This document shows, one piece after another, positions 1-64,000 of a stretch of DNA of 64,000 nt. Where the stretch lies: NCBI RefSeq assembly GCF_000733765.1, contig NZ_JPOG01000001.1:1-64000 (forward strand). The letters are read 5' to 3'. Positions within the stretch are counted from its first letter, which is position 1. Each line of letters begins with the position of its first letter. This stretch comes from Algiphilus aromaticivorans DG1253 (GTDB taxonomy: Bacteria > Pseudomonadota > Gammaproteobacteria > Nevskiales > Nevskiaceae). The notes below the pieces were generated by a model, which had not been told where the DNA came from, ran no database searches, and saw only the letters and a list, made by a program, of their open reading frames with translations. A program made the position numbers and the translations under genes.

Positions 1-62
1 CCCCGAGACGACGGCGGCGATAAAGGCTGTTAGGCAGAAGGCTGCGAGCAGCACCCGCGGTG

Positions 63-794
63 CTAGAAGCGGTAGCCGATGGAGAAGCCGGCTACGGGAT
101 AGAGCTTGAAGTCGTCAAGTCCGGCTTCCAGGTCTGCACGTTCTCTCTCGAGTTCTTCCCGGAAAACCACCGCGCGCGGATCGTTGCCCTCGACGTCGAA
201 GGAGGTTGTGCTGCAGTCCGGGGACGCCACGTCGCACACGCTGCCGGAGCCTTTTGCCTCGGCGCTCGGGCTGCCCTGGAAGAGCACGCCCAACTCCAGC
301 TTGAAGTAGACGCCGTTGTTCTCGGCCTGCGCGGCGTTGCCCCAGCCGACGCCCGCGTAGGGCGCCACGGACTCGAAGTCCAGGCCGGCCGTGAGTTCAA
401 AAGGATTATTGGGGTCGGAACGATAGCTGCGATTGCCCACCTGGAAGCTGTCGTTGCCGGTGGCTTCGCTGGCGAGTAGGTTGATTTCGTTGCCATTGCT
501 GTAGAGGCCGCCGGTGAGATGGAAGCCGCCGCCGAAGATGTGCACGTCGGCGAGCAGCCCTACCGTGCGCAGCTGCAGCTCGCCGTCGTAGTTGATGTCG
601 TCCTCGGTGATGTCGTCGCTGTAGCGGAAGGTGTTGAAGGGCACGCGCAACACCAGTCGGTCGAGCAGCCCGACCGAAAGCTCGGCGCCGGCACCAAGGG
701 TGGAGGCGCGTAAGCCGATACCGGTCTCGGCGGCTGTAGCCACCCCTGGCATCAAGCTAAGCATTCCCAGGCCCGCCAGCCAATTCTTTATCAA
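63..794 (-). CDS. Putative outer-membrane beta-barrel protein
   Basis: A 243-residue protein that I do not recognise by name. The first ~21 residues form a signal peptide (basic Lys-Asn start, hydrophobic core, VATAAE near the likely cleavage site). The mature part alternates polar and hydrophobic residues and ends in GFSIGYRF, whose terminal Phe is the usual signal for outer-membrane barrel assembly. A loop holds two Cys (CDVASPDC) that could form a disulfide. I chose the TTG start at 794 because GGAG lies 6 nt upstream; an upstream in-frame TTG at 824 would put acidic residues in front of the signal peptide. It stands alone, tail-to-head with the frameshifted gene at 837-1377. The barrel class is inferred from composition only. 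Confidence 0.6.
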   Translation of the reverse strand: MIKNWLAGLGMLSLMPGVATAAETGIGLRASTLGAGAELSVGLLDRLVLRVPFNTFRYSDDITEDDINYDGELQLRTVGLLADVHIFGGGFHLTGGLYSNGNEINLLASEATGNDSFQVGNRSYRSDPNNPFELTAGLDFESVAPYAGVGWGNAAQAENNGVYFKLELGVLFQGSPSAEAKGSGSVCDVASPDCSTTSFDVEGNDPRAVVFREELERERADLEAGLDDFKLYPVAGFSIGYRF

Positions 795-836
795 GTCACG
801 CTCCGTTTCATCGTTTTGCAACAAGCAGCGCGAAGC

Positions 837-1377
837 TTAGCGGGAAGTGAGGCGGTGAGCCCTCAGCGCAGGCGCGGCGGGTCGGTGATCGGCGACGGCG
901 ATATCGAAGTCGCGATCGGTAGGAATGCGGGTCAGCGGCGCCCCGGCCCATAGCACGAAGACGCGCCGGCCCTCGGTGTCGCGGTAGGCGCCGGCGGCGT
1001 AGCCCGGCGTGCGAATGCGGCCTTCCGCTTCAAGGGCGTCGAAGGCGATGGGCGTGGCTTGCTCCGGATGCAGCTCGTCGAGCGGCAGCTTGATGGAGAA
1101 GGCACGGCTGGCGCGCATGTGCATATGTTCGCCATCGTTCCAGGCGCCGTTGCTGCTGATCACCCAGCTGCCGATGGTTGCGGCCATCGCGCCGATGATG
1201 CCGAGCGCCAACACGATGCCCCCCGCGTATCGCTGGCGGCATCGCCTGCGCGCTGTTGGGCGCGATGCGGCGGTAGGCCAGGGCGATGGCGAGCGGCAGA
1301 AAGGCCAGCAGGCAGACCCAGCCGATCTGGCTCCAGCCGGGGGTGACGATGGCGATGGGGATAACGGAATCGGGCAT
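837..1377 (-). pseudogene. Frameshifted membrane-anchored PH-like domain protein
   Basis: Two overlapping minus-strand reading frames make one protein if a single base is removed. The first frame, from ATG at 1377, gives a hydrophobic segment (WVCLLAFLPLAIALAY). The second, ending at 837, resumes with LALGIIGAMAATIGSWVI and then a domain with GYAAGAYRDTEGRRVFVLW and TRIPTDRDFDIAVAD, which resembles bacterial PH-domain proteins (GYxxGxFRxxxG ... YxPTxxxYxLLLS). The break falls at a run of six C (G on the coding strand) at 1219-1224. Five bases there would give the continuous join RGGIVLALGIIGA, a second membrane segment. It may be a real frameshift or a sequencing error in the homopolymer. Confidence 0.6.
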
Positions 1378-1438
1378 TGGGTCTGCGGCGCGCTTTGGAT
1401 GCTGCGATTATGCGGCCTCCCGTTTTCCGGAAGCCTTC

Positions 1439-1900
1439 ATGATCGATCCCCTCGCGCTGCCGACCGCCGTACGGTTGGCACTGTCCGCCGCCGGTGCGCT
1501 GCTGATGGTGGGTCTGCTCACCGGCGTCTGGAAGTACGCTCAGATCGCGCGCTCGTCGAACGCGCAGGCGCATCCCTATGTCGACATCGCACACCGTGCC
1601 AGCCTGCTCTACAGCTTCGCGGCGCTGGTGCTGGCTGCGCTCGCCGCGGTTTCGGTCTGGCCGGGCTGGGTGAATCTGCAGGCGGTTCTCTGGCCGCTGA
1701 TCTTCTTCACGCTGGCTATTGCCAGCTACGTCCTGCACGGCGCGCTGGGTGATACCGACAATCAGCTGCGTTCTCCGCACGTGCTGGGTGCGCGCCGCCT
1801 GCCTGCCTGGCCACTGCACGCCTTCATGGGCGCGCTCATCGTGGCCGAGATCGGTGGCGTGGCGGTGCTGCTGGCCGGGGCGCTTGTAGCGCTCTGGTAG
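1439..1900 (+). CDS. Conserved four-helix membrane protein, function unknown
   Basis: A 153-residue inner-membrane protein with about four transmembrane segments (around residues 10-30, 58-78, 84-105 and 130-152). Charged and His residues cluster in the loops: HPYVDIAHRA after segment 1 and LHGALGDTDNQLR after segment 3. Family resemblance is to small conserved proteobacterial membrane proteins with no assigned role. ATG at 1439 begins MIDPLALPT; longer in-frame starts would add a non-hydrophobic, poorly composed leader that overlaps the divergent gene on the other strand. No operon partner is evident. Confidence 0.7.
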   Translation: MIDPLALPTAVRLALSAAGALLMVGLLTGVWKYAQIARSSNAQAHPYVDIAHRASLLYSFAALVLAALAAVSVWPGWVNLQAVLWPLIFFTLAIASYVLHGALGDTDNQLRSPHVLGARRLPAWPLHAFMGALIVAEIGGVAVLLAGALVALW

Positions 1901-1903
1901 GCC

Positions 1904-2821
1904 TCAGGCCTCGCTGCAGTCGAAGCGCGCGCGCAGCGCTTCGTCGCCACGCAGCCGCTCGCGGAACCAGTTGAGAGCCAGCCCCTGCTCACCGCTGCGC
2001 CAAGCCACCAGCAGGCGCGTGCGCTCGCGCGGCACTTCCACCTGCAGGCGCACCAGGCGGCCGTCGGCGAGCCAGGGATAGGCCAGATGCCGTGGCACGA
2101 AGCCAACGCCCAGCCCGGCGGCCTGGGCGGCGATCTTGTGCATGACGCCGGACACTGCCAGCACGGGCTGGCCATCCTGCACGCCCGCGGTGCGCGCGGC
2201 GAGCTTGCGCGCCGAGTCGGCGGCCACCACGGAGCGATGCCGGCGCAGCACGCGCGGTGGCAGCGGTCCCTTATCGGCCTCGGCCACCAGGGGGTGGTCG
2301 GGCGCGCAGGCGAAATCCCAGGCGATCTCGGCCAGGCGGGCGCTGCTCAGGCCGTAGCCGCTGGGTGCCTCGCCGCCGGCGATGGCGATGTCGGCACGGC
2401 CGCCGATGAGCGCGTCCCAGGGACCGCCCAGGGTTTCCTCGATCAGGCGCAGCTCGGTGCGCGTGGCCAGCGCGTCGAAGTCGGCAACCAAGGGGAACAG
2501 CCAGTCCACCGGCAGCATGGCGTCGGCGGCGATGCCCAGCCGCGCCTCCCAGCCCTCGCCCAGCTTGCGCAGGCGGTTGTCGGTGGCCTCGGCCTGGCGC
2601 AGCAGCGCGCGCGCTTCCTCGACGACCGCCTGGCCGGCGGCGGTGAGCTGCATGCGCCGCCCGACGCGCTCGAAGAGCTGCAGGTTGTAATCCGATTCCA
2701 GCTTCTGGACGGTATAGGTCAGCGCTGATGGCACGCGATGCAGGCGCTCGGCGGCGCGCGCGAAGCTGCCGGCCTCGGCGATGGTTTCCAGCGTGCGCAA
2801 CGATTCCAGGGTCAGGCGCAT
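1904..2821 (-). CDS. LysR-family transcriptional regulator
   Basis: A 305-residue regulator with the typical winged helix-turn-helix at residues ~4-62 (LRTLETIAEAGSFARAAERL ... VQKLE) and a LysR substrate-binding domain from ~88 to the end. It is divergent from the azoreductase-like gene at 2916, with about 95 bp between starts. LysR regulators usually control the divergent neighbour, so the azoreductase is the likely target and its substrate or product the likely co-inducer (inference). I chose ATG at 2821; an in-frame TTG at 2833 would add four residues. The length is normal for the family. Confidence 0.92.
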   Translation of the reverse strand: MRLTLESLRTLETIAEAGSFARAAERLHRVPSALTYTVQKLESDYNLQLFERVGRRMQLTAAGQAVVEEARALLRQAEATDNRLRKLGEGWEARLGIAADAMLPVDWLFPLVADFDALATRTELRLIEETLGGPWDALIGGRADIAIAGGEAPSGYGLSSARLAEIAWDFACAPDHPLVAEADKGPLPPRVLRRHRSVVAADSARKLAARTAGVQDGQPVLAVSGVMHKIAAQAAGLGVGFVPRHLAYPWLADGRLVRLQVEVPRERTRLLVAWRSGEQGLALNWFRERLRGDEALRARFDCSEA

Positions 2822-2915
2822 GGCGGCATTCAAATGAATTGATTACTGGATTCTGCACGCTCCGCTTTTTCATCGCCACGCCGAGGCATAGATTGCGGCT
2901 CAGGTTTCAATAGAG

Positions 2916-3533
2916 ATGAAAGCCATGAAGCTCCATGTCGTCCGCTACACCCCTCGTACCGGCTCGCGTACTGCGCGTCTGCTCGATCACGCCCTGGCGC
3001 AGCTCGAGGTCACGCCCACCGTCACCGACCTCGGCGCCAGCCAGCCACCGCTCTTCGACACCACACGCGTCGACGCCTACGTCGCGCGCAACTACGGTGG
3101 CGCCGAACTCTCCGCGCAGGCGGCCGCGGCTATCAAGCCCATGGATGCCTACGTCGACAAGCTGCGCGCGGCCGATCGCGTCATTCTTGCCACGCCGATG
3201 CACAACTTCGGTCTGCCGGCGCCGGTGAAGGCCTGGTTCGATGCCGTCATCCAGAAGGATCGGACATGGACGGTGCGCGACGGGCAGTACGAGGGATGGC
3301 TGACCGGCCACAAGGCGCTCGTGCTTTACACCAGTGCTGGCCAGTACGAGGAGGAACCCGGCAGCTACGACCTGCTCACGCCCACCGTGCGCCAGCTCTT
3401 CGGCTTCATGGGTTTCCAGGAGGTCGATGTCGTCGCCGGGCAGGGAGCCGCCGCTGATCCGGACACGGTCGAACAGCGCCTGGCTGCGGCCTGCGGGCGT
3501 ATCGACGGCGTGTTGGCGCGCTGGCGCGCCTGA
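2916..3533 (+). CDS. FMN-dependent NADH-azoreductase-like flavoprotein
   Basis: A 205-residue flavodoxin-fold quinone/azo reductase of the AzoR type. Support: the N-terminal phosphate-binding region (YTPRTGSRTARLLDH), the motif PMHNFGLPAPVKAWFDAVI (AzoR: PMYNFxxPxxLKxxFD), and the TSAGQYE stretch near residue 140. It would reduce quinones, azo or nitro compounds with NAD(P)H as a cytosolic dimer. It is divergent from the LysR gene and probably regulated by it. A second ATG at 2925 (MKLHVV) is also plausible. The exact substrate cannot be read from the sequence. Confidence 0.88.
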   Translation: MKAMKLHVVRYTPRTGSRTARLLDHALAQLEVTPTVTDLGASQPPLFDTTRVDAYVARNYGGAELSAQAAAAIKPMDAYVDKLRAADRVILATPMHNFGLPAPVKAWFDAVIQKDRTWTVRDGQYEGWLTGHKALVLYTSAGQYEEEPGSYDLLTPTVRQLFGFMGFQEVDVVAGQGAAADPDTVEQRLAAACGRIDGVLARWRA

Positions 3534-3537
3534 GGCA

Positions 3538-4485
3538 TTACCAGTAGATCGCGGCCTGCATGCTGAAATCCGGCGAAGCGTGGACGCCCAGATCCTCCTG
3601 GAAAAGAAGGTGGAGGCGGGTGGTCGCGCCGAGCCGGAAGACGCCGCCCACTGAAAGCTGCACGCTGTCGCGGGCCAGTGCCTCTATTTCGCTGTCGGTG
3701 TAGGGCGCGCGGTGCGCGTAGATCTGCACCAGGCCAGTGAGCCAGTTGGTGATATCCAGCCCCAGGCCTGCACCGCCGAAGGGTGTGACGCGGCGCTGTT
3801 GCTCGGGCAGGACGTCGCCGCGCTCGTTGAAGGCGCCGCCGGCGGACAGGAACCCGCTAACCGGCCCGGCACGAAAATCGCGCGTGACCCAGAGCGCCGC
3901 ACCCCAGGCGCCGCCGCCGGATAGCTTGTCGCCGTCGCCGGTGGGGGCGCGCAGCTGTGCACCCAGCAACCAGTCGTCGGCGGGCTCGAAATGCCAGGCG
4001 ACTTCCAGGTCGCCGAGGCGGTTGCCGCGGTCCTGCACGTTGAGCAGTACTTCGCCGTCGCGCTCGTAATAGAAGACGTACTGGTCGTCGAGCGCTTGGT
4101 CACGCCCGCCCTGCGGTAGCCCGAAGAAGTCGTGCCAGTCGACGATGATGCTGTCCATGAAGCCGCCGCCCTGGTGCAGCAACGGCAGGCGCACGCTCCA
4201 GAAACTGCGTTGGGAGAAGCGTCCGCTGGCGGACAGCGCCAGCTTGTAAACCTCGCCGTCGGCGAGGAATCGCTCGTCGGCCGCTTCCAGCGCCGCATAC
4301 TCGCTGATCAGATCGAAGCTGGCGCCGAAGTCGAGCTGCCCGGCTTCCGGGGCGCGTGGTGCGAGTTCGGGCAGCGGCACGGCGCGCGCCAGCTGAGCGT
4401 CGTTGCGCACGGCGAAGAAATCGGCGGCTGGGGCGGCGGGCAGGGCGCACAGCAGGAGCAGTGCGCAGACAATTCGATACGGCAT
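3538..4485 (-). CDS. DUF3187-type outer-membrane protein
   Basis: A 315-residue secreted or outer-membrane protein. ATG at 4485 gives a classic signal peptide (MPYRIVCALLLLCALPAAPAA). The mature part has features I associate with DUF3187: FGASFDLISEYAA near the start, the central RLPLLHQGGGFMDSIIVDWH followed by FFGLPQGGRD, and beta-strand alternation to the C terminus. The family is found in gammaproteobacteria and has no established role. A longer in-frame extension reaches 4698, but it runs across the aroG promoter region and lacks coding character. It is divergent from DAHP synthase. Confidence 0.75.
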   Translation of the reverse strand: MPYRIVCALLLLCALPAAPAADFFAVRNDAQLARAVPLPELAPRAPEAGQLDFGASFDLISEYAALEAADERFLADGEVYKLALSASGRFSQRSFWSVRLPLLHQGGGFMDSIIVDWHDFFGLPQGGRDQALDDQYVFYYERDGEVLLNVQDRGNRLGDLEVAWHFEPADDWLLGAQLRAPTGDGDKLSGGGAWGAALWVTRDFRAGPVSGFLSAGGAFNERGDVLPEQQRRVTPFGGAGLGLDITNWLTGLVQIYAHRAPYTDSEIEALARDSVQLSVGGVFRLGATTRLHLLFQEDLGVHASPDFSMQAAIYW

Positions 4486-4523
4486 GGAGGCTCGGCCATA
4501 GGCGGAAGTGTCGCCGAGGATAG

Positions 4524-4537
4524 CCGATGCGCATCGG
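4524..4537. promoter_or_regulatory. Perfect 14-bp palindrome at the DAHP synthase promoter
   Basis: CCGATGCGCATCGG is a perfect inverted repeat placed about 20 bp upstream of the -10 element at 4557, so it overlaps the expected -35 position. That is a typical repressor operator position. It does not resemble a TyrR box (TGTAAA-N6-TTTACA), so if it is an operator the regulator is unknown. Confidence 0.4.
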
Positions 4538-4556
4538 AATGCTGCGAAGGGTCTGC

Positions 4557-4570
4557 TAGTATCGCGCGCC
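4557..4570 (+). promoter_or_regulatory. Probable -10 element and GC discriminator of aroG-type gene
   Basis: TAGTAT followed directly by CGCGCGCC, about 30 bp upstream of the DAHP synthase start. The same -10 plus GC-rich discriminator arrangement precedes rph, rpmE and the last gene of the window. A GC-rich discriminator is the known feature of promoters inhibited by ppGpp/DksA. Confidence 0.5.
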
Positions 4571-4600
4571 CGAATTGATCCCACAGCAGCAGGTGCTGCC

Positions 4601-5668
4601 ATGTCCGCCGTAACCGAAAACACCCGAATCCGCAGTGTGCGCCCCGTTTCGACCCCGGCCGAAGTCCAGGGCGAGTACCCGATGTCGCAGGCCGCCATCG
4701 ATACCGTGCTGAGCGCCCGCCGCGAGATCCAGGAGATCCTCGCCGGTCAGAGTGACCGCCTGCTTGTTATTGTCGGCCCGTGCTCGATCCATGACCCAGA
4801 GGCAGCCCTGGAGTACGCCGAGCATCTGCGCGCGTTGCGTGAGCAGCTGTCACGCGACCTGCTGGTGGTCATGCGCGTCTATTTCGAGAAGCCGCGCACC
4901 ACGGTCGGCTGGAAGGGCCTGATCAACGACCCGAGCCTGGACGACAGCTACCACATCGACACCGGCCTGCGCGCCGCGCGCAAGCTGCTGCTGCAGCTCA
5001 CCGAGTCGGGTGTGCCGGCGGGCGTGGAGTTCCTCGACCTGCTGACGCCGCAGTACCTGGCGGATCTGGTCAGCTGGGGCGCCATCGGCGCGCGCACCAC
5101 CGAGTCGCAGCTTCACCGTGAAATGGCTTCCGGGCTGTCCTGCCCCGTCGGCTTCAAGAACGGCACTGACGGCTCGGTGAAGCTGGCCGTGGACGCCGTC
5201 ATGTCGGCGGCGCACTCGCATCACTTCCTGTCGATGACGCGCGACGGTCAGGTCGGCATCTTCGAGACCACCGGCAACCCGGACTGTCACCTCATCCTGC
5301 GCGGCGGCTCCAGCGGCACCAATTACGACGCCGCCAGCGTTGACGCGGCCTGCGCGGGGCTGGCCAAGGCCGGGCTGCCCGAGCAGGTGATGATCGACTT
5401 CTCGCACGCCAACAGCCAGAAGGAGCACAAGCGGCAGATCAGCGTCGGCCAGGATGTGGGCGCCCAGATCGCCGAGGGTGACAACCGCATCGTCGGCGTC
5501 ATGGTCGAGTCGCATCTGCAGGAAGGGCGCCAGGACCTCGGCGGCGAGCTGACCTACGGCCAGTCCGTCACCGACGCCTGCATCGGCTGGGATGACACCG
5601 TCGCTGTGCTGCGCGAGTTGGCCGGAAATGTCGCGCAGCGGCGCAAGCGGTTGGCCGAGACCGCCTGA
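4601..5668 (+). CDS. aroG: 3-deoxy-7-phosphoheptulonate synthase (DAHP synthase, class I alpha)
   Basis: First enzyme of the shikimate pathway, joining phosphoenolpyruvate and erythrose 4-phosphate in the cytosol. The 355-residue product has the class I alpha signatures GPCSIHDPEAALEYA (PEP site), MRVYFEKPRTTVGWKGL, GARTTESQLHREMASGLS and the metal-binding HANSQKEHKRQ region. ATG at 4601 gives MSAVTENTRIRSVRPV, the standard family N terminus. Which feedback type it is (Phe, Tyr or Trp sensitive) cannot be told from sequence by eye, so aroG is used generically and aroF or aroH remains possible. It stands alone, with a palindrome over its promoter. Confidence 0.93.
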   Translation: MSAVTENTRIRSVRPVSTPAEVQGEYPMSQAAIDTVLSARREIQEILAGQSDRLLVIVGPCSIHDPEAALEYAEHLRALREQLSRDLLVVMRVYFEKPRTTVGWKGLINDPSLDDSYHIDTGLRAARKLLLQLTESGVPAGVEFLDLLTPQYLADLVSWGAIGARTTESQLHREMASGLSCPVGFKNGTDGSVKLAVDAVMSAAHSHHFLSMTRDGQVGIFETTGNPDCHLILRGGSSGTNYDAASVDAACAGLAKAGLPEQVMIDFSHANSQKEHKRQISVGQDVGAQIAEGDNRIVGVMVESHLQEGRQDLGGELTYGQSVTDACIGWDDTVAVLRELAGNVAQRRKRLAETA

Positions 5669-5716
5669 GCGAAGGCGTTCAGTTAGGGGGGGGGCGTCGC
5701 CGAGCGCCAGGCTGCG

Positions 5717-6553
5717 TTAGCCAGCTCGACGTGCGACGACCTCCAGGTATTCCGACTCGCAGTAGGTGCCGCCGTCGGCCGCTTGGTTGTGCGCCTTCCA
5801 GTGCTGCGTCAACTCCGCGTGCAGCGCTGCCTGGCCTGCTTCGTCGAGGGCAGCGAAGGCCTTCTGCGCCGGGCCGTAGTAGTCGCGAAAGAGATCGACC
5901 ACCTCCGCCGGGCCGAAGGGATATTCGAAGGGGTAGTGGCGGCGGGTCAACGTCAACTCGGCGCCCTCGCCGAGGCGCTGCCGAACGGTAGCCTCGTCGC
6001 CCCATTTGACCGGCGGCGCCATCAGCGGGGAGGGCGGCGCGTGCCTGCCGATGATCTTGAACATGCCGCCGACGAAGCCTTCGGGCGTCCAGTTGCCCAT
6101 GACAATGCGGCCGCCGGGCCGGCAGACGCGAAGCAGTTCGGCGGCCACCGCGTCTGGCTGTGGCGCGAACATTGCTCCGAGCAGGCTCGTCACCAGATCG
6201 AAGCTGGCGTCATCGTAAGGCAGGGCCTCGGCGTCGCCCACTTCGAAGCGGGCGTCGACACCTTCGTTGCGCGCCCAGCTCTGCGCCTGCTCGACGAGGT
6301 TCGTGGCGATGTCCACGCCCGTGACCTTCGCGCCGGCACGCGCCGCCGGGACGCTGATCTGGCCGGCGCCGCAGGCGACATCGAGCATGCGCGTGTCCGG
6401 CTCGATACCGATGCGTTCCAGAAAATCGACGGCGCCGCGCTCCAGGTAGATCGCGAAGGCACCGTAGTCGCCCGATTCCCAGGTTGCCTTCAGGCGCTGC
6501 TTGAGTGCCGCCATCTCCGGGTTGGTGGCTGCTGTGGCCTCGGTTGTGCTCAT
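5717..6553 (-). CDS. Class I SAM-dependent methyltransferase
   Basis: A 278-residue methyltransferase of the UbiE/Methyltransf_11 type. Motif I is [18 protein letters not shown] (residues ~60-77), motif [14 protein letters not shown], and the post-motif region [15 protein letters not shown] is typical of small-molecule methyltransferases. The substrate is not identifiable. I chose ATG at 6553 because GGAGGA lies 6 nt upstream; the longer start at 6565 would place this Shine-Dalgarno inside the gene. It is divergent from the HxlR-type regulator at 6722, which may regulate it (inference). Confidence 0.85.
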
Positions 6554-6721
6554 GGGTTCCTCCATGTGTGGCTCTTGTGTCTGGCTCGCCGTCGAGCCTG
6601 TCGACGGTGCCGGTGACTATCGCGCTCTGCTAGGCTCGTAGCCAGTTCAAAAGATGTACCGGCTCACTCGCGCCAAGTCGTGGTTGCATCGATGGCAGTG
6701 CCGGTGCTGGGGGAATGGGCG

Positions 6722-7432
6722 ATGGCGTCGCAGCAGGGCTACGGCCAGTTCTGCCCGGTGGCGATGGCCGCTGAAGTGTTGGGCTCGCGCTGGACGATTC
6801 TGGTGCTGCGCGAGCTGATCTGCGGCAGCACGCGCTTCAACGAGCTGCGCCGTGGCGTGCCGCGCATGTCGCCGGCGCTGCTGTCCAAGCGGCTCACCGA
6901 GCTGGAGGCCCACGGCCTGATTGCACGCAGTCGCGGCGCCGACAGAGGGACCCCTGTCTACCGGCTGACCCAGGCTGGAGAGGAGCTGCGACCCGTGATC
7001 ATGTCGCTGGGAAGCTGGGGCCAGCGCTGGCTGGAGTCGCAGCTTTCGCTGCGGAATCTCGACCCGTCACTACTGATGTGGGACATGCGCCGCAACTTGA
7101 AGCCGGACGCGCTTCCCGAGCGCCGCATCACGATTCAGTTTCTGTACCCGAAGCTCGAGCGCGGGCAGCGGAAGTGGTGGCTGGTCGTCGACAAGACAGC
7201 CGCACATGGGCCGGTCGATCTCTGCATGATCGATCCTGGGCACGAGATCGACGTTCACGTGGTGACCGATCTGCGCACGATGACGGCGGTGTGGATGGGC
7301 ATTACGTCCATCCGTGAGGCGGTCGACAGCGGCCAGCTGCGGCTCAATGGTGCGCCGGAACTCACGGGGCGCATCGAGGAGTGGCTGGGGTTGAGCGCCT
7401 TCGCTGCGGAGCGCAAACAGGTGCGCGCCTGA
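6722..7432 (+). CDS. HxlR-family regulator with C-terminal SCP2-like domain
   Basis: A 236-residue protein. Residues ~10-100 are an HxlR winged helix (CPVAMAAEVLGSRWTILVLRELI, TRFNELRRGVPRMSPALLSKRL). HxlR proteins usually stop at ~110-130 residues; here ~110 more follow (about 125-236). They resemble the SCP2 sterol-carrier fold (PVDLCMIDP, DVHVVTDLRTMTAVWMG, LRLNGAPELTGRIEEWLG), suggesting that a hydrophobic ligand is sensed (inference). ATG at 6722 has GGGGGA upstream; ATG at 6692 is an alternative. It is divergent from the methyltransferase. Confidence 0.82.
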   Translation: MASQQGYGQFCPVAMAAEVLGSRWTILVLRELICGSTRFNELRRGVPRMSPALLSKRLTELEAHGLIARSRGADRGTPVYRLTQAGEELRPVIMSLGSWGQRWLESQLSLRNLDPSLLMWDMRRNLKPDALPERRITIQFLYPKLERGQRKWWLVVDKTAAHGPVDLCMIDPGHEIDVHVVTDLRTMTAVWMGITSIREAVDSGQLRLNGAPELTGRIEEWLGLSAFAAERKQVRA

Positions 7433-7878
7433 GGGTTGTTCGCGTCAGCGGCTGCCGCTGTCACTGAGCTCGGCATCCTGCCTCGTCGCGGCTCGCGGAC
7501 GCTCCGACCCCGCGCTGTCGCGCGGGGCCCTCGTCGCTGCTCGCTGCTCCAAGTGACCCACGCCAGCACATCCATGTGCTGGCGTAATTTCGCGCTGCGA
7601 CTTGGTCGGCGTCCCTAGGCGACGCGCGTCAGCGGCTGCCGCTAGCACTAAACTCGATCTTCCTGATCTCGTTAAGTGCCCCGCGCCCGGCCATCCATGG
7701 CCGGGCGTGATTTGCCGCTGCGGCTTGCCTTTGGTGCCTCTAGGAAGTGCGCGTCATCGGCCGCCGCAGTCACTAAGCTCGATCTTCCCGATCTCGTTAA
7801 GTGACCTGGCCCGGGCCATCCATGGCCCGGGCGTGCGCCACGCTGCGAACAGCCACCGGCTGTTCGGTCGTGCCGCAC
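7433..7878. repeat. Three tandem stem-loop repeats, no gene
   Basis: This 446-bp stretch lies between two convergent genes and holds three diverged copies of one unit (starting near 7443, 7625 and 7750). Shared landmarks are GCGTCAGCGGCTGCCGCT, CTCGATCTTCCTGATCTCG, AAGTG(A/C)CC and then a strong hairpin. The hairpins are at 7560-7585 (10-bp arms), 7684-7707 (9 bp) and 7809-7832 (9 bp). Their arms differ in sequence but stay complementary, while the six-base loop is ATCCAT in all three. Copy 1 also contains a GC-rich block at 7492-7531 that recurs at 13532-13571. Minus-strand frames across the array look spurious. Confidence 0.85.
7492..7531. repeat. GC-rich hairpin repeat, copy A
   Basis: CTCGCGGACGCT..GACCCCGCGC-TGTC-GCGCGGGGCCCT. 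It folds into a strong hairpin (CCCCGCGC/GCGCGGGG) and is nearly the same as 13532-13571 between mrpA and mrpB. It lies within the first unit of the tandem stem-loop array and seems to interrupt it. Confidence 0.7.
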
Positions 7879-9873
7879 TCACCAATGCTCCCCCTTGAAG
7901 AGATTGGCGAAGACGACCTGCTCGATGGTGGGCTTGCCGCCTTCCTTGATGCCGTGGGCGGCGCTGGAGGAGGGGAAGAGCTGGAAGCCTTTGGAGAGGA
8001 TGTAGTCGTTCATCTTCGGCCAGACGGCATAGCTCAGCGCGGCGGCGGTGCCGACCGGGGTGGCGATCGACTTGGGTCGCTTGAGGATGGCTTCGACCAC
8101 CGTGTCGGCGGCGTGCTCGGGGGTCCAGGTGGGCACGTAGTCGTACATCTTGGTGGGCGCGATCATCGGCGTGCGCACCAGCGGCATGTAGATGGCCGTG
8201 GTGTGGATGTTGCGGCTACGCACTTCGGCCGACAGGCAGCGCGTGTAGGCGTCCAGGGCCGACTTGGAGGCTACGTAGGCCGAGAAGCGCGCGGCATTGG
8301 CCAGCACACCGATGGAGCTGATGTTGATGATGTGCCCGGACTTTCGGCGCGCCATCTCGGGAAGCAGATTCATGATCAGCCGGATGGCGCCGAAGTAGTT
8401 CAGCTGCATCGTGCGCTCGTAGTCGTGGAAGCGGTCGAAGGATTCGAAGACCGCGCGGCGGATTGAGCGCCCGGCGTTGTTGATGAGTACATCGACGTGC
8501 CCGAAGTCGGCCAGCACCTGCTGGGCCATCGCGTCGATGGCCTCCATGCTGTTGAGGTCCGTGGGGTAGCAGTGTGCCTCGCCGCCGGCCTTCTCCAGGA
8601 TGTAACGGGTTTCATCCAGCTTCTCGGGGGTGCGCGCGACAAGGATCACCTTGGCACCGCCTGCGGCCAGTTTCTTGGCGGTGGCGAAGCCGATGCCGCT
8701 GGAGGCGCCGGTGATGAGCACGACCTTGCCGCCGATGCGGCGCGGCAGCGCCGACGGAATCCTTACGTCCAGGTCCAGGTGCAGCTCCCAGTACTGGAAG
8801 AGCTTGTCGGCGTAGTCGCGGATATCCGGGCACTGGATGCCGGTGCCCTTGAGCGCAGCGCGGGCGTTGCGTTCATCGAAGATGGCCGGGTTGAAGACAT
8901 AGCCGAGCACCGAGACCGGCACGCCAAGGGCACGTGAGGTCATGCGCAGCACGTTGCCGGGAACGAGGCGGATCGCCGAGTCGGTGACCTGACGCATCGG
9001 TGAGGGAAGCCTGCCCATGCCGCCAAGGTCGACCGAGCGCGCAATTTCCGGGCCGTGCGCGGCTTCGAGCAGGGTACCGATGAGTTCGCCGACGCTGGGC
9101 GACTTGGACTGGATCAGGTGAAAGCACTCACCGTCGCCCTTTTCGCGGTGGGCGATGGCGTGCATGGCCAGTGCGACATAGTCGACCGGCGCCAGCGGCA
9201 CGCGGCCGCCGTCGACGCCGATCATGGGGAGCCACTTCGGAACCTTGTCGCGCAGGCGCTGGATGGTCTTGAAGAAGTAGTAGGGGCCGTCGACCTTGTC
9301 CATCTCGCCGGTCTCGGAAGAGCCGACGACCGCGCCGGGGCGATAGATGCGGAAGGGGACCCGGCACTCTTCGCGGACGAGTTTCTCGGACTCGAACTTG
9401 GTCCGGTAGTAGGGATGATCCAGGCGCTGGCCCTCGTCGAACATGTCCTCGGTGAACTGGCCGTTGAAGTTGGTACCGGCCACGGCCACCGAGCTCATGT
9501 GGTGGAAGCGCGGGTTGCCGCCCAGGCTGTTGGCGAAGTCGACGACGTTGCGCGTGCCATCGATATTGATGCGATCGGCCGTTTCGTCGTCCATGTTCAT
9601 GTCGTAGACGGCGGCCAGATGGAAGATGTGATCGATCTTGCCGGAGAGCTTCTTGCGCGCGTTGGCCGAGGTGAGTCCGGACTCGGAGATGTCGCCCCAG
9701 ACCGGATGCAGGCGGGCGGCCATGTCGTCATCGAAGGCGCGCTTCAGCTTGTCGAGCTTGTCGCGGGAGGCTTCGCGCACCAGCACGTGCACCTGCGCGT
9801 CGCTGTCCTGCAGCAGACGTGCGACCAGAAAGCGGCCGATGAAGCCGGTGGCACCCGTGACGAAGTAGTTCAT
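7879..9873 (-). CDS. Two-domain fatty acyl-CoA reductase (alcohol-forming type)
   Basis: A 664-residue fusion of two NAD(P)-binding domains. The N-terminal extended SDR/FAR domain (~1-360) starts MNYFVTGATGFIGRFLVARL and contains FRIYRPGAVVGSSETGEMDK and a Tyr-x-x-x-Lys (YYRTK). The C-terminal classical SDR domain (~380-664) has VVLITGASSGIGFATAKKLA, NNAGRSIRRAVFESFDRFHD and YVASK. Order, length and many stretches match the Marinobacter enzyme Maqu_2220 (about 660 residues), which reduces fatty acyl-CoA, via the aldehyde, to the fatty alcohol used for wax esters. No wax ester synthase is in the window. The activity is inferred by homology. Confidence 0.85.
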   Translation of the reverse strand: MNYFVTGATGFIGRFLVARLLQDSDAQVHVLVREASRDKLDKLKRAFDDDMAARLHPVWGDISESGLTSANARKKLSGKIDHIFHLAAVYDMNMDDETADRINIDGTRNVVDFANSLGGNPRFHHMSSVAVAGTNFNGQFTEDMFDEGQRLDHPYYRTKFESEKLVREECRVPFRIYRPGAVVGSSETGEMDKVDGPYYFFKTIQRLRDKVPKWLPMIGVDGGRVPLAPVDYVALAMHAIAHREKGDGECFHLIQSKSPSVGELIGTLLEAAHGPEIARSVDLGGMGRLPSPMRQVTDSAIRLVPGNVLRMTSRALGVPVSVLGYVFNPAIFDERNARAALKGTGIQCPDIRDYADKLFQYWELHLDLDVRIPSALPRRIGGKVVLITGASSGIGFATAKKLAAGGAKVILVARTPEKLDETRYILEKAGGEAHCYPTDLNSMEAIDAMAQQVLADFGHVDVLINNAGRSIRRAVFESFDRFHDYERTMQLNYFGAIRLIMNLLPEMARRKSGHIINISSIGVLANAARFSAYVASKSALDAYTRCLSAEVRSRNIHTTAIYMPLVRTPMIAPTKMYDYVPTWTPEHAADTVVEAILKRPKSIATPVGTAAALSYAVWPKMNDYILSKGFQLFPSSSAAHGIKEGGKPTIEQVVFANLFKGEHW

Positions 9874-9980
9874 GCTGTCTTCTCCCCTAGCTCTTGTTCA
9901 CTTCCGCGTCGGGCGAAGCCCCGGCACGGCTCATTACGCATCAGTTTAGCCACAATACACCCGGCCCTTGTGAGCCGGAT

Positions 9981-10403
9981 TCACGGTCTGAGGCGGCCGG
10001 GAAGCGCGTCCAGTAGCTCGCTGCTTCGTTGCTTCGCCACGGTTTCCCCGCAGGCCTGCGCCTCGCCGTAACCCCAGACCGGCGCCGGCCAGGCGTCGTC
10101 GCCCTGGTAGCGTGCGATGTGGTGCACGTGCAGCTGTGCCACCTGGTTCCCTAGCGCCGCGACATTCAGCTTGTGCGGCGTGAAGGCGATCCGAATCGCG
10201 CGGCACAGGTCCGCAGACTCCTCCCAGAGGCGGCGGTAGTCCTCGGTATCCAGATCGATGGCGTCGCGCGCGCCGGGGATGCGGGGCACCAGCAGGAACC
10301 AGGGGAAGCGGGCATCGTCCATCATCAGCAGACGGCACAGCGGGAAATCGGCGAGATGCAGGCAGTCCCGCTGCAACCGGGCGTCGAGGACGAAGTCATT
10401 CAT
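9981..10403 (-). CDS. HIT-domain (histidine triad) protein
   Basis: A 140-residue protein with the histidine-triad signature QLHVHHIARYQGDDAWPAPVWG at residues ~85-106. HIT proteins hydrolyse or transfer nucleotide phosphates; this small subclass, common in gammaproteobacteria, has no defined substrate. ATG at 10403 (MNDFVLDARL) fits the family N terminus; the longer frame to 10889 overlaps the divergent gene and is not coding. It is divergent from the oxidoreductase at 10467, with 63 bp between. Confidence 0.82.
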   Translation of the reverse strand: MNDFVLDARLQRDCLHLADFPLCRLLMMDDARFPWFLLVPRIPGARDAIDLDTEDYRRLWEESADLCRAIRIAFTPHKLNVAALGNQVAQLHVHHIARYQGDDAWPAPVWGYGEAQACGETVAKQRSSELLDALPGRLRP

Positions 10404-10466
10404 GGAGGTGTGCGTCGATTTGGCTAGACTCGCCACGACGCTGCCAAATACGGGGAGGATTGTCCA

Positions 10467-11120
10467 ATGCAGGATCTGACGGGGGCGCTGCTCGCCGGTG
10501 GCACGGGGCTGGTTGGCGGGCAGGTGCTGGAAAGCCTGCGCAGGCTGGCCGTGGCTCCGGTACACGCGTTGGCACGCACGCCGCGCGCAGACAGCGAGGG
10601 ACTTCATTGGCACGACTGGGCGTGGTTTGATGCCGATCCGCTGCCGGAGTGCGCGATGGCATTCTGCTGCCTCGGGACTACCCATGCGCAGGCTGGCTCG
10701 AAGGCAGCCTTCGCGGCCGTGGATCGGGATCTGGTGCTGCATTTCGCTGAGCGCGCACGCGCCGCTGGCGTGACCCGCTTCGGTCTGGTGAGTTCGGTGG
10801 GGGCCGATGCCGGTGCACGCTCGCACTACCTGCGTATCAAGGGGCAGGTTGAAGACGCCATCAGCGCGATGGCCTTCGACGCGCTGCACATCATCCGGCC
10901 TTCATTGTTGCTTGGCAGTCGCGGCGATTCGCGGCCTGCCGAGGATCTTGCGCAAAGGCTGGCGCCGGTCGCAGGTGCCCTGATGGCCGGGCCGCTGCGG
11001 CGCTATCGGCCGGTGGGCGCCGACAAAGTTGCACGGCAGCTGGTACACGCCGTGGTCGCGGGTGAAGCCGGGCGCCATGTGCATTACCCTTGGCTCGCGG
11101 GCAAGATCAAGAACGCCTAA
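10467..11120 (+). CDS. NAD(P)-binding Rossmann-fold protein, atypical SDR
   Basis: A 217-residue protein with an N-terminal dinucleotide-binding loop (LLAGGTGLVGGQVLESLRR), FCCLGTTHAQAGSKAAFAAVD and GVTRFGLVSSVGADAGARSHYLRIKG. The Tyr-x-x-x-Lys (YLRIK) matches the SDR catalytic pair. It resembles the HTATIP2-like group often annotated as oxidoreductases or epimerases; the substrate is unknown. A probable -10 (TAGACT, near 10425) lies in the short gap to the divergent HIT gene. Confidence 0.8.
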   Translation: MQDLTGALLAGGTGLVGGQVLESLRRLAVAPVHALARTPRADSEGLHWHDWAWFDADPLPECAMAFCCLGTTHAQAGSKAAFAAVDRDLVLHFAERARAAGVTRFGLVSSVGADAGARSHYLRIKGQVEDAISAMAFDALHIIRPSLLLGSRGDSRPAEDLAQRLAPVAGALMAGPLRRYRPVGADKVARQLVHAVVAGEAGRHVHYPWLAGKIKNA

Positions 11121-11162
11121 CCAAAGAACGCCTAGCCAACGCCCCAGGGAGAAGCGCTGCCC

Positions 11163-13481
11163 GTGATTGTCGAGGCCCCCACCAACGTCATGCTGCTCGC
11201 CGTCGTGGTTTGCCTGGCCTCCGCCGCGTCGGCGCCGTGGCTGCTGCGCTGGGGGAGCGCGCGCGGCGGCATGCTGCTCGCCGCCGTGCCGCTGATGCTG
11301 CTGGCGGTGCTGCTCGGCATGCACGGTGCGGAAGCGCGCAACGGTGCCGTGCTGGAGTCGCTGCCCTGGATACCGGGGCTGGATGTAGCCGCGGATTTCC
11401 GTCTCGACGGCTTGTCGCTGCTGATGGCGACGCTGGTGCTCGGCATCGGCGTCATGGTGGTGGCCTACTCCAGCCGCTACATGCCGGACGAGGCGCGAAC
11501 CGGTCGATTCTTCACCTATCTGATGGCCTTCATGGCCGCCATGCTCGGGGTGGTGCTGGCGGATAATCTGCTACTGCTCTTCGTCTTCTGGGAGCTCACC
11601 AGCCTGACCTCCTTCCTGCTGATCGGCTTTGACCACGAATCCGAGAAATCGCGTCGTGCCGCGCTGCAGGGGCTGATCGTGACGGCGGCCGGTGGCCTGG
11701 TCATGCTCGCCGGCATGGTGGTGTTGGCCGAGGCAGCGGGTAGCTATCGCATCAGCGACATCATCGCTACGCCCGGATTGCACGAGGCCCCCGGCGCGGG
11801 GCTGGCGCTCGGGCTCATCGTCATGGGCTGCTTCACGAAGAGCGCGCAGTTCCCCTTCCACTTCTGGTTGCCAAACGCGATGGCCGCCCCTTCGCCGGTT
11901 TCGGCCTATCTGCATTCGGCGACGATGGTGAAGGCCGGCGTCTATCTGCTGGCGCGCCTGCACCCGGCGCTGGGCGAGCACGCGCACTGGTTCTGGTGGC
12001 TGGCGCCGGTAGGTGCCTTCACGATGGTGCTGGGCGCGGTGATGGCCTTCCGCAGTTCGGGCATCAAGCGCGTGCTGGCTTATACGACGGTCATGGCGCT
12101 GGGCACGCTGACCCTGTTGCTGGGCCTGGGTGCAGCAGCCGCGGCCATGACCTTCCTGCTAGTGCACGCGCTCTACAAGGGCGCACTTTTTCTCGTCGCT
12201 GGCATCATCGATCACGAGGCCGGCGCCAAGGACATCCGCGAGGCCAGCGGCCTGGCGCGGGCGCTGCCGGTGACGGCTGCCTTCGCGGCCATCGCCGCGG
12301 TGTCGGCTGCCGGCGTGCCCCCGCTCTTCGGCTTCATCGGCAAGGAGTTGCTGCTGGAGTACGGACTGAAGAGCGGCCTCGTCTTCGGCGTGGCGGGCGC
12401 GGTGGCTGGTGCGCTGGTGGCGGCGATGGTCGCCACGCTGGTGCTGCGCGTCTTCTTCCTGGGCGAGCGCCGCGCGCCCATGCAGCACATTCACGAGGCA
12501 CCGTGGCCGATGCTGCTCGGCCCGGTCGTGCTCGGCATAGGCAGCGTGCTCTTCGGTCTGCTGCCGGGCATTCCCGAGGCGCTGGTGCTGCAGTCGGCCG
12601 CTGCGGCGGTGGCCCCCGGCACCGAGATGCATCTGGCGCTCTGGCACGGTTTCAATCTTCCGCTGCTGCTCTCCGCGCTGTCATTGGCAGCGGCGGCGGG
12701 GCTCTTCGTGGCCTGGCCGCGCTGGCAGGCGGCTTTCGCGGGCTGGTCGCTGCCCGAGCGACGCGGGCCGGAGGCCGGTTACGACGGCTTGATGGCGGGC
12801 ATCGACCGCTTCAGTGATCGCCTCACCGGACGCATCCAGAGCGGCTATCTGCGCGCCTACGTCCGCACGATCATGGCGGTCGTGCTGCTGCTGACCGGGG
12901 CGACGTTGATACTGCGTACCGACGCCGGTCTGGCGGCGGCGCCCTTCCTGATGCCGGGTGTGATTCCGGGGGTGATCGCCGTGGTCGTGGTGATGGCGGC
13001 GCTGGCGGCGCTGGACGCGCGCTCGGCGTTGATCTCGGTGATGGCCATGGGTGCGCTGGGCTTCGGTATTGCTCTGCTCTACGTCTGGTACTCCGCGCCC
13101 GATCTGGCGATCACGCAGGTGTTGATCGAGACGCTGACGACGATCCTGCTCATGCTGGTCATCTTCCGCATGCCGCGCTTCAAGCGCCTGTCCAGCCGCA
13201 ACGCGCGTCTGCGCGACGGTGCGGTGGCCGCCGCCTTCGGCCTGCTGGTGACCTGCCTGCTATGGATGGTGGCGGGCAATCGCGAGTTCCCTTCCATCGC
13301 GGACTGGCTGCTCGAGCATTCCGTGCCCGACGGCCACGGTCGCAACGTGGTGAACGTCATCCTGGTCGACTTCCGCGCCTTCGATACGCTGGGCGAGATC
13401 TTCGTGCTGGCGCTGGCGGCGGTGGGCGTCTACGCGCTGCTGCGCGAGCGCGGCAAGCCTGACGGAGGCTTCGCGGCATGA
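11163..13481 (+). CDS. mrpA: Mrp Na+/H+ antiporter subunit A
   Basis: A 772-residue polytopic membrane protein, the large NuoL-like subunit of the seven-part Mrp (Mnh) monovalent cation/proton antiporter. The proton-translocation core lies at ~100-400 ([49 protein letters not shown]) and the MrpA-specific C-terminal part follows at ~570-770 ([20 protein letters not shown]). Translation starts at GTG 11163. The gene ends in GCATGA, so an ATG overlaps its stop, but mrpB does not use that frame because a repeat lies between them. The length fits the form with a separate MrpB. Confidence 0.93.
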
Positions 13482-13531
13482 GACTTTCTGCGTCAATCCA
13501 CGGGAACGATTCTGGGGCATGCCCACACCGA

Positions 13532-13571
13532 CTCGCGACGCTAAGACCCCCGCGCTGCGCGCGGGGCCCCT
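13532..13571. repeat. GC-rich hairpin repeat, copy B, between mrpA and mrpB
   Basis: CTCGCGACGCT..GACCCCCGCGC-TGC-GCGCGGGGCCCCT, nearly identical to 7492-7531, with an 8-bp-arm hairpin. It occupies most of the 109-bp gap between mrpA and mrpB, the only non-overlapping junction in the operon. Confidence 0.7.
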
Positions 13572-13590
13572 CCACGCTACTCGCGGTGTT

Positions 13591-14016
13591 ATGAGCACTT
13601 CGCTGATCCTGCGCTCGGCCGGCCAGCTTTTGCTGCCGCTGCTGATGGTGTTGTCGATTTATCTGCTGCTGCGTGGGCACAACGAGCCGGGCGGCGGCTT
13701 CATCGCCGGTCTCGTCGCGGCCTCGGCCATCGCGCTCAAGCTCTTCGCCGCCGATATCCAGTCGGCGCGCGGCGTGCTGCGTGTGGATCCGCGCCGGCTG
13801 CTCGGCATGGGGCTGCTGGTGGCGTTGGTCGCGGCGCTCATGGCGCCTTTCAGTGGCCGTGGCGCCTTCTTCGAAGGTCTGTGGGTGGATGTGGCACTGC
13901 CCGTGGTTGGCAAGACGCACCTGGGCACGCCGCTGCTCTTCGACTTCGGCGTCTATCTGGTGGTCATCGGCGCGGTGCTGACCATGGTGCTGACTCTGGC
14001 AGAGATGGAGGACTGA
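13591..14016 (+). CDS. mrpB: Mrp antiporter subunit B
   Basis: A 141-residue membrane protein with MrpB features: N-terminal [34 protein letters not shown], where HNEPGGGF is the family hallmark, then GLVAASA and the C-terminal [25 protein letters not shown] at 13591 fits the family; an in-frame ATG at 13519 would add 24 residues encoded by the GC-rich repeat and is less likely. The stop overlaps the mrpC start (TGATG). Confidence 0.93.
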
Positions 14017-14363
14017 TGGCGGGCTGGCTTGCGATCTCGGTGGGGGCGCTATACGGCTGCGCTTTCTACATGCTGTTGCGGCGCTCGATGACAAAGATGG
14101 TCATCGGCCTGATCCTGCTATCGAATGCCGCCAATCTGCTCATCTTCGTCGCCGGTGGGTTGACTGAGGCGGCGCCGGCCATCGTGCCGCCGGGAGCTTA
14201 TGCCCCCACAGGTCTGGTCGCGGATCCGTTGGCGCAGGCGCTGATTCTGACCGCCATCGTCATCGGTTTCGGCGTGCTGGCTTTCGCCGTAGTACTCATC
14301 CATCGCGCGCACGAGGTGCTCGGCGAGGATGACCTGGACATGCTCAAGGACGAGATCGAGTGA
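14016..14363 (+). CDS. mrpC: Mrp antiporter subunit C (NuoK-like)
   Basis: A 115-residue NuoK-like subunit with three membrane segments: ISVGALYGCAFYMLL, MVIGLILLSNAANLLIFVAGG and DPLAQALILTAIVIGFGVLAFAVVL. DPLxQALxLTAIVIG is the MrpC signature. It starts at ATG 14016 overlapping the mrpB stop, and its own stop overlaps the GTG of mrpD (GTGA), so the genes are translationally coupled. Confidence 0.94.
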   Translation: MAGWLAISVGALYGCAFYMLLRRSMTKMVIGLILLSNAANLLIFVAGGLTEAAPAIVPPGAYAPTGLVADPLAQALILTAIVIGFGVLAFAVVLIHRAHEVLGEDDLDMLKDEIE

Positions 14364-15844
14364 CGCCCGTTCTGCCCATCGTCATTCCCATGATCGCCGG
14401 GGCGCTGTCCCTGGTGTTCTGGCGCTCGCGCCGCTCGCAGCGGTTGCTCGCGGTGCTGGGGACCGCGGCGATGGCCGTGTCGGCCGTCGCGCTGCTGGCG
14501 CAGGTGCAGGTCGAGGGTGTCGTGACGGTAGCCGCAGGCGGCTGGCCGGCGCCCTACGGCATCGTCCTGGCCGCGGATCTGCTGGGGGCGGTGCTGGTGC
14601 TGATGACCGGCATCACCGGCTTCGCCGTGGCGCTGTACTCGCTGCCGACGGTGGGTCGCGGCCTGGAGAACGCCGGCTACTACCCGTTGATGCATCTGCT
14701 GCTGGCCGGTGTGGCGGGGGCCTTCCTGACCGGCGACATCTTCAACCTCTACGTCTGGTTCGAGGTGCTGCTGCTGGCGAGCTTCGCGCTGCTGGCCATG
14801 GGCGGCGAGCGCGCGCAGATGGCCGGCGCCATCAAGTACGTCGTGCTCAATCTGGTTTCGTCGGCGCTGTTCCTGACCGCCATCGGCCTGCTCTACGGCC
14901 TGGCCGGCACGCTGAACATGGCCGATCTGGCCGTGAAGCTGGCGGCCGTGGATGCGCCCGACCGCGTCACCGTCATCGCCACGCTCTTCATGGTGGCCTT
15001 CGGTATCAAGGCGGCGGCTTTCCCGCTCTTCTTCTGGCTGCCGGCCTCCTATCACACCGCACCGGTGGCGGTATCGGCGCTGTTCGCGGGGCTGCTGACC
15101 AAGGTCGGCGTCTACGCCCTCTACCGCAGCCTGACGCTGCTCTTCACCCAGGATCCGGCCTTCACCTTCGGCATCATGCAGGGGGTGGCGGCGGCCACGC
15201 TCATCGTCGGCGTCTGCGGCGCCATCGTGCAGACCGAGCTGCGCCGCGTGCTTGCCTTTGCGCACATCGGGCAGATCGGCTATCTCTTCCTGGGCCTGGC
15301 GCTCTATACGCAGACCTCGCTGACGGGCGGGGTTTTCTATCTGGTGCACCACATTCTGGTGATGAGTAATCTCTTCTTCATCGCCGGCATCGTCTATGGC
15401 CTGACCGGCTCGCACCGCATCGATCGCATCGGCGGGCTGTGGAAGAGCCACCCGGCTCTGGGCCTGGCCTTCTTCGTGTCGGCGCTGTCGCTGGCCGGCA
15501 TCCCGCCCTTCTCCGGCTTCTGGGCGAAGTTCATCCTGATCAAGGCGGCGGTGCTGAGCGAGGCCTGGGGGCTGGTTGCTGCGGCCATCGTCGCCGGCGT
15601 GCTGACGCTCTACGCGGTCATGCGGCTGTGGAACGAGGTCTTCTGGAAGGCGGCGCCGGACACGCAGCGCGGCCGCATGCCGGCCATCCCGCCCATCATG
15701 GGCGTGGTGGTGCTGGCATTGACGCTTGGCACCGTGGGCATCGGCCTGGTCGCGCAGCCGCTCTGGGCGCTGGCCGATGCGGCGGCGCTGCAGCTGCTGG
15801 ACAGCGATGGCTATATCTCGGCGGTGATGGAGGGGGCGCCGTGA
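14360..15844 (+). CDS. mrpD: Mrp antiporter subunit D (NuoN/M-like)
   Basis: A 494-residue polytopic subunit related to NuoM/NuoN. Motifs include GDIFNLYVWFEVLLLASFALL, KAAAFPLFFWLPASYHTAPVAVSALFAGLLTKVGVYALYR (conserved Lys and proline kinks of the antiporter channel) and FSGFWAKFILI near the C terminus. GTG at 14360 overlaps the mrpC stop, and its TGA overlaps the mrpE GTG. Confidence 0.94.
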   Translation: MTPVLPIVIPMIAGALSLVFWRSRRSQRLLAVLGTAAMAVSAVALLAQVQVEGVVTVAAGGWPAPYGIVLAADLLGAVLVLMTGITGFAVALYSLPTVGRGLENAGYYPLMHLLLAGVAGAFLTGDIFNLYVWFEVLLLASFALLAMGGERAQMAGAIKYVVLNLVSSALFLTAIGLLYGLAGTLNMADLAVKLAAVDAPDRVTVIATLFMVAFGIKAAAFPLFFWLPASYHTAPVAVSALFAGLLTKVGVYALYRSLTLLFTQDPAFTFGIMQGVAAATLIVGVCGAIVQTELRRVLAFAHIGQIGYLFLGLALYTQTSLTGGVFYLVHHILVMSNLFFIAGIVYGLTGSHRIDRIGGLWKSHPALGLAFFVSALSLAGIPPFSGFWAKFILIKAAVLSEAWGLVAAAIVAGVLTLYAVMRLWNEVFWKAAPDTQRGRMPAIPPIMGVVVLALTLGTVGIGLVAQPLWALADAAALQLLDSDGYISAVMEGAP

Positions 15845-16314
15845 TCGGCTACGTCTTCAATCTCATGCTCATGCTGGCCTGGGCGGCGATCACTGGCCTG
15901 TTCTCGATGGGTAATCTCATCGTCGGCTTTCTGCTGGGTTATCTGATCATCGCCTTCACGCTGAGCGATGCCGAGCAGTTCCAGGGTTATATCCGCAAGG
16001 GGCCGCGTCTGGTCAGCTTCGCGCTCTACTTCTTCCGTGCGCTGGTGATATCGAATCTTCGCGTTGCCTACGACGTGCTGACGCCGACGCATCTGATGAA
16101 GCCGGCCGTGATCCGGATGCCGCTGCGCGCGCGTTCGCCGGGCGAGATCACCATTCTCGCGAATCTCATCTCGCTGACGCCCGGCACGCTGAGCCTGGAT
16201 ATCGACGAGGAGCACTTCGTGCTCTATGTGCACGTCATGTACCTCGAGGCCGGCGAGGAAACGCTGCGCGAGCTGCAGGATCTTGAGACGCGCGTGCTGG
16301 AGCTGATGCGATGA
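15841..16314 (+). CDS. mrpE: Mrp antiporter subunit E
   Basis: A 157-residue subunit with two or three N-terminal membrane helices (LMLMLAWAAITGLFSMGNLIVGFLLGY) and a cytoplasmic tail carrying the family motifs VIRMPLRARSPGEITILANLISLTPGTLS and the LYVHVM segment. The GTG start at 15841 overlaps the mrpD stop; the end overlaps the mrpF ATG (ATGA). Confidence 0.93.
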   Translation: MIGYVFNLMLMLAWAAITGLFSMGNLIVGFLLGYLIIAFTLSDAEQFQGYIRKGPRLVSFALYFFRALVISNLRVAYDVLTPTHLMKPAVIRMPLRARSPGEITILANLISLTPGTLSLDIDEEHFVLYVHVMYLEAGEETLRELQDLETRVLELMR

Positions 16315-16577
16315 GTGTGATGGCCGGCCTGACCTACGCGATCCTGGCGCTGGCGCTGCTCTTCGCCGTGCTGCGCCTGCTGCGCGGGCCGAGCGTGGCC
16401 GACCGCATCGTCGCGCTGGAGCTGATCGCCTCGGTGACGGTCGGCATCATCGCCGCCTATGCGGTCTTCGAGCAGGTCGAGTCGGCGCTGGATGTCGCGC
16501 TGGTGCTGGCGCTCACCGCCTTCCTCGCCGCGATCGCGCTGTCGCGTTATCTGGAACGCCGTGGAGACGAGCAATGA
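16311..16577 (+). CDS. mrpF: Mrp antiporter subunit F
   Basis: An 88-residue protein with three membrane segments and the MrpF motif LLRGPSVADRIVALELIAS followed by a central helix with VGIIAAYAVFEQ. It starts at ATG 16311 and overlaps mrpG by four bases. Confidence 0.93.
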   Translation: MSVMAGLTYAILALALLFAVLRLLRGPSVADRIVALELIASVTVGIIAAYAVFEQVESALDVALVLALTAFLAAIALSRYLERRGDEQ

Positions 16578-16930
16578 TCGAATGGCTGGCCGCGACGCTG
16601 CTGCTGATCGGCGCGATCTGGATGCTGATCGCTGCGCTGGGCGTGCTGCGCATGCCGGATCTGCTCACGCGCATGCACGCCACCACCAAGTCGGGCGTCT
16701 TCGGCGCGGGCCTCATGCTGCTGGGCGTGGCCTTCTTCTATATGGACGCCAGCGTTACAGCGCGGGTGCTGGCCATCGTCGGCTTCATCACGCTGACCTC
16801 GCCGGTGGCGGCGCACGCCATCGGCCGCGCCGGTTATCACACCGGCTCGAAGATGTGGGAGGGCACGCTGAAGGATGATCTCGGCGCCGACCGTGCCAGG
16901 GCTGCGGCCAAGCGGCGCGGAGGCCGGTAG
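16574..16930 (+). CDS. mrpG: Mrp antiporter subunit G
   Basis: A 118-residue protein with three membrane segments. LLIGAIWMLIAALGVLRMPDLLTRMHATTK is the MrpG signature, followed by GVFGAGLMLLGVAFF and SPVAAHAIGRAGYHTG. It closes the mrp operon, and the stop is five bases before a MITE-like palindromic element that may also act as its transcription end. Confidence 0.93.
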   Translation: MIEWLAATLLLIGAIWMLIAALGVLRMPDLLTRMHATTKSGVFGAGLMLLGVAFFYMDASVTARVLAIVGFITLTSPVAAHAIGRAGYHTGSKMWEGTLKDDLGADRARAAAKRRGGR

Positions 16931-16934
16931 GCTT

Positions 16935-17081
16935 TAGGGAAGCTCTGATCTATGTCGCGAGCGAAGGCAGGTTGGCCGCCGCCGGAGCGCAGGAAGCGCA
17001 GTGTATGGGTGAATACATGAGCATTTCGAGCACCGCCGGCGGCCAAGATGCCGAGCGCAGCAATAAATCAGAGCTTCCTTA
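16935..17081. mobile_element. MITE-like palindromic element
   Basis: A ~147-bp element with imperfect terminal inverted repeats: AGGGAAGCTCTGATCTAT (16936-16953) and, on the other strand, AAGGAAGCTCTGATTTAT (17063-17080), 16 of 18 matching. The interior continues the symmetry (TTGGCCGCCGCCGG against TTGGCCGCCGGCGG) and centres near TGTATGGGTGAATACA. Both ends are flanked by TA, as expected for the TA duplication of Tc1/IS630-type elements. Its right end supplies the last bases of the sufE stop codon. No transposase is present. Confidence 0.7.
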
Positions 17082-17486
17082 GCCCGCCGCGCGCTCCGCG
17101 GCCAGCGCGCGGATGCGCTCGACCATGGCGTAGAAGCCGTTGCGCCGGTTGGCAGTGATCTGGTTCTCCAGCCCGAGGCGGCTGAAGATGTCGCCGATGT
17201 CCATGGCCTGCACTTCCGAGGGGCTGCGCCCGGACATCAGCATGCGCAGCAGCGCGATCAGCCCGCGCACGATGTGGGCGTCGGAGTCGCCGCGGAAGAC
17301 GAGCTTCTCCGGATCATCGTCGGCCACCAGCCATACCTGAGACATGCAGCCGCGCACGCGGTTGGCTTCGTTGCACTCTTCCTCGGAAAGCGGCGGCAGC
17401 TCCTTGCCCAGCTCGATAAGGTACTGGTAGCGCTCTTCCCAGCTGCCCAGCAGCTCGAAGTTGTCAATCAACTCTTCAGGATCCAT
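17079..17486 (-). CDS. sufE: SufE-family sulfur acceptor
   Basis: A 135-residue SufE protein, which accepts persulfide sulfur from a cysteine desulfurase (SufS/CsdA) for Fe-S cluster assembly. The active Cys lies in NRVRGCMSQVWL (residue ~47), and DAHIVRGLIALL and SRLGLENQITANRRNGF are standard. ATG at 17486 gives MDPEELIDNFELL. No suf operon is adjacent, so it could equally serve a CsdA-type desulfurase (CsdE). The stop codon TAA lies at the edge of the MITE-like element. It is divergent from rph. Confidence 0.92.
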   Translation of the reverse strand: MDPEELIDNFELLGSWEERYQYLIELGKELPPLSEEECNEANRVRGCMSQVWLVADDDPEKLVFRGDSDAHIVRGLIALLRMLMSGRSPSEVQAMDIGDIFSRLGLENQITANRRNGFYAMVERIRALAAERAAG

Positions 17487-17529
17487 GGGCGCTATGCTAA
17501 ACCACTGCCGGACCGCGACAGCGCGCATG

Positions 17530-17542
17530 GCTATACTGCGCG
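17530..17542 (+). promoter_or_regulatory. Probable -10 and GC discriminator of rph
   Basis: TATACT followed by GCGCGCC, 28 nt before the rph start. No clear -35 is visible at the best spacing. It shares its form with the promoters at 4557, 20302 and 63782. Confidence 0.5.
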
Positions 17543-17563
17543 CCCTCATTTGTGGAGCATTTC

Positions 17564-18286
17564 ATGCCCCGTCCCTCCGGCCGCAACCCGGACGCCCTGC
17601 GCCCCGTCAGCTTCGAGCGCGGCTTCACCCGCCACGCCGAGGGCTCGGTGCTGGTCAGCTTCGGCGACACCCGCGTGCTCTGCACGGCCAGCGTCGAGGA
17701 GCGCGTGCCGCCCTGGAAGAAAGCCGCCGGCGGTGGCTGGGTGACGGCCGAGTACGGCATGCTGCCGCGCGCCACCGGCGACCGCACGCGCCGCGAGGCC
17801 ACCACCGGCAAGCAGGGCGGGCGCACGCTGGAGATTCAGCGCTTGATCGGCCGGAGCCTGCGCGCCTGTACCGATCTTGACGCCCTCGGCGCGCGCACCG
17901 TGACGCTGGACTGCGATGTGCTGCAGGCCGACGGTGGCACGCGCACGGCCTCGATCACCGGCGCCTATGTCGCGCTCGTCGATGCCGTGCGCGGCCTGCG
18001 CAAGCGCGGCGTCGTGCAGCGCGATCCGCTGCTCGGGCAGGTGGCCGCGATCTCGGTGGGCATCTACCAGGGCCAGCCCGTGCTGGACCTCGACTACGCC
18101 GAGGATTCCGAGGCCGAGACCGACATGAATGTCGTCATGAACGACGCCGGCCAGTTCATCGAGCTGCAGGGCACTGCCGAAGGCCACGCCTTCCGCCGCG
18201 ACGAGATGGATGTCATGGTCGACCTCGCGAGTGCTGGCATCGCTCAGCTCATGCAGGCCCAGCGCGAGGTTCTGGAGGCCGCGTGA
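17564..18286 (+). CDS. rph: Ribonuclease PH
   Basis: A 240-residue phosphorolytic exoribonuclease that trims tRNA 3' ends. It begins [31 protein letters not shown] and contains the conserved [14 protein letters not shown] and RSLRACTDL stretches, plus [24 protein letters not shown] near residue 120. ATG at 17564 is preferred over GTG at 17552. It heads an rph-rdgB-hemW cluster with 4-nt overlaps, an arrangement common in gammaproteobacteria. Confidence 0.96.
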
Positions 18287-18888
18287 AGCCGGTCGTTCTG
18301 GCCAGCCGCAACGCCGGCAAGCTCAAGGAGCTGGCCGATCTGCTCGCGCCCCTGGACTGGCAGCCGCGGCTGCTCTCCGAATTCAGCGATGGTGCTGCGG
18401 AGGAAACGGCGCCGAGTTTCGTCGAGAACGCCCTCGCCAAGGCGCGTTTTGCCGCGGCGGCCTCGGGGCTGCCGGCGCTGGCTGATGACTCGGGCCTGGA
18501 GGTCGCCGCCCTGGGCGGTGCGCCGGGCGTGCGCTCGGCGCGCTACGCCGGCGACGCCGCCGATGACGCTGCCAACAACGCCAAGCTGCTGGCGGCGCTG
18601 GCCGGGCGGCCGGAGGCCGAGCGCGGCGCGCGCTTCGTCTGCGTGGTCGCCTTCCTGCGCCATCCCGAGGACCCGGTGCCGGTCATCGCCCAGGGCTTCT
18701 GGGAGGGGCGCATCCTGGAGGCGCCGCAAGGCGAGGGCGGCTTCGGCTACGACCCGCTGTTCTTCGTGCCCGAGCGCGGCTGCAGCGCCGCCGAGCTGAG
18801 CGCGGCGGACAAGGGGCAGCTCAGCCATCGCGGCCGGGCGCTGCGCGCGCTGGCCGAGCTGATGCCGCGCGAGGTCGGCGAGGGATGA
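18283..18888 (+). CDS. rdgB: XTP/dITP pyrophosphatase
   Basis: A 201-residue HAM1/RdgB enzyme that hydrolyses dITP and XTP to keep deaminated purines out of nucleic acids. Motifs: [17 protein letters not shown] at the N terminus, [40 protein letters not shown] and [13 protein letters not shown]. Translation starts at GTG 18283, overlapping the rph stop (GTGA). Confidence 0.95.
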
Positions 18889-20036
18889 CACCGCCGCTGG
18901 CGCTCTACGTGCACCTGCCCTGGTGCGTGCAGAAGTGCCCCTATTGCGACTTCAACTCGCACGCGCTGCGCGAGGTGCTGCCCGAGGCCGCTTATCGGGA
19001 CGCGCTGCTCGCCGATCTGGCGCTGGAGCGCGCCGCCGTGGCGGATGACCGGGCGATTACCTCGGTCTTCTTCGGCGGCGGCACGCCCAGCCTGTTCGCG
19101 CCCGAGGCCATCGGCGCCGTGCTGGAAGCCGCCGACAGCGCCTTCGGGCTGGCGCCGGATTGCGAGATCACGCTGGAAGCGAATCCCGGCACGGTGGATG
19201 CCGGCCATTTCCGCGGCTATCGCGATGCCGGCGTCAATCGTCTGTCCATTGGCGTGCAGAGCTTCGACGACGCCAAGCTCGCGGCGCTCGGTCGCATTCA
19301 CGATGCGGACGCCGCTCGCCGCGCGGTGGAGACTGCGCGCGCCGCCGGTTTCGACAATCTGAACCTGGATCTGATGTTCGCGCTGCCCGGCCAGGATCGT
19401 GCCGGCGCCGAGGCCGATCTGCGCGCCGCCATCGCGCTGGAGCCGGAGCACATCTCCTGGTACCACCTGACCCTGGAGCCGAACACGGCCTTCGCCGCCG
19501 CGCCGCCGGCGCTGCCGGACGAGGACGCGGCGGCCGAAATGATGGACGCGGGTACGGCGATTCTGCAGGCGGCCGGCTTCGCCAGCTACGAGACCTCGGC
19601 CTGGGCGCGCCCGGGTCGGCAGTGCCGGCACAACCGCAACTACTGGTCCTTCGGTGACTATCTGGGCATCGGCGCTGGCGCCCACGGCAAGATCAGCCGT
19701 CGCGGCGAGAGCGGGGAGCTGATCGTGGAGCGTCGCGTCCGGCAGCGGCATCCGCGTCGCTATCTGGCCGCTGCCGGTAGCGAGGCTGCCCTGGCGCAGC
19801 GCGAGCCCGTGGCGCGAAGCGCGCGCGGCTTCGAGTTCGCGATGAACGCGCTGCGCCTGCGCGACGGCTTCGACTGGGCGACGTTGGCGGCGCACACGGA
19901 TCTGGAGCAGGCGGATCTCGCCGCACCGCTGCAGGCCGCGACGGCGCGAGGTCTGGTGACGGTGGGTGCCGGCGGCGTGCGACCGACCGCTCTGGGCCGG
20001 GCGCATCTCAATACGCTGCTCGGCCTCTTTCTCTAG
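18885..20036 (+). CDS. hemW: Radical SAM protein HemW
   Basis: A 383-residue HemN-like radical SAM protein, now generally regarded as a heme chaperone rather than a coproporphyrinogen oxidase. The N terminus [21 protein letters not shown] carries the CxxxCxxC iron-sulfur motif. [22 protein letters not shown] and [18 protein letters not shown] follow. Its length is typical. The ATG at 18885 overlaps the rdgB stop. Confidence 0.95.
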
Positions 20037-20045
20037 GCTGGCGAC

Positions 20046-20231
20046 ATGATCGAGGAAGTCGCTGTGAGCTGTCCGGCCTGCTGGGAGACGATCGAGCTGA
20101 CCGTCGATCTGTCGGCGGGCAGCGCGGCCTATACCGAGGATTGCAGCGTCTGCTGCCGGCCCATGTTGGTGCGGCTGGAGGTCGCCCCGGACGGCGACTG
20201 GCGCGTGGATGTCGCCGCCGAGAACGACTGA
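20046..20231 (+). CDS. CPXCG-motif cysteine-rich small protein
   Basis: A 61-residue protein with two Cys pairs, CPAC (residues ~9-12) and CSVC (~33-36), forming a likely zinc ribbon of the CPXCG family. The ligand set is clear but no function is known. It follows hemW by 9 nt and may be the last gene of that cluster. Confidence 0.85.
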   Translation: MIEEVAVSCPACWETIELTVDLSAGSAAYTEDCSVCCRPMLVRLEVAPDGDWRVDVAAEND

Positions 20232-20301
20232 TCTCCGCCGCCGCCGCGCCCCGGCGCTGGGCCGTCCGCGCGACTGCTGGCATTCCGGGCCGCGCTTGCA
20301 A

Positions 20302-20313
20302 TATACTCCGCGC
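20302..20313 (+). promoter_or_regulatory. Probable -10 and GC discriminator of rpmE
   Basis: TATACT followed by CCGCGCCC, about 30 nt before the L31 start, as expected for a growth-rate-controlled ribosomal protein gene. The -35 is weak (TGGCAT, 18-bp spacing). Confidence 0.5.
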
Positions 20314-20339
20314 CCTTTATTGAAGTGCCGGGAAACGCC

Positions 20340-20543
20340 ATGAAGGCCGAAATCCACCCCCAATACGCGCCGGTGACGGTCACCTGCAGCTGCGGCAACA
20401 CCTTCGAGACGCAGTCCTCGCTGGGCAAGCCGGATCTGCACATCGAAGTCTGCTCGCAGTGCCACCCCTTCTACACCGGCAAGCAGCGCTTGCTGGATGC
20501 GGGCGGCCGGGTCGATCGCTTCCGCAAGCGCTACGGCGGCTGA
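20340..20543 (+). CDS. rpmE: 50S ribosomal protein L31 (zinc-binding C+ form)
   Basis: A 67-residue L31 beginning [20 protein letters not shown]. Cys16, Cys18, Cys38 and Cys41 form the zinc site of the C+ paralogue, the form replaced by a zinc-free paralogue under zinc limitation in many bacteria. [20 protein letters not shown] closes the protein. ATG at 20340 is the family start. It is monocistronic behind its own promoter. Confidence 0.95.
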
Positions 20544-20561
20544 TCGGCGGTAGCCACCGCG

Positions 20562-20579
20562 CGGCCCGCTGACGGGCCG
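20562..20579 (+). terminator. GC hairpin after rpmE (weak terminator candidate)
   Basis: CGGCCCG-CTGA-CGGGCCG, 18 bp after the L31 stop. There is no U-run, so intrinsic termination would be weak or need help. Confidence 0.35.
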
Positions 20580-20666
20580 TCGCGGGCGTCCGCCGCTTTC
20601 CGCCTCCTCCGACGGCGCCGCGGCAGCGCGACGCCCCCGCCCGTACCCCCGACCCGACGGCCTCCG

Positions 20667-21923
20667 ATGTCCGACGCCTTCAAGCAGGCTGCGCTCGACT
20701 ATCACGCCAAGCCCCGTCCGGGGAAGCTGGCGATCGCCATCACCAAGCCCTTCACCACCCCGGAGGAGCTGTCGCTGGCGTACTCGCCGGGCGTGGCCGA
20801 GCCGGTTCTGGAGATTCAGAACGACCCCGAGGAGAGCTTCCGCTACACCTCGCGCGGCAATCTGGTGGGCGTCATCACCAACGGCACCGCCGTGCTCGGC
20901 CTCGGCCGCACCGGCGCGCTGGCCGGCAAGCCGGTGATGGAGGGCAAGGCGGTGCTCTTCAAGAAGTTCGCGGACATCGATGTCTTCGACATCGAGGTCG
21001 ACGCCGACGACCCGGACGACTTCATCGAGACCGTCGCGCGCATCGCACCGACCTTCGGCGGCATCAATCTCGAGGACATCGCCGCACCCGACTGCTTCCG
21101 CATCGAGCAGGCGCTGATCGAACGGCTGGATATCCCGGTCTTCCACGATGACCAGCACGGCACCGCCATCATCGTCGCGGCCGGCCTGGTCAATGCGCTG
21201 CAGTTGCAGGGCAAGGACATCGCCGATATCCGCATCGTTTGCCTCGGCGCCGGCGCCGCCGGCGTCGCCAGCATGGAACTGCTGGCGGCACTGGGCGCGA
21301 AGCGCGAGAACATGATGATGGTCGACCGCGCCGGCGTCATTCATAGCGGGCGCGAGAATCTGCCGCCGGAGAAGCAGTCCTTCGCGGTCGATACCGATCG
21401 CCGCACGCTGGCCGAAGCCATGGACGGTGCCGACGTCTTCATCGGTGTCTCCGGCCCGAAGCTCGTTTCGGTCGAGATGCTCAAGAGCATGGCCGCCAAG
21501 CCGATCGTCTTCGCGCTGTCGAATCCGGTGCCGGAGATCATGCCCAGCGAGGCGCTGGCCGCCCGCGACGACGTCATCATGGCGACCGGCCGCAGCGACT
21601 TCCCCAACCAGGTCAATAACGTCCTGGGCTTCCCCTATATCTTCCGCGGGGCGCTGGACGTTCGCGCCCGGCGTATCAATACCGAGATGCAGATCGCGGC
21701 CGTGCATGCGCTCTGCGCCTTGACGCACGAGCCCGCCCCACGGGTCGTGATGGAAGCCTATCGGCAATCTTCGCTAAGCTTCGGTCCTGAATACATCATC
21801 CCCAAGCCGCTCGATCCCCGCCTGATCGAGTTCGTGCCGCCTGCTGTTGCCGCTGCCGCGGTGGACAGCGGGGTCGCGCGCGCACCCTATCCGGCGCACT
21901 ATCCCGCGCGCCCCGACGCATAG
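20667..21923 (+). CDS. NAD(P)-dependent malic enzyme, short form
   Basis: A 418-residue malic enzyme that oxidatively decarboxylates malate to pyruvate. Motifs: [78 protein letters not shown] and the nucleotide loop [16 protein letters not shown]. The core is like MaeB, but the C-terminal phosphotransacetylase-like domain (~330 residues) is absent. Cofactor preference cannot be assigned by eye. It sits 20 bp before citrate synthase, so the two may be co-transcribed at the pyruvate/TCA node. Confidence 0.93.
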
Positions 21924-21943
21924 ACAATCTGGAGTAGCTCCTC

Positions 21944-23233
21944 ATGGCGCAATACAGCCTCCTCAACGAGGAAACCGGCGACAAGACCGAACTGCCCGTC
22001 AAGGAGGGGACCGTCGGGCCAGTGGGCCTCGATGTCGGCAAGGTCTACGCTCAGCAGGGTGTGTTCACCTACGATCCCGGCTTCACCAGCACCTGTTCCT
22101 GCGATTCGGCCATCACCTATATCGACGGTGACGCCGGTCTGCTGATGTATCGCGGCTATCCGGTCGACCAGCTGGCGCAGAACTCCAGCTTCATCGAAGT
22201 GGCCTATCTGATCCTCAACGGCGAGCTGCCGAATGCGCAGCAGCTGGAGAGCTTCGATCAGAGCATCCGCCGGCACACGATGATCAACGAGTCGCTGAAG
22301 CGCTTCTTCGAGGGCTTCCACTACGACGCGCATCCCATGGCGATGCTCACCGGCGTCGTCGGTTCGCTGTCGGCCTTCTATCACGACACCACCAACAACA
22401 AGGATCCGCATCACCGCGAGATCTTCGCGCACCGAATGATCGCGAAGATCCCGACCATCGCGGCGGCGGCCTACAAGCGCTACTTCGGCCAGCCCTTCAT
22501 CTATCCGCAGAACCACCTCGACTACAGCTCGAACCTGCTGCAGATGATGTTCGCGGTGCCCGCCGAGCCCTACCACGTCGATCCGGTGGCGGCGAAGGCG
22601 CTGGACGTGCTCTTCATCCTGCACGCCGATCACGAGCAGAATGCCTCCACCTCGACGGTGCGTCTGGCCGGCTCCACCGGCTGCAATCCCTACGCGGCCA
22701 TCGCCTCCGGCATTGCCGCGCTCTGGGGCCCGGCGCACGGTGGCGCCAACGAGGCGGTGCTGCGCATGCTCGACGAGATCGGCACCGTCGACAACGTCAA
22801 GCCCTTCATGGAGAAGGTCAAGAACAAGGAATCGGGCGTGCGCCTGATGGGCTTCGGCCACCGCGTCTACAAGAACTTCGATCCGCGCGCCACCATCATC
22901 CGCGAGCACTGCCACAAGGTGCTGAAGCACTTCGGGCAGGAGAACGACCCGCAGATGGAGCTGGCGCTGGAGCTGGAGCGCATCGCGCTGGAGGACGACT
23001 ACTTCCGCGAGCGCAAGCTCTACCCGAATGTCGACTTCTACAGCGGCATCATCTACAAGGCGCTGGGCATTCCGGTGAATATGTTCACGCCCATGTTCGC
23101 TATCGCCCGCGCGGTGGGCTGGGTGGCGCACTGGAACGAGATGAGCTCGGACGCCAGCACCCGCATCGGCCGGCCGCGCCAGATCTACACCGGCCCGGCG
23201 CAGCGCGACTACGCCGCCATCGACAAGCGCTAG
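21944..23233 (+). CDS. gltA: Citrate synthase
   Basis: A 429-residue type I/II citrate synthase condensing oxaloacetate and acetyl-CoA. Conserved stretches: [59 protein letters not shown] (active His), [12 protein letters not shown] (His), and [17 protein letters not shown]. This form begins with ~45 residues containing the beta domain typical of gram-negative hexameric, NADH-sensitive enzymes (family knowledge). It ends at a strong terminator. Confidence 0.96.
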
Positions 23234-23272
23234 GCCGAAGCGGGAGCCCCGCCGCCATGCCTAACAGGAAAG

Positions 23273-23296
23273 GCCACGCAAACGCGTGGCTTTTTT
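23273..23296 (+). terminator. Intrinsic terminator after gltA
   Basis: GCCACGC-AAAC-GCGTGGC hairpin followed by six T, about 40 bp after the citrate synthase stop: a textbook Rho-independent terminator. Confidence 0.92.
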
Positions 23297-23356
23297 CTTT
23301 GCAGCGGGATCGACAAGGCTTCTACGCGCCGTCGGCCGGACGCAGCATGCGCAGCC

Positions 23357-24703
23357 ATGAACCGCGAGCGCATCAACAGCCGTATCGATAACGGTATCGG
23401 CTGGGGGCGGCTGCTGGCATACGGCGTTCCCGGCCTGCCACTGACGGCTATGCTGCTGCCGCTGGTGGTCTTCCTACCGCCCTATTACGCCGCCCTGCCC
23501 GGGGTCGGTGCGGCGGCGGTGGGGGCGGTGCTCTTCGGCGCGCGCATCTGGGATGTCGTCACCGATCTCGGCGTCGGCTGGGCTTCGGATCGCTGGCGCG
23601 GGCGTCTCGGACGACGTCGCCCCTTCATCCTTGCCGGTGCGCCGCTGCTGCTTCTCGGCACCTGGCTGCTCTTCGTGCCACCGGAGGGCGCCACCTGGGT
23701 CTATCTCCTGGTGACCGCGCTGCTGGCCTACCTGGGATGGACCATGGTGTCGCTGCCCTATCAGACCTGGGGCGCGGAACTCTCGGCTGACTACGACGAG
23801 CGCTCGCGCATCACCGCGGCGCGTGAGGGTTTTGCGGTGCTCGGCACGATGGTGGCCATCATGCTGCCGACCGCCGTGCAGCGCGCTACCGGAAGCGAGG
23901 CCGCCGGTCTGGAATCGCTGTTCTGGTTCATGCTGGTTGCGTTGCCGTTGTCACTGGGCTTGCTGTTCTGGAAGGTGGACGAGCCGGCTGCACCGCAGGC
24001 CGCCGGACTGGACCTGCGCGCGGGGATGAAGCTTCTTGCCGGCAATCAACCCTTCCGCCGGCTGCTGCTGGCCTATCTCGCCAACGGCGCGGCCAATGGC
24101 GTCCCGGCCACGCTCTTCCTCTTCTTCAATCTGCATGTGCTGGAGGTCAGTCAGGAGCAGGCCGGCATCGCGCTCATCGTCTACTTCCTGTCGGCGGTGG
24201 CGGGCCTGCCGCTGTGGCTGCGGCTCGGGCGCGGCCGGCCCAAGCACCGTCTGTGGTGCGCCTCCATGGTCTGGGCGGCCCTGGTCTTCGCCTTCGCCAC
24301 GCAGCTGGGCGCCGGCGACTACGGCTGGTATCTGCTGATCTGCGTGCTGGCTGGCTCCTGCCTGGGCATCGACCAGGCCGTGCCCGCCTCCATGCAGGCC
24401 GATGTCATCGACGAGGACACAGCTGCGGGCGGTGGTGGCCGCGCCGGGCTGTACTTCGGCCTGTGGGGCATGGCCACCAAGCTTTCCTTCGCGCTGGCCG
24501 TCGGCCTGACCTATCCGCTGCTCGAGTGGGCGGGATTCAACGCCTCGACCGACGCGCAAGGCGAGTCCGCACTGCAGATGCTGGTCTTCCTCTACGCCGG
24601 CTTGCCGGTTCTCGTGAAGCTGGCAGTGGTCGCGCTTGTCTGGCGCTATCCGCTGGACAGGGCCCGACATGCGGAGTTGCGCAGTCGGATCATTGGCGCC
24701 TGA
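23357..24703 (+). CDS. MFS transporter, GPH (sugar:cation symporter) type
   Basis: A 448-residue, 12-helix transporter. GPH/MFS_2 features: YGVPGLPLTAMLLP at the start, VLFGARIWDVVTDLGVGWASDRWRGRLGRRRPFI (the family D-x-x-x-D and R-x-G-R-R-R-P loop), and LPYQTWGAELSADYDERSRI. Relatives import sugars or uronides with Na+ or H+, but the substrate here is unknown, and some members are annotated in lipid loci. It stands alone after the gltA terminator. Confidence 0.85.
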   Translation: MNRERINSRIDNGIGWGRLLAYGVPGLPLTAMLLPLVVFLPPYYAALPGVGAAAVGAVLFGARIWDVVTDLGVGWASDRWRGRLGRRRPFILAGAPLLLLGTWLLFVPPEGATWVYLLVTALLAYLGWTMVSLPYQTWGAELSADYDERSRITAAREGFAVLGTMVAIMLPTAVQRATGSEAAGLESLFWFMLVALPLSLGLLFWKVDEPAAPQAAGLDLRAGMKLLAGNQPFRRLLLAYLANGAANGVPATLFLFFNLHVLEVSQEQAGIALIVYFLSAVAGLPLWLRLGRGRPKHRLWCASMVWAALVFAFATQLGAGDYGWYLLICVLAGSCLGIDQAVPASMQADVIDEDTAAGGGGRAGLYFGLWGMATKLSFALAVGLTYPLLEWAGFNASTDAQGESALQMLVFLYAGLPVLVKLAVVALVWRYPLDRARHAELRSRIIGA

Positions 24704-24766
24704 AACGCGTCCGCCCGGGTGGAGGGCTGTGCTAGCCTTCCGGCGAAATCCAAGGGGGAAAGCGCC

Positions 24767-25402
24767 ATGAGTGGCAATCGTCTATCCGGCCGGCTGGCCG
24801 CGGCCATCCTGATTGGCGGTGCGGTCGGCAGCGCTGCTGCCGCGGATCTCATGCCCGGTCCCTACCTCAAGACCTACGCCGGCTACTCGGAAGGCGATGT
24901 CACCTTTCGCACGGACGACGGCAGCAGTCGCGACTTCGCGCCGGACGGCGGCGCCTTCGGCGCAGCGCTCGGTTATCTGGCACCGCTTGGGCAGGGTGCC
25001 TTCGGCGTAGAGGTCTTCTACGGCGCCGACGATGCGCGCAGTAGCGATCCGCTGGTACCCGGCCAGTCTGACGGCTCCTCGGCACGCCGCATTTTCCAGG
25101 GGGACGAGAGCTTCGGCGCGTCGGCCCGTATCGGCGGCTTCGTGGCGCGCAGGGCCCTCGTCTATGCCATCGGTGGCTGGGAGTGGTATCGCCTCGAGAA
25201 TACCGCCATCGACGGTGCCGGCGAGCGCACGACCACGGCCACCACCTACAACGGCCCGAGCGTCGGCGTGGGGGCGGCCATGCCGCTATTCAGCAATCGG
25301 CTTTCGCTGCGCCTCGAAGCGACCCGCAGCTTCTTTGAAGACCGCGAAGGCGTTGATCCGGAGCACGACCTCTACAGCATCGGTCTGGCCTGGTCCTTCT
25401 AG
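24767..25402 (+). CDS. Predicted outer-membrane beta-barrel protein
   Basis: A 211-residue protein with a signal peptide (LAAAILIGGAVGSAAAADL) and a small barrel of alternating strands (YLKTYAGYSEGDVTF, GAFGAALGYLAPLG, ARIGGFVARRALVYAIGGWEW). It ends LYSIGLAWSF with C-terminal Phe. It looks like an OmpA/OmpW-type eight-strand barrel; no specific family is claimed. ATG at 24767 follows GGGGGAAAGCGCC. It is the last gene before the genomic island. Confidence 0.72.
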   Translation: MSGNRLSGRLAAAILIGGAVGSAAAADLMPGPYLKTYAGYSEGDVTFRTDDGSSRDFAPDGGAFGAALGYLAPLGQGAFGVEVFYGADDARSSDPLVPGQSDGSSARRIFQGDESFGASARIGGFVARRALVYAIGGWEWYRLENTAIDGAGERTTTATTYNGPSVGVGAAMPLFSNRLSLRLEATRSFFEDREGVDPEHDLYSIGLAWSF

Positions 25403-25565
25403 CCGCTTTCGCTTTCGGCGAGCGCACATAACACGATAAGCGCACTATTCAGAAGGAAAGGCGAACTATTGCTTTGTGATCGACCACTGAAGCGAGTACG
25501 TCGGCAGGATCAGCGCTTTCAATCGGAGTGGCGGTAGACCTGCTTGCTATCGGTCGGCGGACAGC

Positions 25566-26138
25566 TCAGTTTGGCTCAGTAGGATAAACGTTGTGTTCTG
25601 GATCCCACCAGACAACGAAGAACAGGTCGGAGATCCGATAGCCCCACAGTCGCCCTCTGGCACCGATTCGAAATCGATATGCCGTTTCGTACTGCTCCAA
25701 ATCTACCGTGCGCCATCGATCTTGTGCCTCTTTGCAGAGCGACGAGACCTCTTGATCATGGTGCTTCTGCCGACCCCGTACTCGGTGTTGAGCTACTTCA
25801 CCCCACGTGAGGTTCAGGACGTCATTCAAGAAGGGCTCAAGTTGGCATTCCCAGTCGTCGAGCAGTGCGGAACGCGGCCCCCAACTCCAACGCCCCTCTA
25901 CATCTTGCTGGCTGCAGCAGTACCGAACGGCTTCCGCGAAGATTGAGCCTGGGTCCTGGCTCGCCTTAGGAACTCGACTGGTCGTGGGTTCGCCGGCAGT
26001 TCTAGGTCGCTTGTCATGTCCCGCCGGCATGGAGCCTTCTAGCAGTCTCGGCCTTTTGCCTTCATGACGAGCTTGCCTCTCAAGCTTCTTTAAGCGCCTT
26101 TTCTCCGCGCGGCTTATTCTCTTTCCGTCTGAGGTCAC
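25566..26138 (-). CDS. Putative toxin partner of the Panacea antitoxin
   Basis: A 190-residue protein of no family I recognise. The first ~50 residues are very basic (SRAEKRRLKKLERQARHEGK) and probably disordered. The C-terminal ~140 residues are globular, with WSWGPRSALLDDWECQLEPFL and a closing AYRFRIGARGRLWGYRISDLFFVVWWDPEHNVYP. The LFFVVWWDPEH ending resembles the last strand of RelE/ParE-like folds (weak inference). GTG at 26138 overlaps the stop of the upstream Panacea gene (GTGA), so the two are co-translated, as in PanAT toxin-antitoxin pairs. Confidence 0.55.
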   Translation of the reverse strand: MTSDGKRISRAEKRRLKKLERQARHEGKRPRLLEGSMPAGHDKRPRTAGEPTTSRVPKASQDPGSIFAEAVRYCCSQQDVEGRWSWGPRSALLDDWECQLEPFLNDVLNLTWGEVAQHRVRGRQKHHDQEVSSLCKEAQDRWRTVDLEQYETAYRFRIGARGRLWGYRISDLFFVVWWDPEHNVYPTEPN

Positions 26139-26569
26139 AGACCGGAATAGAACTCATGCATTTGAGCGTGCGTGATTTCTCTGTTGCAGGAGGCGCCGGC
26201 TGGGAGGTCGCCGCGTGCAAGCTTCCACGGCTCCTCCATATGTGTGAGGTCACTCAGCCATTGCGCGTTGTGCTGCCCATAGAAGGCAATGACCTGCTCG
26301 ACAGTATCCTTTTGGGAAGCATTCAAGGCCTCAGGATTGCCGCTCGGGAAATCTTCTTCGGTGACTCGAAACTTTCCCCGGTGCTCATCGTATAGGTCGC
26401 GCACGACCGGCCCGTTTGCCCACGCCTCTATCCTCGCGTGGAAGAGAGGCTCTTCATCCCACACCAGGTTCCAAGCCTGCGCGTAATAGACCAGCTTCTG
26501 CAATTTCATAGCGGTCATCGGGCCGCACCGGCGGAGGATGAACCGCGCAACGTCAACGACAGTAGTCAT
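26135..26569 (-). CDS. Panacea-domain (SocA-like) antitoxin
   Basis: A 144-residue Panacea/DUF4065 protein. Hallmarks: VARFILRRCGPMTAMKLQKLVYYAQAWNLV, then FHARIEAWANGPVVRDLYDEHRGKF. Panacea domains neutralise many unrelated toxins encoded next to them and are also known from SocA. The next gene overlaps by four bases and is the expected toxin. The gene is divergent from the serine recombinase. Its CDS has lower GC than the core genes, in keeping with the island. Confidence 0.88.
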   Translation of the reverse strand: MTTVVDVARFILRRCGPMTAMKLQKLVYYAQAWNLVWDEEPLFHARIEAWANGPVVRDLYDEHRGKFRVTEEDFPSGNPEALNASQKDTVEQVIAFYGQHNAQWLSDLTHMEEPWKLARGDLPAGASCNREITHAQMHEFYSGL

Positions 26570-26657
26570 GGTTGCTCTCCTGTTTGGTTGCGGACGCTAC
26601 CACGTCGGTATCCCAATGACACCAATAAGCCGACGAGTGGTTGCAACTTCGGCGTAA

Positions 26658-26675
26658 GTCAGAAAACCACCGTTT
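26658..26675. promoter_or_regulatory. Dyad between the toxin-antitoxin and recombinase genes
   Basis: AGAAAAC-CACC-GTTTTCT, a perfect 7-bp-arm inverted repeat in the 206-bp divergent region. It could be an operator for the antitoxin or a recombination subsite; the sequence alone does not decide. Confidence 0.35.
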
Positions 26676-26775
26676 TCTTTACATCCCGACTGTCCCCTCC
26701 CGGAGCCCCTGAAAGGGCTTGATACCGCGCAAGAAACCGCGTACAACTATCTACGTAAAGACTAGGTGCGTTTTC

Positions 26776-27369
26776 TTGCTAATCGGATATGCCCGAGTAT
26801 CGACGATCGACCAGCGCCCAGAACTGCAACTGGATGCGCTGCGTGACGCTGGGTGCGAGCAGGTTTTTGAGGATCGGCTCTCGGGGGCCACTAGAGATCG
26901 TCCGCAGCTTTCAGCCTGCCTGCAGACGCTTCGCAAGGACGACACCCTGGTTGTGTGGCGCCTGGACCGTCTGGGACGCTCGTTGAAGGACCTCGTAGCG
27001 ATCGTCACGGAGCTGGACTCCCGAGGAATCGGCTTTCAGTCCGTGACCGAGGCCATCGACACCAGTACGTCGAGCGGACGCCTTGTCTTCCACATATTCG
27101 CGAGCCTGGCCGAGTTCGAGCGATCGATCATCCAGGAGCGCACGCGCGCTGGGCTCGCGGCGGCCAGAGCACGCGGTAGAAGAGGCGGGCGGAAGCCAAA
27201 GATGACGCTGGCAGATGTGCGCAAGGCCTCGGCCATGTTGCGCGATCCGAACATGACCAAGGCGGAGGTGGCAGAGCATTTTGGCGTTTCACGCATGACG
27301 CTGAATGCTTCACTCAAGCGCCACGCCTTGCCGGATACCCCAGGGTCACCAGGTGAGCCTGGGGCGTGA
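26776..27369 (+). CDS. Serine recombinase (resolvase/invertase family)
   Basis: A 197-residue small serine recombinase. The N-terminal catalytic domain has IGYARVSTIDQ (nucleophile Ser), VWRLDRLGRSLKDL and FASLAEFERSIIQERTRAGLAAARARGRRGG. A C-terminal Hin-type helix-turn-helix (KAEVAEHFGVSRMTLNASLKRH) follows. The best start is TTG at 26776, placing Met directly before LIGYARV as in relatives; the frame runs upstream without a better start. The role is resolution or inversion of DNA in the island. Confidence 0.88.
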   Translation: MLIGYARVSTIDQRPELQLDALRDAGCEQVFEDRLSGATRDRPQLSACLQTLRKDDTLVVWRLDRLGRSLKDLVAIVTELDSRGIGFQSVTEAIDTSTSSGRLVFHIFASLAEFERSIIQERTRAGLAAARARGRRGGRKPKMTLADVRKASAMLRDPNMTKAEVAEHFGVSRMTLNASLKRHALPDTPGSPGEPGA

Positions 27370-27402
27370 TAAACAACAGCTATTCCTAAGGGGACTCGTT
27401 TT

Positions 27403-28230
27403 ATGCAAACAAGACCGACACTCGCTCTCTTGCGTGCCGTGGTGCTGGGCCTCTGCGGCGCGCTCGTTGCCTGTCAGGCAGAGCCCACCATAGACGCCAG
27501 CTCGGATGCCGCGCTTGAAGCGAGCGCTGAAGAAGTTCGCGAGTCGCTGGCACCCGAACGCCGAGAGAAGTTCGATGAGGCAATGACGCTCCTAGCGTTC
27601 AGCAGCATCGACATCGAGGCCTTGTTCAGCGGCGATGCCTCGGCTACTGCGGCCGGGGCGAAAGGGAACATGAAAGCTAGGCTTGATGGCAAAACAGCGG
27701 ATGAAGTGATCGCGGAAGCTGAGCAGATCAGGGCGCAGCGACGTGAGAAGGAGCGAAGGCAGGCTCTCGCCGAGATTGAGGAGCTGGTCGCCAAGCGCGA
27801 AGCCAGCAAAGAGGCCGAGGAGGCTTTGAAGCAGTTCGAGGTTCAGCGCTCCCGCTTCTACGTCGAGGAGCGATCCTTCAGGGATCAGCCAATCATTGAG
27901 TTGACGGTCCAGAACAACACCGAGCACGCAATATCCCGAGCCTTCTTCCATGGCGTCGTCGCCAGCCCGGACCGTGCCGTCCCCTGGATTGAGGAAGACT
28001 TCAACTACACGATTCGCGGCGGCCTGGAGCCTAGCGAGAAGGCCACCTGGGAGCTTGCTCCAAATTCCTATAGCGGATGGGCAACCGAAGTGCCGGAGGA
28101 TGCGGTTCTGACAGTCTCGGTTGAGAAGCTCAACGGACCGGACGGCGAGACGCTGTTCGATACGGGCGCATTTGGCGAACGCGAGAAGCGGCGCTTGAAG
28201 GCCCTCCGCGACGAGTATGGAACCCAGTAA
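27403..28230 (+). CDS. DUF6694-like lipoprotein upstream of hsdM
   Basis: A 275-residue predicted lipoprotein. A signal sequence with lipobox LVAC puts the lipidated Cys near residue 24. The region after it (TIDASSDAALEASAEEVRESLAPERREKFDEAM) resembles DUF6694 lipoproteins. Residues ~85-145 form a charged coiled coil (AEAEQIRAQRREKERRQALAEIEEL). The C-terminal ~110 residues look like an Ig-like beta domain (IIELTVQNNTEHAISRAFFHGVV). It ends two bases before the hsdM ATG, so the genes are likely co-transcribed although a restriction system needs no lipoprotein. RBS AAGGGG is visible upstream. Confidence 0.68.
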   Translation: MQTRPTLALLRAVVLGLCGALVACQAEPTIDASSDAALEASAEEVRESLAPERREKFDEAMTLLAFSSIDIEALFSGDASATAAGAKGNMKARLDGKTADEVIAEAEQIRAQRREKERRQALAEIEELVAKREASKEAEEALKQFEVQRSRFYVEERSFRDQPIIELTVQNNTEHAISRAFFHGVVASPDRAVPWIEEDFNYTIRGGLEPSEKATWELAPNSYSGWATEVPEDAVLTVSVEKLNGPDGETLFDTGAFGEREKRRLKALRDEYGTQ

Positions 28231-28232
28231 CG

Positions 28233-29843
28233 ATGACCGAAGAAGACTTCAAGAAGACCCTCTGGGATACAGCCAACGCGCTGCGCGGCTCGGTTTCAGC
28301 CGCCGAGTACAAGTACCCGGTGCTGGGGCTGGTGTTCCTCAAGTACGTGTCCGACATGTTCGATGCCCAGGCCGAGGTCATCCGATCTCGGCTTGCCGAC
28401 CCGAAGTCGGACATCTACATGGACGATGAAGCGATTCGCGCCGAGGCCGAGCAGGAGTTCCTGACTGATCGCAGCTTCTATGACGCAGACAACGTGTTCT
28501 GGGTGCCGGAGGAGGCGCATTACTCCCGCCTTCTCAAAGGTGCGGCGGCTGCCGGCAAGGATCTGCCCAACCAGCTCAATGCGGCCATGCGGGCCATTGA
28601 GAAGGAGAACGCCAGCCTGAACGGCGTGCTCTATCGTCAGTTCGATCAGCTCGAACTCGGGCCGGGGACGCTGGCCTCTCTCATGGCCAAGATCGCGGAA
28701 TTGAAGTTCGATCCGGGGAAACATGGCAGCCGGGACATCTTCGGCGAGATCTACGAATACTTTCTTGGCGAGTTCGCGCGCGCCGAAGGCGCACAGGCCG
28801 GCGAGTTTTATACGCCGAAGAGCGTGGTGAATCTGCTTGTCGAAGTGCTCGCGCCCTTCCGAGGCAAGATCTATGACCCCTGCTGTGGCTCGGGCGGCAT
28901 GTTCGTCCAGTCCGCGAAGTTCAAGGAGGCCCACGCCTCAAAGCTCGGCAAGAAGGGGGATCTCCCAATCTACGGCCAGGAGATGATGGCTGCGACTCGC
29001 CGGCTGGCGAAGATGAACCTCGCGGTGCACGGGCTGGGAGACAGCGATCTCGGCGAAACCTATGGCTCTACCTTCAACAACGACCAGCACCCGAAGCTGC
29101 GGGCCGACTACATCCTCGCCAATCCGCCCTTCAATATTTCGAACTGGGGCGGCGACAAGCTGACCGAAGATCCGCGCTGGACCTACGGCATACCGCCGAA
29201 GAACAACGCCAACTACGCTTGGCTGCAGCACATGCTGGCGCGGCTATCGACACATGGGCGCGCAGGCATCGTGCTGGCAAACGGTTCGATGACCACCAAC
29301 ACCTCGGGTGAAGGTCAGATCCGCAAGATGATGATTGCCGCCGATGTAGTCGAGTGCATGGTCGCGCTCCCGGGGCAGCTCTTTTCCAACACGCAGATTC
29401 CGGTATGCCTCTGGTTCCTGACCAGGGACAAGAAGGCCGGCGTCAATGGGGCTACCGATCGATCTGGCCAGACATTGTTCATCGATGCCCGGAAGATGGG
29501 GTCGCTGCAGCTCAGCCGCACCATGATCGGGTTCTCGGATGAGGAAATTCACCGCATTGCGCAGACCTACCATTGGTGGCGGGGCACGGAGTTTGTTGAC
29601 GAAGGCGAGTACGAGAACGCCCTGGGCTTCTGCAGGTCGGCGGACTATGCGGAGATCGAGAAGCACGGCTTCGTTCTGACCCCAGGACGCTACGTCGGAG
29701 CGGCGGAAGTCGAGGACGACGACGAGGCCTTCGAGGAGAAGATGCAGCAGCTCACTTCCAAGTTGAGCGAGCTGTTCGCTAAGGGCAAAGCGCTAGAGGA
29801 TGAGGTGCGGCGGCAGTTGGAGAGGGTTGGGTATGAGGTGTAG
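28233..29843 (+). CDS. hsdM: Type I restriction-modification methyltransferase subunit HsdM
   Basis: A 536-residue N6-adenine methyltransferase subunit. An N-terminal HsdM_N helical domain (EDFKKTLWDTANALRGS) is followed by the SAM site DPCCGSGGMFVQSAKF (motif I, ~residue 212) and the catalytic motif NPPFNISNWGG (motif IV, ~292). It works with HsdS to methylate the recognition site and with HsdR to cleave unmodified DNA. The 3' end overlaps hsdS by 11 nt. Confidence 0.95.
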   Translation: MTEEDFKKTLWDTANALRGSVSAAEYKYPVLGLVFLKYVSDMFDAQAEVIRSRLADPKSDIYMDDEAIRAEAEQEFLTDRSFYDADNVFWVPEEAHYSRLLKGAAAAGKDLPNQLNAAMRAIEKENASLNGVLYRQFDQLELGPGTLASLMAKIAELKFDPGKHGSRDIFGEIYEYFLGEFARAEGAQAGEFYTPKSVVNLLVEVLAPFRGKIYDPCCGSGGMFVQSAKFKEAHASKLGKKGDLPIYGQEMMAATRRLAKMNLAVHGLGDSDLGETYGSTFNNDQHPKLRADYILANPPFNISNWGGDKLTEDPRWTYGIPPKNNANYAWLQHMLARLSTHGRAGIVLANGSMTTNTSGEGQIRKMMIAADVVECMVALPGQLFSNTQIPVCLWFLTRDKKAGVNGATDRSGQTLFIDARKMGSLQLSRTMIGFSDEEIHRIAQTYHWWRGTEFVDEGEYENALGFCRSADYAEIEKHGFVLTPGRYVGAAEVEDDDEAFEEKMQQLTSKLSELFAKGKALEDEVRRQLERVGYEV

Positions 29844-31083
29844 CCGCCCTCTATCGGAAGTAGCCCGTATCCAACAAGGTCGGTACTTAGCGCAGAACGA
29901 AATGGCCGAGTGTCCCGGGCCAGGCGCAGAAGTGCCCGTCTGGGGGGCGAACGGCATCCTTGGCTACACATCGGAGCCGGAGTATCAACAGGCGGTAGCT
30001 CTCGTGACCTGTCGAGGCAATGGTTGCGGGAAAGTCCAGTGGACTAGAGCGGCGGCCCATGTGTCAAACAATGCCATGGCGATCATTCCAATGGACGGTG
30101 ACGGCGTAGATCAACGCTTCATGTACTACTCTCTTCATGAAGCAAACATTGCATCAGTTATCTCAGGATCTGCGCAGCCGCAAATCACGCGAACCCATCT
30201 CAGTGCCGTCGCCATCTCCTGGCCGGATCGAGGTGAGCGAGAGCGGATCGTTGAGTGCCTCGATTCGCTTGACCAACGCATCGCCAACAACCGCTTCCTA
30301 GCCACCAACCTCGAATCCATCGCGCGCGCCATCTTCAAGTCCTGGTTCGTGGACTTCGACCCGGTGCGCGCCAAGATGGAAGGCCGGGAGCCGGAGGGCA
30401 TGGATCCGGAGATCGCGGCGCTGTTCCCGGATCGGCTGGTGGAGAGTGAGTTGGGGTTCGTGCCGGAGGGGTGGGAATGGGTCCCTCTCTCGGAAATGGC
30501 CGAGTTTCTGAATGGTCTAGCACTGCAGAAATTTCCACCGAACGGCCACGACGACTTGCCCGTACTCAAGATTGCTCAACTGCGCTCAGGTGCGTTGGAT
30601 CCCGATAAACTTGCCTCTCGGGAAGTCGGTGACCGATACATCGTTAGCAGTGGGGACCTTATCTTCTCGTGGTCTGGTTCTCTTATGGTCGATGTGTGGT
30701 GTAGCTCTGACTGCGCGCTCAACCAGCATTTATTCAAGGTCAACCCGGCATCTTGGGCATCTAAAGGTTTGCTGTGGGCGGCTATACAGAAAAATATCGA
30801 AGGTTTCCAAGCAATCGCGGCCTCAAAGGCAGTCACAATGGGGCACATAAACCGTCGTCACTTGGATGAGGCATTCGTCGCACTTCCCTCACGCGAGAGC
30901 GTGAAGATCATGAGTTCTTCGCTCGACGCGCTGACTGAAAATATTATCCATGCGCGCCTGGAATCACATGCTCTCGCTTCCTTGCGAGATTTTCTTCTCC
31001 CTCGTTTAATTTCTGGCCGGTTGTCCATAAAAGAAGTTGAGGCTGCGGCAAATACAGAGCCCTGCGAACATAGAGTTGATTAA
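29833..31083 (+). CDS. hsdS: Type I restriction-modification specificity subunit HsdS
   Basis: A 416-residue specificity subunit with two target-recognition domains (~1-140 and ~210-370) separated by conserved helices (ERIVECLDSLDQRIANNRFLATNLESIARAIFKSWFVDFDPVRAKM). The second half repeats the pattern (GLALQKFPPNGHDDLPVLKI ... LLPRLISGRLS). The recognition sequence should be bipartite and cannot be derived by eye. Base composition drops in both recognition domains, as is common for exchanged HsdS modules. Confidence 0.93.
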   Translation: MRCSRPLSEVARIQQGRYLAQNEMAECPGPGAEVPVWGANGILGYTSEPEYQQAVALVTCRGNGCGKVQWTRAAAHVSNNAMAIIPMDGDGVDQRFMYYSLHEANIASVISGSAQPQITRTHLSAVAISWPDRGERERIVECLDSLDQRIANNRFLATNLESIARAIFKSWFVDFDPVRAKMEGREPEGMDPEIAALFPDRLVESELGFVPEGWEWVPLSEMAEFLNGLALQKFPPNGHDDLPVLKIAQLRSGALDPDKLASREVGDRYIVSSGDLIFSWSGSLMVDVWCSSDCALNQHLFKVNPASWASKGLLWAAIQKNIEGFQAIAASKAVTMGHINRRHLDEAFVALPSRESVKIMSSSLDALTENIIHARLESHALASLRDFLLPRLISGRLSIKEVEAAANTEPCEHRVD

Positions 31084-31085
31084 TT

Positions 31086-31760
31086 GTGCAGATCCTAATA
31101 GAAATTGGCCACCTTCTCAGCGCGCTGTCCACAGTGGCAATCGCGATACTCACCTATCACTTATGGAGGGAAAATAAAGCCCTGCGGAAGATGAGTTCAG
31201 AAGCGGAAATTGTGCCGCATTTTGAGACTCATCCGGACGGTACCGGCGGGTTGAACCTTTGTCTATCCAACGTCGGCCCTGGACCGGCCATGGATGTCAC
31301 TTTCTCAATTATTTCCGGTGAAGCTGAGTTTCATCGATATGGTGTCATACTAGATCATAGCAAAAGGCGTTCCGCGATCACGCTAGTGCCTTCTGGGGGG
31401 AAATTCAGCTTCCTTTTCGGGATTGGCTATCAGCTCTTCAATCCAAAGGACGGCGATGCAGGTGAGCCGCTTAAGCCGTTTCAAGTCGAAGTGGCTTGGC
31501 GAACATCTAAGGATGTTAATATCGTTAAGAAGGTTCACACTCTGGACGTTTCGCAGTTCAGAGGGCTTCCAGGTATGATGAACATGCCTTACGCCCTGCA
31601 GAGTGCGCTTGAACTAAAGGCTATGAATCAGCAGCTAGCCGCATTAACAAAGGTGCTTGCGCCCATCGTGGGTTTTGTCGATGCAACTAAGCCAGAAAAT
31701 CAGTCACGACAGAAGGCGAAGGGCAATCCAGAACCCAAGGAAGGTGGTGGGGGGCAATGA
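31086..31760 (+). CDS. Single-pass membrane protein inside the type I restriction operon
   Basis: A 224-residue protein of unknown family. One N-terminal membrane helix (LLSALSTVAIAILTYHLW, residues ~9-26) is followed by a basic stretch, a beta-rich domain at ~38-165 (EIVPHFETHP, LNLCLSNVGPGPAMDVTFSI) resembling conserved domains behind a single helix, and a Gly/Lys-rich tail. GTG at 31086 starts 2 bases after the hsdS stop, and the end overlaps hsdR by four bases, so it is embedded in the operon. Base composition is among the lowest GC in the window. Confidence 0.72.
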   Translation: MQILIEIGHLLSALSTVAIAILTYHLWRENKALRKMSSEAEIVPHFETHPDGTGGLNLCLSNVGPGPAMDVTFSIISGEAEFHRYGVILDHSKRRSAITLVPSGGKFSFLFGIGYQLFNPKDGDAGEPLKPFQVEVAWRTSKDVNIVKKVHTLDVSQFRGLPGMMNMPYALQSALELKAMNQQLAALTKVLAPIVGFVDATKPENQSRQKAKGNPEPKEGGGGQ

Positions 31761-34700
31761 AAGAAGACCACCTCGAAACCTCCGCCCTCGACTGGCTCGG
31801 TAGCCTCAGCTACGAGTGCTGCAAGGGCGAGGCGATCACCGGCGAGAGCAAGGACCGGGAGCGCTATCGCGAGGTGGTGCTGAAGCCGCGCCTAGCATCA
31901 GCGGTGCGAGCGCTAAATCCCGACCTCGCCGAGGTGGATCAGGTCGTCGAGAAGCTCGCCGACTACAGCGCCCAGTCCCAGATTGAGGGCAACCGCGAGG
32001 TTCACGACTGGCTGACCAGCGGTGTGCCGATCGAGGTGATGCGCGACAACGGTGAGCGCGAGGTCATCCGCGCCCAGGTGATCGACTTCGAGAATCCCGA
32101 GGCGAATGACTGGCTGGCCGTGCAGCAGTTCACGGTCCACGGCACCCATCCCCGTCGCCCCGATGTCGTGGTCTTCGTCAACGGCCTTCCACTCATCGTC
32201 ATGGAGTTGAAAAACCCCGGCGACGAGGACGCGGACACCGAGGAAGCCTGGAAGCAGATCCAGACCTACAAGCGGGAGATCCCGCAGCTCTTTCACTACA
32301 ACCTGCTGAACGTCATCTCTGACGGCATCGTGACCCGATACGGCTCGCTGACCGCCGATCTGGAGCGGCACTCACCCTGGCGCCTGATCGGCGCTGAGGA
32401 AGCGCCTAGCCACATGATGGAGCTGGAGGTGCTCTGCCGGGGGCTGCTGGACAAAGCGACGCTCCTGCGCTTCCTGAGGGGCTATGTGGCCTTTGTGACC
32501 GACGACGGCGCGGCGCAGGCCAAGGTCGTCGCGCAGTGGCAGCAGTTCCATGGCGTCGAGAAGGCGGTCGAGCGCGCTGTTTCGGCCTATCACAGCGGTG
32601 ACGGTAAGGGCGGTGTCGTCTGGCACACCCAGGGCAGCGGCAAGTCCTTTCTGGCGCTGTTCTACGCCAATGCGCTGCGCAAACACCCGGAGCTGGAGAA
32701 CCCGTCCATCGTGGTCGTCACCGACCGCAACGACCTCGACGGCCAGCTCTTCGAGACTTTCGCGGCGTGCAGGGACACGCTGGAGACCGTGCCGGTGCAG
32801 TTCGAGGATCGCGCGGACCTGCGCAAGCAGCTTCAAGCCGTAGCAGCGGGCGGAATCTTCTTTACGACCATCAACAAGTTCGCCCCCGTCGAGGATGGCG
32901 TCGAGGCGCTGAGCCAGCGGCGCAACATCATCGTGATCGCCGACGAGGCGCACCGCACGCAGTACGGCTTCAAGGCCAAGATCAATGCGGAGACCGGCAA
33001 GAAGAAGTACGGGCTTGCCAAATACATGCGTGAGGCGCTGCCGAACGCCATCTATCTCGGCATGACCGGCACCCCTGTCGAGCAGGATGACCGCGACACG
33101 CGGGGCGTGTTCGGCGAGTACGTCGATGTCTACGACATGCTCGACGCCCAGCGCGACGGCGCGGTGGTGCCGATTAGCTACGAAGCCCGGATCATCGATC
33201 TGGCCTTCAACGAGGCCGAGAAGCAGGCCCTGCTCGACGAGTTCGAAGAGGCCATGGTCGATGAGGACGTGGAGGGGCAGAGCAAGGCGGCCAGCCGCTA
33301 CACGCGCCTGGAGGCGCTCGCGACCGCCGAAGGCCGGATGCAGACGCTTGCCGAGGATCTGGTCAAGCACTGGGAGCAGCGCCAGGAATCCATCCAGGGC
33401 AAGGCGATGGTAGTAGCCATCTCTCGCGCGGCGGCCGTACAGCTCTACGACGAGATCGTGAAGCTGCGCCCTGACTGGCATAGCGACGATCTGGACAAGG
33501 GCAAGATCAAGGTCGTGATGACCGGCAGCAAGGCCAGCGACCCCGAGCACTTCGCCCCGCACCGCACGAACAAGACGCAGCGCAAATTTGTCGAGAAGCG
33601 CTTCAAGAAGGCGGATGACGAGCTGGAGATCGTCATTGTCCGGGACATGTGGCTGACCGGCACTGATTCGCCGCCCTGCCACACGATGTACATCGACAAG
33701 CCCATGCATGGCCACGGCCTGATGCAGGCCATCGCCCGCGTCAACCGCGTCTGGAAGGACAAGCCGGGTGGGCTGGTGGTGGACTACATCGGCATCGGCG
33801 AGGACCTCACGAAGGCGATCACCAGCTACACCTCGGCGTCCGGTAAAGAGGAGGAGCCGGTCGATCGCTCCGGTAAGGCGCTGGGCGTGCTGCTCGACAC
33901 GCTCGACGTGCTGCGCAAGGAGTTCTGGCGCGGCTTCGACTACAGCGGCTTCGAAGACCCTCAGAAGGCCGTGGCGCTGCTCAAGCCCGCGATGGACCAC
34001 ATCGCCCAGATCAACCCCAAGGGCGACGAGAAGGGGCGCAACCAAGGCATCCGGGACTACATCGATCAGGTCACCAAGCTGACCAAGGCCCAAGCGATTG
34101 CTGGCACCCGCGAAGAGGCCCTGGCTGTGCGCGACGAGATTGCGTTCATGATGGTCATCAAGGCCGGCCTGGTGAAGATGACGCGCGCCGGGAGCGGCAA
34201 GTCCAGGCTCGAAAAGGAAGCCGCTCTGCGCCAGCTCGTCGCCAAGGGTGTGCTGGTCGAGGGTGTACGCGATCTCTACGAGGGCTTGGGCATCGACAAG
34301 CCGGACATCTCGCTGGTTGATGAGTCTTTTGTTGAGAAGCTCCGCGAAATGCCTCAGAAGAACCTGGCGGCTGAGCTGCTGCAGCGCCTACTCGACGACA
34401 AGATCAAGTCGCGAGGCAGCCGCAACGCGGCGCTGGAAGTCGAGTTTGCCGGGAAGCTGAAGGACGCCATCGACAAGTACCGAAGCCGCTCGCTGCACAG
34501 CGCAGAGGTGATCGAGGAGCTGATCCAGATCGCCAAGGAGCTGGCCGAGCACAAGCCCCCTCAGGGTTTGAGCGAGGAAGAGGCTGCTTTCTACGAAGCG
34601 CTCGTGAAGAACGAGAGCGCGGTGCGAGAGCTGGGAGATCCGACGTTGCGCGCGCTGGCCCAGGAGCTGACGGACAAGCTGCGCAAGTCGGCCACCATCA

Positions 34701-34861
34701 ACTGGCATGAGCGTCAGTCCGCCCGAGCCGGTATGCGTGCGATGGTCAAGGTGCTGCTGAAGCGCTATCGCTACCCACCCGACAAGCAGGAGGCAGCGAC
34801 CGAAACCGTGCTGTCGCAGGCGGAGCGTCTCGCTGACACCTGGGCATTTGAGCTGTCGTGA
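31757..34861 (+). CDS. hsdR: Type I restriction endonuclease subunit HsdR
   Basis: A 1034-residue motor and nuclease subunit. The N-terminal nuclease domain shows RPDVVVFVNGLPLIVMELKNPG (PD-(D/E)xK type, ~residues 135-155). The helicase core has Walker A HTQGSGKSFLALFYA (~290) and the DEAH box IADEAHRTQYG (~394), then TGTPVE and RVNRVWKDKPGGLVVDYIG (motifs III/VI). Its length is normal. The ATG at 31757 overlaps the membrane-protein gene. It appears intact, so the system should cleave unmodified DNA. Confidence 0.96.
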   Translation: MKEDHLETSALDWLGSLSYECCKGEAITGESKDRERYREVVLKPRLASAVRALNPDLAEVDQVVEKLADYSAQSQIEGNREVHDWLTSGVPIEVMRDNGEREVIRAQVIDFENPEANDWLAVQQFTVHGTHPRRPDVVVFVNGLPLIVMELKNPGDEDADTEEAWKQIQTYKREIPQLFHYNLLNVISDGIVTRYGSLTADLERHSPWRLIGAEEAPSHMMELEVLCRGLLDKATLLRFLRGYVAFVTDDGAAQAKVVAQWQQFHGVEKAVERAVSAYHSGDGKGGVVWHTQGSGKSFLALFYANALRKHPELENPSIVVVTDRNDLDGQLFETFAACRDTLETVPVQFEDRADLRKQLQAVAAGGIFFTTINKFAPVEDGVEALSQRRNIIVIADEAHRTQYGFKAKINAETGKKKYGLAKYMREALPNAIYLGMTGTPVEQDDRDTRGVFGEYVDVYDMLDAQRDGAVVPISYEARIIDLAFNEAEKQALLDEFEEAMVDEDVEGQSKAASRYTRLEALATAEGRMQTLAEDLVKHWEQRQESIQGKAMVVAISRAAAVQLYDEIVKLRPDWHSDDLDKGKIKVVMTGSKASDPEHFAPHRTNKTQRKFVEKRFKKADDELEIVIVRDMWLTGTDSPPCHTMYIDKPMHGHGLMQAIARVNRVWKDKPGGLVVDYIGIGEDLTKAITSYTSASGKEEEPVDRSGKALGVLLDTLDVLRKEFWRGFDYSGFEDPQKAVALLKPAMDHIAQINPKGDEKGRNQGIRDYIDQVTKLTKAQAIAGTREEALAVRDEIAFMMVIKAGLVKMTRAGSGKSRLEKEAALRQLVAKGVLVEGVRDLYEGLGIDKPDISLVDESFVEKLREMPQKNLAAELLQRLLDDKIKSRGSRNAALEVEFAGKLKDAIDKYRSRSLHSAEVIEELIQIAKELAEHKPPQGLSEEEAAFYEALVKNESAVRELGDPTLRALAQELTDKLRKSATINWHERQSARAGMRAMVKVLLKRYRYPPDKQEAATETVLSQAERLADTWAFELS

Positions 34862-34899
34862 CGCATCCCACATCCAGTTGCTGAACAGCCGAAGCGTCC

Positions 34900-35682
34900 A
34901 TGCCTCTGCTTCGTTATCAGATCGTCGGCGAAGGCGAAGAACACCCCGATAGCACGACCGGCGCCCGTGACGGGCACTTGGCCGTTCTGCTCAAGCATGA
35001 CCACGAGCAGGCCAATGCTCAGGTCTATTCGGAGATCGCCGCCAACCGGCTGGCGCAGTTTCTCGGGATCCCGGTTGTGCTCGGTGTCATGGCCACCGGA
35101 GAGAGCGACCCTCACGCAGTATCTTTTGCCTCATTGCGGGCGGCTGAGAGTGCACTGCAGCTCTATGATTTCACGCAGCTCGATGAGCGAATGGATGCCG
35201 ATGAGGCCGACGTGGCTCCCGGTGCTTATATGGGCAGCGGTCATCTCACCGAGATCAAGCGGCTCTGTGAGACGTATCCCGTCGAAGCGGCAGCAGTGGC
35301 CGTGTTCGACTTGTGGATTGCCAATGCGGACAGAGCCCTCAACTTCAAGGCGGAGCTGGATGGTGGGGAGAGGGGCGTCCTGTTCGCACTGGACCAAGGC
35401 TCGTCTTTGCTCGCGAGTTGCTCGACGATCGAGGCTTCTCTGGATGCTTTGAGCGATGGCACGCGACCAAAAGACCACCCCTTTCAGAAGTATCTCCAGG
35501 GTGTACATTGCGGGTCGATGGTCGAACGCATCCGGTCACTGCCCGAATGGGCGATCGAATCGGCGATGACTTACAACGACACGATCGGCAACGTGACACT
35601 CGACCAACAGTTCCTGGCTTGCGACCTACTGATCGAGCGCCGGAAGTTGCTGGAGGAAATGGTCAAGCGAGTGCTGTTCTGA
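34900..35682 (+). CDS. HipA-like kinase-domain protein
   Basis: A 260-residue protein resembling the HipA-like kinase group (HipA_2). The region FDLWIANADRALNFKAEL ... GVLFALDQGSSLL matches the family catalytic segment D-x-x-x-x-N-x-D-R-x-x-x-N followed by a D-x-G-x-x-L metal-binding motif (here DQGSSL). HEQANAQVYSEIAANRLAQFLGIPV fits the N-lobe. There is no HipB-like partner and no N-terminal HipA domain. It starts 38 nt after hsdR in the same direction, so it may be the last gene of the restriction operon. Its 3' end overlaps the converging GIY-YIG gene by 57 nt. Confidence 0.7.
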   Translation: MPLLRYQIVGEGEEHPDSTTGARDGHLAVLLKHDHEQANAQVYSEIAANRLAQFLGIPVVLGVMATGESDPHAVSFASLRAAESALQLYDFTQLDERMDADEADVAPGAYMGSGHLTEIKRLCETYPVEAAAVAVFDLWIANADRALNFKAELDGGERGVLFALDQGSSLLASCSTIEASLDALSDGTRPKDHPFQKYLQGVHCGSMVERIRSLPEWAIESAMTYNDTIGNVTLDQQFLACDLLIERRKLLEEMVKRVLF

Positions 35683-35934
35683 CCATTGATCAGCGATATG
35701 CCGCTTTGCGGTGTGAGGAAGCGGTTTGATTCTCGCTTCCAGGCTCAGGGCTTCACGCTTCGAGCCCACAGGGCGCACGGCTAGTAGCCGAACAGGCTGG
35801 TTCATACGTGTGTAACGCGCTCCCTTGCCCTGAAGGTGCTGGCCGAGCCGTCGCACTGGGTCCGGGGAAACGCCCGTATAAATGCGGTTGCCGCGACATA
35901 GCAGTAGATAGACGTGCCAGATCGCATCACTCAT
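35626..35934 (-). CDS. GIY-YIG nuclease-family protein
   Basis: A 102-residue UvrC/YhbQ-like GIY-YIG protein. It begins MSDAIWHVYLLLCRGNRIYTGVSPDPVRRLGQH, where VYLL and IYTG are the GIY and YIG motifs and the Arg is catalytic. GKGARYTRMNQPVRLL and SKREALSLEARIKPL supply the catalytic Glu region. The ATG at 35934 overlaps the stop of the upstream gene by 8 nt, making it the fourth gene of the integrase operon. Its 3' end lies antisense to the HipA-like gene. Confidence 0.85.
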   Translation of the reverse strand: MSDAIWHVYLLLCRGNRIYTGVSPDPVRRLGQHLQGKGARYTRMNQPVRLLAVRPVGSKREALSLEARIKPLPHTAKRHIADQWSEQHSLDHFLQQLPALDQ

Positions 35935-37237
35935 CGCTGGCGAGGATCTTGTTGTTGCGCGCCCGTACCAGTGCTGGGTCCACCCGATGATGCATGTCCA
36001 CTGGAAGCAGATGCTCAAGGCGAGCAAGGCCGCTCATGGATGCGCCGGTTACGAAATGCACGACCACCCGGTCGTTGTGGCCACGATACATCGCGCGCAG
36101 AAGGCCCGAGTTGCGAATCATGTTCGCCCCGTAGGGCGCGAAGCACCGACTATAAAGATCGTTAAGACGCGGCAAATACGGCTTGAGAAACCGCACAGCC
36201 GGGACGCTGTCGGGGTCGTTTGCAGGCCACGCTACCGGTGCCAGTCGGGCGTAGTCAGCCAGAACATTGCCTACATGCGATGGCGTGGGCACCCATGCGG
36301 AATGGGGTCGAATCAAAACGCGGCCATCTTCGGCGAGCGTTATCCGGTCGAGTGAAAGTGCGTGGGCTACGGTTGCGCGCAGACCTGCCCCACCGACAAG
36401 CCATACGAAGGCGTACTCTGCTGGCGTCATACGTTCGCGCGCTGAAGCGAGAAATGCCTCCAATGTCTTTGGTTGCAGCGCCTTTGGCGGCTCCCGCCGA
36501 GCAAAACGAGCGCTTGTCATCTTGTGATGGCGACCTCTGCGATCGGGCCGTAACATTTTCCCGGTAGCAAACCGGAAGAAGTGGAGCAGCTTGTAGCTCT
36601 TTATCCGAGGGTTGGCCGCGAGAAACTCGTTCGCGTCGTTGTCTCGCATCACATCCCAGCGATTAACCCCGCGCTCGTGCAGGAATTTCGCGAGTCGAAT
36701 CGGGATGCGCATACGTTCATAGACGTACTCATTTGAGCGCGTGTGTCCCTTCTTGGTCAGCATCTCGTAGCGCGCTTCGAGGGTCCGGCGGTATTCGGCC
36801 AGCACGTCGCGAAGGCCTTCTGGCAAATAGTCCGGTATAGAAGCTGCCCGGGGTGGGTCAATCGGCACTACGTCCGGCAGGTGTACGAGCGCTTCATGGA
36901 GTAAAACCTGCATATCAATACTCCCACTGCGCAACAGCATCCCAAGTCCAACGCGGTTGGCGCGGCGGAGATACTCAACAAGTGGCTCACCGTCCACTCC
37001 GCAGGCTGCGACGAGGTCCCGGGTTGCCGCGAATAAGATGTCGCGCTTTCCCGATTGCAATCTCGACGGGTTCCGCATTGTCGCGTAGGCCGCCGAATGC
37101 AAGCGCGTGCCTCTGGCCGCCCAGCAGGATACTGCGCGGGAATAGCCGGTACGTCCGCAATGGATGCGCTTCCGAGCCTTCTTGCCCGGTGCGGCCTCAA
37201 TAGCATCACCGCAAATGTCGCAGGTTCTGATCGGCAT
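35927..37237 (-). CDS. Zinc-ribbon protein with degenerate tyrosine-recombinase fold
   Basis: A 436-residue protein. Residues 6-38 carry CDIC ... C ... C, a likely zinc ribbon. From ~140 on it follows the layout of tyrosine recombinases: a helical core-binding part (RMRIPIRLAKFLHERGVNRWDVM), then AEYAFVWLVGGAGLRATVAHALSLDRI, equivalent to the catalytic Arg I region. The HxxR region appears as NMIRNSGLLRAMYRG without the His, and the C-terminal segment LEHLLPVDMHHRVD has no Tyr where the nucleophile should be. I infer a catalytically inactive recombinase-like partner. ATG at 37237 is coupled to the regulator stop (TGATG). Confidence 0.6.
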   Translation of the reverse strand: MPIRTCDICGDAIEAAPGKKARKRIHCGRTGYSRAVSCWAARGTRLHSAAYATMRNPSRLQSGKRDILFAATRDLVAACGVDGEPLVEYLRRANRVGLGMLLRSGSIDMQVLLHEALVHLPDVVPIDPPRAASIPDYLPEGLRDVLAEYRRTLEARYEMLTKKGHTRSNEYVYERMRIPIRLAKFLHERGVNRWDVMRDNDANEFLAANPRIKSYKLLHFFRFATGKMLRPDRRGRHHKMTSARFARREPPKALQPKTLEAFLASARERMTPAEYAFVWLVGGAGLRATVAHALSLDRITLAEDGRVLIRPHSAWVPTPSHVGNVLADYARLAPVAWPANDPDSVPAVRFLKPYLPRLNDLYSRCFAPYGANMIRNSGLLRAMYRGHNDRVVVHFVTGASMSGLARLEHLLPVDMHHRVDPALVRARNNKILASDE

Positions 37238-37677
37238 CAGTTGCGGTCTTTGAGAGCGTCCTTGCTCAGGTGGGTGACTTTCGGCCCAAGGGCTTCATCT
37301 TCGTCAGCGGGCTTGGCTTCTTCAGACGAGGGAGCCTGGTCGGGTCTCGCTTGTTCAGCACGCCCCTTGGCGGTGCCCAGGCTGATCGAGCCGTAGCGAA
37401 ACGGCAGGAGACGGCTCTGGATCGCCTCGGCCTCTTCCTGGGCCGCTTCGGTGATCTCGACGCCGTACACGTCGCCTGGGAGGCACTGCAGTGTGTTGCA
37501 GAGCGCCTCGACGAACTGGAGATTGAGGTTCGCAGACGGGTTCCGGGCAATACGGCTCAGCGTGCTTCGAGTGATCGGGAACCCCTGATTCGTCAGGGCC
37601 TCGGCTAGTTTCTCGTAAGAGGGGATGCCGCTGTCTTCCATCAACAGGCTGAGGCGGTTTTTCAGCTTGATCTTCAT
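37237..37677 (-). CDS. Xre-type helix-turn-helix regulator of the integrase operon
   Basis: A 146-residue protein whose first ~75 residues form a Cro/CI-type HTH (SYEKLAEALTNQGFPITRSTLSRIARNP, then FVEALCNTLQCLPGDVY). The rest is an acidic, Ala/Glu/Lys-rich tail that is probably disordered. It lies between the recombinase gene (24-nt gap) and the degenerate recombinase (1-nt overlap). The likely targets are the paired CGTGCA-N5-TGCACG sites before the operon (inference). Confidence 0.8.
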   Translation of the reverse strand: MKIKLKNRLSLLMEDSGIPSYEKLAEALTNQGFPITRSTLSRIARNPSANLNLQFVEALCNTLQCLPGDVYGVEITEAAQEEAEAIQSRLLPFRYGSISLGTAKGRAEQARPDQAPSSEEAKPADEDEALGPKVTHLSKDALKDRN

Positions 37678-37701
37678 GGTTGAGCGAGTCCTTGGAGGAA
37701 G

Positions 37702-38886
37702 TTACTCATCGTCGGGGAAGTATCCGTCGATGTACACGCCGGCATGCTGGTTGCCGGCGTGCAGCACCTGTGGGTGGTAGTAGTGAAGGGTTGTCGCAAG
37801 ATGCTTGTGGCGCATGTACTTCTGGGCGACCTCGGGTGAGTAAAGGGGGACCATGAGCGTGCAACCCGTATGCCTCAGGGTATGCGGGGTCGGTTTGCGC
37901 GGAAGCCCTGCTTGCAGGGCCACGTTGCCGAGGCGCTTCCGATAGTTGTTCGCGGACATCACGCCACTGCGCTCCGTCGGAAACAGCAGGTCCGAGAGCG
38001 GGATGCTCTCCTTGCCGAGTCGGCAGATGCCGTCCGGGTTCTTGCAGCGCGAGAGAATCTGGGGTCGCACCGAGCCGAGATACCAAGTCAGAAGGGCGTG
38101 GATGTCAGGCTCGCGCATCGGGATAGTGCCGAATACGTCATTCTTCCCGAAGACCGACAGTGCGCCATAGTCGCCGAATCGCGCGTTTAGGCGAGGGTCG
38201 TCGCTGGCGTGGAAGTCCGATAGCTTGACCGTCACCAGTTCTGAAACACGGAGTGCGAAGTGGATCGCGAGATGGAACATCACACGGTCGCGCAGCACGG
38301 GTAGCAGGGACTTCGTGCCCCGCTGCTTGGCGACAGCCGCTTCGTATCGAAACTCCTTGTCCATCGCGTCGATGTGCGAGGCATTGAGCGCCCACCCGGC
38401 CGCCCGCTTGTCGGGCTTTCGGGTCTTGATCCCGACCGCGTTGGCTTCTGTGACGAACTCGGTAGGCCGCTGGCCAAACTCTCTGGCGATGTCGTTGATC
38501 GTCTCCTGCTTGAGCAGGAACGACTGGAAGGAGCGCCAGGCCGATGCATAGCCGGCGATCGTGCTCGACTGCAGCCCATGCGGCCTTTCGGGCGTGATCC
38601 GCGACTCCAGATAGTTCACGACATGGATGGGGCGCAGCTCCCAAGGGGTGACTTCTGCGTGGCGGAGGAGGCGCAGGAGCGCATCCCGGTGTTGGTCGCA
38701 GCTCGCGGGCTTGTTGCCCTCCCAGTGACGGATGTGTCCGTACCACTGACTGATCAGGCTGTTTGCGTACTCGCGCTCCCGGCCGGATAGGAACGACAGG
38801 GCATCTGCCTGAGGCGCCTGCTTGAGGCTTGCCTCCTCTGTAGGCGCACTATTGATCGTGCGCTTCATCGGCAGAACGGTCGTCAT
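37702..38886 (-). CDS. Tyrosine recombinase/integrase
   Basis: A 394-residue site-specific tyrosine recombinase. The SAM-like core-binding domain spans ~60-180. The catalytic domain shows Arg I in HFALRVSELVTVKLSDF, the beta-hairpin Lys region (FGKNDVFG), HTLRHTGCTLM (HxxR) and HKHLATTLHYYHP with the nucleophilic Tyr. All catalytic positions look intact. I chose ATG at 38886 (MTTVLPMKR) because a promoter ends at that point; a longer frame to 38931 would translate the operator repeat. It is the first gene of the four-gene minus-strand operon at the island edge. Confidence 0.92.
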   Translation of the reverse strand: MTTVLPMKRTINSAPTEEASLKQAPQADALSFLSGREREYANSLISQWYGHIRHWEGNKPASCDQHRDALLRLLRHAEVTPWELRPIHVVNYLESRITPERPHGLQSSTIAGYASAWRSFQSFLLKQETINDIAREFGQRPTEFVTEANAVGIKTRKPDKRAAGWALNASHIDAMDKEFRYEAAVAKQRGTKSLLPVLRDRVMFHLAIHFALRVSELVTVKLSDFHASDDPRLNARFGDYGALSVFGKNDVFGTIPMREPDIHALLTWYLGSVRPQILSRCKNPDGICRLGKESIPLSDLLFPTERSGVMSANNYRKRLGNVALQAGLPRKPTPHTLRHTGCTLMVPLYSPEVAQKYMRHKHLATTLHYYHPQVLHAGNQHAGVYIDGYFPDDE

Positions 38887-38893
38887 GGGGCGT

Positions 38894-38922
38894 ATTGTTG
38901 CACAAACAACACGCGCGTGCAA
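38894..38922 (-). promoter_or_regulatory. Integrase promoter, leaderless arrangement
   Basis: On the minus strand TTGCAC (38922-38917), a 17-bp spacer and AACAAT (38899-38894). The predicted start of transcription falls at about the ATG at 38886, so the mRNA may be leaderless. The -35 overlaps the operator-like repeat at 38916-38932. Confidence 0.5.
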
Positions 38923-38932
38923 GTTCTGCACG
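38916..38932. promoter_or_regulatory. Operator-like repeat 1 of the integrase operon
   Basis: CGTGCA-AGTTC-TGCACG, a perfect 6-bp-arm dyad over the integrase -35. It has a near-identical copy at 38991-39007. Confidence 0.6.
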
Positions 38933-38990
38933 ATTAGGCGGGGCCGTGTGGGGTACTGGGCAGCCCGGCTGGTTGGTGTTAGCCTCTAAA

Positions 38991-39007
38991 CGTGCATATT
39001 CTGCACG
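38991..39007. promoter_or_regulatory. Operator-like repeat 2 of the integrase operon
   Basis: CGTGCA-TATTC-TGCACG, in the same orientation and 75 bp from repeat 1 (centre to centre, about seven helical turns). That spacing would allow DNA looping by the Xre-type regulator, or the pair could be recombinase arm sites. Confidence 0.55.
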
Positions 39008-39029
39008 ATAAAAGTAGGCATAGTGGAGT

Positions 39030-39060
39030 AAAAAAAAAGCGGGCCCCCGAGGGAGCCCGC
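39030..39060 (-). terminator. Intrinsic terminator of amtB
   Basis: On the minus strand GCGGGCTCCC-TC-GGGGGCCCGC (one G-U pair) followed by nine T, about 35 bp after the amtB stop. It marks the right boundary of the island. Confidence 0.9.
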
Positions 39061-39094
39061 AGTCGGTCTTCAGACCGGGAGACCTGCGAAAGTC

Positions 39095-40327
39095 TTAGTC
39101 GTTGGTGAACTCGGGGTAGGCCTCCATGCCGCACTCGGCGAGGTCCACACCGGCGTCTTCCTCTTCTTCGCTCACCCGCAGGCCGATGAGGGCCTTGATG
39201 ATGAAGCCGACGACCAGAGCCAGACCGAAGGACCAGGCGAAGATCGCGCCCAGGCCGATCAGCTGCGAGCCGAGGCTGGCGCCGCTGAAGACCCACACTG
39301 CGAGTACGCCCCAGATGCCGACCGTGCCGTGCACGGAGATGGCACCGACGGGGTCGTCGATCTTCGACTTCTCCAGCCCGATGATCGAGAAGACCACGAT
39401 GATGCCGCCGATGAGGCCGATGATCGTCGCCAGTGCGCTGCTCGGGGAGAGCGGGTCGGCGGTGATTGCGACCAGGCCGGCGAGCGCGCCGTTCAGCGCC
39501 ATCGTGAGGTCCGCCTTGCCGAACATGATCTTGGCCGTGATCAGTGCTGCGAGCAGGCCACCGCAGGCCGCCATGTTGGTGTTGACGAAGACGCGGGCGA
39601 CGTTGTTGGCGCTCTCGACGCTGGCCACCGCCAGTTCCGAGCCACCGTTGAAGCCGAACCAGCCCATCCACAGGATGAAGGTGCCGAGCGTGGCTAGCGG
39701 CAGGTTCGCGCCGGGGATGGCCTTGACCGAGCCGTCGGCGCCGTACTTGCCCTTGCGGGGGCCGAGCACGAGGACCAGTCCCAGGGCTGCTGCGGCGCCG
39801 CACATGTGCACGATGCCCGAGCCAGCGTAGTCGCTGTAGCCCAGCTCGCTCAGGAAGCCACCGCCCCAGCTCCAGAGACCCTGGATCGGGTAGATGAAGC
39901 CCGTCATGACCACCGCGAAGGCGAGGAAGGAGAAGAGCTTCATGCGCTCGGCGACAGCACCCGAGACGATCGACATGGCCGTCGCTACGAACACCACCTG
40001 GAAGAAGAAGTCCGACAGGTTGGAGTAGTAGGGGGCGTCGTCGCCGCCGGCATTGACAGCCTCGGCGGTGTTATCGGTCATGCTCAGGATGAGGTCGAAG
40101 CCCGGCAACACATAACCGCCGCCGTACATGAAGTTGTAGCCGATGACCAGATACATGATGCAGGCCACGGCGAACAGCGAGACGTTCTTGGTGAGAATCT
40201 CCACCGTGTTCTTGGAGCGGACGAGGCCCGCCTCAAGCATGGCGAAGCCGGCAGCCATCCACATGACGAAAGCGCCGGCTACCAGGAAGTAGAAGGTATC
40301 CAGCGCATATGCGAGTTCAGATTCCAT
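39095..40327 (-). CDS. amtB: Ammonium transporter AmtB
   Basis: A 410-residue, 11-helix Amt/Rh channel. It starts MESELAYALDTFYFLVAGAFVMWMAAGFAMLEAGLVRSKN and contains GAVAERMK, IVHMCGAAAALGLVLVLGPRKGK (first pore His region), GWFGFNGGSEL and SVHGTVGIWG (second pore His). It follows glnK by 27 nt on the same strand. GlnK docks on AmtB and blocks it when nitrogen is sufficient (family knowledge). Expression is probably from the sigma-54 promoter before glnK. Confidence 0.95.
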   Translation of the reverse strand: MESELAYALDTFYFLVAGAFVMWMAAGFAMLEAGLVRSKNTVEILTKNVSLFAVACIMYLVIGYNFMYGGGYVLPGFDLILSMTDNTAEAVNAGGDDAPYYSNLSDFFFQVVFVATAMSIVSGAVAERMKLFSFLAFAVVMTGFIYPIQGLWSWGGGFLSELGYSDYAGSGIVHMCGAAAALGLVLVLGPRKGKYGADGSVKAIPGANLPLATLGTFILWMGWFGFNGGSELAVASVESANNVARVFVNTNMAACGGLLAALITAKIMFGKADLTMALNGALAGLVAITADPLSPSSALATIIGLIGGIIVVFSIIGLEKSKIDDPVGAISVHGTVGIWGVLAVWVFSGASLGSQLIGLGAIFAWSFGLALVVGFIIKALIGLRVSEEEEDAGVDLAECGMEAYPEFTND

Positions 40328-40354
40328 TACAAAGCTCCTTGATTATTGGGCGGC

Positions 40355-40750
<396 letters not shown>

Positions 40751-40757
40751 TTAGTAA

Positions 40758-40773
40758 TGCGAGAGTCGTGCCA
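40758..40773 (-). promoter_or_regulatory. Sigma-54 (RpoN) promoter of glnK-amtB
   Basis: On the minus strand TGGCACGACTCTCGCA, which fits the -24/-12 consensus TGGCACG-N4-TTGCA with one mismatch (TCGC for TTGC). It is 65 nt upstream of the glnK start. It implies NtrC-activated expression under nitrogen limitation; no clear NtrC box pair was found by eye. Confidence 0.75.
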
Positions 40774-40840
40774 ACTTCGGCAGGCCGTGGTCGCTCGCGC
40801 CCTGTGGCGTCGCGCCAGCGCGATCGCCATACTTCGCGGC

Positions 40841-41095
40841 ATGAACGAAACACCACAGCTGGATGAGCTCGCGGCGCGCCTGGTGCGTGCGGTTCCGGGG
40901 ATGAGCGGCATGCGCGCCGAGCTGGAGAACAACTTCCGGGCCCTGCTGCGCTCGCATCTCGATCGCCTCGACCTAGTGTCGCGCGAACGCTTTGACACCC
41001 AGGCCGAGCTGCTCGCTCGTACCCGCGCCCAGCTCGAGTCGCTGGAAGCGCGCATCCGCGCGCTGGAAAGCGACGAGGGCAACGCTTCGCGGTGA
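40841..41095 (+). CDS. ubiK: Ubiquinone biosynthesis accessory factor UbiK
   Basis: An 84-residue BMFP/YqiC protein: LDELAARLVRAVPGMSGMRAELENNFRALLRSHLDRLDLVSRERFDTQAELLARTRAQLESLEARIRALE. The long C-terminal coiled coil is typical. It aids the cytosolic Ubi complex that builds ubiquinone under oxygen. ATG at 40841. Its stop overlaps the GTG of the comM-type gene (GTGA), a frequent gammaproteobacterial pairing. Confidence 0.9.
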   Translation: MNETPQLDELAARLVRAVPGMSGMRAELENNFRALLRSHLDRLDLVSRERFDTQAELLARTRAQLESLEARIRALESDEGNASR

Positions 41096-42600
41096 GCCTG
41101 GCCACGGTTGCCTCCCGGGCCGTCAATGCGCTGGCGGCCGATCCGGTCGCCGTGGAAGTGCATCTGGCACCGGGGCTGCCGGGCTGGAGTGTCGTCGGCC
41201 TGCCCGAGGCGGCGGTGCGCGAGGCCAAGGATCGCGTGCGCGCCGCCATCCTGCAGTGTGGCTACGAGGTGCCGGCGCGGCGTATCACCGTCAACCTCGC
41301 GCCGGCTGACCTGCCCAAGGAGGGTGGGCGTTTCGACCTCGCCATCGCCCTCGGCATTTTGATCGCTTCCGGGCAATTGCCTGCTGCTCCATTGGCGGGC
41401 GTCGAGGTCCTCGGCGAGCTGTCTCTGGGCGGTGTGGTGCGGCCGGTGCGTGGCGCGTTACCGGCCGCCGCCCGCTGCCGCGAAGCCGGCCACGCCCTGT
41501 TGCTGCCGCACGAGAATCTGCAGGAGGCGGCATTGGCGCGCGGCGTGCAGCTTTACGCTGCTGGCACACTTGCCGAGCTGTGCACAGCGCTGCACGCCGG
41601 AGCGCTGCCCGAGCTTGGCGATGCCTCGGATGCCGCCATGGCAGAGCGTCCGCCGCTGCCCGATCTGCGCGATGTCGCGGGCCAGCCGCAGGCGCGGCGG
41701 GCGCTGGAACTGGCCGCTGCCGGTGCGCACAGCCTGCTGATGGTCGGTCCGCCCGGTAGCGGTAAATCCATGCTCGCAGCCCGGCTCCCCGGTCTGTTAC
41801 CGCCCCTCGATGAGGCAGGCGCGCTCGAAGTCGGTGCCATCCATTCGGTTGCGGGCTGTTTCGATGCCCAACAATGGGGCGTACCGCCATTTCGTGCACC
41901 ACATCACAGCACATCCGCGGTGGCTCTGGCCGGTGGCGGCGCCATGCCTCGGCCTGGCGAGGTCAGCCTGGCCCATCGCGGGGCATTGTTTCTGGACGAA
42001 TTGCCCGAGTGGCGGCGCGATGCCATCGAGATCCTGCGCGAGCCGCTGGAGAGCGGCCGCATCTCTATTGCGCGCGCGGCGCGTAGCGAGGAGTTTCCGG
42101 CGCGTTTCCAGCTGATCGCGGCGATGAATCCCTGCCCCTGCGGCTGGCTCGGCGATGCGCAGCGCAGTTGCGCCTGCACGCCGGAGCAGATCCAGCGTTA
42201 TCGCAGCCGCATTTCGGGTCCGGTGCTGGACCGCATCGACATGCAGATCAGCGTGCCGCGCATGCCGGTGGAGCAGCTGGGTGGCGCGACGGCGGAAGCG
42301 GGCGAGGCGAGCGCGCCCGTGGCGGCACGCGTGCAGTCGGCGCGGACACGCCAGCAGGCGCGCCAGGGATGCCTCAATGCCGAGTTGCAAGGCGAGGCGC
42401 TGCGCGAACTCGCTATCGCCACCGACGCCGAGCAGCTCCTGCTGCAGTCGGTGGAGCGGCTGCAGCTCTCGGCGCGTGCCTACCACCGCATGCTGCGCGT
42501 GGCGCGCACCATCGCCGACCTGGCGGAGGCCGAGACCATCGCGACTGCGCATGTCGCTGAAGCCGTGCGCTACCGCGAACTGGACCGGCCTGTGCAATAA
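41092..42600 (+). CDS. comM: YifB/ComM-family Mg-chelatase-like AAA+ ATPase
   Basis: A 502-residue protein. The N-terminal ChlI-like domain (~20-140) holds VEVHLAPGLPGWSVVGLPEAAVREAKDRVRAAI. The AAA+ core has Walker A MVGPPGSGKSMLAARLPGLLPPL (~residue 220), the FRAPHHSTSAVALAGGG segment and Walker B GALFLDELPEW. A zinc-type CPCGWLGD ... CACTPEQ motif follows. In naturally transformable gammaproteobacteria ComM is a helicase promoting branch migration during transformation. Starts at GTG 41092. Confidence 0.93.
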   Translation: MSLATVASRAVNALAADPVAVEVHLAPGLPGWSVVGLPEAAVREAKDRVRAAILQCGYEVPARRITVNLAPADLPKEGGRFDLAIALGILIASGQLPAAPLAGVEVLGELSLGGVVRPVRGALPAAARCREAGHALLLPHENLQEAALARGVQLYAAGTLAELCTALHAGALPELGDASDAAMAERPPLPDLRDVAGQPQARRALELAAAGAHSLLMVGPPGSGKSMLAARLPGLLPPLDEAGALEVGAIHSVAGCFDAQQWGVPPFRAPHHSTSAVALAGGGAMPRPGEVSLAHRGALFLDELPEWRRDAIEILREPLESGRISIARAARSEEFPARFQLIAAMNPCPCGWLGDAQRSCACTPEQIQRYRSRISGPVLDRIDMQISVPRMPVEQLGGATAEAGEASAPVAARVQSARTRQQARQGCLNAELQGEALRELAIATDAEQLLLQSVERLQLSARAYHRMLRVARTIADLAEAETIATAHVAEAVRYRELDRPVQ

Positions 42601-42614
42601 AGCTGCTGGCCACG

Positions 42615-42642
42615 AAAAAGGGCCGCTTGCGCGGCCCTTTTC
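42615..42642. terminator. Bidirectional intrinsic terminator
   Basis: AAAAA-GGGCCGC-TTGC-GCGGCCC-TTTT lies between the converging comM and TorF-porin genes, with A and T runs on both sides so it can serve both. Confidence 0.88.
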
Positions 42643-42669
42643 CGTTGCAGCCGAGGCTGCGAGTCTTGC

Positions 42670-43380
42670 TTACATCAGGTCGAAGCTGTAGCTGGCGTCG
42701 ACCACCATCTTCGGATCGTCATCATCGATGTCGGTCATGACAAGGCCGAAGCTGAAGCCGAAACCGTTGTCGAGGCCGGCCGAGACGCCGAGGTTGTACT
42801 CGATGTACGGGTCGCTGTCCGGCGTGAAGCCTTCGTTGCCCTTGCCGCCGTTGTAACCGATGGCTGCGTCGAGGGCGAGTACGCTGGTCAGCGGGAAGCT
42901 GCCCGAGCCGTAGACACCGTATGCGGAGTCGTCAACACCAAAGTAGGTGTCCGGCGCGTAGTAGGCGGAAAGCGACAGGGGGCCGAAGCCCAGCGAGCCG
43001 TAGATCTCCGGCGTGTTGTAGGAGGGATCGGGGTTATCGACCTCGTCCTCTTCGCTGTACCAGTAGTAGATAGCGCCAACGTCATAGCTGAAGGCGTCGG
43101 TTTCACCGGCGTAGCCAGCGTACACATCGACCTCGGTGCCAGCGCCGCCGGCGCCCGTGCCAAAGTTGATCGTGGCCGCCCAGGTGCCGACATAGAAACC
43201 GGAATCGGCTGAGTAGTCGAGGCCACCGTAGACCGACGCGCCAGTCGACTGCGTCAGACCACGGAACAGGTACTCGCTCATGACGCCGGCGTTGCCGGAC
43301 AGATCGGCAGACGCGACGGTCGGCGCCATGGTGGCGGTACCGAGTGCCGCTGCTGCGATCACGTGCTTGATCTTCATCAT
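42670..43380 (-). CDS. TorF-family putative porin
   Basis: A 236-residue protein of the gammaproteobacterial TorF/Gcw_chp family. A signal peptide (HVIAAAALGTATMAPTVASA) is followed by DLSGNAGVMSEYLFRGLTQS, where SEYLFRG is the family hallmark, then repeated beta strands (YGSLGFGPLSLSAYY) ending in SYSFDLM. It probably forms an outer-membrane channel; the substrate is unknown. ATG at 43380 has GGAGAGGCAAGAA upstream. Confidence 0.88.
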   Translation of the reverse strand: MMKIKHVIAAAALGTATMAPTVASADLSGNAGVMSEYLFRGLTQSTGASVYGGLDYSADSGFYVGTWAATINFGTGAGGAGTEVDVYAGYAGETDAFSYDVGAIYYWYSEEDEVDNPDPSYNTPEIYGSLGFGPLSLSAYYAPDTYFGVDDSAYGVYGSGSFPLTSVLALDAAIGYNGGKGNEGFTPDSDPYIEYNLGVSAGLDNGFGFSFGLVMTDIDDDDPKMVVDASYSFDLM

Positions 43381-43472
43381 TTCTTGCCTCTCCAAAGTAT
43401 TTACAGTGTGGAAAGGCCCTGACCGATCCCCGGCAGCCGGGAGGCGCGATCTGGACCTGGCTCTGGAAAAGC

Positions 43473-43500
43473 AAAGGGCGTGCCATTTCTGGCACGCCCT
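43473..43500 (-). terminator. Terminator after the cytochrome c gene
   Basis: On the minus strand GGGCGTGCCA-GAAA-TGGCACGCCC followed by only three T. The 10-bp stem with a GNRA tetraloop is very stable, but the U-run is short. It separates the cytochrome gene from the porin. Confidence 0.7.
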
Positions 43501-43527
43501 TGGCGCAGCGGGCTTCTTGGGGCGGGG

Positions 43528-44004
43528 TTATTGCCCCGATTCCTCCAGCATGTAGCTCACGGTCTTCTCGATATCCTCGTCGGAGAGGTCCGGGTTGCCG
43601 CCGCGGGCCGGCATCTGGTTGAAGCCGTTGATGGCGTGCGACACCAGCATCTCCATGCCCTTTTCGTCCAGGCGCTGACCCCAGTCTTCTTCGTCGCCGA
43701 CGACCGGAGCGCCGAGCGTGCCGTTCGAATGGCAGGCCGCGCAGTACTGCTCGTTGATCTCGGAAGCGGAGAGCTCTACGGCCTCTTCTTCCTCGTCGGC
43801 GCTCGCCAGCTGCGATTCGTCCGTCGCAACCATGGCCAGGGGCTGCACGCGCGCCTCGATGCGCGGTATCTCGGCTTCGTGGATGCCCTCATCGCTGCCG
43901 CCCACGAGGTTGGCAATGATGATGATGAAGATGGTCAAGGCGACGAGCGCTCCGAGCACGCCCAGCGTGGTTCCCACGAACTGTTGATCGTTGGCAGCGG
44001 ACAC
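43528..44004 (-). CDS. Membrane-anchored cytochrome c5-like protein
   Basis: A 158-residue c-type cytochrome. An N-terminal membrane anchor (LGVLGALVALTIFIIIIANLVGG, ~13-36) is followed by an acidic linker and a single-heme domain with CAACH (residues ~88-92) and the axial Met in GFNQMPARGG. YMLEESGQ closes the fold. It belongs to the c5/class I periplasmic electron carriers tethered to the inner membrane. The partner complex is unknown. Confidence 0.9.
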   Translation of the reverse strand: MSAANDQQFVGTTLGVLGALVALTIFIIIIANLVGGSDEGIHEAEIPRIEARVQPLAMVATDESQLASADEEEEAVELSASEINEQYCAACHSNGTLGAPVVGDEEDWGQRLDEKGMEMLVSHAINGFNQMPARGGNPDLSDEDIEKTVSYMLEESGQ

Positions 44005-44121
44005 GGCAAATCCCGATGAAAAAATGAACCTGCGGATTATAGCCGCCGCGGATGCAGGAGGCGGCGCGCGTCCGAAGACGCCGTTGCGCTCGTACTAGCC
44101 AAGCGTTTAAGTTTCGGAGCG

Positions 44122-44544
44122 ATGATGCAGACGAATACGCAGGACGTGAGGATGCTTGAGGACCCCATGGCGGCGCATGCGCGCTGGGTGCGACAGCGCG
44201 CGGGGGCCGAGCAGTGGCAGCTGGACGAGGCTTCCCGCGAAGTTTTCGATGCCGACGGTACGATCGCGGTTTGCGCGCGTGCGGGGGATGCCCGCTTGAT
44301 TCTTGCGCTCTGCGCCGCCGATGACCCCGGCGCGCTGGCTGCCGAGGCGGAAGCCAGCTCCGATGCCGATCCGCCGAGTCCGCCGATCTGGTGCCGTGAC
44401 GAGTTGGCGGACGGCACCGAATCGGAGCGCCGACTGCGCGACGGCAACAACCATCCCATCATCACGCTGCGCGTCGACCATCCGCGCAGCGCCTTCAATG
44501 AGGATTTCATCCTCATCAGCCGCAACGCCTGGCTGGAAGACTAG
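44122..44544 (+). CDS. Hypothetical protein
   Basis: A 140-residue acidic protein with no family I recognise. It has no signal peptide or membrane segment. The middle (GTIAVCARAGDARLILALCAADD) and the C terminus (NPIITLRVDHPRSAFNEDFILISRNAWLED-like ending) suggest a small alpha/beta domain. Codon use and base composition match the core genes. It is 80 nt upstream of the CoA-binding gene in the same direction and divergent from the cytochrome gene. Confidence 0.55.
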   Translation: MMQTNTQDVRMLEDPMAAHARWVRQRAGAEQWQLDEASREVFDADGTIAVCARAGDARLILALCAADDPGALAAEAEASSDADPPSPPIWCRDELADGTESERRLRDGNNHPIITLRVDHPRSAFNEDFILISRNAWLED

Positions 44545-44624
44545 GTCTTGCGCCGAATTGGTGCGGCCCGGCGATCGCGCCCTGTTATGGTGCGTCGCGC
44601 CGGAAGGGCGCGGTACGCCTCTTC

Positions 44625-45071
44625 ATGACCGTGAATGTTCACCTGCTGGAAGAGGACGCGGCCATCAGCGCCCTGCTGGCGGAGGCGCGCAGCATTGCCG
44701 TGCTCGGCGCCCGCGGCGATGCCCACCGCGACCGGCCGGCGTATTACGTGCCCAAGTACCTGAAGGAAGCCGGTTATCGGCTGTACCCGGTTCCCGTGCA
44801 CGAGCCGCTGCCGTTGGAGATCCTGGACTTCCCGAGCGTCAAGCATCTCGAAGACCTGCCCCCGGTCGACATCGTCAACATCTTTCGTCGCGCCGAGGAT
44901 GTTCCCGCGCACCTGGACGCGCTGCTGGCGCTGCGGCCGCGGGCGGTCTGGCTGCAGCTCGGCATCCGCAATGACGAAGTCGCCGGGCAACTCGCGCAGG
45001 CCGGCATCGACGTGGTGCAGGATCGCTGCATCATGGTGGAGCATCGACGGCTGCTGGCGCCGGCTGGTTAG
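44625..45071 (+). CDS. CoA-binding domain protein (YccU type)
   Basis: A 148-residue Rossmann-fold CoA-binding protein: SIAVLGARGDAHRDRPAYYVPKYLKEAGYRLYPVPV at ~23-58 (the YccU motif with Ser/Pro-type loop), FRRAEDVPAHLDALLAL, VWLQLGIRNDEVA and the closing QDRCIMVEHRRL. Members bind CoA; the physiological role is undefined. ATG at 44625. Confidence 0.87.
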   Translation: MTVNVHLLEEDAAISALLAEARSIAVLGARGDAHRDRPAYYVPKYLKEAGYRLYPVPVHEPLPLEILDFPSVKHLEDLPPVDIVNIFRRAEDVPAHLDALLALRPRAVWLQLGIRNDEVAGQLAQAGIDVVQDRCIMVEHRRLLAPAG

Positions 45072-45203
45072 CCCCTTGCGGGTGGTGTCCTGCTAAGACA
45101 ATCAGGTAGGAGGCCGGATAGCGCCGCGCCCTGCCTAAGGAGGGGGCGAACAGCCTTCCGGAAGAAGCCGCTACGCGCCTTGTCGGGGCGATCGTTCAGG
45201 GCC

Positions 45204-45617
45204 TCAAACCCCCGTGGCGCGGCGCCGGATCGTGCCTTCCAGCTGCGTGGCCTCGGCGACGGTGTTCGAGATCGTGCCGTACTTGCGCACATTCTTGTGC
45301 AGCAGCTCCAGACGGTGGTCGCTCTCGTCGGTATCGATGACGATCTCGTAGTCGATGGCGTGCATCTTCGGCGGGCTGTCCTGCCGGGTGCCGTGCAGCT
45401 TCACTTCGACGCCGCGCAGCTCGAACTTCAGGATCGGCGTAACGCGCTCGATGCTCTTGAGCATGCAGGCCGCCACGGCGGCCAGCAACAGCTCGGCCGG
45501 GTTGAAGGCATCTGCGCGGCCCTGAAGGTCGGTGTCGATCGTGATCTCCGCCTCCTTAGTCGTCGCGAGGCTGCCGTGGTCGTCGGTACGCTGGGCCTGA
45601 ATGGTGTATTCCAGCAT
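45204..45617 (-). CDS. OsmC-family protein
   Basis: A 137-residue OsmC/Ohr-like protein. NPAELLLAAVAACMLKSIERV carries the reactive Cys, and VKLHGTRQDSPPKMHAIDYEIVIDTDE follows. Family members reduce organic hydroperoxides with a Cys pair; only one of the two usual Cys is seen, so peroxidase activity is uncertain. It starts 4 nt after the truncated usp-like gene and lies downstream of the ars operon on the same strand. Confidence 0.82.
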   Translation of the reverse strand: MLEYTIQAQRTDDHGSLATTKEAEITIDTDLQGRADAFNPAELLLAAVAACMLKSIERVTPILKFELRGVEVKLHGTRQDSPPKMHAIDYEIVIDTDESDHRLELLHKNVRKYGTISNTVAEATQLEGTIRRRATGV

Positions 45618-45621
45618 GAAA

Positions 45622-45960
45622 TTATCTCCGTGCGCGGGTAACAATCAGGATCGGGCGGTGCATCGTTTCACGCAGCTTCGCGCCCGTGCTGCCGATGGTC
45701 TTGTCTGCAGCCCGGTTCCAGCCGTGTTTGCCGACCATGATTGGAGAGTAGCCTTCCTGCCAGGCACGGGTGATGGTTTCGGTTTCATCGCCGCTCTCGA
45801 TGCGGGAGCTGGCACGGCCGGCGGTGCCTGTCATCTGCTTGATCAGGCCCTGGTGCCGGGCGTCGACGCTTTTCCGAGCGAACTCATCCGGCGCCAGGAC
45901 TGTCAGGACGGCCATCTCGGCGGAACGGGACGGATCGGAAAGATCCGTGGTGAGCAGCAC
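45622..45960 (-). CDS. Short universal stress protein-like gene
   Basis: A 112-residue product with the two ends of a UspA domain: the N-terminal strand (LLTTDLSDPSRSA) and the C-terminal nucleotide-binding half (GYSPIMVGKHGWNRAADKTIGSTGAKLRETMHRPILIV, with the G-x(2)-G-x(9)-G-S-like pattern). The usual ~140-residue length is reduced because about 25-30 residues after the first strand are missing. It could be an internal deletion or a compact variant. It starts at GTG 45960 and precedes osmC by 4 nt. Confidence 0.6.
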   Translation of the reverse strand: MLLTTDLSDPSRSAEMAVLTVLAPDEFARKSVDARHQGLIKQMTGTAGRASSRIESGDETETITRAWQEGYSPIMVGKHGWNRAADKTIGSTGAKLRETMHRPILIVTRARR

Positions 45961-46222
45961 ACACTAAATGTCCTGCTGCAACCCCCCTCGCTGGTGTCGG
46001 CTTCGCCCGATTTGACCGGGTCAGCCACTCGATGCGCGCGGGGATAGAGGTGCCGGATGAGCTTCGTGGTGCCGTTGCCCAGGGGCAGTGCACGGTGGAA
46101 TGTGTGGCTGCGCAAGCCGACCTCGACGATACTCGCCTCATGTCCCGGGCGGGGGCAGCGGGGACTCCTGCGCCGGTGCGCAGTCGGCGCCGACTAGGGC
46201 CCCGTGGAGCATTGGCGTGGTC
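45961..46222. other. Intergenic stretch between the ars fusion gene and usp-like gene
   Basis: These 262 bp carry no gene I can support. Minus-strand frames across it (for example one giving ALPLGNGTTKLIRHLYPRAH) have low coding quality and look unlike any family I know. A decayed gene remnant between the ars operon and usp-osmC is possible. Confidence 0.4.
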
Positions 46223-47083
46223 CTACTCCTTCGGCTCGGTGCCGGGTACGAGGAATGTGGGTTGCTCGTCGGCCGGCTTTTCGGCCAGTTCGCTGTCAGT
46301 CAGGCGGGCGTAGATCTCGATCAGGGTCCCGTCCGGGTCGCTCAGCCACAGCTCGTGCAGCGGCGTGCCCTTCCAGGTGGTGCGCGGCGGCTTTTCGATG
46401 CGCGCTCCGAAATCGGAGGCCCTGTGGTAGGCGTCGATGACTGCCTGCCGGCTGTCCACGCCCACCCCCAGGTGATAGAGGGTGTCGTGGTGCAGGGTCT
46501 TGCCGTCGGAGACCAGCAGCACGAAGTTCAGCCCCAGGTCCGGGCGGATAAAGATGGCGTAGCGGTGCGTCCACTCCTTGGGCCAGACATTCAGCAGCCA
46601 GGCGTAGAAGCGCACGCTTGCCGGCAGATCCGCTACGCGGATGCTGCCGTGGAACTCGGAGGAAACCGGGCCTTCCGGCAGGTCGAGCAGTTGCTCGAGA
46701 ATCGCGATGCGCATCTGCAGCTGCTCGCACAGCGCGGCGAAGGCAGTGCGCTGCATGGATGCGTCCGCTTCCCGTGGCAGCGCCGGCAGCTTCCAGTGCA
46801 GCTGCCGGGTCGCGCCCGGCACCGTCGGTGCCTCAGTGGTCGGCCCGAGGCTCACCACGAGGTCGGCGTCTGCCAGATCCACCTCCCCGCTGTGCTGCGT
46901 CGTCAATGCATCGGCGTCGATACCCCGCTCCGACAGAGCGGCGACGGCCTGCGGGTCGGGGGCTTCAAGCTGCGTGCTGGCGCCGACGATGGATGCCTTG
47001 TCGCCGAAGCGCTGGCGGGCAAGGCCCTGCGCCATCAGCGCATAGGCCGACACCTCCGGGCTCAGGAAAACGACTTTGCTCAT
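46223..47083 (-). CDS. Fusion of a degenerate ArsC-like domain and a VOC domain
   Basis: A 286-residue protein in the ars operon. Residues ~1-130 have the LMW-phosphatase/arsenate reductase layout, but the P-loop CX5R of ArsC is replaced by FLSPEVSAYALMAQGL, with neither Cys nor Arg. Residues ~143-270 are a VOC (glyoxalase-fold) domain (GSIRVADLPASVRFYAWLL, LYHLGVGVDSRQAVIDAYHRA, WLSDPDGTLIEIYARL) like the ArsI/CadI group. The paired Cys that ArsI uses to bind trivalent organoarsenicals is absent. Function is unknown; the context says arsenic. Confidence 0.75.
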   Translation of the reverse strand: MSKVVFLSPEVSAYALMAQGLARQRFGDKASIVGASTQLEAPDPQAVAALSERGIDADALTTQHSGEVDLADADLVVSLGPTTEAPTVPGATRQLHWKLPALPREADASMQRTAFAALCEQLQMRIAILEQLLDLPEGPVSSEFHGSIRVADLPASVRFYAWLLNVWPKEWTHRYAIFIRPDLGLNFVLLVSDGKTLHHDTLYHLGVGVDSRQAVIDAYHRASDFGARIEKPPRTTWKGTPLHELWLSDPDGTLIEIYARLTDSELAEKPADEQPTFLVPGTEPKE

Positions 47084-47188
47084 GATGCGCTCCTTGTCAG
47101 GCTTGCGAGCACAGTGGTGCGCGCTGCTATGCCTTGTGCCATGTCGTGCCGGCGAAATGGCCGAGTTGTCATGGCGTCGATCTCCGGT

Positions 47189-48244
47189 CTAGCTGGATGG
47201 AAACCAGCCGCGCGTGCGGTTGGCAAAGGCAACCAGCGACAGCATCACCGGCACCTCCACCAGCACGCCCACGACGGTGACCAGAGCCGCACCGGAGTTC
47301 AGCCCGAAGAGGCCGATGGCCACTGCCACCGCGAGCTCGAAGAAGTTGGATGTGCCGATGAGCGCGCAGGGTGCGGCGACGTTGAAGGGTACGCGCCAGG
47401 CCAGGGCCGCGGCGTAGGCCAGCATGAAGATGCCGTAGCTCTGAATCAGCAGGGGGACCGCGATCAGGCCGATCAGGGCAGGTTGCTCGAGGATGATCTG
47501 GCCCTGGAAGCCGAAGAGCAGCACCACGGTAGCGAGCAGGCCCAGCACGGATAACGGCTTGACCTTGGCGTTGAAGCGGTCGACTTCCAGTTGCGCGGTT
47601 TCGGGCGTCGGGCTGGACGCGCTCAGGCGCATGCGCGTGATGACCCCGGCAATCAGCGGAATGATGACGTAGAGCCCGACCGACAGCAGCAAGGTTTCCC
47701 AGGGCACGGCGATATCGGTGACGCCGAGCAGCAGGGCGACGATCGGCGCGAAGGCGAAGATCATGATCACGTCGTTCAGCGCTACCTGCGTCAACGTATA
47801 GGTGGCGTCGCCGCGCGTGAGCTGGGACCACACGAAGACCATCGCCGTGCAGGGCGCGGCGCCCAGCAGGATCAGCCCGGCGATGTACTCGCTGGCCTTT
47901 TCGGGCTGGATCAGGTCCACGAAAAAGTATTCGAAGAACAGCACGCCCAGCGCCGCCATCGTGAAGGGCTTGATCAGCCAGTTGACCGTCACGGTGATGA
48001 TCAGACCCTTCGGCCGTTCGTGGATGCGCTTCAGGCTCGAAAAGTCCACCGACACCATCATCGGATAGACCATGAACCAGATGAGCACGGCGACGATGAA
48101 ATTGACCGAGCCGTACTCCACGCGCGACAAGACTTCGAAGACCGCCGGGAAAAGGCTGCCGAGGCCGATGCCGGCGGCGATGCACAGGGCGACCCATACC
48201 GACAGGTAGCGCTCGAAGATGGAAAGGGGTTGGGGCTTATCCAC
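47189..48244 (-). CDS. arsB: Arsenite efflux transporter, ACR3 family
   Basis: A 351-residue, ten-helix inner-membrane carrier of the ACR3 (BART) family. [23 protein letters not shown] opens the protein. [26 protein letters not shown] contains the conserved Cys of ACR3 needed for As(III) binding, and [14 protein letters not shown]-like segments and [20 protein letters not shown] follow. It exports arsenite. It lies 60 nt after arsH. It is named arsB by common usage; acr3 is more exact. Confidence 0.93.
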
Positions 48245-48304
48245 GGGACGGTTTCCTTGTCGCTTGCGCCTGAATTGCGGGGCAGTGCATGGGCTTGAGA
48301 TGGT

Positions 48305-49033
48305 TCACAGGCGCGCCCCGGCTTGCGCCGCGGCAGCGCGCGCGTGCTGCTCGATGCGCTCGCTGTAGCGGTCGGTCAGCGCCTCGCGGTGGGCGCGCGT
48401 CAGCAGCGTGAAGCGCACCAGCTCCTCCATGACGTCGACCACGCGTTCGTAATAGGCCGACGGCTTCATGCGCCCGTCGTCGTCGAACTCCTGCCAGGCC
48501 TTGGCCACCGAGGACTGGTTGGGGATGGTGATCATGCGCATCCAGCGCCCCAGTAGGCGCAGCGTGTTGACGGCGTTGAAGGACTGCGAGCCGCCGGAGA
48601 CCTGCATCACGGCCAGCGTGCGCCCCTGCGTCGGCCGGCTGGCCCCCAGCGACAGCGGGATGTGGTCGATCTGGTTCTTGAGCACGGCCGTGACCGCACC
48701 GTGGCGCTCAGGGCTGCACCAGACCTGGCCTTCCGACCACAGCGACAGCTCGCGCAGCGCCTGTACCTCGGGGTGCTCGGCGGCGTCGGGGTGATCGGCC
48801 TGCGGCAGACCGCTCGGGTCGTAGATGCGCGCCTCGCAGCCCATGTAGATGAGCAGGCGCGCGGCCTCCTCGGTCAGCAGTCGCGAATAGGAGCGCTCGC
48901 GCAGTGAGCCGTAGAGCAGCAGGATGCGCGGCGGATGGTCGTCGGCCAGGCCCAGAACGCGGCCGGGATGGCGCGACAAGGCCTCGGCATCCAGGGCAGG
49001 CAGGTGGTCGGGGTCGGGGAGTTCGCGGAGCAT
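48305..49033 (-). CDS. arsH: Arsenical resistance flavoprotein ArsH
   Basis: A 242-residue NADPH-dependent FMN protein. [25 protein letters not shown] is the flavin phosphate loop, followed by [44 protein letters not shown] and the [25 protein letters not shown] region, all typical of ArsH, which oxidises trivalent organoarsenicals. ATG at 49033. A longer upstream frame is only the overlapping GFA gene read in another frame. It is 10 nt after the GFA gene. Confidence 0.94.
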
Positions 49034-49043
49034 GGTGGGTCCT

Positions 49044-49463
49044 TCAGGCGATGCGGGGGCCGTCCTCGAGCGCGGCGTACTGCGGCAGGCCGTCGTCGAT
49101 GACCTCCCACTCGGCGCGCGAGGTGGCATAGATGTGATGGCTGGGCCGCGCGTCGATGGGCGTGTCCAGCGTGCCGATGCGCAGGCGCAGCACGCCGGGC
49201 AGGTCCTCGCGGCGGCTGTAGATGGGGCTGCCGCAGTCTCTGCAGAAGGCGCGCAGCTTGCCCGGCGAGGAGGCGAACTCGCGCAGGGACTCGCTGCCGG
49301 CGGTGAGTCGGAAGGCGCCGGCGTCGACGGGGCTGTTGGTGGCAAAGGCCGTGCCCTGCGCCTTGCGGCATTGCTGGCAGTGGCACATCGCGATCGGCCC
49401 GAGCGCGCCCGCGTGGACATAGCGCACGGCGCCGCAGAGGCAACTTCCTTCAAGTGCGGCCAT
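49044..49463 (-). CDS. GFA (glutathione-dependent formaldehyde-activating) family protein
   Basis: A 139-residue GFA/CENP-V-type zinc protein: [10 protein letters not shown] (first CxC), [11 protein letters not shown] (second Cys set), [12 protein letters not shown] (third). These form the two zinc sites of the family. Members bind glutathione or act on its adducts. It sits between arsC and arsH with gaps of 4 and 10 nt, so it is an integral part of the ars operon; a link to glutathionylated arsenic is conceivable but not shown. Confidence 0.88.
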
Positions 49464-49467
49464 GGCT

Positions 49468-49965
49468 TCAGCTCTCCGCGGGCGCGAGCCGGTCGTGCAG
49501 GGCCTGCGCGCGCTGCGCGAAGTCGGGGGCGTCCCAGTCGGCGTCAGGCCAGCGCAGTAGCTCGTCGATGCGCGCGGCCAGCGCCTCGCGCACGGCCGCG
49601 AAGCGCGCCCGCTGCGCGGTCTCGTCGCCGGCGGCCGGCGGATCGGGCATGCCCCAGTGCGCGCGCGCCGCGCGGCCCGGAAACAGCGGGCAGCTCTCGC
49701 CGGCGGCCGCATCGCAGACGGTGATGACCAGATCCAGCGGCGGCGCGTCGGCCTCGGCAAAGGCATCCCAGGACTTGCTGTGCAGGCCCTCGGTGGCGAT
49801 GCCGGCCTCGCGCAGGCATTCCAGCGCCAGCGGATGCGGCGCCGCCTTCGGCTGCGAGCCGGCTGAATGCCCGCTCACGCGGCCGTCGGCGCGATGATTG
49901 ATCAGCGCCTCGCCCAGGATCGAGCGCGCCGAGTTGCCGGTGCAGAGAATCAGGACGTGGCGCAT
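49468..49965 (-). CDS. arsC: Arsenate reductase, LMW-phosphatase type
   Basis: A 165-residue arsenate reductase. The catalytic P-loop is [16 protein letters not shown] (CX5R, Cys8 to Arg14). A further Cys pair candidate is [17 protein letters not shown] (~residues 85-95). HWGMPDPPA holds the catalytic Asp. It converts As(V) to As(III), which the ACR3 carrier exports. The ATG at 49965 overlaps the end of arsR by 16 nt. Confidence 0.93.
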
Positions 49966-50285
49966 GTCTGCGGCTCCTTGCAATCGCCGGCGGTGTCGGC
50001 AGAATCCGCACAGCAGTTCTCGCCGAGGTAGGCGATCAGGGCGTTCATGGCCGTGTAGTCGGCCGCGTAGTAGAGGTGGCGGCCGGCCTGCCGCACCGAC
50101 ACCAGGCCGGCACCACGCAGCGCCTTCAGGTGGAATGAAAGCACTGACGGCGTCAGCCCGAACTCCTCCTGCAGCTGCGAGGGGCACAGGCCGTCTGGGC
50201 CGGCGCGTACCAGGCGCCGGAAGACGGCGAGACGTACGCTCTGCGCAAGTGCGGCAAGGCTTTCGACGGCATTGAAGTGATCCAT
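49950..50285 (-). CDS. arsR: ArsR-family arsenic-responsive repressor
   Basis: A 111-residue winged-helix regulator: SLAALAQSVRLAVFRRLVRAGPDGLCPSQLQEEFGLTPSVLSFHLKALRGAGLVSVRQAGRHLYY. The usual alpha-3 CVC site is not visible. Instead the C terminus is Cys-rich ([20 protein letters not shown]), so As(III) may bind there, as in ArsR variants with C-terminal Cys clusters. It is first in the ars operon and starts just after a palindromic promoter. Confidence 0.92.
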   Translation of the reverse strand: MDHFNAVESLAALAQSVRLAVFRRLVRAGPDGLCPSQLQEEFGLTPSVLSFHLKALRGAGLVSVRQAGRHLYYAADYTAMNALIAYLGENCCADSADTAGDCKEPQTCATS

Positions 50286-50287
50286 AG

Positions 50288-50322
50288 TTCGATAATTATA
50301 GAATAATAGAAGCGAATGGCAA
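50288..50322 (-). promoter_or_regulatory. ars operon promoter with overlapping ArsR operator
   Basis: On the minus strand TTGCCA (50322-50317), 16 bp, then a perfect TATAAT (50300-50295). The -10 lies inside the near-perfect palindrome TTCTATAATTATCGAA (50303-50288, one mismatch), a likely ArsR site. Transcription should begin only a few bases before the arsR ATG. Confidence 0.75.
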
Positions 50323-50381
50323 GCCCCCGGCGCGCGGCGTTGTGCTGCAATGGCAGACGGATATTTGTTCAGGAGCCCTGC

Positions 50382-51212
50382 ATGTCCGCTTTTCCGTCGT
50401 CGCCCGTCGTGCTGATCTCCGGCTGTTCCAGCGGAATCGGCCGCGCGCTGGCCGAGCGCTTCCATCAAAGCGGCTGCCGCGTTTGGGCGACCGCGCGCGA
50501 CCCGGAGCGGATCGCGGATCTGGCCGTGCAGGGCATGCGTACGCACGCCCTGGATGTGACGAGCGCCGCCTCCATCGCTGCCTGCGTGGCGGCCGTGGAG
50601 GCCGAGCATGGGGCCGTGGACATGCTCATCAACAACGCGGGCATTCCGGTCATGGGGCCAACCGCCGAGGTCGCACTCGAGGATCTGCGCGCCATCTGGG
50701 AAACCAATCTCACCGGCGTGGTCGCCCTGACCCAGGCCGTGATTCCGCAGATGGTCGCTCGTGGCAGCGGCCGCATCGTCAATATCGGCAGCGTTTCGGG
50801 GATTCTGACGACGCCTTTCGCCGGCCCCTACTGCGCCAGCAAGGCGGCGTTGCATCACCTCAACGATGCGCTGCGTATGGAGCTGGCGCCCTTCGGGCTG
50901 GAGGTCCTGCTGATCCAGCCCGGCGGCATCGCTTCGGGCTTCGGCGACGCTGCGCGCGCGCAGACGGATGCCGGGCAGTGGCGCCTCTACGCCGACTACT
51001 GCGATGGGATCGCCCGGCGCGCCGGCGCTTCGCAGGAGAACTCCACGCCCGCCACCGAGTTCGCGCGCGATTGCGCGGCCGCTGTGCTTGCCGACAAGCC
51101 GAAGCCGGTGGTGCGCATTGGCGCCGGCAGCGGTCTGCTGCCGCGGTTGGCGAAGCTGCCGGTGTGGGTTAAGGATCGGTTGTTGATGAAGCGTTTCGGC
51201 CTGCGCGGTTGA
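50382..51212 (+). CDS. Short-chain dehydrogenase/reductase
   Basis: A 276-residue classical SDR: VVLISGCSSGIGRALAERFHQSGCRVWATARDPERI (cofactor loop with Arg suggesting NADP), MLINNAGIPVMGP, NIGSVSGILTTPFAGPYCASKAALHHL (Ser, Tyr-x-x-x-Lys). The substrate is unknown; such proteins act on steroids, retinoids or hydroxy-lipids. ATG at 50382 follows AGGAG (50371-50375). It is divergent from arsR and convergent with the TetR gene. Confidence 0.88.
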   Translation: MSAFPSSPVVLISGCSSGIGRALAERFHQSGCRVWATARDPERIADLAVQGMRTHALDVTSAASIAACVAAVEAEHGAVDMLINNAGIPVMGPTAEVALEDLRAIWETNLTGVVALTQAVIPQMVARGSGRIVNIGSVSGILTTPFAGPYCASKAALHHLNDALRMELAPFGLEVLLIQPGGIASGFGDAARAQTDAGQWRLYADYCDGIARRAGASQENSTPATEFARDCAAAVLADKPKPVVRIGAGSGLLPRLAKLPVWVKDRLLMKRFGLRG

Positions 51213-51326
51213 AGTGCGACCTAGCCACGGACGCAGGCGATCGGCCGCGGCTTTCCGCAAGACCGCTGTTTAAAAGAAGATCTGCGGAAATCTGCGGTTC
51301 GAGATCGATTGACGGGGAGGGGCGGC

Positions 51327-51926
51327 TCAGCGCTGGTTCGGATGCGCGATGGCCCGCCAGAGGATGTCGAAGAGGGTCCCGGCCTGATCGGCCAGGGGCT
51401 GGGTTTCGCCGCGGGCGATGTGCATCTGGATGAGTCGGATCAGCACGCCGTAGAAGTAGTCCAGGAGTAGCCGCTCGCTGATCTCGTCGGTGAGAACGCC
51501 CTGCTCGCGGCCTTCGCGCAGCACGCGCAGGAAGAGCGCGGTCAGGGTGCGCTGTTCGTCGGTGACGTCGCGGCGCACGACCTCGGAGCTGACGCTGTTC
51601 TGGATCATGCGCGCCACATCCGGGTTGCGATCGAAGTAGTCCAGTACGACCCAGAAGACCTTGCGCAGGCGGTCCTTGTAGGTCTCGATGCCCTGCAGGT
51701 GGTCGGCCATGCGCGTGGCGAGATCGCGCGCCCAGCGGTGCAGGCAGGCTTCCAGAATGGCTTCCTTGCTGCCGTAGTGGCGGTAGATGGTCTGCAGCGA
51801 GGCGCGCGCCCCGGCGGCGATCTCGTCGAGGCCGACGTGATGGAACTCGCGCTCGGCGAAGAGCTGCAGCGCCGCAGCTTCGATGCGCTCCCGGCTGTCG
51901 CCGCGCGTCTTTTCGTTGGAGGGCAT
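51327..51926 (-). CDS. TetR/AcrR-family transcriptional regulator
   Basis: A 199-residue regulator. The N-terminal HTH is SRERIEAAALQLFAEREFHHVGLDEIAAGARASLQTIYRHYGSKEAIL. The C-terminal ligand domain is mostly helical (KVFWVVLDYFDRNPDVARMIQN). It is divergent from fadI-fadJ-fadE, so it may control beta-oxidation in response to acyl-CoA, as PsrA- or FadR-type TetR proteins do (inference). ATG at 51926 is preferred; an in-frame start at 51941 is possible. Confidence 0.9.
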   Translation of the reverse strand: MPSNEKTRGDSRERIEAAALQLFAEREFHHVGLDEIAAGARASLQTIYRHYGSKEAILEACLHRWARDLATRMADHLQGIETYKDRLRKVFWVVLDYFDRNPDVARMIQNSVSSEVVRRDVTDEQRTLTALFLRVLREGREQGVLTDEISERLLLDYFYGVLIRLIQMHIARGETQPLADQAGTLFDILWRAIAHPNQR

Positions 51927-52095
51927 TGCCGGAATCCGCAATCCAGGAGTCCTTAAGTGTAAGGCATATTACGGATGCAAGCTTGGCAGCTTATGCTTCC
52001 GGAATCACGTTGACAGTAATGTGCGCTGCAGCATAGGCTTCATGGCGATGCATTACCCCTTTAACTGAGCACGCTTTCGTAAGCAGCGTTACACA

Positions 52096-52115
52096 TCCGC
52101 AGGCATATCTGCGGA
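52096..52115. promoter_or_regulatory. Inverted repeat upstream of fadI, candidate TetR operator
   Basis: TCCGCAG-GCATAT-CTGCGGA, 7-bp perfect arms, 50 bp before fadI. Related TCTGCGGA half-sites occur at 51281-51297 (after the TetR gene) and GGAATCCGC at about 51931 (at its start). TTGACA at 52010 with a weak -10 (ATAGGC, 17-bp spacing) is a possible upstream promoter. Confidence 0.45.
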
Positions 52116-52164
52116 ATCCGGCGCCAAGCGCGCCCGCTGCCAGCCGAGCCAAACGGAGTCCCCA

Positions 52165-53469
52165 ATGAGTCAACGCCTGAAGCTGAGTGGCCCGCGCGGC
52201 CGCGTCGCCATCGTCGCCGGTCTGCGCACGCCCTTCGCCCGGATGGGCACGCATTTCCGCGACATCAACGCGGTGGATCTCGGTGCCATGCTGGTGGCCG
52301 AGCTGATCGCGCGCAGCGATCTGGAGCGTGACGAGATCGATCAGATCGTTTTCGGCATGACGGTGATGATGCCGGAGGCCCCCTTCATCGCCCGCGAGAT
52401 CGCGCTGGCCTGCGGCATGCCCGACGTCGACGCTTACAGCATCACCCGCGCCTGCGCGACCAGCTTCCAGACGCCGGCCAGCGCGGCCGAGAGCATTCTG
52501 ACCGGTCAGACCGACGTCGCCATCGCCGGCGGCGTCGATTCCACCTCGCACCCGCCCATCACGATTTCCAAGAAGCTCACGGCGGTGCTGCGCGATGCGC
52601 AGCTCGCCAAGACCACCAAGCAGCGTCTCAAGCTCTTCGCCCAGCTGCGGCCGAAGGATCTGCTGCCGGTGCCGCCGTCGATCACCGAGTACTCGGTGGG
52701 CGAAACCATGGGCCAGAGCGCCGAGAAGATGGTCAAGAAGTGGGGCGTTACCCGCGCCGAGCAGGACGATATCGCCCACGCCTCGCACAGCAACGCCGCC
52801 AACGCCTGGAAGCAGGGCTGGATGGACGACCAGGTCATGACCGCCTTCGTGCCGCCCAAGTCCTCGCCGGTGCACGAGGACAATCTGGTGCGCATGAATT
52901 CCGAGCGCAGCAGCTACGACAAGCTCAAGCCGGCCTTCGACAAGCAGTTCGGCTCGGTCACCGCCGGCAACTCCAGCCCGCTGACCGACGGCGCGGCGGC
53001 GATGATCCTGATGAGCGAGGAGAAGGCCAAGGCGATGGGCTACAAGCCGCTGGGCTACATCCGCGGCTACCACTTCGCGGCCAAGACGCCCGCCGATGAT
53101 CTGCTGATGGGCCCGGTGCGCGCCGCGCCGGTGGCGCTGGACCGCGCCGGCGTGACGCTGGCCGACATGACGCTTGTCGACATGCACGAGGCCTTCGCCG
53201 CACAGATCGCCTGCAACCTCAAGGGCCTGGCTTCGAAGAAATACTTCGAGGAGACCATGGGCCGCAGCCAGCCGGTGGGCGAGGTCGATCCGGCCAAGCT
53301 CAACGTCAACGGCGGCTCCATCGCCTACGGCCACCCATTCGGTGCCACCGGCGCGCGCGTCATCACGCAGACCCTCAATGAGCTGCAGCGTCGGGGCGGC
53401 GGCATGGCCCTGACCACGGCCTGTGCGGCCGGTGGCATCGGTGCCGCGATGGTGCTGGAAAGCGAATAA
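52165..53469 (+). CDS. fadI: Acetyl-CoA acyltransferase FadI (thiolase)
   Basis: A 434-residue 3-ketoacyl-CoA thiolase, the beta subunit of the FadIJ complex. RACATSFQTPASAAESIL carries the nucleophilic Cys (~residue 98), DMHEAFAAQ the Glu region, NGGSIAYGHPFGATGAR the active His, and TTACAAGGIGAAMVLE the second Cys. Its length and the long central loop fit FadI rather than FadA. ATG at 52165 follows CGGAG. It heads the fad operon, 12 nt before fadJ. Confidence 0.93.
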   Translation: MSQRLKLSGPRGRVAIVAGLRTPFARMGTHFRDINAVDLGAMLVAELIARSDLERDEIDQIVFGMTVMMPEAPFIAREIALACGMPDVDAYSITRACATSFQTPASAAESILTGQTDVAIAGGVDSTSHPPITISKKLTAVLRDAQLAKTTKQRLKLFAQLRPKDLLPVPPSITEYSVGETMGQSAEKMVKKWGVTRAEQDDIAHASHSNAANAWKQGWMDDQVMTAFVPPKSSPVHEDNLVRMNSERSSYDKLKPAFDKQFGSVTAGNSSPLTDGAAAMILMSEEKAKAMGYKPLGYIRGYHFAAKTPADDLLMGPVRAAPVALDRAGVTLADMTLVDMHEAFAAQIACNLKGLASKKYFEETMGRSQPVGEVDPAKLNVNGGSIAYGHPFGATGARVITQTLNELQRRGGGMALTTACAAGGIGAAMVLESE

Positions 53470-53481
53470 CCGGAGCGAGCC

Positions 53482-55854
53482 ATGAGTGAAGAAGACAACA
53501 ACCGCGTTGCGAAGAAGGCTGCGGCCAAGAAGACCGGCGCCAAGAAGGCAGCTGTGAAGAAGTCCGCCGCCAAGAAGACGGTGGTCAAGAAGGCGACTGC
53601 GAAGAAGACGGCTGCCAAGAAATCCGCCGCTGCCAAGAAAGCGGCGCCGGCCAAGCGCGCGGCGGGCAAGACCGCGACCAAGGTCGCCTCCGGCACCAGC
53701 TTTCGTTTCACCCGCGGTAACGACGACATCGCTGTCATCGAGATCAATGTCCCGGGTGACGCGCAGAACACGCTCAAGGCCGAGTTCGCGGACGAGTTCG
53801 CCGCGGCCATGAAGCAGGTGCGCGGCGACGGCAAACTCAAGGGCGTCGTGCTGATGTCGACGAAGCCCGGCTCCTTCGTTGCCGGCGCCGACATCCAGAT
53901 GTTCGAGCGCGCGCAGACCGCGGCCGAGGTCGAAAAACTCTCGACGCAGTGCCAGCAGGCCTTTCAGCAGCTGGAGGATCTGGAGATCCCGGTGGTCGCG
54001 GCCATCGACGGCGCTTGCCTCGGCGGCGGTCTCGAACTGGCGCTGGCCTGTCACGCGCGCATCGCCACCGACAGCGCCCAGACCAAGCTCGGCCTGCCCG
54101 AATGCATGCTGGGCCTGCTGCCCGCCGGCGGCGGCACGCAGCGCCTGCCCCGCCTGATCGGCATTCCGGGTGCCCTTGATCTCCTGCTGACCGGCAAGGA
54201 GCTGCGCCCGGCCAAAGCCAAGAAGCTCGGCATCGTCGATCAGGTCGTGCCGGCCGGCGTGCTGCTGGAGGCCGCGCGCAAGCAGATCGCCAAGATGCAG
54301 GGCAAGACCCCGCGTCGCACCAGCACCCAGCAGAAGGTGCGCAAGGACTTCAAGGCCGTGGCGACCGGCATCGCCATGGAGGACAACTCGGCCGGCCGAC
54401 ACTTCCTCTTCCAGCAGGCGCGCAAGCAGCTGCTGGCCAAGACGCGCGGCAATTATCCGGCGCAGGAGCGCATCCTCGACGTCGTCGCCACCGGCTACGC
54501 CAAGGGCATCACCGCCGGCTACAAGGCCGAGGCCAGGGCCTTCGGCGAGCTGGCCATGACGGAGGTTTCCAAGCAGCTGCGCGGCATCTTCTTCGCGCAG
54601 ACCGCGCTCAAGAAGGAGACCTTCGTGCCGGCCGGCGTCGAGCAGCGTCCGGTGCAGCGCGTCGGTGTGCTGGGCGCGGGCCTGATGGGCGCGGGCATCG
54701 CGCTGGTCAGCATCAACAAGGCCGGCAAGGATGTGCGCTTCAAGGATCGCGACAACGACGGCCTGGCGCACGGCTATAAGTATCTGCGCGGCTTCTACGA
54801 CAAGCGCGTCAAGCGCGGCGCCATGCGCCGCTTCGACGCCGAGACCGAGCTGCGCCGCGCCACAGGCACCACCGACAACCGCGGCATGGCCGGCTGCGAC
54901 ATCGTTGTCGAGGCCGTCTTCGAGGATCTCGACCTCAAGCACCGCATGATCGCCGACGTGGAGGCCAACTGCCGTCCGGACACGGTCTTCGCCTCGAACA
55001 CCTCCTCGATCCCGATCACCGATCTGGCCAAGGGTGCCAAGCGCCCGGAGAACGTCATCGGCATGCACTACTTCTCGCCGGTCGAGAAGATGCCGCTGCT
55101 GGAGATCATTACCACGCCCAAGACCGCGCCCGAGGTCACCGCCTCGGCCGTTGCGCTGGGCAAGGCGCAGGGCAAGACCGTCATCGTTGTCGCCGACGGC
55201 CCCGGCTTCTACACCACGCGCACGCTGGCGCCCTATCTCAACGAGGCGACGCGCCTGCTGGGTGAGGGTGTCGATCCGCACGCCGTCGACAAGGCGCTGA
55301 TGGATTTCGGCTACCCGGTGGGCCCCATCGCGCTGCTCGACGAGGTCGGCATCGATGTCGGCACCAAGGTGGCGCCGGTGCTGGAGAAGGCCTTCGGTGC
55401 GCGCATGGAAAGCCCCAAGGCCTCCGGCTCAATGATCGAGGCCGGCTATCTGGGCCGCAAGACGGGCAAGGGCTTCTACGTCTACGACGCCAAGTCCAAG
55501 AAGGAGGGCGACAAGCCGGTCAACGATGCGCTCTTCGATCTGCTGGACGCACCGCGCGGACAGTCCGTGCCGGCCGAGACGATCACCGAACGCTGCACTT
55601 GGATGCTGGTCAACGAGGCCGTGCACTGCCTGGCCGACGGCATCATCAGCGAGCCCATGCACGGCGACATCGGCGCCGTCTTCGGCATCGGCTTTCCGCC
55701 CTTCCGCGGTGGGCCCTTCCGCTTCATCGATGGCATCGGTGCCGACAAGGCGGTGAAGACGCTCGAGCGCCTCGCCAAGCAGCACGGCGAGCGCTTCGAG
55801 CCGGCACCGCTGCTGCGCGAGATGGCCGCCTCCGGCAAGCGCTTCTACGACTAG
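53482..55854 (+). CDS. fadJ: Trifunctional beta-oxidation protein FadJ with histone H1-like N-terminal tail
   Basis: A 790-residue enoyl-CoA hydratase/3-hydroxyacyl-CoA dehydrogenase. The crotonase domain (~70-260) has DGACLGGGLELALACHAR and GLPECMLGLLPAGGGTQRLPRL. The NAD-binding loop GVLGAGLMGAGIA is at ~394, followed by the dehydrogenase C-terminal domains. Unusually, residues ~9-67 are an Ala/Lys-rich tail built of about eight pentads ending in AKK or VKK. FadJ proteins normally begin at the crotonase domain, so this is an addition of about 65 residues. The ATG at 53482 has GGAGCGA upstream, and no later start precedes the crotonase domain convincingly. Confidence 0.93.
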   Translation: MSEEDNNRVAKKAAAKKTGAKKAAVKKSAAKKTVVKKATAKKTAAKKSAAAKKAAPAKRAAGKTATKVASGTSFRFTRGNDDIAVIEINVPGDAQNTLKAEFADEFAAAMKQVRGDGKLKGVVLMSTKPGSFVAGADIQMFERAQTAAEVEKLSTQCQQAFQQLEDLEIPVVAAIDGACLGGGLELALACHARIATDSAQTKLGLPECMLGLLPAGGGTQRLPRLIGIPGALDLLLTGKELRPAKAKKLGIVDQVVPAGVLLEAARKQIAKMQGKTPRRTSTQQKVRKDFKAVATGIAMEDNSAGRHFLFQQARKQLLAKTRGNYPAQERILDVVATGYAKGITAGYKAEARAFGELAMTEVSKQLRGIFFAQTALKKETFVPAGVEQRPVQRVGVLGAGLMGAGIALVSINKAGKDVRFKDRDNDGLAHGYKYLRGFYDKRVKRGAMRRFDAETELRRATGTTDNRGMAGCDIVVEAVFEDLDLKHRMIADVEANCRPDTVFASNTSSIPITDLAKGAKRPENVIGMHYFSPVEKMPLLEIITTPKTAPEVTASAVALGKAQGKTVIVVADGPGFYTTRTLAPYLNEATRLLGEGVDPHAVDKALMDFGYPVGPIALLDEVGIDVGTKVAPVLEKAFGARMESPKASGSMIEAGYLGRKTGKGFYVYDAKSKKEGDKPVNDALFDLLDAPRGQSVPAETITERCTWMLVNEAVHCLADGIISEPMHGDIGAVFGIGFPPFRGGPFRFIDGIGADKAVKTLERLAKQHGERFEPAPLLREMAASGKRFYD
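53505..53685 (+). repeat. Ala/Lys pentad repeat inside fadJ
   Basis: Tandem ~15-bp coding repeats with the shape GC(N)-NNN-GCC-AAG-AAG, giving pentads such as SAAKK, TVVKK, ATAKK and TAAKK. Composition resembles eukaryotic linker histones, AlgP and the DNA-binding tail of the phasin PhaF. Confidence 0.85.
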
Positions 55855-55863
55855 GAACCCGAC

Positions 55864-58113
55864 ATGTTCGAAAAACTCATGCACTGGATGCGGGACAACA
55901 AGCTGCTCCCGCAGATCTCCGATACGGAGCGCGAGGCGCTGGAGGCCGGCGATGTCTGGCTGGACGGCGAGCTCTTCGGCGGCAACCCCGATTTCAAGCG
56001 GATGCTGGCCTACAGTTATCAGCGCCTGACCGAAGAGGAGCAGGCTTTCCTCGACGGCCCCTGCGAGGAGCTGCTCAAGCGCGCCGACGGCTATGCCATC
56101 GCCGAGAGCGGCGAGGCACCCGAGGAACTGGTCGCCTTCATGCGCGAAAAAGGCTTCTTCGGCCTGATCGTGCCCAAGGAATATGGCGGTCTCGGCTTCT
56201 CGACGCTGGCGCGATCGACCATCATGGCCAAGGTGACGCCGCACTCCGGCACGCTGTCGGCGCTGGTGGTCATTCCCAACACCCTGGGCGCGGCCGAGCT
56301 GCTGGTGGACTACGGCACCGAGGAACAGAAGGCCTACTACCTGCCACGCCTGGCGCGCGGCGAGATGATTCCCTGCTTCGGGCTGACCGAGCCCGGCGCC
56401 GGCTCGGACGCGGCCTCGATCCAGGCCGAGGGCGAGGTCTTCCGCGCCGAGGACGGCACGCCCAGCATCCGTCTGAACTTCCGCAAGCGCTACATCACCC
56501 TGGCGCCCATCGCGGACCTGATCTCGCTGGCCTGTCATCTGCACGACCCGGAGAATCTCCTGGGCAAGGGCGAGCACCCCGGCATCAGCGTCGTGCTGCT
56601 GCACAGCGATACGCCGGGGCTGACGCAGGGTGAGCGCCACGAGCCCATCGGCGAGCCCTTCCCGAACGGGCCGCTGGAAGGCAAGGATGTCGTCGTGCCG
56701 GCCGAGCGCATTCTCGGCGGCCTCGACCGCGCCGGCCAGGGCTGGAAGATGCTGATGGAATCACTGGCCGGTGGCCGCATGGTCTCGCTGCCGGCGACCG
56801 CCGCCGGCGGCCTGCAGGCCGCGGCCGCGATGGTCGGCCCCTACTCGATCGTTCGCGAGCAGTTCGGCATGCCCATCGGGCGCATGGACGGTGTCGAGGA
56901 CAAGATCGGCCGCGTGGCGGCCACCGCCTACATGGTCGAGGGCGCGCGCATCTTCGGCTGCTCGGCAGTCAACGACGGGATTCATCCGCCGGTGGTCTCG
57001 GGCGTCATGAAGGCCTATACCACCGAGCTGGGCCGTTCGGCGGCCACCGACGCCATGGACGTCTTCGCCGGCGCCGGCGTCATGCAGGGCCCGAACAATG
57101 TCATCGGCCGCGGCTACTGCTCGGCGCCGGTGGCGATCACGGTCGAGGGCGCCAACATCATGACGCGCACGCTGATGATCTTCGGCCAGGGCGCGACACG
57201 CTCGCACCCCTACGCCATCAAGGTCGTGCGTGCTGTCGAGAACGACGACGCCGATGCCTTCCGCAGCAATCTGTTGGGCTGGGTCGGCCATTTCTTCTCT
57301 GGTATCGGCCGCAGTGTCGTGCGCGGCCTCACGCGCGGCTGGACCGTGCGTGTGCCGGACGTCCACCGCGACACCAAGCGTTACTACCGGCGTCTGGGCT
57401 GGGCCGCGGCGCGCTTCGGGCTACTCACCGATCTGGCGATGTTCTTTGTCGGCGGCAAGCTCAAGGCGCGCGGCAAGCTCACCGGCCGCTACGCCGACGC
57501 CGTCGCCTGGATGCTGCTCGGCTTCGCCGCGCTGCGTCGTTTCGAGGCGGAAGGTCGTCGCGAGGAGGACCTGCCGCTGGTGCACCATGCGCTGCAGACC
57601 GCCCTGCACGAGATCCAGCAGGCCTTCGAGGGCATCTACCGCAACTTCGGTGGCCCGGTGGGCGTGCTGCTGCGCTGGGTCGGCCTGCCGCTGGCGCGCA
57701 TCAATCCGCTGGGCGCGGCGCCCGACGACACGCTGAGCCACGCTGCGGCGCAGACCATTCAGAGCGACAACGCCCAGTACGCGCGCCTGATGGAAGGCAG
57801 CTTCCTGCCGCAGGACCGTACAGTCGGCGGCGGTCGCCTGCTGCACGCCTGGCGTCAGGTCTGTGCCGCCCAGCCCGCCGCCGCCCGCGTCGCTGCAGCG
57901 CAGAAGGCACGCAAGCTGCCGCGCGGCCACGCTGAGGAACTGGCCGAGCAGGCGCTGGCCGCGGGTGTCATCAGCGAGGTCGAGGCCGAGCAGCTGCGTG
58001 CCGCACGCGCCGCGCGGATGGCGGCGGTCGAGGTCGACGTCTTCCCGGCCGACCACTTCCGCAGCCGCGCGCAGCCTGTTGCCGAGCCGGCCAAGCAGGC
58101 CGCCAACTTCTGA
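55864..58113 (+). CDS. fadE: Acyl-CoA dehydrogenase FadE
   Basis: A 749-residue acyl-CoA dehydrogenase of the large FadE type. The dehydrogenase core (~80-460) has GLIVPKEYGGLGFS, CFGLTEPGAGSDAASIQ (FAD/substrate loop), REQFGMPIGRMDGVEDKIG and TVEGANIMTRTLMIFGQG. A C-terminal extension of ~270 residues is typical of FadE. It inserts the first double bond into acyl-CoA. It lies 9 nt after fadJ. Confidence 0.94.
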   Translation: MFEKLMHWMRDNKLLPQISDTEREALEAGDVWLDGELFGGNPDFKRMLAYSYQRLTEEEQAFLDGPCEELLKRADGYAIAESGEAPEELVAFMREKGFFGLIVPKEYGGLGFSTLARSTIMAKVTPHSGTLSALVVIPNTLGAAELLVDYGTEEQKAYYLPRLARGEMIPCFGLTEPGAGSDAASIQAEGEVFRAEDGTPSIRLNFRKRYITLAPIADLISLACHLHDPENLLGKGEHPGISVVLLHSDTPGLTQGERHEPIGEPFPNGPLEGKDVVVPAERILGGLDRAGQGWKMLMESLAGGRMVSLPATAAGGLQAAAAMVGPYSIVREQFGMPIGRMDGVEDKIGRVAATAYMVEGARIFGCSAVNDGIHPPVVSGVMKAYTTELGRSAATDAMDVFAGAGVMQGPNNVIGRGYCSAPVAITVEGANIMTRTLMIFGQGATRSHPYAIKVVRAVENDDADAFRSNLLGWVGHFFSGIGRSVVRGLTRGWTVRVPDVHRDTKRYYRRLGWAAARFGLLTDLAMFFVGGKLKARGKLTGRYADAVAWMLLGFAALRRFEAEGRREEDLPLVHHALQTALHEIQQAFEGIYRNFGGPVGVLLRWVGLPLARINPLGAAPDDTLSHAAAQTIQSDNAQYARLMEGSFLPQDRTVGGGRLLHAWRQVCAAQPAAARVAAAQKARKLPRGHAEELAEQALAAGVISEVEAEQLRAARAARMAAVEVDVFPADHFRSRAQPVAEPAKQAANF

Positions 58114-58126
58114 AACCGGATCAATC

Positions 58127-59359
58127 ATGAGCGATACCGCCAACCCGCTGCTCGACGGCCTGCGCGTGCTGGACTGCTCGCGCCTGCTGCCGGGGCCCTT
58201 CTGCACGCTCTATCTCGCTCAGCTCGGCGCCGAGGTCATCAAGATCGAGGAGCCCGACGGTGGCGACTATGCGCGCGCCATGAGCCCGGAACTCTTCGAG
58301 CTGGTCAACCGCGGCAAGAAGTCCGTGACGCTGGATCTGCGCAAGGCCGAGGACGTCGAGGCCTTCAAGCGCCTCGCCGCCGAGGCCGACGTCGTGGTGG
58401 ATTCCTTCCGCCCCGGCGTCATGGACCGGCTGGGCTGCGGCTACGAGGATCTGCGCGCGGTCAACCCCAAGCTGGTCTACGCCGCGCTTACCGGCTACGG
58501 CCAGAGCGGGCCCTACCGCGACCGCGCCGGCCACGACATGAACTACCTCAGCTACGCCGGCGTGCTCGACCAGATCGGCAGCGCCGGTGGTCCGCCCGTG
58601 CAGTCCAATGTGCAGATCGCGGATCTGGCCGGCGGCGCGCTGACCTGCGCCATCGGCATCCTGTCGGCCGTCATCGGCGCACGCGCGTCGGGGCAGGGGG
58701 CCTTCGTGGATGTCGGCATGCAGGACGGCTCGCTGGCGCTGCAGACGGTGGCGTTGTCGACGCTGCGCAGCCTGGGCCACACCCAGGCCCGGGGCGAGGA
58801 CATGCTCTCCGGGGCGCTGCCCAACTACAACCTCTATCGCTGCCGCGGCGGTGGCTATATCGCCGTCGGCGCGCTGGAGCCGAAGTTCTTCCAGAAGCTG
58901 CTGGCTGCCCTGCAGGAAGAGCTGGTCCCCGGCGCTGTGAGCAGCGTGCTGGCATCGGCCGCGAGTCGACTGCAGAAGAAGAAAAAGTCCAGCGGTGGCG
59001 GGAAATCCTCTGGTGGTGGCAAGGGCGGCGTCGGCAAGCTGGCCAAGCTGATGGATGATCCGACCCGCGCCCGCCGCGCGCTGGCGCCGGTGCGCTGGGC
59101 GCTGGTGGCGGCCTTTCGCCTGAAGACCCGCGACGAATGGGCGCGCATTCTGGAAGACGCCGACGCCTGCATCAGCCCGGTGCTATCGCTGGAAGAGGCA
59201 CTGGCCAATGAGCAGACCGTGGCGCGAGGCATGGTCGAGGATCACGGCGGCAAGCCGGCGCTGCGCAACCCTATCCAGTTCCTGGGCGCGCAGACGCGCA
59301 GCGGTGGCGCACCGGCGCTGGGTGCTGACAACGCCGAGATCCTGGGGCGCCCGGCCTAG
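58127..59359 (+). CDS. CaiB/BaiF CoA-transferase (alpha-methylacyl-CoA racemase-like) with Lys/Gly insert
   Basis: A 410-residue class III CoA-transferase family protein: GLRVLDCSRLLPGPFCTLYLAQLGAEVIKIEEP, LDLRKAEDVEAFKRLAAEADVVVDSFRPGVMDRLG, and the catalytic-Asp region DMNYLSYAGVL. The sequence is closest in pattern to alpha-methylacyl-CoA racemases, which prepare branched acyl-CoA for beta-oxidation, matching the fad context. About residues 275-320 hold an unusual low-complexity insert (LQKKKKSSGGGKSSGGGKGG). ATG at 58127 lies 13 nt after fadE. Confidence 0.87.
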   Translation: MSDTANPLLDGLRVLDCSRLLPGPFCTLYLAQLGAEVIKIEEPDGGDYARAMSPELFELVNRGKKSVTLDLRKAEDVEAFKRLAAEADVVVDSFRPGVMDRLGCGYEDLRAVNPKLVYAALTGYGQSGPYRDRAGHDMNYLSYAGVLDQIGSAGGPPVQSNVQIADLAGGALTCAIGILSAVIGARASGQGAFVDVGMQDGSLALQTVALSTLRSLGHTQARGEDMLSGALPNYNLYRCRGGGYIAVGALEPKFFQKLLAALQEELVPGAVSSVLASAASRLQKKKKSSGGGKSSGGGKGGVGKLAKLMDDPTRARRALAPVRWALVAAFRLKTRDEWARILEDADACISPVLSLEEALANEQTVARGMVEDHGGKPALRNPIQFLGAQTRSGGAPALGADNAEILGRPA

Positions 59360-59377
59360 CGGCCGGCCGCCCCCGGC

Positions 59378-59956
59378 TCAATGCCTTACGGCGCGGGCGC
59401 GCCAGTAGCGCAGCAACACGAAGGCGCCGGCGAGCCCGCCCAGGTGCGCGAAGTGGGCTACGCCCGACAGCGTGCCGCTCATGCCGGCGTAGAGCTCGAA
59501 GGCCGCGTAGAGTGCGACGAAGACCGGCGCGCGCATCGGGATGGGTGGAAAGAGCAGCATGATCTGCCGTCGCGGGAAGAGCATGGCGTAGGCCACCAGC
59601 AGGCCGAATAGGCCGCCGGAGGCCCCCACTGTCGGCACCGGATCGCCGAAGGCGGTGACCACCAGCTGGGCAAAGGCCGCCGCCAGCACGCTGGCGGCGT
59701 AGAGCTGGATGAAGCGGATGGGCCCCAGCGCGCTCTCGATGTCGCGGCCGAACATCCAGATGCCGAACATGTTCACGGCCAGATGGAAGACGCCGCCGTG
59801 CAGGAAGGCGCTGGTGACGATCTGCCAGAACTGGAAGCCCTCGCCCAGCGGCCACAGCGCGAAGCTGCGCAGCAGGCCGTCGGCGGCCTGCATCTGCAGG
59901 CCGAAGATGGCGATGCACACCGCCATGATGATGTAGGTAACGTTCTCGGATCGCAT
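59378..59956 (-). CDS. Rhomboid-family intramembrane serine protease
   Basis: A 192-residue, six-helix rhomboid. FWQIVTSAFLHGGVFHLAVNMFGIWMFG carries the family HxxxN region. TVGASGGLFGLLVAYAML holds the catalytic Ser in GASGG, and VAHFAHLGGLAGAF the catalytic His. It cleaves membrane protein substrates within the bilayer; the target is unknown. It converges with the CoA-transferase gene, with an 18-bp gap, and lies downstream of the aminotransferase gene on the same strand. Confidence 0.92.
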   Translation of the reverse strand: MRSENVTYIIMAVCIAIFGLQMQAADGLLRSFALWPLGEGFQFWQIVTSAFLHGGVFHLAVNMFGIWMFGRDIESALGPIRFIQLYAASVLAAAFAQLVVTAFGDPVPTVGASGGLFGLLVAYAMLFPRRQIMLLFPPIPMRAPVFVALYAAFELYAGMSGTLSGVAHFAHLGGLAGAFVLLRYWRARAVRH

Positions 59957-59983
59957 TGCGGCTCGACTTGTTGGGGGTGGGCC

Positions 59984-61129
59984 TCAGCCCTCAGCCGGGA
60001 TGGTATCGAGCGCAGCTTCCAGGCGCGCAACGGTGCCGTCGACGTTGGCAAGCTTGTCGAGGCCGAAGAGCCCGATGCGGAAGGTCTTGAAATCCTCCGG
60101 CTCGCCACACATCAGCGGGACGCCCTTGGCGATCTGGATGCCGCGCTCGGCGAAGGCGGCGCCGCTGTGGATGGCGTCGATACGCGTGTGGCAGACGACC
60201 ACGCCGGGGGCCGCGAAGCCCTCGGCAGCGACACTGGCGAAGCCGCGAGCGGCGAGGCTGCCGCGCACGCGCCGGCCCAGCGCCAGCTGGCGCTCGCGCG
60301 CCGGCTCCAGGCCGAAGGCACGCGTCTCGACCATGGCGTCGCGGAAGTGGCGCAGGCCGTCGGTGGGCAGGGTCGCGTGATAGGCGTGGCCGCCATCCTC
60401 GTAGGCCCGCATGATGCCCAGCCACTGCTTCAGATCGAGCGCGAAGCTGGAGCTTTGCGTGGCCTCGACGCGTGCCAGCGCCGCTCGGCTCAGCATGACG
60501 AGGCCGGTCGAGGGGGTGGCGCTCCAGCTCTTCTGCGGTGCGCTGATCAGTACGTCCACGCCCAGCGCCGCCATGTCCACCCACAACGCGCCGGATGCCA
60601 CGCAGTCCAGCACCAGCAGGCCGCCGTTGGCGTGCACGGCCTCGGCTAACTCGCGGATATAGGCGTCGGGAAGCAGCATGCCGGCCGAGGTCTCGACGTG
60701 CGGCGCAAAGACAAGGTCGATGCTGGACTCGGCGATGGCCTCGGCGACTTCATCGACGGGCGGTGGCGCCCAGGCCGCCTGCGGCGAGGGTTCCAGCGGC
60801 GCGGCCTTGAGAACCATGCTCGTCGTGCCCAGTCCGCCCATCTCCAGGATTTGCGACCAGCGATAGCTGAACCAGCCGTTGCGCACGATCAGGCAGCGCT
60901 GGCCGGGCGCCAGCTGCCGGGCCACCGATTCCATGGCCGCCGTGCCGCCGCCCGGCACGAGCACCGCCGCTTCTGCCGCGTAGGTCTCGCGCAGCATCTG
61001 CGAGAGATCGCGCATGATCTGCTGGAAGGCCGCGGACATGTGATTGAGGGCGCGGTCGGTGAACACCACCGAGTATTCGCGCAGCCCCTCCGGATCGGGG
61101 TTGGTCGGGAAGCTTGCCAATCTGTGCAC
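59984..61129 (-). CDS. Class V aminotransferase (PLP-dependent)
   Basis: A 381-residue enzyme of the alanine-glyoxylate/serine-pyruvate aminotransferase superfamily. FTDRALNHMSAAFQQIMRDLSQMLRETYAAEAAVLVPGGGTAAMESVARQL forms the cofactor entry region, GGLLVLDCVASGALWVDM contains the PLP Asp, and LISAPQKSWSATPSTGLVML the Schiff-base Lys. The substrate is not readable by eye. It precedes the rhomboid gene by 27 nt on the same strand. Confidence 0.9.
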   Translation of the reverse strand: MHRLASFPTNPDPEGLREYSVVFTDRALNHMSAAFQQIMRDLSQMLRETYAAEAAVLVPGGGTAAMESVARQLAPGQRCLIVRNGWFSYRWSQILEMGGLGTTSMVLKAAPLEPSPQAAWAPPPVDEVAEAIAESSIDLVFAPHVETSAGMLLPDAYIRELAEAVHANGGLLVLDCVASGALWVDMAALGVDVLISAPQKSWSATPSTGLVMLSRAALARVEATQSSSFALDLKQWLGIMRAYEDGGHAYHATLPTDGLRHFRDAMVETRAFGLEPARERQLALGRRVRGSLAARGFASVAAEGFAAPGVVVCHTRIDAIHSGAAFAERGIQIAKGVPLMCGEPEDFKTFRIGLFGLDKLANVDGTVARLEAALDTIPAEG

Positions 61130-61407
61130 TCGCGCCGAAAACTAGTGCCCATGATGGGAGTCCGCGCCGCCGCGCGCCACTTCCGTTGCCTTGTCGTCCC
61201 TGGTAAACGGCAGCGAGGCGCCGGACGTGCGGGCTCGTCGGCCGCTCCGGTGATGGTTACACTGCAAAATGACTCACGCGAGCGAGGGAGCCGAATTCAT
61301 CCGAAACGGCAAGCACAGCCTGTGCCGAGACGGAGCCAGCAGGGGACACCGCTGCATGGTCGCTTACTGTGCCTTGGCGCGTCCGCAACGGGGGAATTGC
61401 ATCCGTG

Positions 61408-62487
61408 ATGAAGAGACCCATGCCGCCACTTGAGTGGGATGCGCACACAGTGCAGCTGCACGGCTTCGCGCGCGGCGTGCACCAGATTCAGTGGCTGCTG
61501 GTTACCCTGGTGTTGCTCTATCTGATCCTGGCCGGCGAACCGCTGGGCGGTGACCAGGTGGCTGCGCTGGGCACGCTCGGCTACTTTGGCGTGAGCATGG
61601 CCGCGCACGGCTTGACCGCCTTCGGCCTCAACCGGCGCTGGATGCTCGCGCTGCACACCTGGGTGATGATCGGCTTCATCACCTGGCTGTTGCTGGAAAT
61701 GCAGGGTATCGACGGCCCGCTGGTCGGCCTGTATCTGCTCGCGGTCATTACCAGCGCGCTGGCGCTGGGCAAGCTGGCGACGCTGCTGGAGGTGGCTGTC
61801 ATCGCCAGCTGCTACCTGCTGCTGCTCTATCAGGGGCGCGGGCTGGAGGCCTTCATGGGGGCGGAGCTGGCGGCTGCCGGCGCGCATGTCGTCATGTTCC
61901 TGCTGGTGGGCTATCTCACCACCATGCTGGCCGACGCCATTCATCTGGCCAATGAACGCATGCTGCTGATGGCGCACACCGACCAGCTCACCGGGCTCGC
62001 CAATCGCGCCGCTTTCGCCACCCGCACCGAGAACCTCGACGACGACGCCTTGCGTGTCGCGCGACGCTACGCCGTGGTGATGGCCGACATGGACAATCTC
62101 AAGAAGATCAACGACGAGCACGGCCACGCCGCAGGCGACGAGGCGCTGGCGGCGGTGGCCCGGCACCTGGAAGCGGCGACGCGTAAGCAGGACATCACCG
62201 CGCGGCTGGGCGGCGACGAGTTCGTCGCGGTTCTGCCCGACGCCAATATCGAAGATGCGCGCAAGCTGGCCGAGCGCCTGTTGCGGGAGATCGGAGCGCT
62301 GCCGGCCACGCCTGTGCCGCCCCGGGTGAGCATTGGCGTGGCGGCCTGTCCCCAGCATGGCCGTGCCGTGCAGGCGGTTCTGCGGCGGGCGGACGATGCG
62401 ATGTATCGCGCCAAGCGCGCCGGCGGGCATGCGGTGTGTGTCTCCGGCGTCGATGCCGAGCCGGTGAGTGCCGCCGCGACGGTCTGA
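61408..62487 (+). CDS. Membrane-bound GGDEF diguanylate cyclase
   Basis: A 359-residue protein with six predicted membrane helices (~25-190) and a C-terminal GGDEF domain (~200-345). The active site RLGGDEFVAVLP is intact, and RKQD lies five residues before GGDEF, the RxxD inhibitory I-site for product feedback. DMDNLKKINDEHGHAAGDEAL is the substrate-binding segment. It should make cyclic di-GMP in response to an unknown membrane signal. ATG at 61408. The 278 bp upstream, shared with the divergent aminotransferase gene, show only the short palindrome CCCATGATGGG near 61148. Confidence 0.93.
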   Translation: MKRPMPPLEWDAHTVQLHGFARGVHQIQWLLVTLVLLYLILAGEPLGGDQVAALGTLGYFGVSMAAHGLTAFGLNRRWMLALHTWVMIGFITWLLLEMQGIDGPLVGLYLLAVITSALALGKLATLLEVAVIASCYLLLLYQGRGLEAFMGAELAAAGAHVVMFLLVGYLTTMLADAIHLANERMLLMAHTDQLTGLANRAAFATRTENLDDDALRVARRYAVVMADMDNLKKINDEHGHAAGDEALAAVARHLEAATRKQDITARLGGDEFVAVLPDANIEDARKLAERLLREIGALPATPVPPRVSIGVAACPQHGRAVQAVLRRADDAMYRAKRAGGHAVCVSGVDAEPVSAAATV

Positions 62488-62493
62488 AGCGCT

Positions 62494-63039
62494 TTAGAGG
62501 CCGGCTGCGCTGTAGCGGTGAATCTCGCTCATTCGGCTGTCGCCGTCGATGTCGAGATAGAGCTGCCCCTCGGTTACCGATACCGCCAGCTTCGAGCGCC
62601 GCTGCAGCGTTTCGGCTGCCGCCGTCAGGAAGTCGCGGTCGAAGGCGTAGACCGGCACCTCCGTGGCACGGTGGATCTTCGAATCGGCGTACTGCGTCAG
62701 CAGGGGGCGCGGGTCGCGGTGCGTATACACCATCGCGCGACCAGCCAGCTTGCTGCCCCGATGCACGCGCTCGGCGTCCGGCGCACCGACCTCGATCCAT
62801 TTGGTGATGCGCCCGGTCAGGTCACGCACCACGACGGCGGGCTCGTCGGTGGCCGCCACGCCCTCCGTCAGCGCGATGCCGTCCTCGAATTCCAGACAGT
62901 AGGCCAGCACGCGCAGCAGCATGAAGGCGCCCGTTTCCGATGGCTGCTGCGCCACACGCAGCGCGAAATCGGCGTAGACGCCCCGGTCCATGTCTGCGAG
63001 CTGGAGGGTGAAGTGGTGCAGCGTTGCGGTGAGGGCCAT
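62494..63039 (-). CDS. yaeQ: YaeQ-family protein
   Basis: A 181-residue YaeQ protein: MALTATLHHFTLQLADMDRGVYADFALRVAQQPSETGAFMLLRVLAYCLEFEDGIALTEGV, then the PD-(D/E)xK-like segment EPAVVVRDLTGRITKWIEVGAPDAERVHRGSK. The fold is related to nucleases, but the role is not established. ATG at 63039; the longer frame to 63762 is only the antisense of the next gene. It converges with the diguanylate cyclase gene, 6 bp apart. Confidence 0.93.
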   Translation of the reverse strand: MALTATLHHFTLQLADMDRGVYADFALRVAQQPSETGAFMLLRVLAYCLEFEDGIALTEGVAATDEPAVVVRDLTGRITKWIEVGAPDAERVHRGSKLAGRAMVYTHRDPRPLLTQYADSKIHRATEVPVYAFDRDFLTAAAETLQRRSKLAVSVTEGQLYLDIDGDSRMSEIHRYSAAGL

Positions 63040-63153
63040 CTCCGGAGTATGCGGCACGCGCGCGGTGCAGGGGGCATGTGTGACTGCGCGCAGTCTTGCG
63101 TCGGTCATCAGGCCTCGGTAGCTTCTGTCTCCGAAAACCAGAGGGGCGCGCGC

Positions 63154-63765
63154 ATGGAGACAGCGCTTCGCATCCGGTGTGACTGCGGCAAGCTGCAGGG
63201 CATCTTCCGCGGCGTCGCGGCAGGCAGCGGCAACCGCACAGTGTGCTACTGCCGCGACTGCCAGGCCTTTGCCCGCTTCCTGGAGCGCCCCGATGTGCTC
63301 GACGCTCACGGCGGCACGGAGGTCTTCCAGCATTCGCCGAGGGGGCTGGTCTTCACCGAGGGGACCGCGCAGCTCGCATGCGTGCGGCTCAGCGACAAGG
63401 GCATGCTGCGCTGGTACGCGGCCTGCTGCCGCACGCCCATCGCCAACACGATGCCCGCGTCGGCCATGCCCTTCGTGGGCCTGATAAGCGCCGCCTGGGA
63501 CGCGGAGGGCGATACCCTGCTCGGACCAGTCCGCAATCGCATTCAGGCGCAATCCGCGATCGGTGATACGGGTGATCTCGAAGCCAGTCAGGGCGTACCC
63601 CTGCCGGTGTTCGTGCGGGTGCTGTGGCTGCTGATCAAGGCCCGCCTGCGAGGTGATCACCGGCATTCGCCCTTCTTCGACGCAGCAACCGGTCAGCCCC
63701 GCGCGCGGCCGCAGGTGCTGTCGCCGGAAGCGCGTCGCGCGCTGGAAGGCCCCGAGGCGCACTGA
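63154..63765 (+). CDS. DUF6151-type zinc-motif protein
   Basis: A 203-residue protein that I relate to DUF6151. It has a GFA-like Cys layout: CDCGKLQG (residues ~9-16), VCYCRDCQAFARFL (~35-48), and AACCRTPIANTM in place of the third Cys set. LRIRCDCGKLQGIFRGV opens it and VRVLWLLIKARLRGDHRHSPFFD lies near the end. Function is unknown. ATG at 63154; divergent from yaeQ. Confidence 0.78.
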   Translation: METALRIRCDCGKLQGIFRGVAAGSGNRTVCYCRDCQAFARFLERPDVLDAHGGTEVFQHSPRGLVFTEGTAQLACVRLSDKGMLRWYAACCRTPIANTMPASAMPFVGLISAAWDAEGDTLLGPVRNRIQAQSAIGDTGDLEASQGVPLPVFVRVLWLLIKARLRGDHRHSPFFDAATGQPRARPQVLSPEARRALEGPEAH

Positions 63766-63781
63766 GTGCGACGGCCGTATC

Positions 63782-63794
63782 TATACTGCGCGCC
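63782..63794 (+). promoter_or_regulatory. Probable -10 and GC discriminator before the last gene
   Basis: TATACT followed by GCGCGCC, 28 nt before the ATG at 63816; the same sequence as at rph. Confidence 0.5.
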
Positions 63795-63815
63795 GAGAAT
63801 CGGTGGAGCGCCACA

Positions 63816-64000
63816 ATGACGAAGCTCGCGCGCGAGCCCTATGGCCCGAAGGGCGATCCGGAGCGGCATCTTTCCTTGGCCGAGTTGCGCGCCGGCCTGG
63901 ATGCTCTGCCGCCCGAGCCGGATGCGGAGCGCGGGCGCGTCGCATGCATCGTGCGCCGCCGGGCCGACGGTAGTCGCGAGACTCTCAGTGCCACCGAGCT
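63816..64000 (+). CDS. N-terminal part of a MOSC-like protein (cut by window end)
   Basis: The 61 visible residues start MTKLAREPYGPKGDPERHLSLAELRAGLDALPPEP and continue GRVACIVRRRADGSRETLS. The pattern of an L-x-A-G-L-D-x-L-P start followed by a G-R-V-x-x-I-V-R-R segment resembles the N terminus of small MOSC-domain proteins. The diagnostic MOSC Cys lies beyond the window, so the assignment is tentative. ATG at 63816 follows GGTGGAG. Confidence 0.5.
   Translation, partial: MTKLAREPYGPKGDPERHLSLAELRAGLDALPPEPDAERGRVACIVRRRADGSRETLSATE

What the first reader, a model, noticed from the sequence alone, without database searches (positions are those of the whole stretch)
35626..38886. Four-gene recombinase operon: integrase, Xre regulator, dead recombinase-like protein, GIY-YIG nuclease
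All four genes run on the minus strand at the island edge with a 24-nt gap, a 1-nt overlap and an 8-nt overlap, so they form one coupled unit. Known multi-recombinase elements such as Tn554 or recombinase-in-trio elements use several active recombinases, and the recently described Gamma-Mobile-Trio islands carry a recombinase plus two partners next to defence cargo. This set could be a relative of such trios or a new variant with an added nuclease.
Basis: partly seen in the sequence, partly recalled or inferred. Interest (0 to 1): 0.7.

Follow-up and report, generated by a model that had tools for sequence, protein, structure and literature searches.

The report
Mobile island that targets transcription terminators
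The four genes are the recombination module of a whole 13.6-kb mobile DNA island that carries a restriction (anti-virus) system, and its relatives in many bacteria are found inserted right after the "stop transcription" signal of a host gene, a landing place I found described only for an unrelated kind of mobile element.

Summary
In detail: four minus-strand genes (tyrosine integrase, HTH_26/Xre-like regulator, P3, GIY-YIG nuclease) with a 24-nt gap, a 1-nt overlap and an 8-nt overlap. P3 has a tyrosine-recombinase fold (AlphaFold model; XerH Z 12.5) without the catalytic set. The order recurs in 12 further elements in Gamma- and Betaproteobacteria (two split or cut by contig ends); in one, P3 and GIY-YIG are fused. 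Xre, P3, GIY-YIG and a neighbouring HipA-like gene diverge in step with Int; HsdR and HsdM do not, so the restriction system is exchangeable cargo. The unit is larger than the finding: window 25430-39029.

The new point is the target. At 15 distinct sites the integrase end abuts a host T-tract at a fixed distance, and 14 have a stable hairpin just before it, i.e. intrinsic terminators (13 at <=-12 kcal/mol versus 15% of control T-tracts, p about 1e-9). Two exact empty sites in Pseudomonas megaplasmids and a near-exact one in a related genus show that the terminator is the host's. By the features tested it is not a Gamma-Mobile-Trio, SE, GInt, RIT or Tn554. It looks like an undescribed family of tyrosine-recombinase elements. 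Mobility and target recognition are inferred, not shown.

The parts
37702..38886 (-). int: tyrosine recombinase, XerC/D-like, catalytic motifs present
   Evidence: Pfam Phage_integrase 4.5e-15; HTLRHT, RH and Tyr motifs conserved in 4 aligned homologues
37237..37677 (-). xre: HTH_26 DNA-binding protein with a conserved C-terminal GPxVxHL-type motif
   Evidence: Pfam HTH_26 6e-8; alignment of 12
35927..37237 (-). P3: N-terminal four-cysteine (CxxC..C..CW) segment plus a tyrosine-recombinase fold without the catalytic set; no Pfam/NCBIfam/PHROG family
   Evidence: AlphaFold pLDDT 83; Foldseek XerH E=8.7e-6; VIA Z 12.5 over residues 135-423; Cys invariant in 11
35626..35934 (-). GIY-YIG nuclease, active-site-like residues Y9, Y19, R29, H33, E66 invariant; fused to P3 in Acinetobacter
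   Evidence: Pfam 4e-13; alignment of 10; fusion L029:11634-13295
34900..35682 (+). HipA-like gene, convergent with and overlapping the 3' end of the GIY-YIG gene; diverges in step with Int
   Evidence: HipA_2 weak hit; Mantel r 0.75, p 0.0005
31757..34861 (+). hsdR, type I restriction subunit (cargo)
   Evidence: T1RH-like_C 1.5e-98, PADLOC REase_I
31086..31760 (+). 224-aa ORF of unknown function between hsdS and hsdR
   Evidence: no family hit
29800..31083 (+). hsdS, specificity subunit (cargo)
   Evidence: Methylase_S
28233..29843 (+). hsdM, type I methyltransferase (cargo)
   Evidence: N6_Mtase 4.6e-99
27403..28230 (+). DUF6694 protein; homologue in the same place in G014
   Evidence: Pfam DUF6694
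26770..27369 (+). res: serine resolvase
   Evidence: Pfam Resolvase 1.9e-47; same position in the Pseudomonas, G014 and L026 elements
26135..26569 (-). SocA/Panacea antitoxin-like gene (cargo)
   Evidence: Pfam SocA_Panacea 7.7e-20
25566..26138 (-). 190-aa ORF, no family hit (cargo)
39039..39060 (-). host amtB intrinsic terminator hairpin (target site)
   Evidence: terminator scan, 9 pairs then T9; a similar hairpin and T8 follow amtB in sister species G001, which lacks the element
39030..39038 (-). T9 tract (host), at the int-end junction
38991..39007 (-). dyad copy 1 CGTGCAGAATATGCACG, probable operator or recombinase arm site
   Evidence: same place in all 15 ends, degenerate in L031
38916..38932 (-). 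dyad copy 2 CGTGCAGAACTTGCACG, between copy 1 and the int start
25430..25472 (-). far end: two tandem repeats GCAATAGTTCGCC..., ending ..TATCGTGTT against host DNA next to the omp-like gene
   Evidence: motif from exact junctions in L036/L056 found with no mismatch only here in the 19.4 kb scanned

Best explanation
Window 25430-39029 is a 13.6-kb integrative mobile element of an undescribed family. Its recombination core is int-xre-P3-GIY-YIG, with a HipA-like gene and a serine resolvase as steady companions and an exchangeable restriction system as cargo. Proposed working: Int, the only recombinase with a full catalytic set, makes the strand exchange; P3 binds DNA as a catalytically dead recombinase-fold partner; the Xre protein binds the two CGTGCA-N5-TGCACG dyads between the int end and int, controlling the operon and perhaps the direction of recombination; the GIY-YIG nuclease works with P3 at a cleaved or hairpin DNA intermediate. 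The circular form joins the far-end repeats (GCAATAGTTCACC...TATCCNGTT) to the int end, and Int inserts it into the T-tract of an intrinsic terminator, leaving the host hairpin and T-tract upstream of int. Insertion therefore damages no gene, keeps the terminator, and may shield int from read-through. Shown by sequence: conserved module, co-divergence, predicted recombinase fold of P3, insertion position, empty sites. Inferred: protein roles, circular intermediate, hairpin recognition.
For: Four-gene order in window, G014 (L009), Pseudomonas megaplasmids (L007, L035, L036), L023, L024, L026, L027, L028, L029, L030, L031 (GIY cut by the contig end), L033 and, split by a contig break, G195. Distances of Xre, P3, GIY and HipA-like follow Int (r 0.86, 0.89, 0.79, 0.75, each p 0.0005); HsdR 0.26 (p 0.13) and HsdM 0.07 (p 0.45, n 7) do not. 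P3-GIY fusion in L029. P3 fold. Int ends of 15 distinct sites align with the T-tract at a fixed distance; hairpin plus T-tract in 13 of 15 against 1% of random positions, p 9e-25; hairpin <=-8 kcal/mol in 14 of 15 against 32% of [GC]TTTTT sites (p 1e-6), <=-12 in 13 of 15 against 15% (p 1e-9). Exact empty sites: pBM908 against pPAG5 (GGGCCCTTTTTTTT|GCTTG) and pJBCL41 against pNY5709/pNY11382 (GGGGCTTTTTTTT|GTCAGG). Near-exact empty site for G014 in G025. Sister species G001 lacks the element between amtB and omp. Element G+C 0.598 against 0.673 in the flanks.
Against: No experiment or read data show excision or a circle. L023 sits in an open reading frame at a T-rich stretch without a hairpin, and L028 has AAAGCC between hairpin and T-tract, so the hairpin may not be strictly needed. 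Insertion behind terminators also does little harm, so survival could enrich such sites. P3 shows no sequence homology to Int (hhalign probability 1.4%); its relation rests on a predicted fold. The role of GIY-YIG is guesswork. In the window's own case the left junction is placed by motif, not by an alignable empty site. Distances between genes on one element are not independent of shared descent; the test separates core from cargo, not function.
Confidence: 0.75

Rival explanations
1. P3 is not a recombination partner but a DNA-binding repressor with an integrase fold (as SroF of phage phi3T), and Xre is a second regulator; Int alone recombines and GIY-YIG is an accessory or defence nuclease.
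For: SroF is among the structural matches of P3 (Z 8.7); P3 lacks the catalytic set; Int is complete.
Against: Stronger matches to XerH, Cre and IntI (Z 10-12.5); the P3-GIY fusion and operon overlaps tie P3 to the nuclease; all four genes are kept in every complete element while cargo changes.
Confidence: 0.2
2. Targeting is by the T-tract (with G/C before it) as duplex sequence; terminators are merely where such tracts occur and where insertions do least harm.
For: Even the two exceptions (L023, L028) have T-rich tracts; crossover maps inside the T-tract.
Against: Only 15% of [GC]TTTTT sites in the same flanks have a hairpin <=-12 kcal/mol, against 13 of 15 insertion sites. Survival bias cannot be removed with these data.
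Confidence: 0.35
3. It is a divergent SE or GInt whose second recombinase was lost.
For: Same overall plan: coupled recombinase operon at one end, dead recombinase-fold protein, cargo, short distal end (PMC10214605, PMC5385486).
Against: One RHRY recombinase only; no Srap/GinD counterpart found; P3 and Int find no match in pBT2436 and pAQU1, which carry SEs and are in the searched collection.
Confidence: 0.15

Closest known systems
[quoted passage not shown] intA-tfp-intB-srap), PMC10214605
   Same: Coupled recombination operon at one end; a recombinase-fold protein without RHRY (Tfp); 6-58 kb elements with resistance or other cargo
   Different: SEs have two catalytic recombinases and Srap; here one catalytic recombinase, an HTH_26 protein and a GIY-YIG nuclease. 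The SE paper does not mention terminators or GIY-YIG.
GInts (ginABCD), PMC5385486
   Same: Four-gene operon, one member lacking part of the catalytic motif, variable cargo, short far end
   Different: Three integrases and GinD; [quoted passage not shown]
Gamma-Mobile-Trio islands
   Same: Recombinase plus partners beside defence cargo
   Different: No match to the GmtY model; gene set differs (own knowledge of the trio; the original paper is not in the library)
Group IIC introns
   Same: Insert just after intrinsic terminators and use the stem-loop (PMC7161350, citing Robart et al. 2007)
   Different: RNA retroelements; here a DNA element with a tyrosine recombinase
Integron integrase/attC recombination
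   Same: Tyrosine recombinase that can use a folded hairpin as substrate (own knowledge); an integron integrase is among the best structural matches of P3 (2a3v, Z 12.1)
   Different: No attC array or cassettes; hairpin use here is only a hypothesis

Membership tests
Gamma-Mobile-Trio | GmtY recombinase (NCBIfam NF040693) | tested here: not met
   NCBIfam scan of Int lists no GmtY match at E<=1; genome search with NF040693 finds nothing at this locus
Gamma-Mobile-Trio | GmtX and GmtZ proteins | tested here: inconclusive
   Xre, P3 and GIY have no GMT-named NCBIfam hit; I did not verify that models of GmtX/GmtZ are in the library
SE | Two tyrosine recombinases with RHRY (IntA, IntB) | tested here: not met
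   Only Int has the motif set; P3 lacks it
SE | Recombinase-fold protein without RHRY (Tfp) | tested here: met
   P3 fold; but no tblastn match to SE-carrying pBT2436/pAQU1
SE | Srap auxiliary protein | tested here: inconclusive
   Fourth gene is GIY-YIG; no Srap model was available to search
SE | Strand-biased circularization without empty site | not testable with these tools
   needs PCR or reads
GInt | Three integrases plus GinD | tested here: not met
   gene content
RIT / Tn554 | Three recombinases, or TnpA + TnpB + TnpC | tested here: not met
   one catalytic recombinase in the operon
Tyrosine-recombinase integrative element (general) | Catalytic tyrosine recombinase at one end and precise ends with an empty site in relatives | tested here: met

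The most novel reading that the evidence does not exclude
A new class of DNA mobile element whose recombination complex (catalytic Int, dead recombinase-fold P3 and GIY-YIG nuclease) recognises the hairpin of intrinsic transcription terminators as a structure, as group IIC introns do, so that any terminator in any genome is a harmless landing site.
Probability: 0.4. Interest if true: 0.85.

Novelty: new variant of a known kind. Interest (0 to 1): 0.68.

Why it matters
Many tyrosine-recombinase islands use a fixed sequence such as a tRNA gene. A family that uses terminators in general, with conserved orientation, would be a natural safe-harbour integration system, would explain how restriction systems and (in Pseudomonas megaplasmids) class 1 integrons reach many sites without damage, and would offer a simple test of hairpin recognition by a tyrosine recombinase. 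It also links a catalytically dead recombinase-fold protein with a GIY-YIG nuclease, a pairing I did not find described.

Tried and rejected
Degenerate-peptide scan of genome contigs with P3 alone found nothing, and with Int in viral contigs found nothing: the family is not seen in phage collections. P3 in PHROGs, Pfam, NCBIfam and solved-structure sequences: no family. Profile comparison of P3 with Int: no homology by sequence. The G324, G057 and G278 hits of P3 are weak single-segment matches and were not used. A tRNA target was considered: no tRNA in the window. The idea that the terminator belongs to the element was rejected: identical Pseudomonas elements sit behind three different terminators, and for two of the sites the empty plasmids have the same terminator. 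A 6-bp SE-like spacer fingerprint was looked for; the far end reads CCNGTT in most elements, so it looks like a fixed arm and not a host-derived spacer. Klebsiella plasmid copies hold only an IS-interrupted int. The paper searches found no description of a tyrosine-recombinase element at terminators, but the library lacks most subscription papers, including the original GMT paper.
Full report
Observation. Searches confirm the four minus-strand genes and their spacing (24-nt gap, 1-nt overlap, 8-nt overlap). Pfam identifies Int, HTH_26 and GIY-YIG, and nothing for P3. Int carries the tyrosine-recombinase motif set. The GIY-YIG residues expected for catalysis are invariant in ten homologues.

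What surrounds it. On the other side of the GIY-YIG gene, in convergent orientation and overlapping it, lies a HipA-like gene, then hsdR, a 224-aa ORF, hsdS, hsdM, a DUF6694 gene and a serine resolvase. Search of related genomes and plasmids gave the same arrangement in G014 of the same family (L009), in Pseudomonas megaplasmids (L007, L035, L036) and, split over two contig ends, in G195. A scan with the Int alignment added eleven loci from Aliidiomarina, Rubrivivax, Acinetobacter, Pseudomonas and several metagenome-assembled Gamma- and Betaproteobacteria; two of these repeat elements already found (L025 the pPAG5 site, L032 G195). Where the contig is long enough the order int-xre-P3-GIY is kept. 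L023 shows the module without the type I genes near it, and L029 carries a type ISP restriction enzyme and a reverse transcriptase instead. In L029 P3 and GIY-YIG are one protein.

Core and cargo. Pairwise distances of Xre, P3, GIY-YIG and HipA-like follow those of Int (r 0.75-0.89), resolvase too in the six elements where it was in reach, while HsdR and HsdM do not. The recombination module, with HipA-like, is thus inherited as a unit and the restriction genes are exchanged.

P3. Eleven homologues share an N-terminal CxxC...C...CW pattern. The AlphaFold model (mean pLDDT 83) matches XerH, Cre, IntI and other tyrosine recombinases at the top of the list, with Z 12.5 over residues 135-423. The His/Arg/Tyr set is not conserved. 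Sequence comparison alone finds no relation.

Ends and target. Upstream of int every element has two dyads, consensus YGTGCA-N5-TGCACR, and, about 22 nt outside the first, a T-tract; the first dyad is degenerate in L031. The T-tract belongs to the host: in pBM908 the empty site reads GGGCCCATATTGGGCCCTTTTTTTT-GCTTGAAATCC, in pPAG5 the int end reads GGGCCCTTTTTTTT-ATATCTAATATC and the far end ...GATAGTTCACCTATCCGGTTTT-GCTTGAAATCC. A second pair (pJBCL41 empty; pNY5709 int end, pNY11382 far end) gives the same picture at another terminator. For G014 the related genome G025 has the terminator without the element. In the window the terminator is that of amtB (39039-39060, T9 at 39030-39038), and the sister species G001 has amtB and the omp-like gene next to each other, the two contigs overlapping by 97 bp. 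The far-end motif GCAATAGTTCGCC occurs without mismatch once in the 19.4 kb scanned, at 25460-25472, and the boundary is put at about 25430. It was also found on the right contig and strand in L023, L024, L026, L027 and L029, as two repeats about 22 nt apart.

Statistics. Of 15 distinct int-end sites, 13 pass a hairpin-plus-T-tract score that 1% of random flank positions pass. To separate hairpin from T-tract, 123 [GC]TTTTT sites in the same flanks were scored: 15% have a hairpin at or below -12 kcal/mol, against 13 of 15 insertion sites (p about 1e-9); at -8 kcal/mol, 32% against 14 of 15 (p about 1e-6). Several sites come from related elements, and survival bias favours harmless sites, so these p-values overstate the strength of the evidence for active targeting.

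Mechanism. Best account: Int performs strand exchange within the T-tract; P3 acts as a dead partner; Xre controls through the dyads; GIY-YIG assists at an intermediate. Only the anatomy is shown. Hairpin recognition is the attractive but unproven step.

Known systems. The set fails the tested features of Gamma-Mobile-Trio (GmtY), SE (two RHRY recombinases), GInt, RIT and Tn554, though the plan resembles SE and GInt. Terminator targeting is known for group IIC introns, not, in the papers searched, for a tyrosine-recombinase element.

Abundance. P3 homologues were found in 3 of 100 relatives (the genome itself, G014 and one weak hit) and in about 1% or fewer of class- and phylum-wide samples, so the family is scattered and uncommon.

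Noticed in passing
34900-35682: HipA-like gene follows Int in divergence and overlaps the GIY-YIG 3' end convergently here and in several relatives; it persists when the type I system is replaced by a type ISP enzyme. Role unknown.
   Followed up: partly
L007:21394-23325, L035:25592-27523, L036:12255-14186: In Pseudomonas megaplasmids a class 1 integron with resistance cassettes sits about 277 bp from the element's resolvase gene, as expected for a res-seeking Tn402-type insertion; no name for this element was found in the passages read of the pPAG5 and pSY153-MDR papers.
   Followed up: partly
L044:6831-13751: Acinetobacter higginsii element carries a reverse transcriptase gene and a type ISP restriction enzyme, plus a remnant of an HsdR C-terminus.
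   Followed up: partly
26135-26569 and 25566-26138: SocA/Panacea antitoxin-like gene followed by a 190-aa ORF without family, possibly a toxin-antitoxin-like pair at the far end.
   Followed up: no
37237-37677: The twelve Xre homologues aligned share a C-terminal GPxVxHL-type motif after a variable linker, a likely protein-protein contact.
   Followed up: no
L023:11642-13348: P3 of Aliidiomarina has an extra N-terminal copy of the cysteine-rich segment.
   Followed up: no

Follow-up and report, generated by a model that had tools for sequence, protein, structure and literature searches.

A lysine-rich, histone H1-like N-terminal tail on the beta-oxidation enzyme FadJ of Algiphilus, a candidate electrostatic anchor

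The fadJ locus and its N-terminal extension

The window analysed here, 64,000 nt of the genome of Algiphilus aromaticivorans DG1253, a member of a marine genus of the Nevskiales, carries fadI, fadJ and a fadE-type gene in succession (Table 1). The fadJ product passes the equivalog cut-off of the FadJ model NF008363 (980.9 bits compared to 869), the match beginning at residue 72, and scores 891.6 bits with the older TIGR02440 model, which is under the cut-off of 968. The gene of its thiolase partner FadI is located immediately upstream, as is characteristic of FadJ. With NF008363 matching from residue 72 and Pfam ECH_1 from residue 80, the normal crotonase domain that the original prediction placed behind the tail is present, and by its sequence the core is an ordinary enzyme, aligning across residues 74-789 with the alpha chain of E. 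coli FadIJ (PDB 6ysv, 8bnr), which itself has no tail.

Table 1. Features of the fadJ region and further tailed or related genes in the two Algiphilus genomes (G000 and G001). Positions without a locus or contig label refer to the window.
Feature	Position	Strand	Basis or remark
Two-domain fatty acyl-CoA reductase, wax-type	7879-9873	-	PF07993 + adh_short
fadI, thiolase partner of FadJ	52165-53469	+	NF006516 FadI, 692 bits vs cut-off 560; no tail
GGAG ribosome-binding motif ahead of the tailed start	53472-53475	+	sequence; GGAG motif in congener as well
fadJ, 790 aa, fatty acid oxidation complex subunit alpha, N-terminal tail	53482-55854	+	NF008363, residues 72-790
Polycationic tail, FadJ residues 9-68, KK pentads	53506-53685	+	sequence; AlphaFold low confidence
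Imperfect 15-bp (45-bp) tandem repeat within the FadJ tail	53508-53621	+	Tandem Repeats Finder, 69-79% matches
Crotonase (ECH_1) domain, FadJ residues 80-282	53719-54327	+	PF00378, E 2.5e-45
3-Hydroxyacyl-CoA dehydrogenase domains, FadJ residues 394-668	54661-55485	+	PF02737 + PF00725
fadE-type acyl-CoA dehydrogenase, downstream of fadJ	55864-58113	+	NF007000, PF09317; no tail
K/R/A-rich gene divergent to fadB	L217:5947-6885, G000		
Saccharopine-dehydrogenase-like oxidoreductase, N-terminal AKK tail	L219:7701-9095, G000	-	
MaoC dehydratase, C-terminal AKK tail of about 70 residues	L218:7812-8882, G000	-	
PhaE, class III PHA synthase subunit, ends in short AKK tail	L232:4184-5149, G001	+	
MerR-type regulator, C-terminal K/R-rich tail, near flavin monooxygenase-like gene	L220:6975-7934, G000	+	
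Phage-type (Sf6-like) terminase small subunit, N-terminal AKK tail	G000:C1:1994750-1994890	-	

Residues 1-70 of FadJ consist of 30% lysine and 33% alanine and carry a net charge of +20. Within residues 9-68 (22 A, 21 K, 6 T, 5 V, 2 G, 2 S, 1 P, 1 R) successive KK pairs are spaced by 5,5,5,5,5,5,5,6 residues. The original prediction had located this tail and its pentads correctly, and its likening to histone H1, AlgP and PhaF agrees with the K/A-rich composition. Its description as nearly pure Ala/Lys/Thr/Ser holds for Ala, Lys and Thr, but serine is rarer than stated (2/60) and valine is found instead (5/60). At least 54 A/K/T/S/V combined with at least 15 K occur in only 9 of the 16,806 60-residue segments of the 63 ORFs called in the window, whose mean lysine content is 1.7 K per 60 residues; with a looser composition cut-off, the fadJ ORF was still the sole match among these ORFs. 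GC3 (0.85 in the tail, 0.91 in the core) and lysine codons (19 AAG and 2 AAA in the tail, 48 AAG and 3 AAA in the core) are similar in the two parts, so the tail resembles other coding DNA of this genome. In an AlphaFold model built on 24 aligned sequences, residues 25-70 had pLDDT values under 50, and most of the core was modelled with high confidence.

No tail was found on FadI, FadE or the FadB paralogue. A CaiB-like CoA transferase encoded downstream of fadE contains a Lys/Gly/Ser-rich loop (KKKKSSGGGKSSGGGKGG, window 58949-59038, + strand). As a second tail this loop was rejected as ordinary, its orthologues showing variable loops there, some of other composition.

The ATG of fadJ is located 12 bases past the fadI stop codon. 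As FadJ proteins elsewhere start near residue 72 of this ORF, the tail might be an annotation artefact, untranslated DNA behind which translation begins. However, the stretch from residue 34 to residue 110 is free of ATG, GTG and TTG codons, and the next ATG falls inside the crotonase domain, so that a start directly behind the tail is impossible. In the congener Algiphilus sp. HH_bin9 the start region has the same architecture (GGAG, ATG, MSDEQNPATAK, KK pentads), and such codons are absent between residues 34 and 105. On the basis of the start-codon positions and the congener, with GGAG ahead of the tailed ATG in both species, we rejected the artefact, whose probability we consider close to negligible. 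Translation of the tail, anticipated from ribosome-binding site and frame, is well supported, as is its conservation.

Conservation in a congener and distribution among FadJ orthologues

The sole congener compared, HH_bin9 (G001, L048), is a MAG, and the comparison concerns one species pair. Its FadJ has the tail at the same place, preceded by a similar ribosome-binding site, while the FadJ cores of the two species share 78% identity. Across 66 aligned tail codons, lysine was kept in 18/18 lysine columns, compared to 22 identical columns among the other 48. Because repeats align easily, control alignments were run. Lysine-column agreement with FadJ averaged 0.47 for shuffled tails (maximum 0.71) and ranged from 0.58 to 0.83 for non-orthologous tails; the orthologous FadJ tails (100%) exceed both controls in this sample of one species pair. 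Among other orthologous tails, that of TopA kept 23/24 lysine columns, similar to FadJ, and that of a saccharopine-dehydrogenase-like oxidoreductase was much looser (8/20). For the FadJ tail dN was 0.28 and dS about 2, compared to 0.17 and 0.75 for the core; the high dS of the tail suggests fast repeat turnover.

The N-termini of about 90 FadJ orthologue loci from the same family, the order and far beyond were read by eye. All lacked the tail and had short extensions or none, as the original prediction had assumed for FadJ elsewhere. Comparison of orthologues, which it proposed as a check, found the tail kept in the congener and absent beyond it. A general occurrence of the tail in FadJ was therefore rejected, and so far the tail appears to be confined to the two Algiphilus species.

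FadJ proteins of family members bear short polar extensions where Algiphilus has the tail, which may have grown from such an extension. The main rival to a functional role is near-neutral growth, in which a short polar extension lengthened through slippage of 15-bp units in a genome with abundant AKK-coding sequence and was tolerated without function. The internal 15/45-bp repeats, the short extensions of relatives at the same place and the high synonymous divergence of the tail are consistent with this explanation, as are the functionally mixed carriers described below, which include a MerR regulator and a phage-type terminase. It accounts less well for the retention of all aligned lysines and of the pentad register at this level of core divergence, above both controls, and for independent N- or C-terminal gains on several lipid enzymes in one genus. 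We regard neutral growth as a serious possibility, though on the unlikely side.

Other tailed proteins, the gene beside fadB and storage genes

Carriers in the A. aromaticivorans genome were sought with a tail query, Pfam HC2 and a KKxxxKK pattern, a search-based census that could miss divergent tails; the three approaches agree on the carriers. Besides FadJ these are TopA, a 138-aa stand-alone H1-like protein, the MerR regulator, the phage-type terminase small subunit, the fadB-divergent protein, the saccharopine-dehydrogenase-like oxidoreductase and a MaoC dehydratase. The congener (L158) shares the oxidoreductase tail; 28 other loci, one of them truncated at a contig edge, lack it. No such tail occurs on the MaoC dehydratase of 26 relatives, and the congener copy ends at a contig end before the tail would begin. 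PhaE of the congener ends in a short tail of this type; A. aromaticivorans has no PhaE match, and its PhaC differs from that of the congener. In sampled relatives, recognisable tails were found on TopA, H1-like, HU-like, phasin-like and SWIB-like proteins, the names being read from the sequences. Placing such tails on metabolic enzymes therefore seems to be a habit of the genus Algiphilus. The lipid-related grouping of the tailed enzymes was noticed afterwards.

A divergent neighbour encoding a K/R/A-rich protein accompanies fadB in 25 of the 30 loci examined (L287-L315, in the order, and the Algiphilus copy L217; one of the remaining five is cut by a contig end). Phasin_2 was detected in the N-terminal part of 4/5 of these proteins tested, and the Algiphilus protein gave no Phasin_2 match. 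A motif near PSPxSRAxLATSxGKK is common to many of them, including the Algiphilus copy. Throughout the family, this synteny links proteins of the H1-like and phasin types to the operon for fatty-acid oxidation.

The genome carries PhaC, WS/DGAT and acyl-CoA reductase genes. In the original prediction, the wax-type reductase was taken to fit storage inclusions, one of three possible targets of the tail beside the nucleoid and polyphosphate. The reductase is real, but the argument does not discriminate, as wax synthase/DGAT genes occur in 59/61 related genomes and the tailed FadJ only in the two Algiphilus. WS/DGAT presence was therefore rejected as a discriminator, being near-universal in relatives, and PHA synthase was rejected as a common denominator, not being conserved between the two species. 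Since many relatives with tailless FadJ have storage genes too, these genes are not decisive between partners, and a specifically PHA-related partner is doubtful because the two species have different types of PHA synthase.

A candidate electrostatic anchor

Comparable tails are known from several proteins. The AKKA-repeat domain of mycobacterial HBHA binds DNA (PMC10665949) as well as anionic lipid and is required for lipid inclusion formation (PMC6176652), but it is C-terminal and belongs to a coiled-coil adhesin, not to an enzyme. Like FadJ, PhaF and AlgP of Pseudomonas have long disordered Lys/Ala tails, which position granules by linking storage granules to DNA or spacing polyphosphate granules (PMC3574117, PMC9239181), and at the family level the likeness extends to the K/A-rich genes, some with phasin domains, that adjoin fadB. 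Their tails, however, are C-terminal, of the KPAA type and located on structural proteins, whereas that of FadJ is N-terminal on an enzyme and, instead of KPAA tandem repeats, has KK pentads and a single proline among its 60 residues. In PhaF/AlgP the same chain includes a phasin/helical N-terminal domain; no phasin family was found among the Pfam matches of FadJ. PAKKA-motif lysines of Ralstonia PhaM attach PHB granules to the nucleoid (PMC9049629, PMC3556143), but PhaM has few such motifs and is a PHA synthase activator rather than a beta-oxidation enzyme. MLDS holds Rhodococcus lipid droplets to DNA (PMC5504291). Chlamydial Hc2 (Pfam HC2; PMC2848022) shares lysine-rich pentamers in varying number, but all of Hc2 is tail, compared to about 70/790 residues, one tenth, of FadJ; the composition-driven HC2 score of FadJ is 30.5 bits for the whole protein and 40.1 bits in a six-frame search (gathering cut-off 40). 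AUH (PDB 1hzd), an AU-binding enoyl-CoA hydratase, likewise has the crotonase fold and was deposited as a protein that binds nucleic acid, but it is a short hydratase and not a tailed multienzyme.

We propose that the N-terminal tail with which Algiphilus FadJ is translated is disordered and polycationic and serves as an electrostatic anchor, a proposal whose chances we consider evenly balanced. The tail probably fastens FadJ and other lipid enzymes to DNA or another negatively charged cell surface, and on the best reading its target would be the nucleoid or inclusions attached to it. Binding to a polyanion, with DNA or nucleoid-attached inclusions first, is favoured because of the related tails in HBHA, AlgP, PhaF and PhaM and the MLDS case. 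In solved relatives, the FadI-FadJ complex has more than one FadJ chain. The complex would display several tails able to bind polyanions irrespective of sequence, with nucleoid DNA as the most probable partner, either directly or at sites where PHA or neutral-lipid inclusions rest on the nucleoid, as in the PhaF and PhaM systems. Such anchoring would keep beta-oxidation close to the store or to other lipid enzymes with tails and should leave catalysis itself unchanged.

The nucleoid or storage-inclusion tether gains indirect support from the same kind of tail on other lipid enzymes and from the K/A-rich, sometimes phasin-like gene divergent to fadB. The same tail type on the DNA enzyme TopA and on the H1-like protein points to an anchor, as do the apparently genus-specific tails on the oxidoreductase, the MaoC dehydratase and the congener PhaE, and the conservation of start site and aligned lysines in the congener. 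Against it stand the restriction of the tail to two species, one represented by a MAG, the tailless FadI, FadE and FadB paralogue, the high synonymous divergence of the tail, and the fact that the functional grouping of the carriers was recognised only afterwards.

Two alternatives retain binding but change the partner. The tail could bind anionic membrane lipid or the phospholipid skin of lipid inclusions instead of DNA, keeping the complex near its acyl-CoA supply. The lysine-rich region of HBHA is needed for phosphoinositide binding and inclusion formation (PMC6176652), human SCCPDH, whose broad superfamily also includes one carrier, is reportedly enriched in lipid droplets (PMC12281486), and the tails sit on lipid enzymes in a genome with WS/DGAT and acyl-CoA reductase. 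TopA and H1-like proteins with the same tail type nevertheless point to DNA, no hydrophobic or amphipathic anchor is evident in the tail, and relatives with tailless FadJ have storage genes equally often, so we consider lipid binding improbable. Polyphosphate granules, on which AlgP with its similar tail composition sits (PMC9239181), are a still more improbable partner, no specific link having been found for any tailed enzyme here.

The electrostatic anchor may be extended to a common polycationic address tag that brings FadJ, the oxidoreductase, the MaoC dehydratase and, in one species, PhaE together on the nucleoid or on a storage compartment bound to it, the H1-like protein encoded beside fadB acting as partner. 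Such a metabolic compartment organised by histone-like tails is a speculative and rather unlikely extension.

The literature searched yielded no tailed FadJ and no beta-oxidation enzyme bearing such a tail; going by that literature, the tail type itself is known and its placement on a beta-oxidation enzyme would be the new part. Since the tail is removable without touching the active sites of FadJ, tethered and free beta-oxidation should be directly comparable. Should the tail localise FadJ, a histone-like tether would position central fat catabolism in the bacterial cell and tie metabolism to chromosome or inclusion organisation. As a recent gain in one genus, it may represent a localisation tag on several enzymes of one metabolic area.
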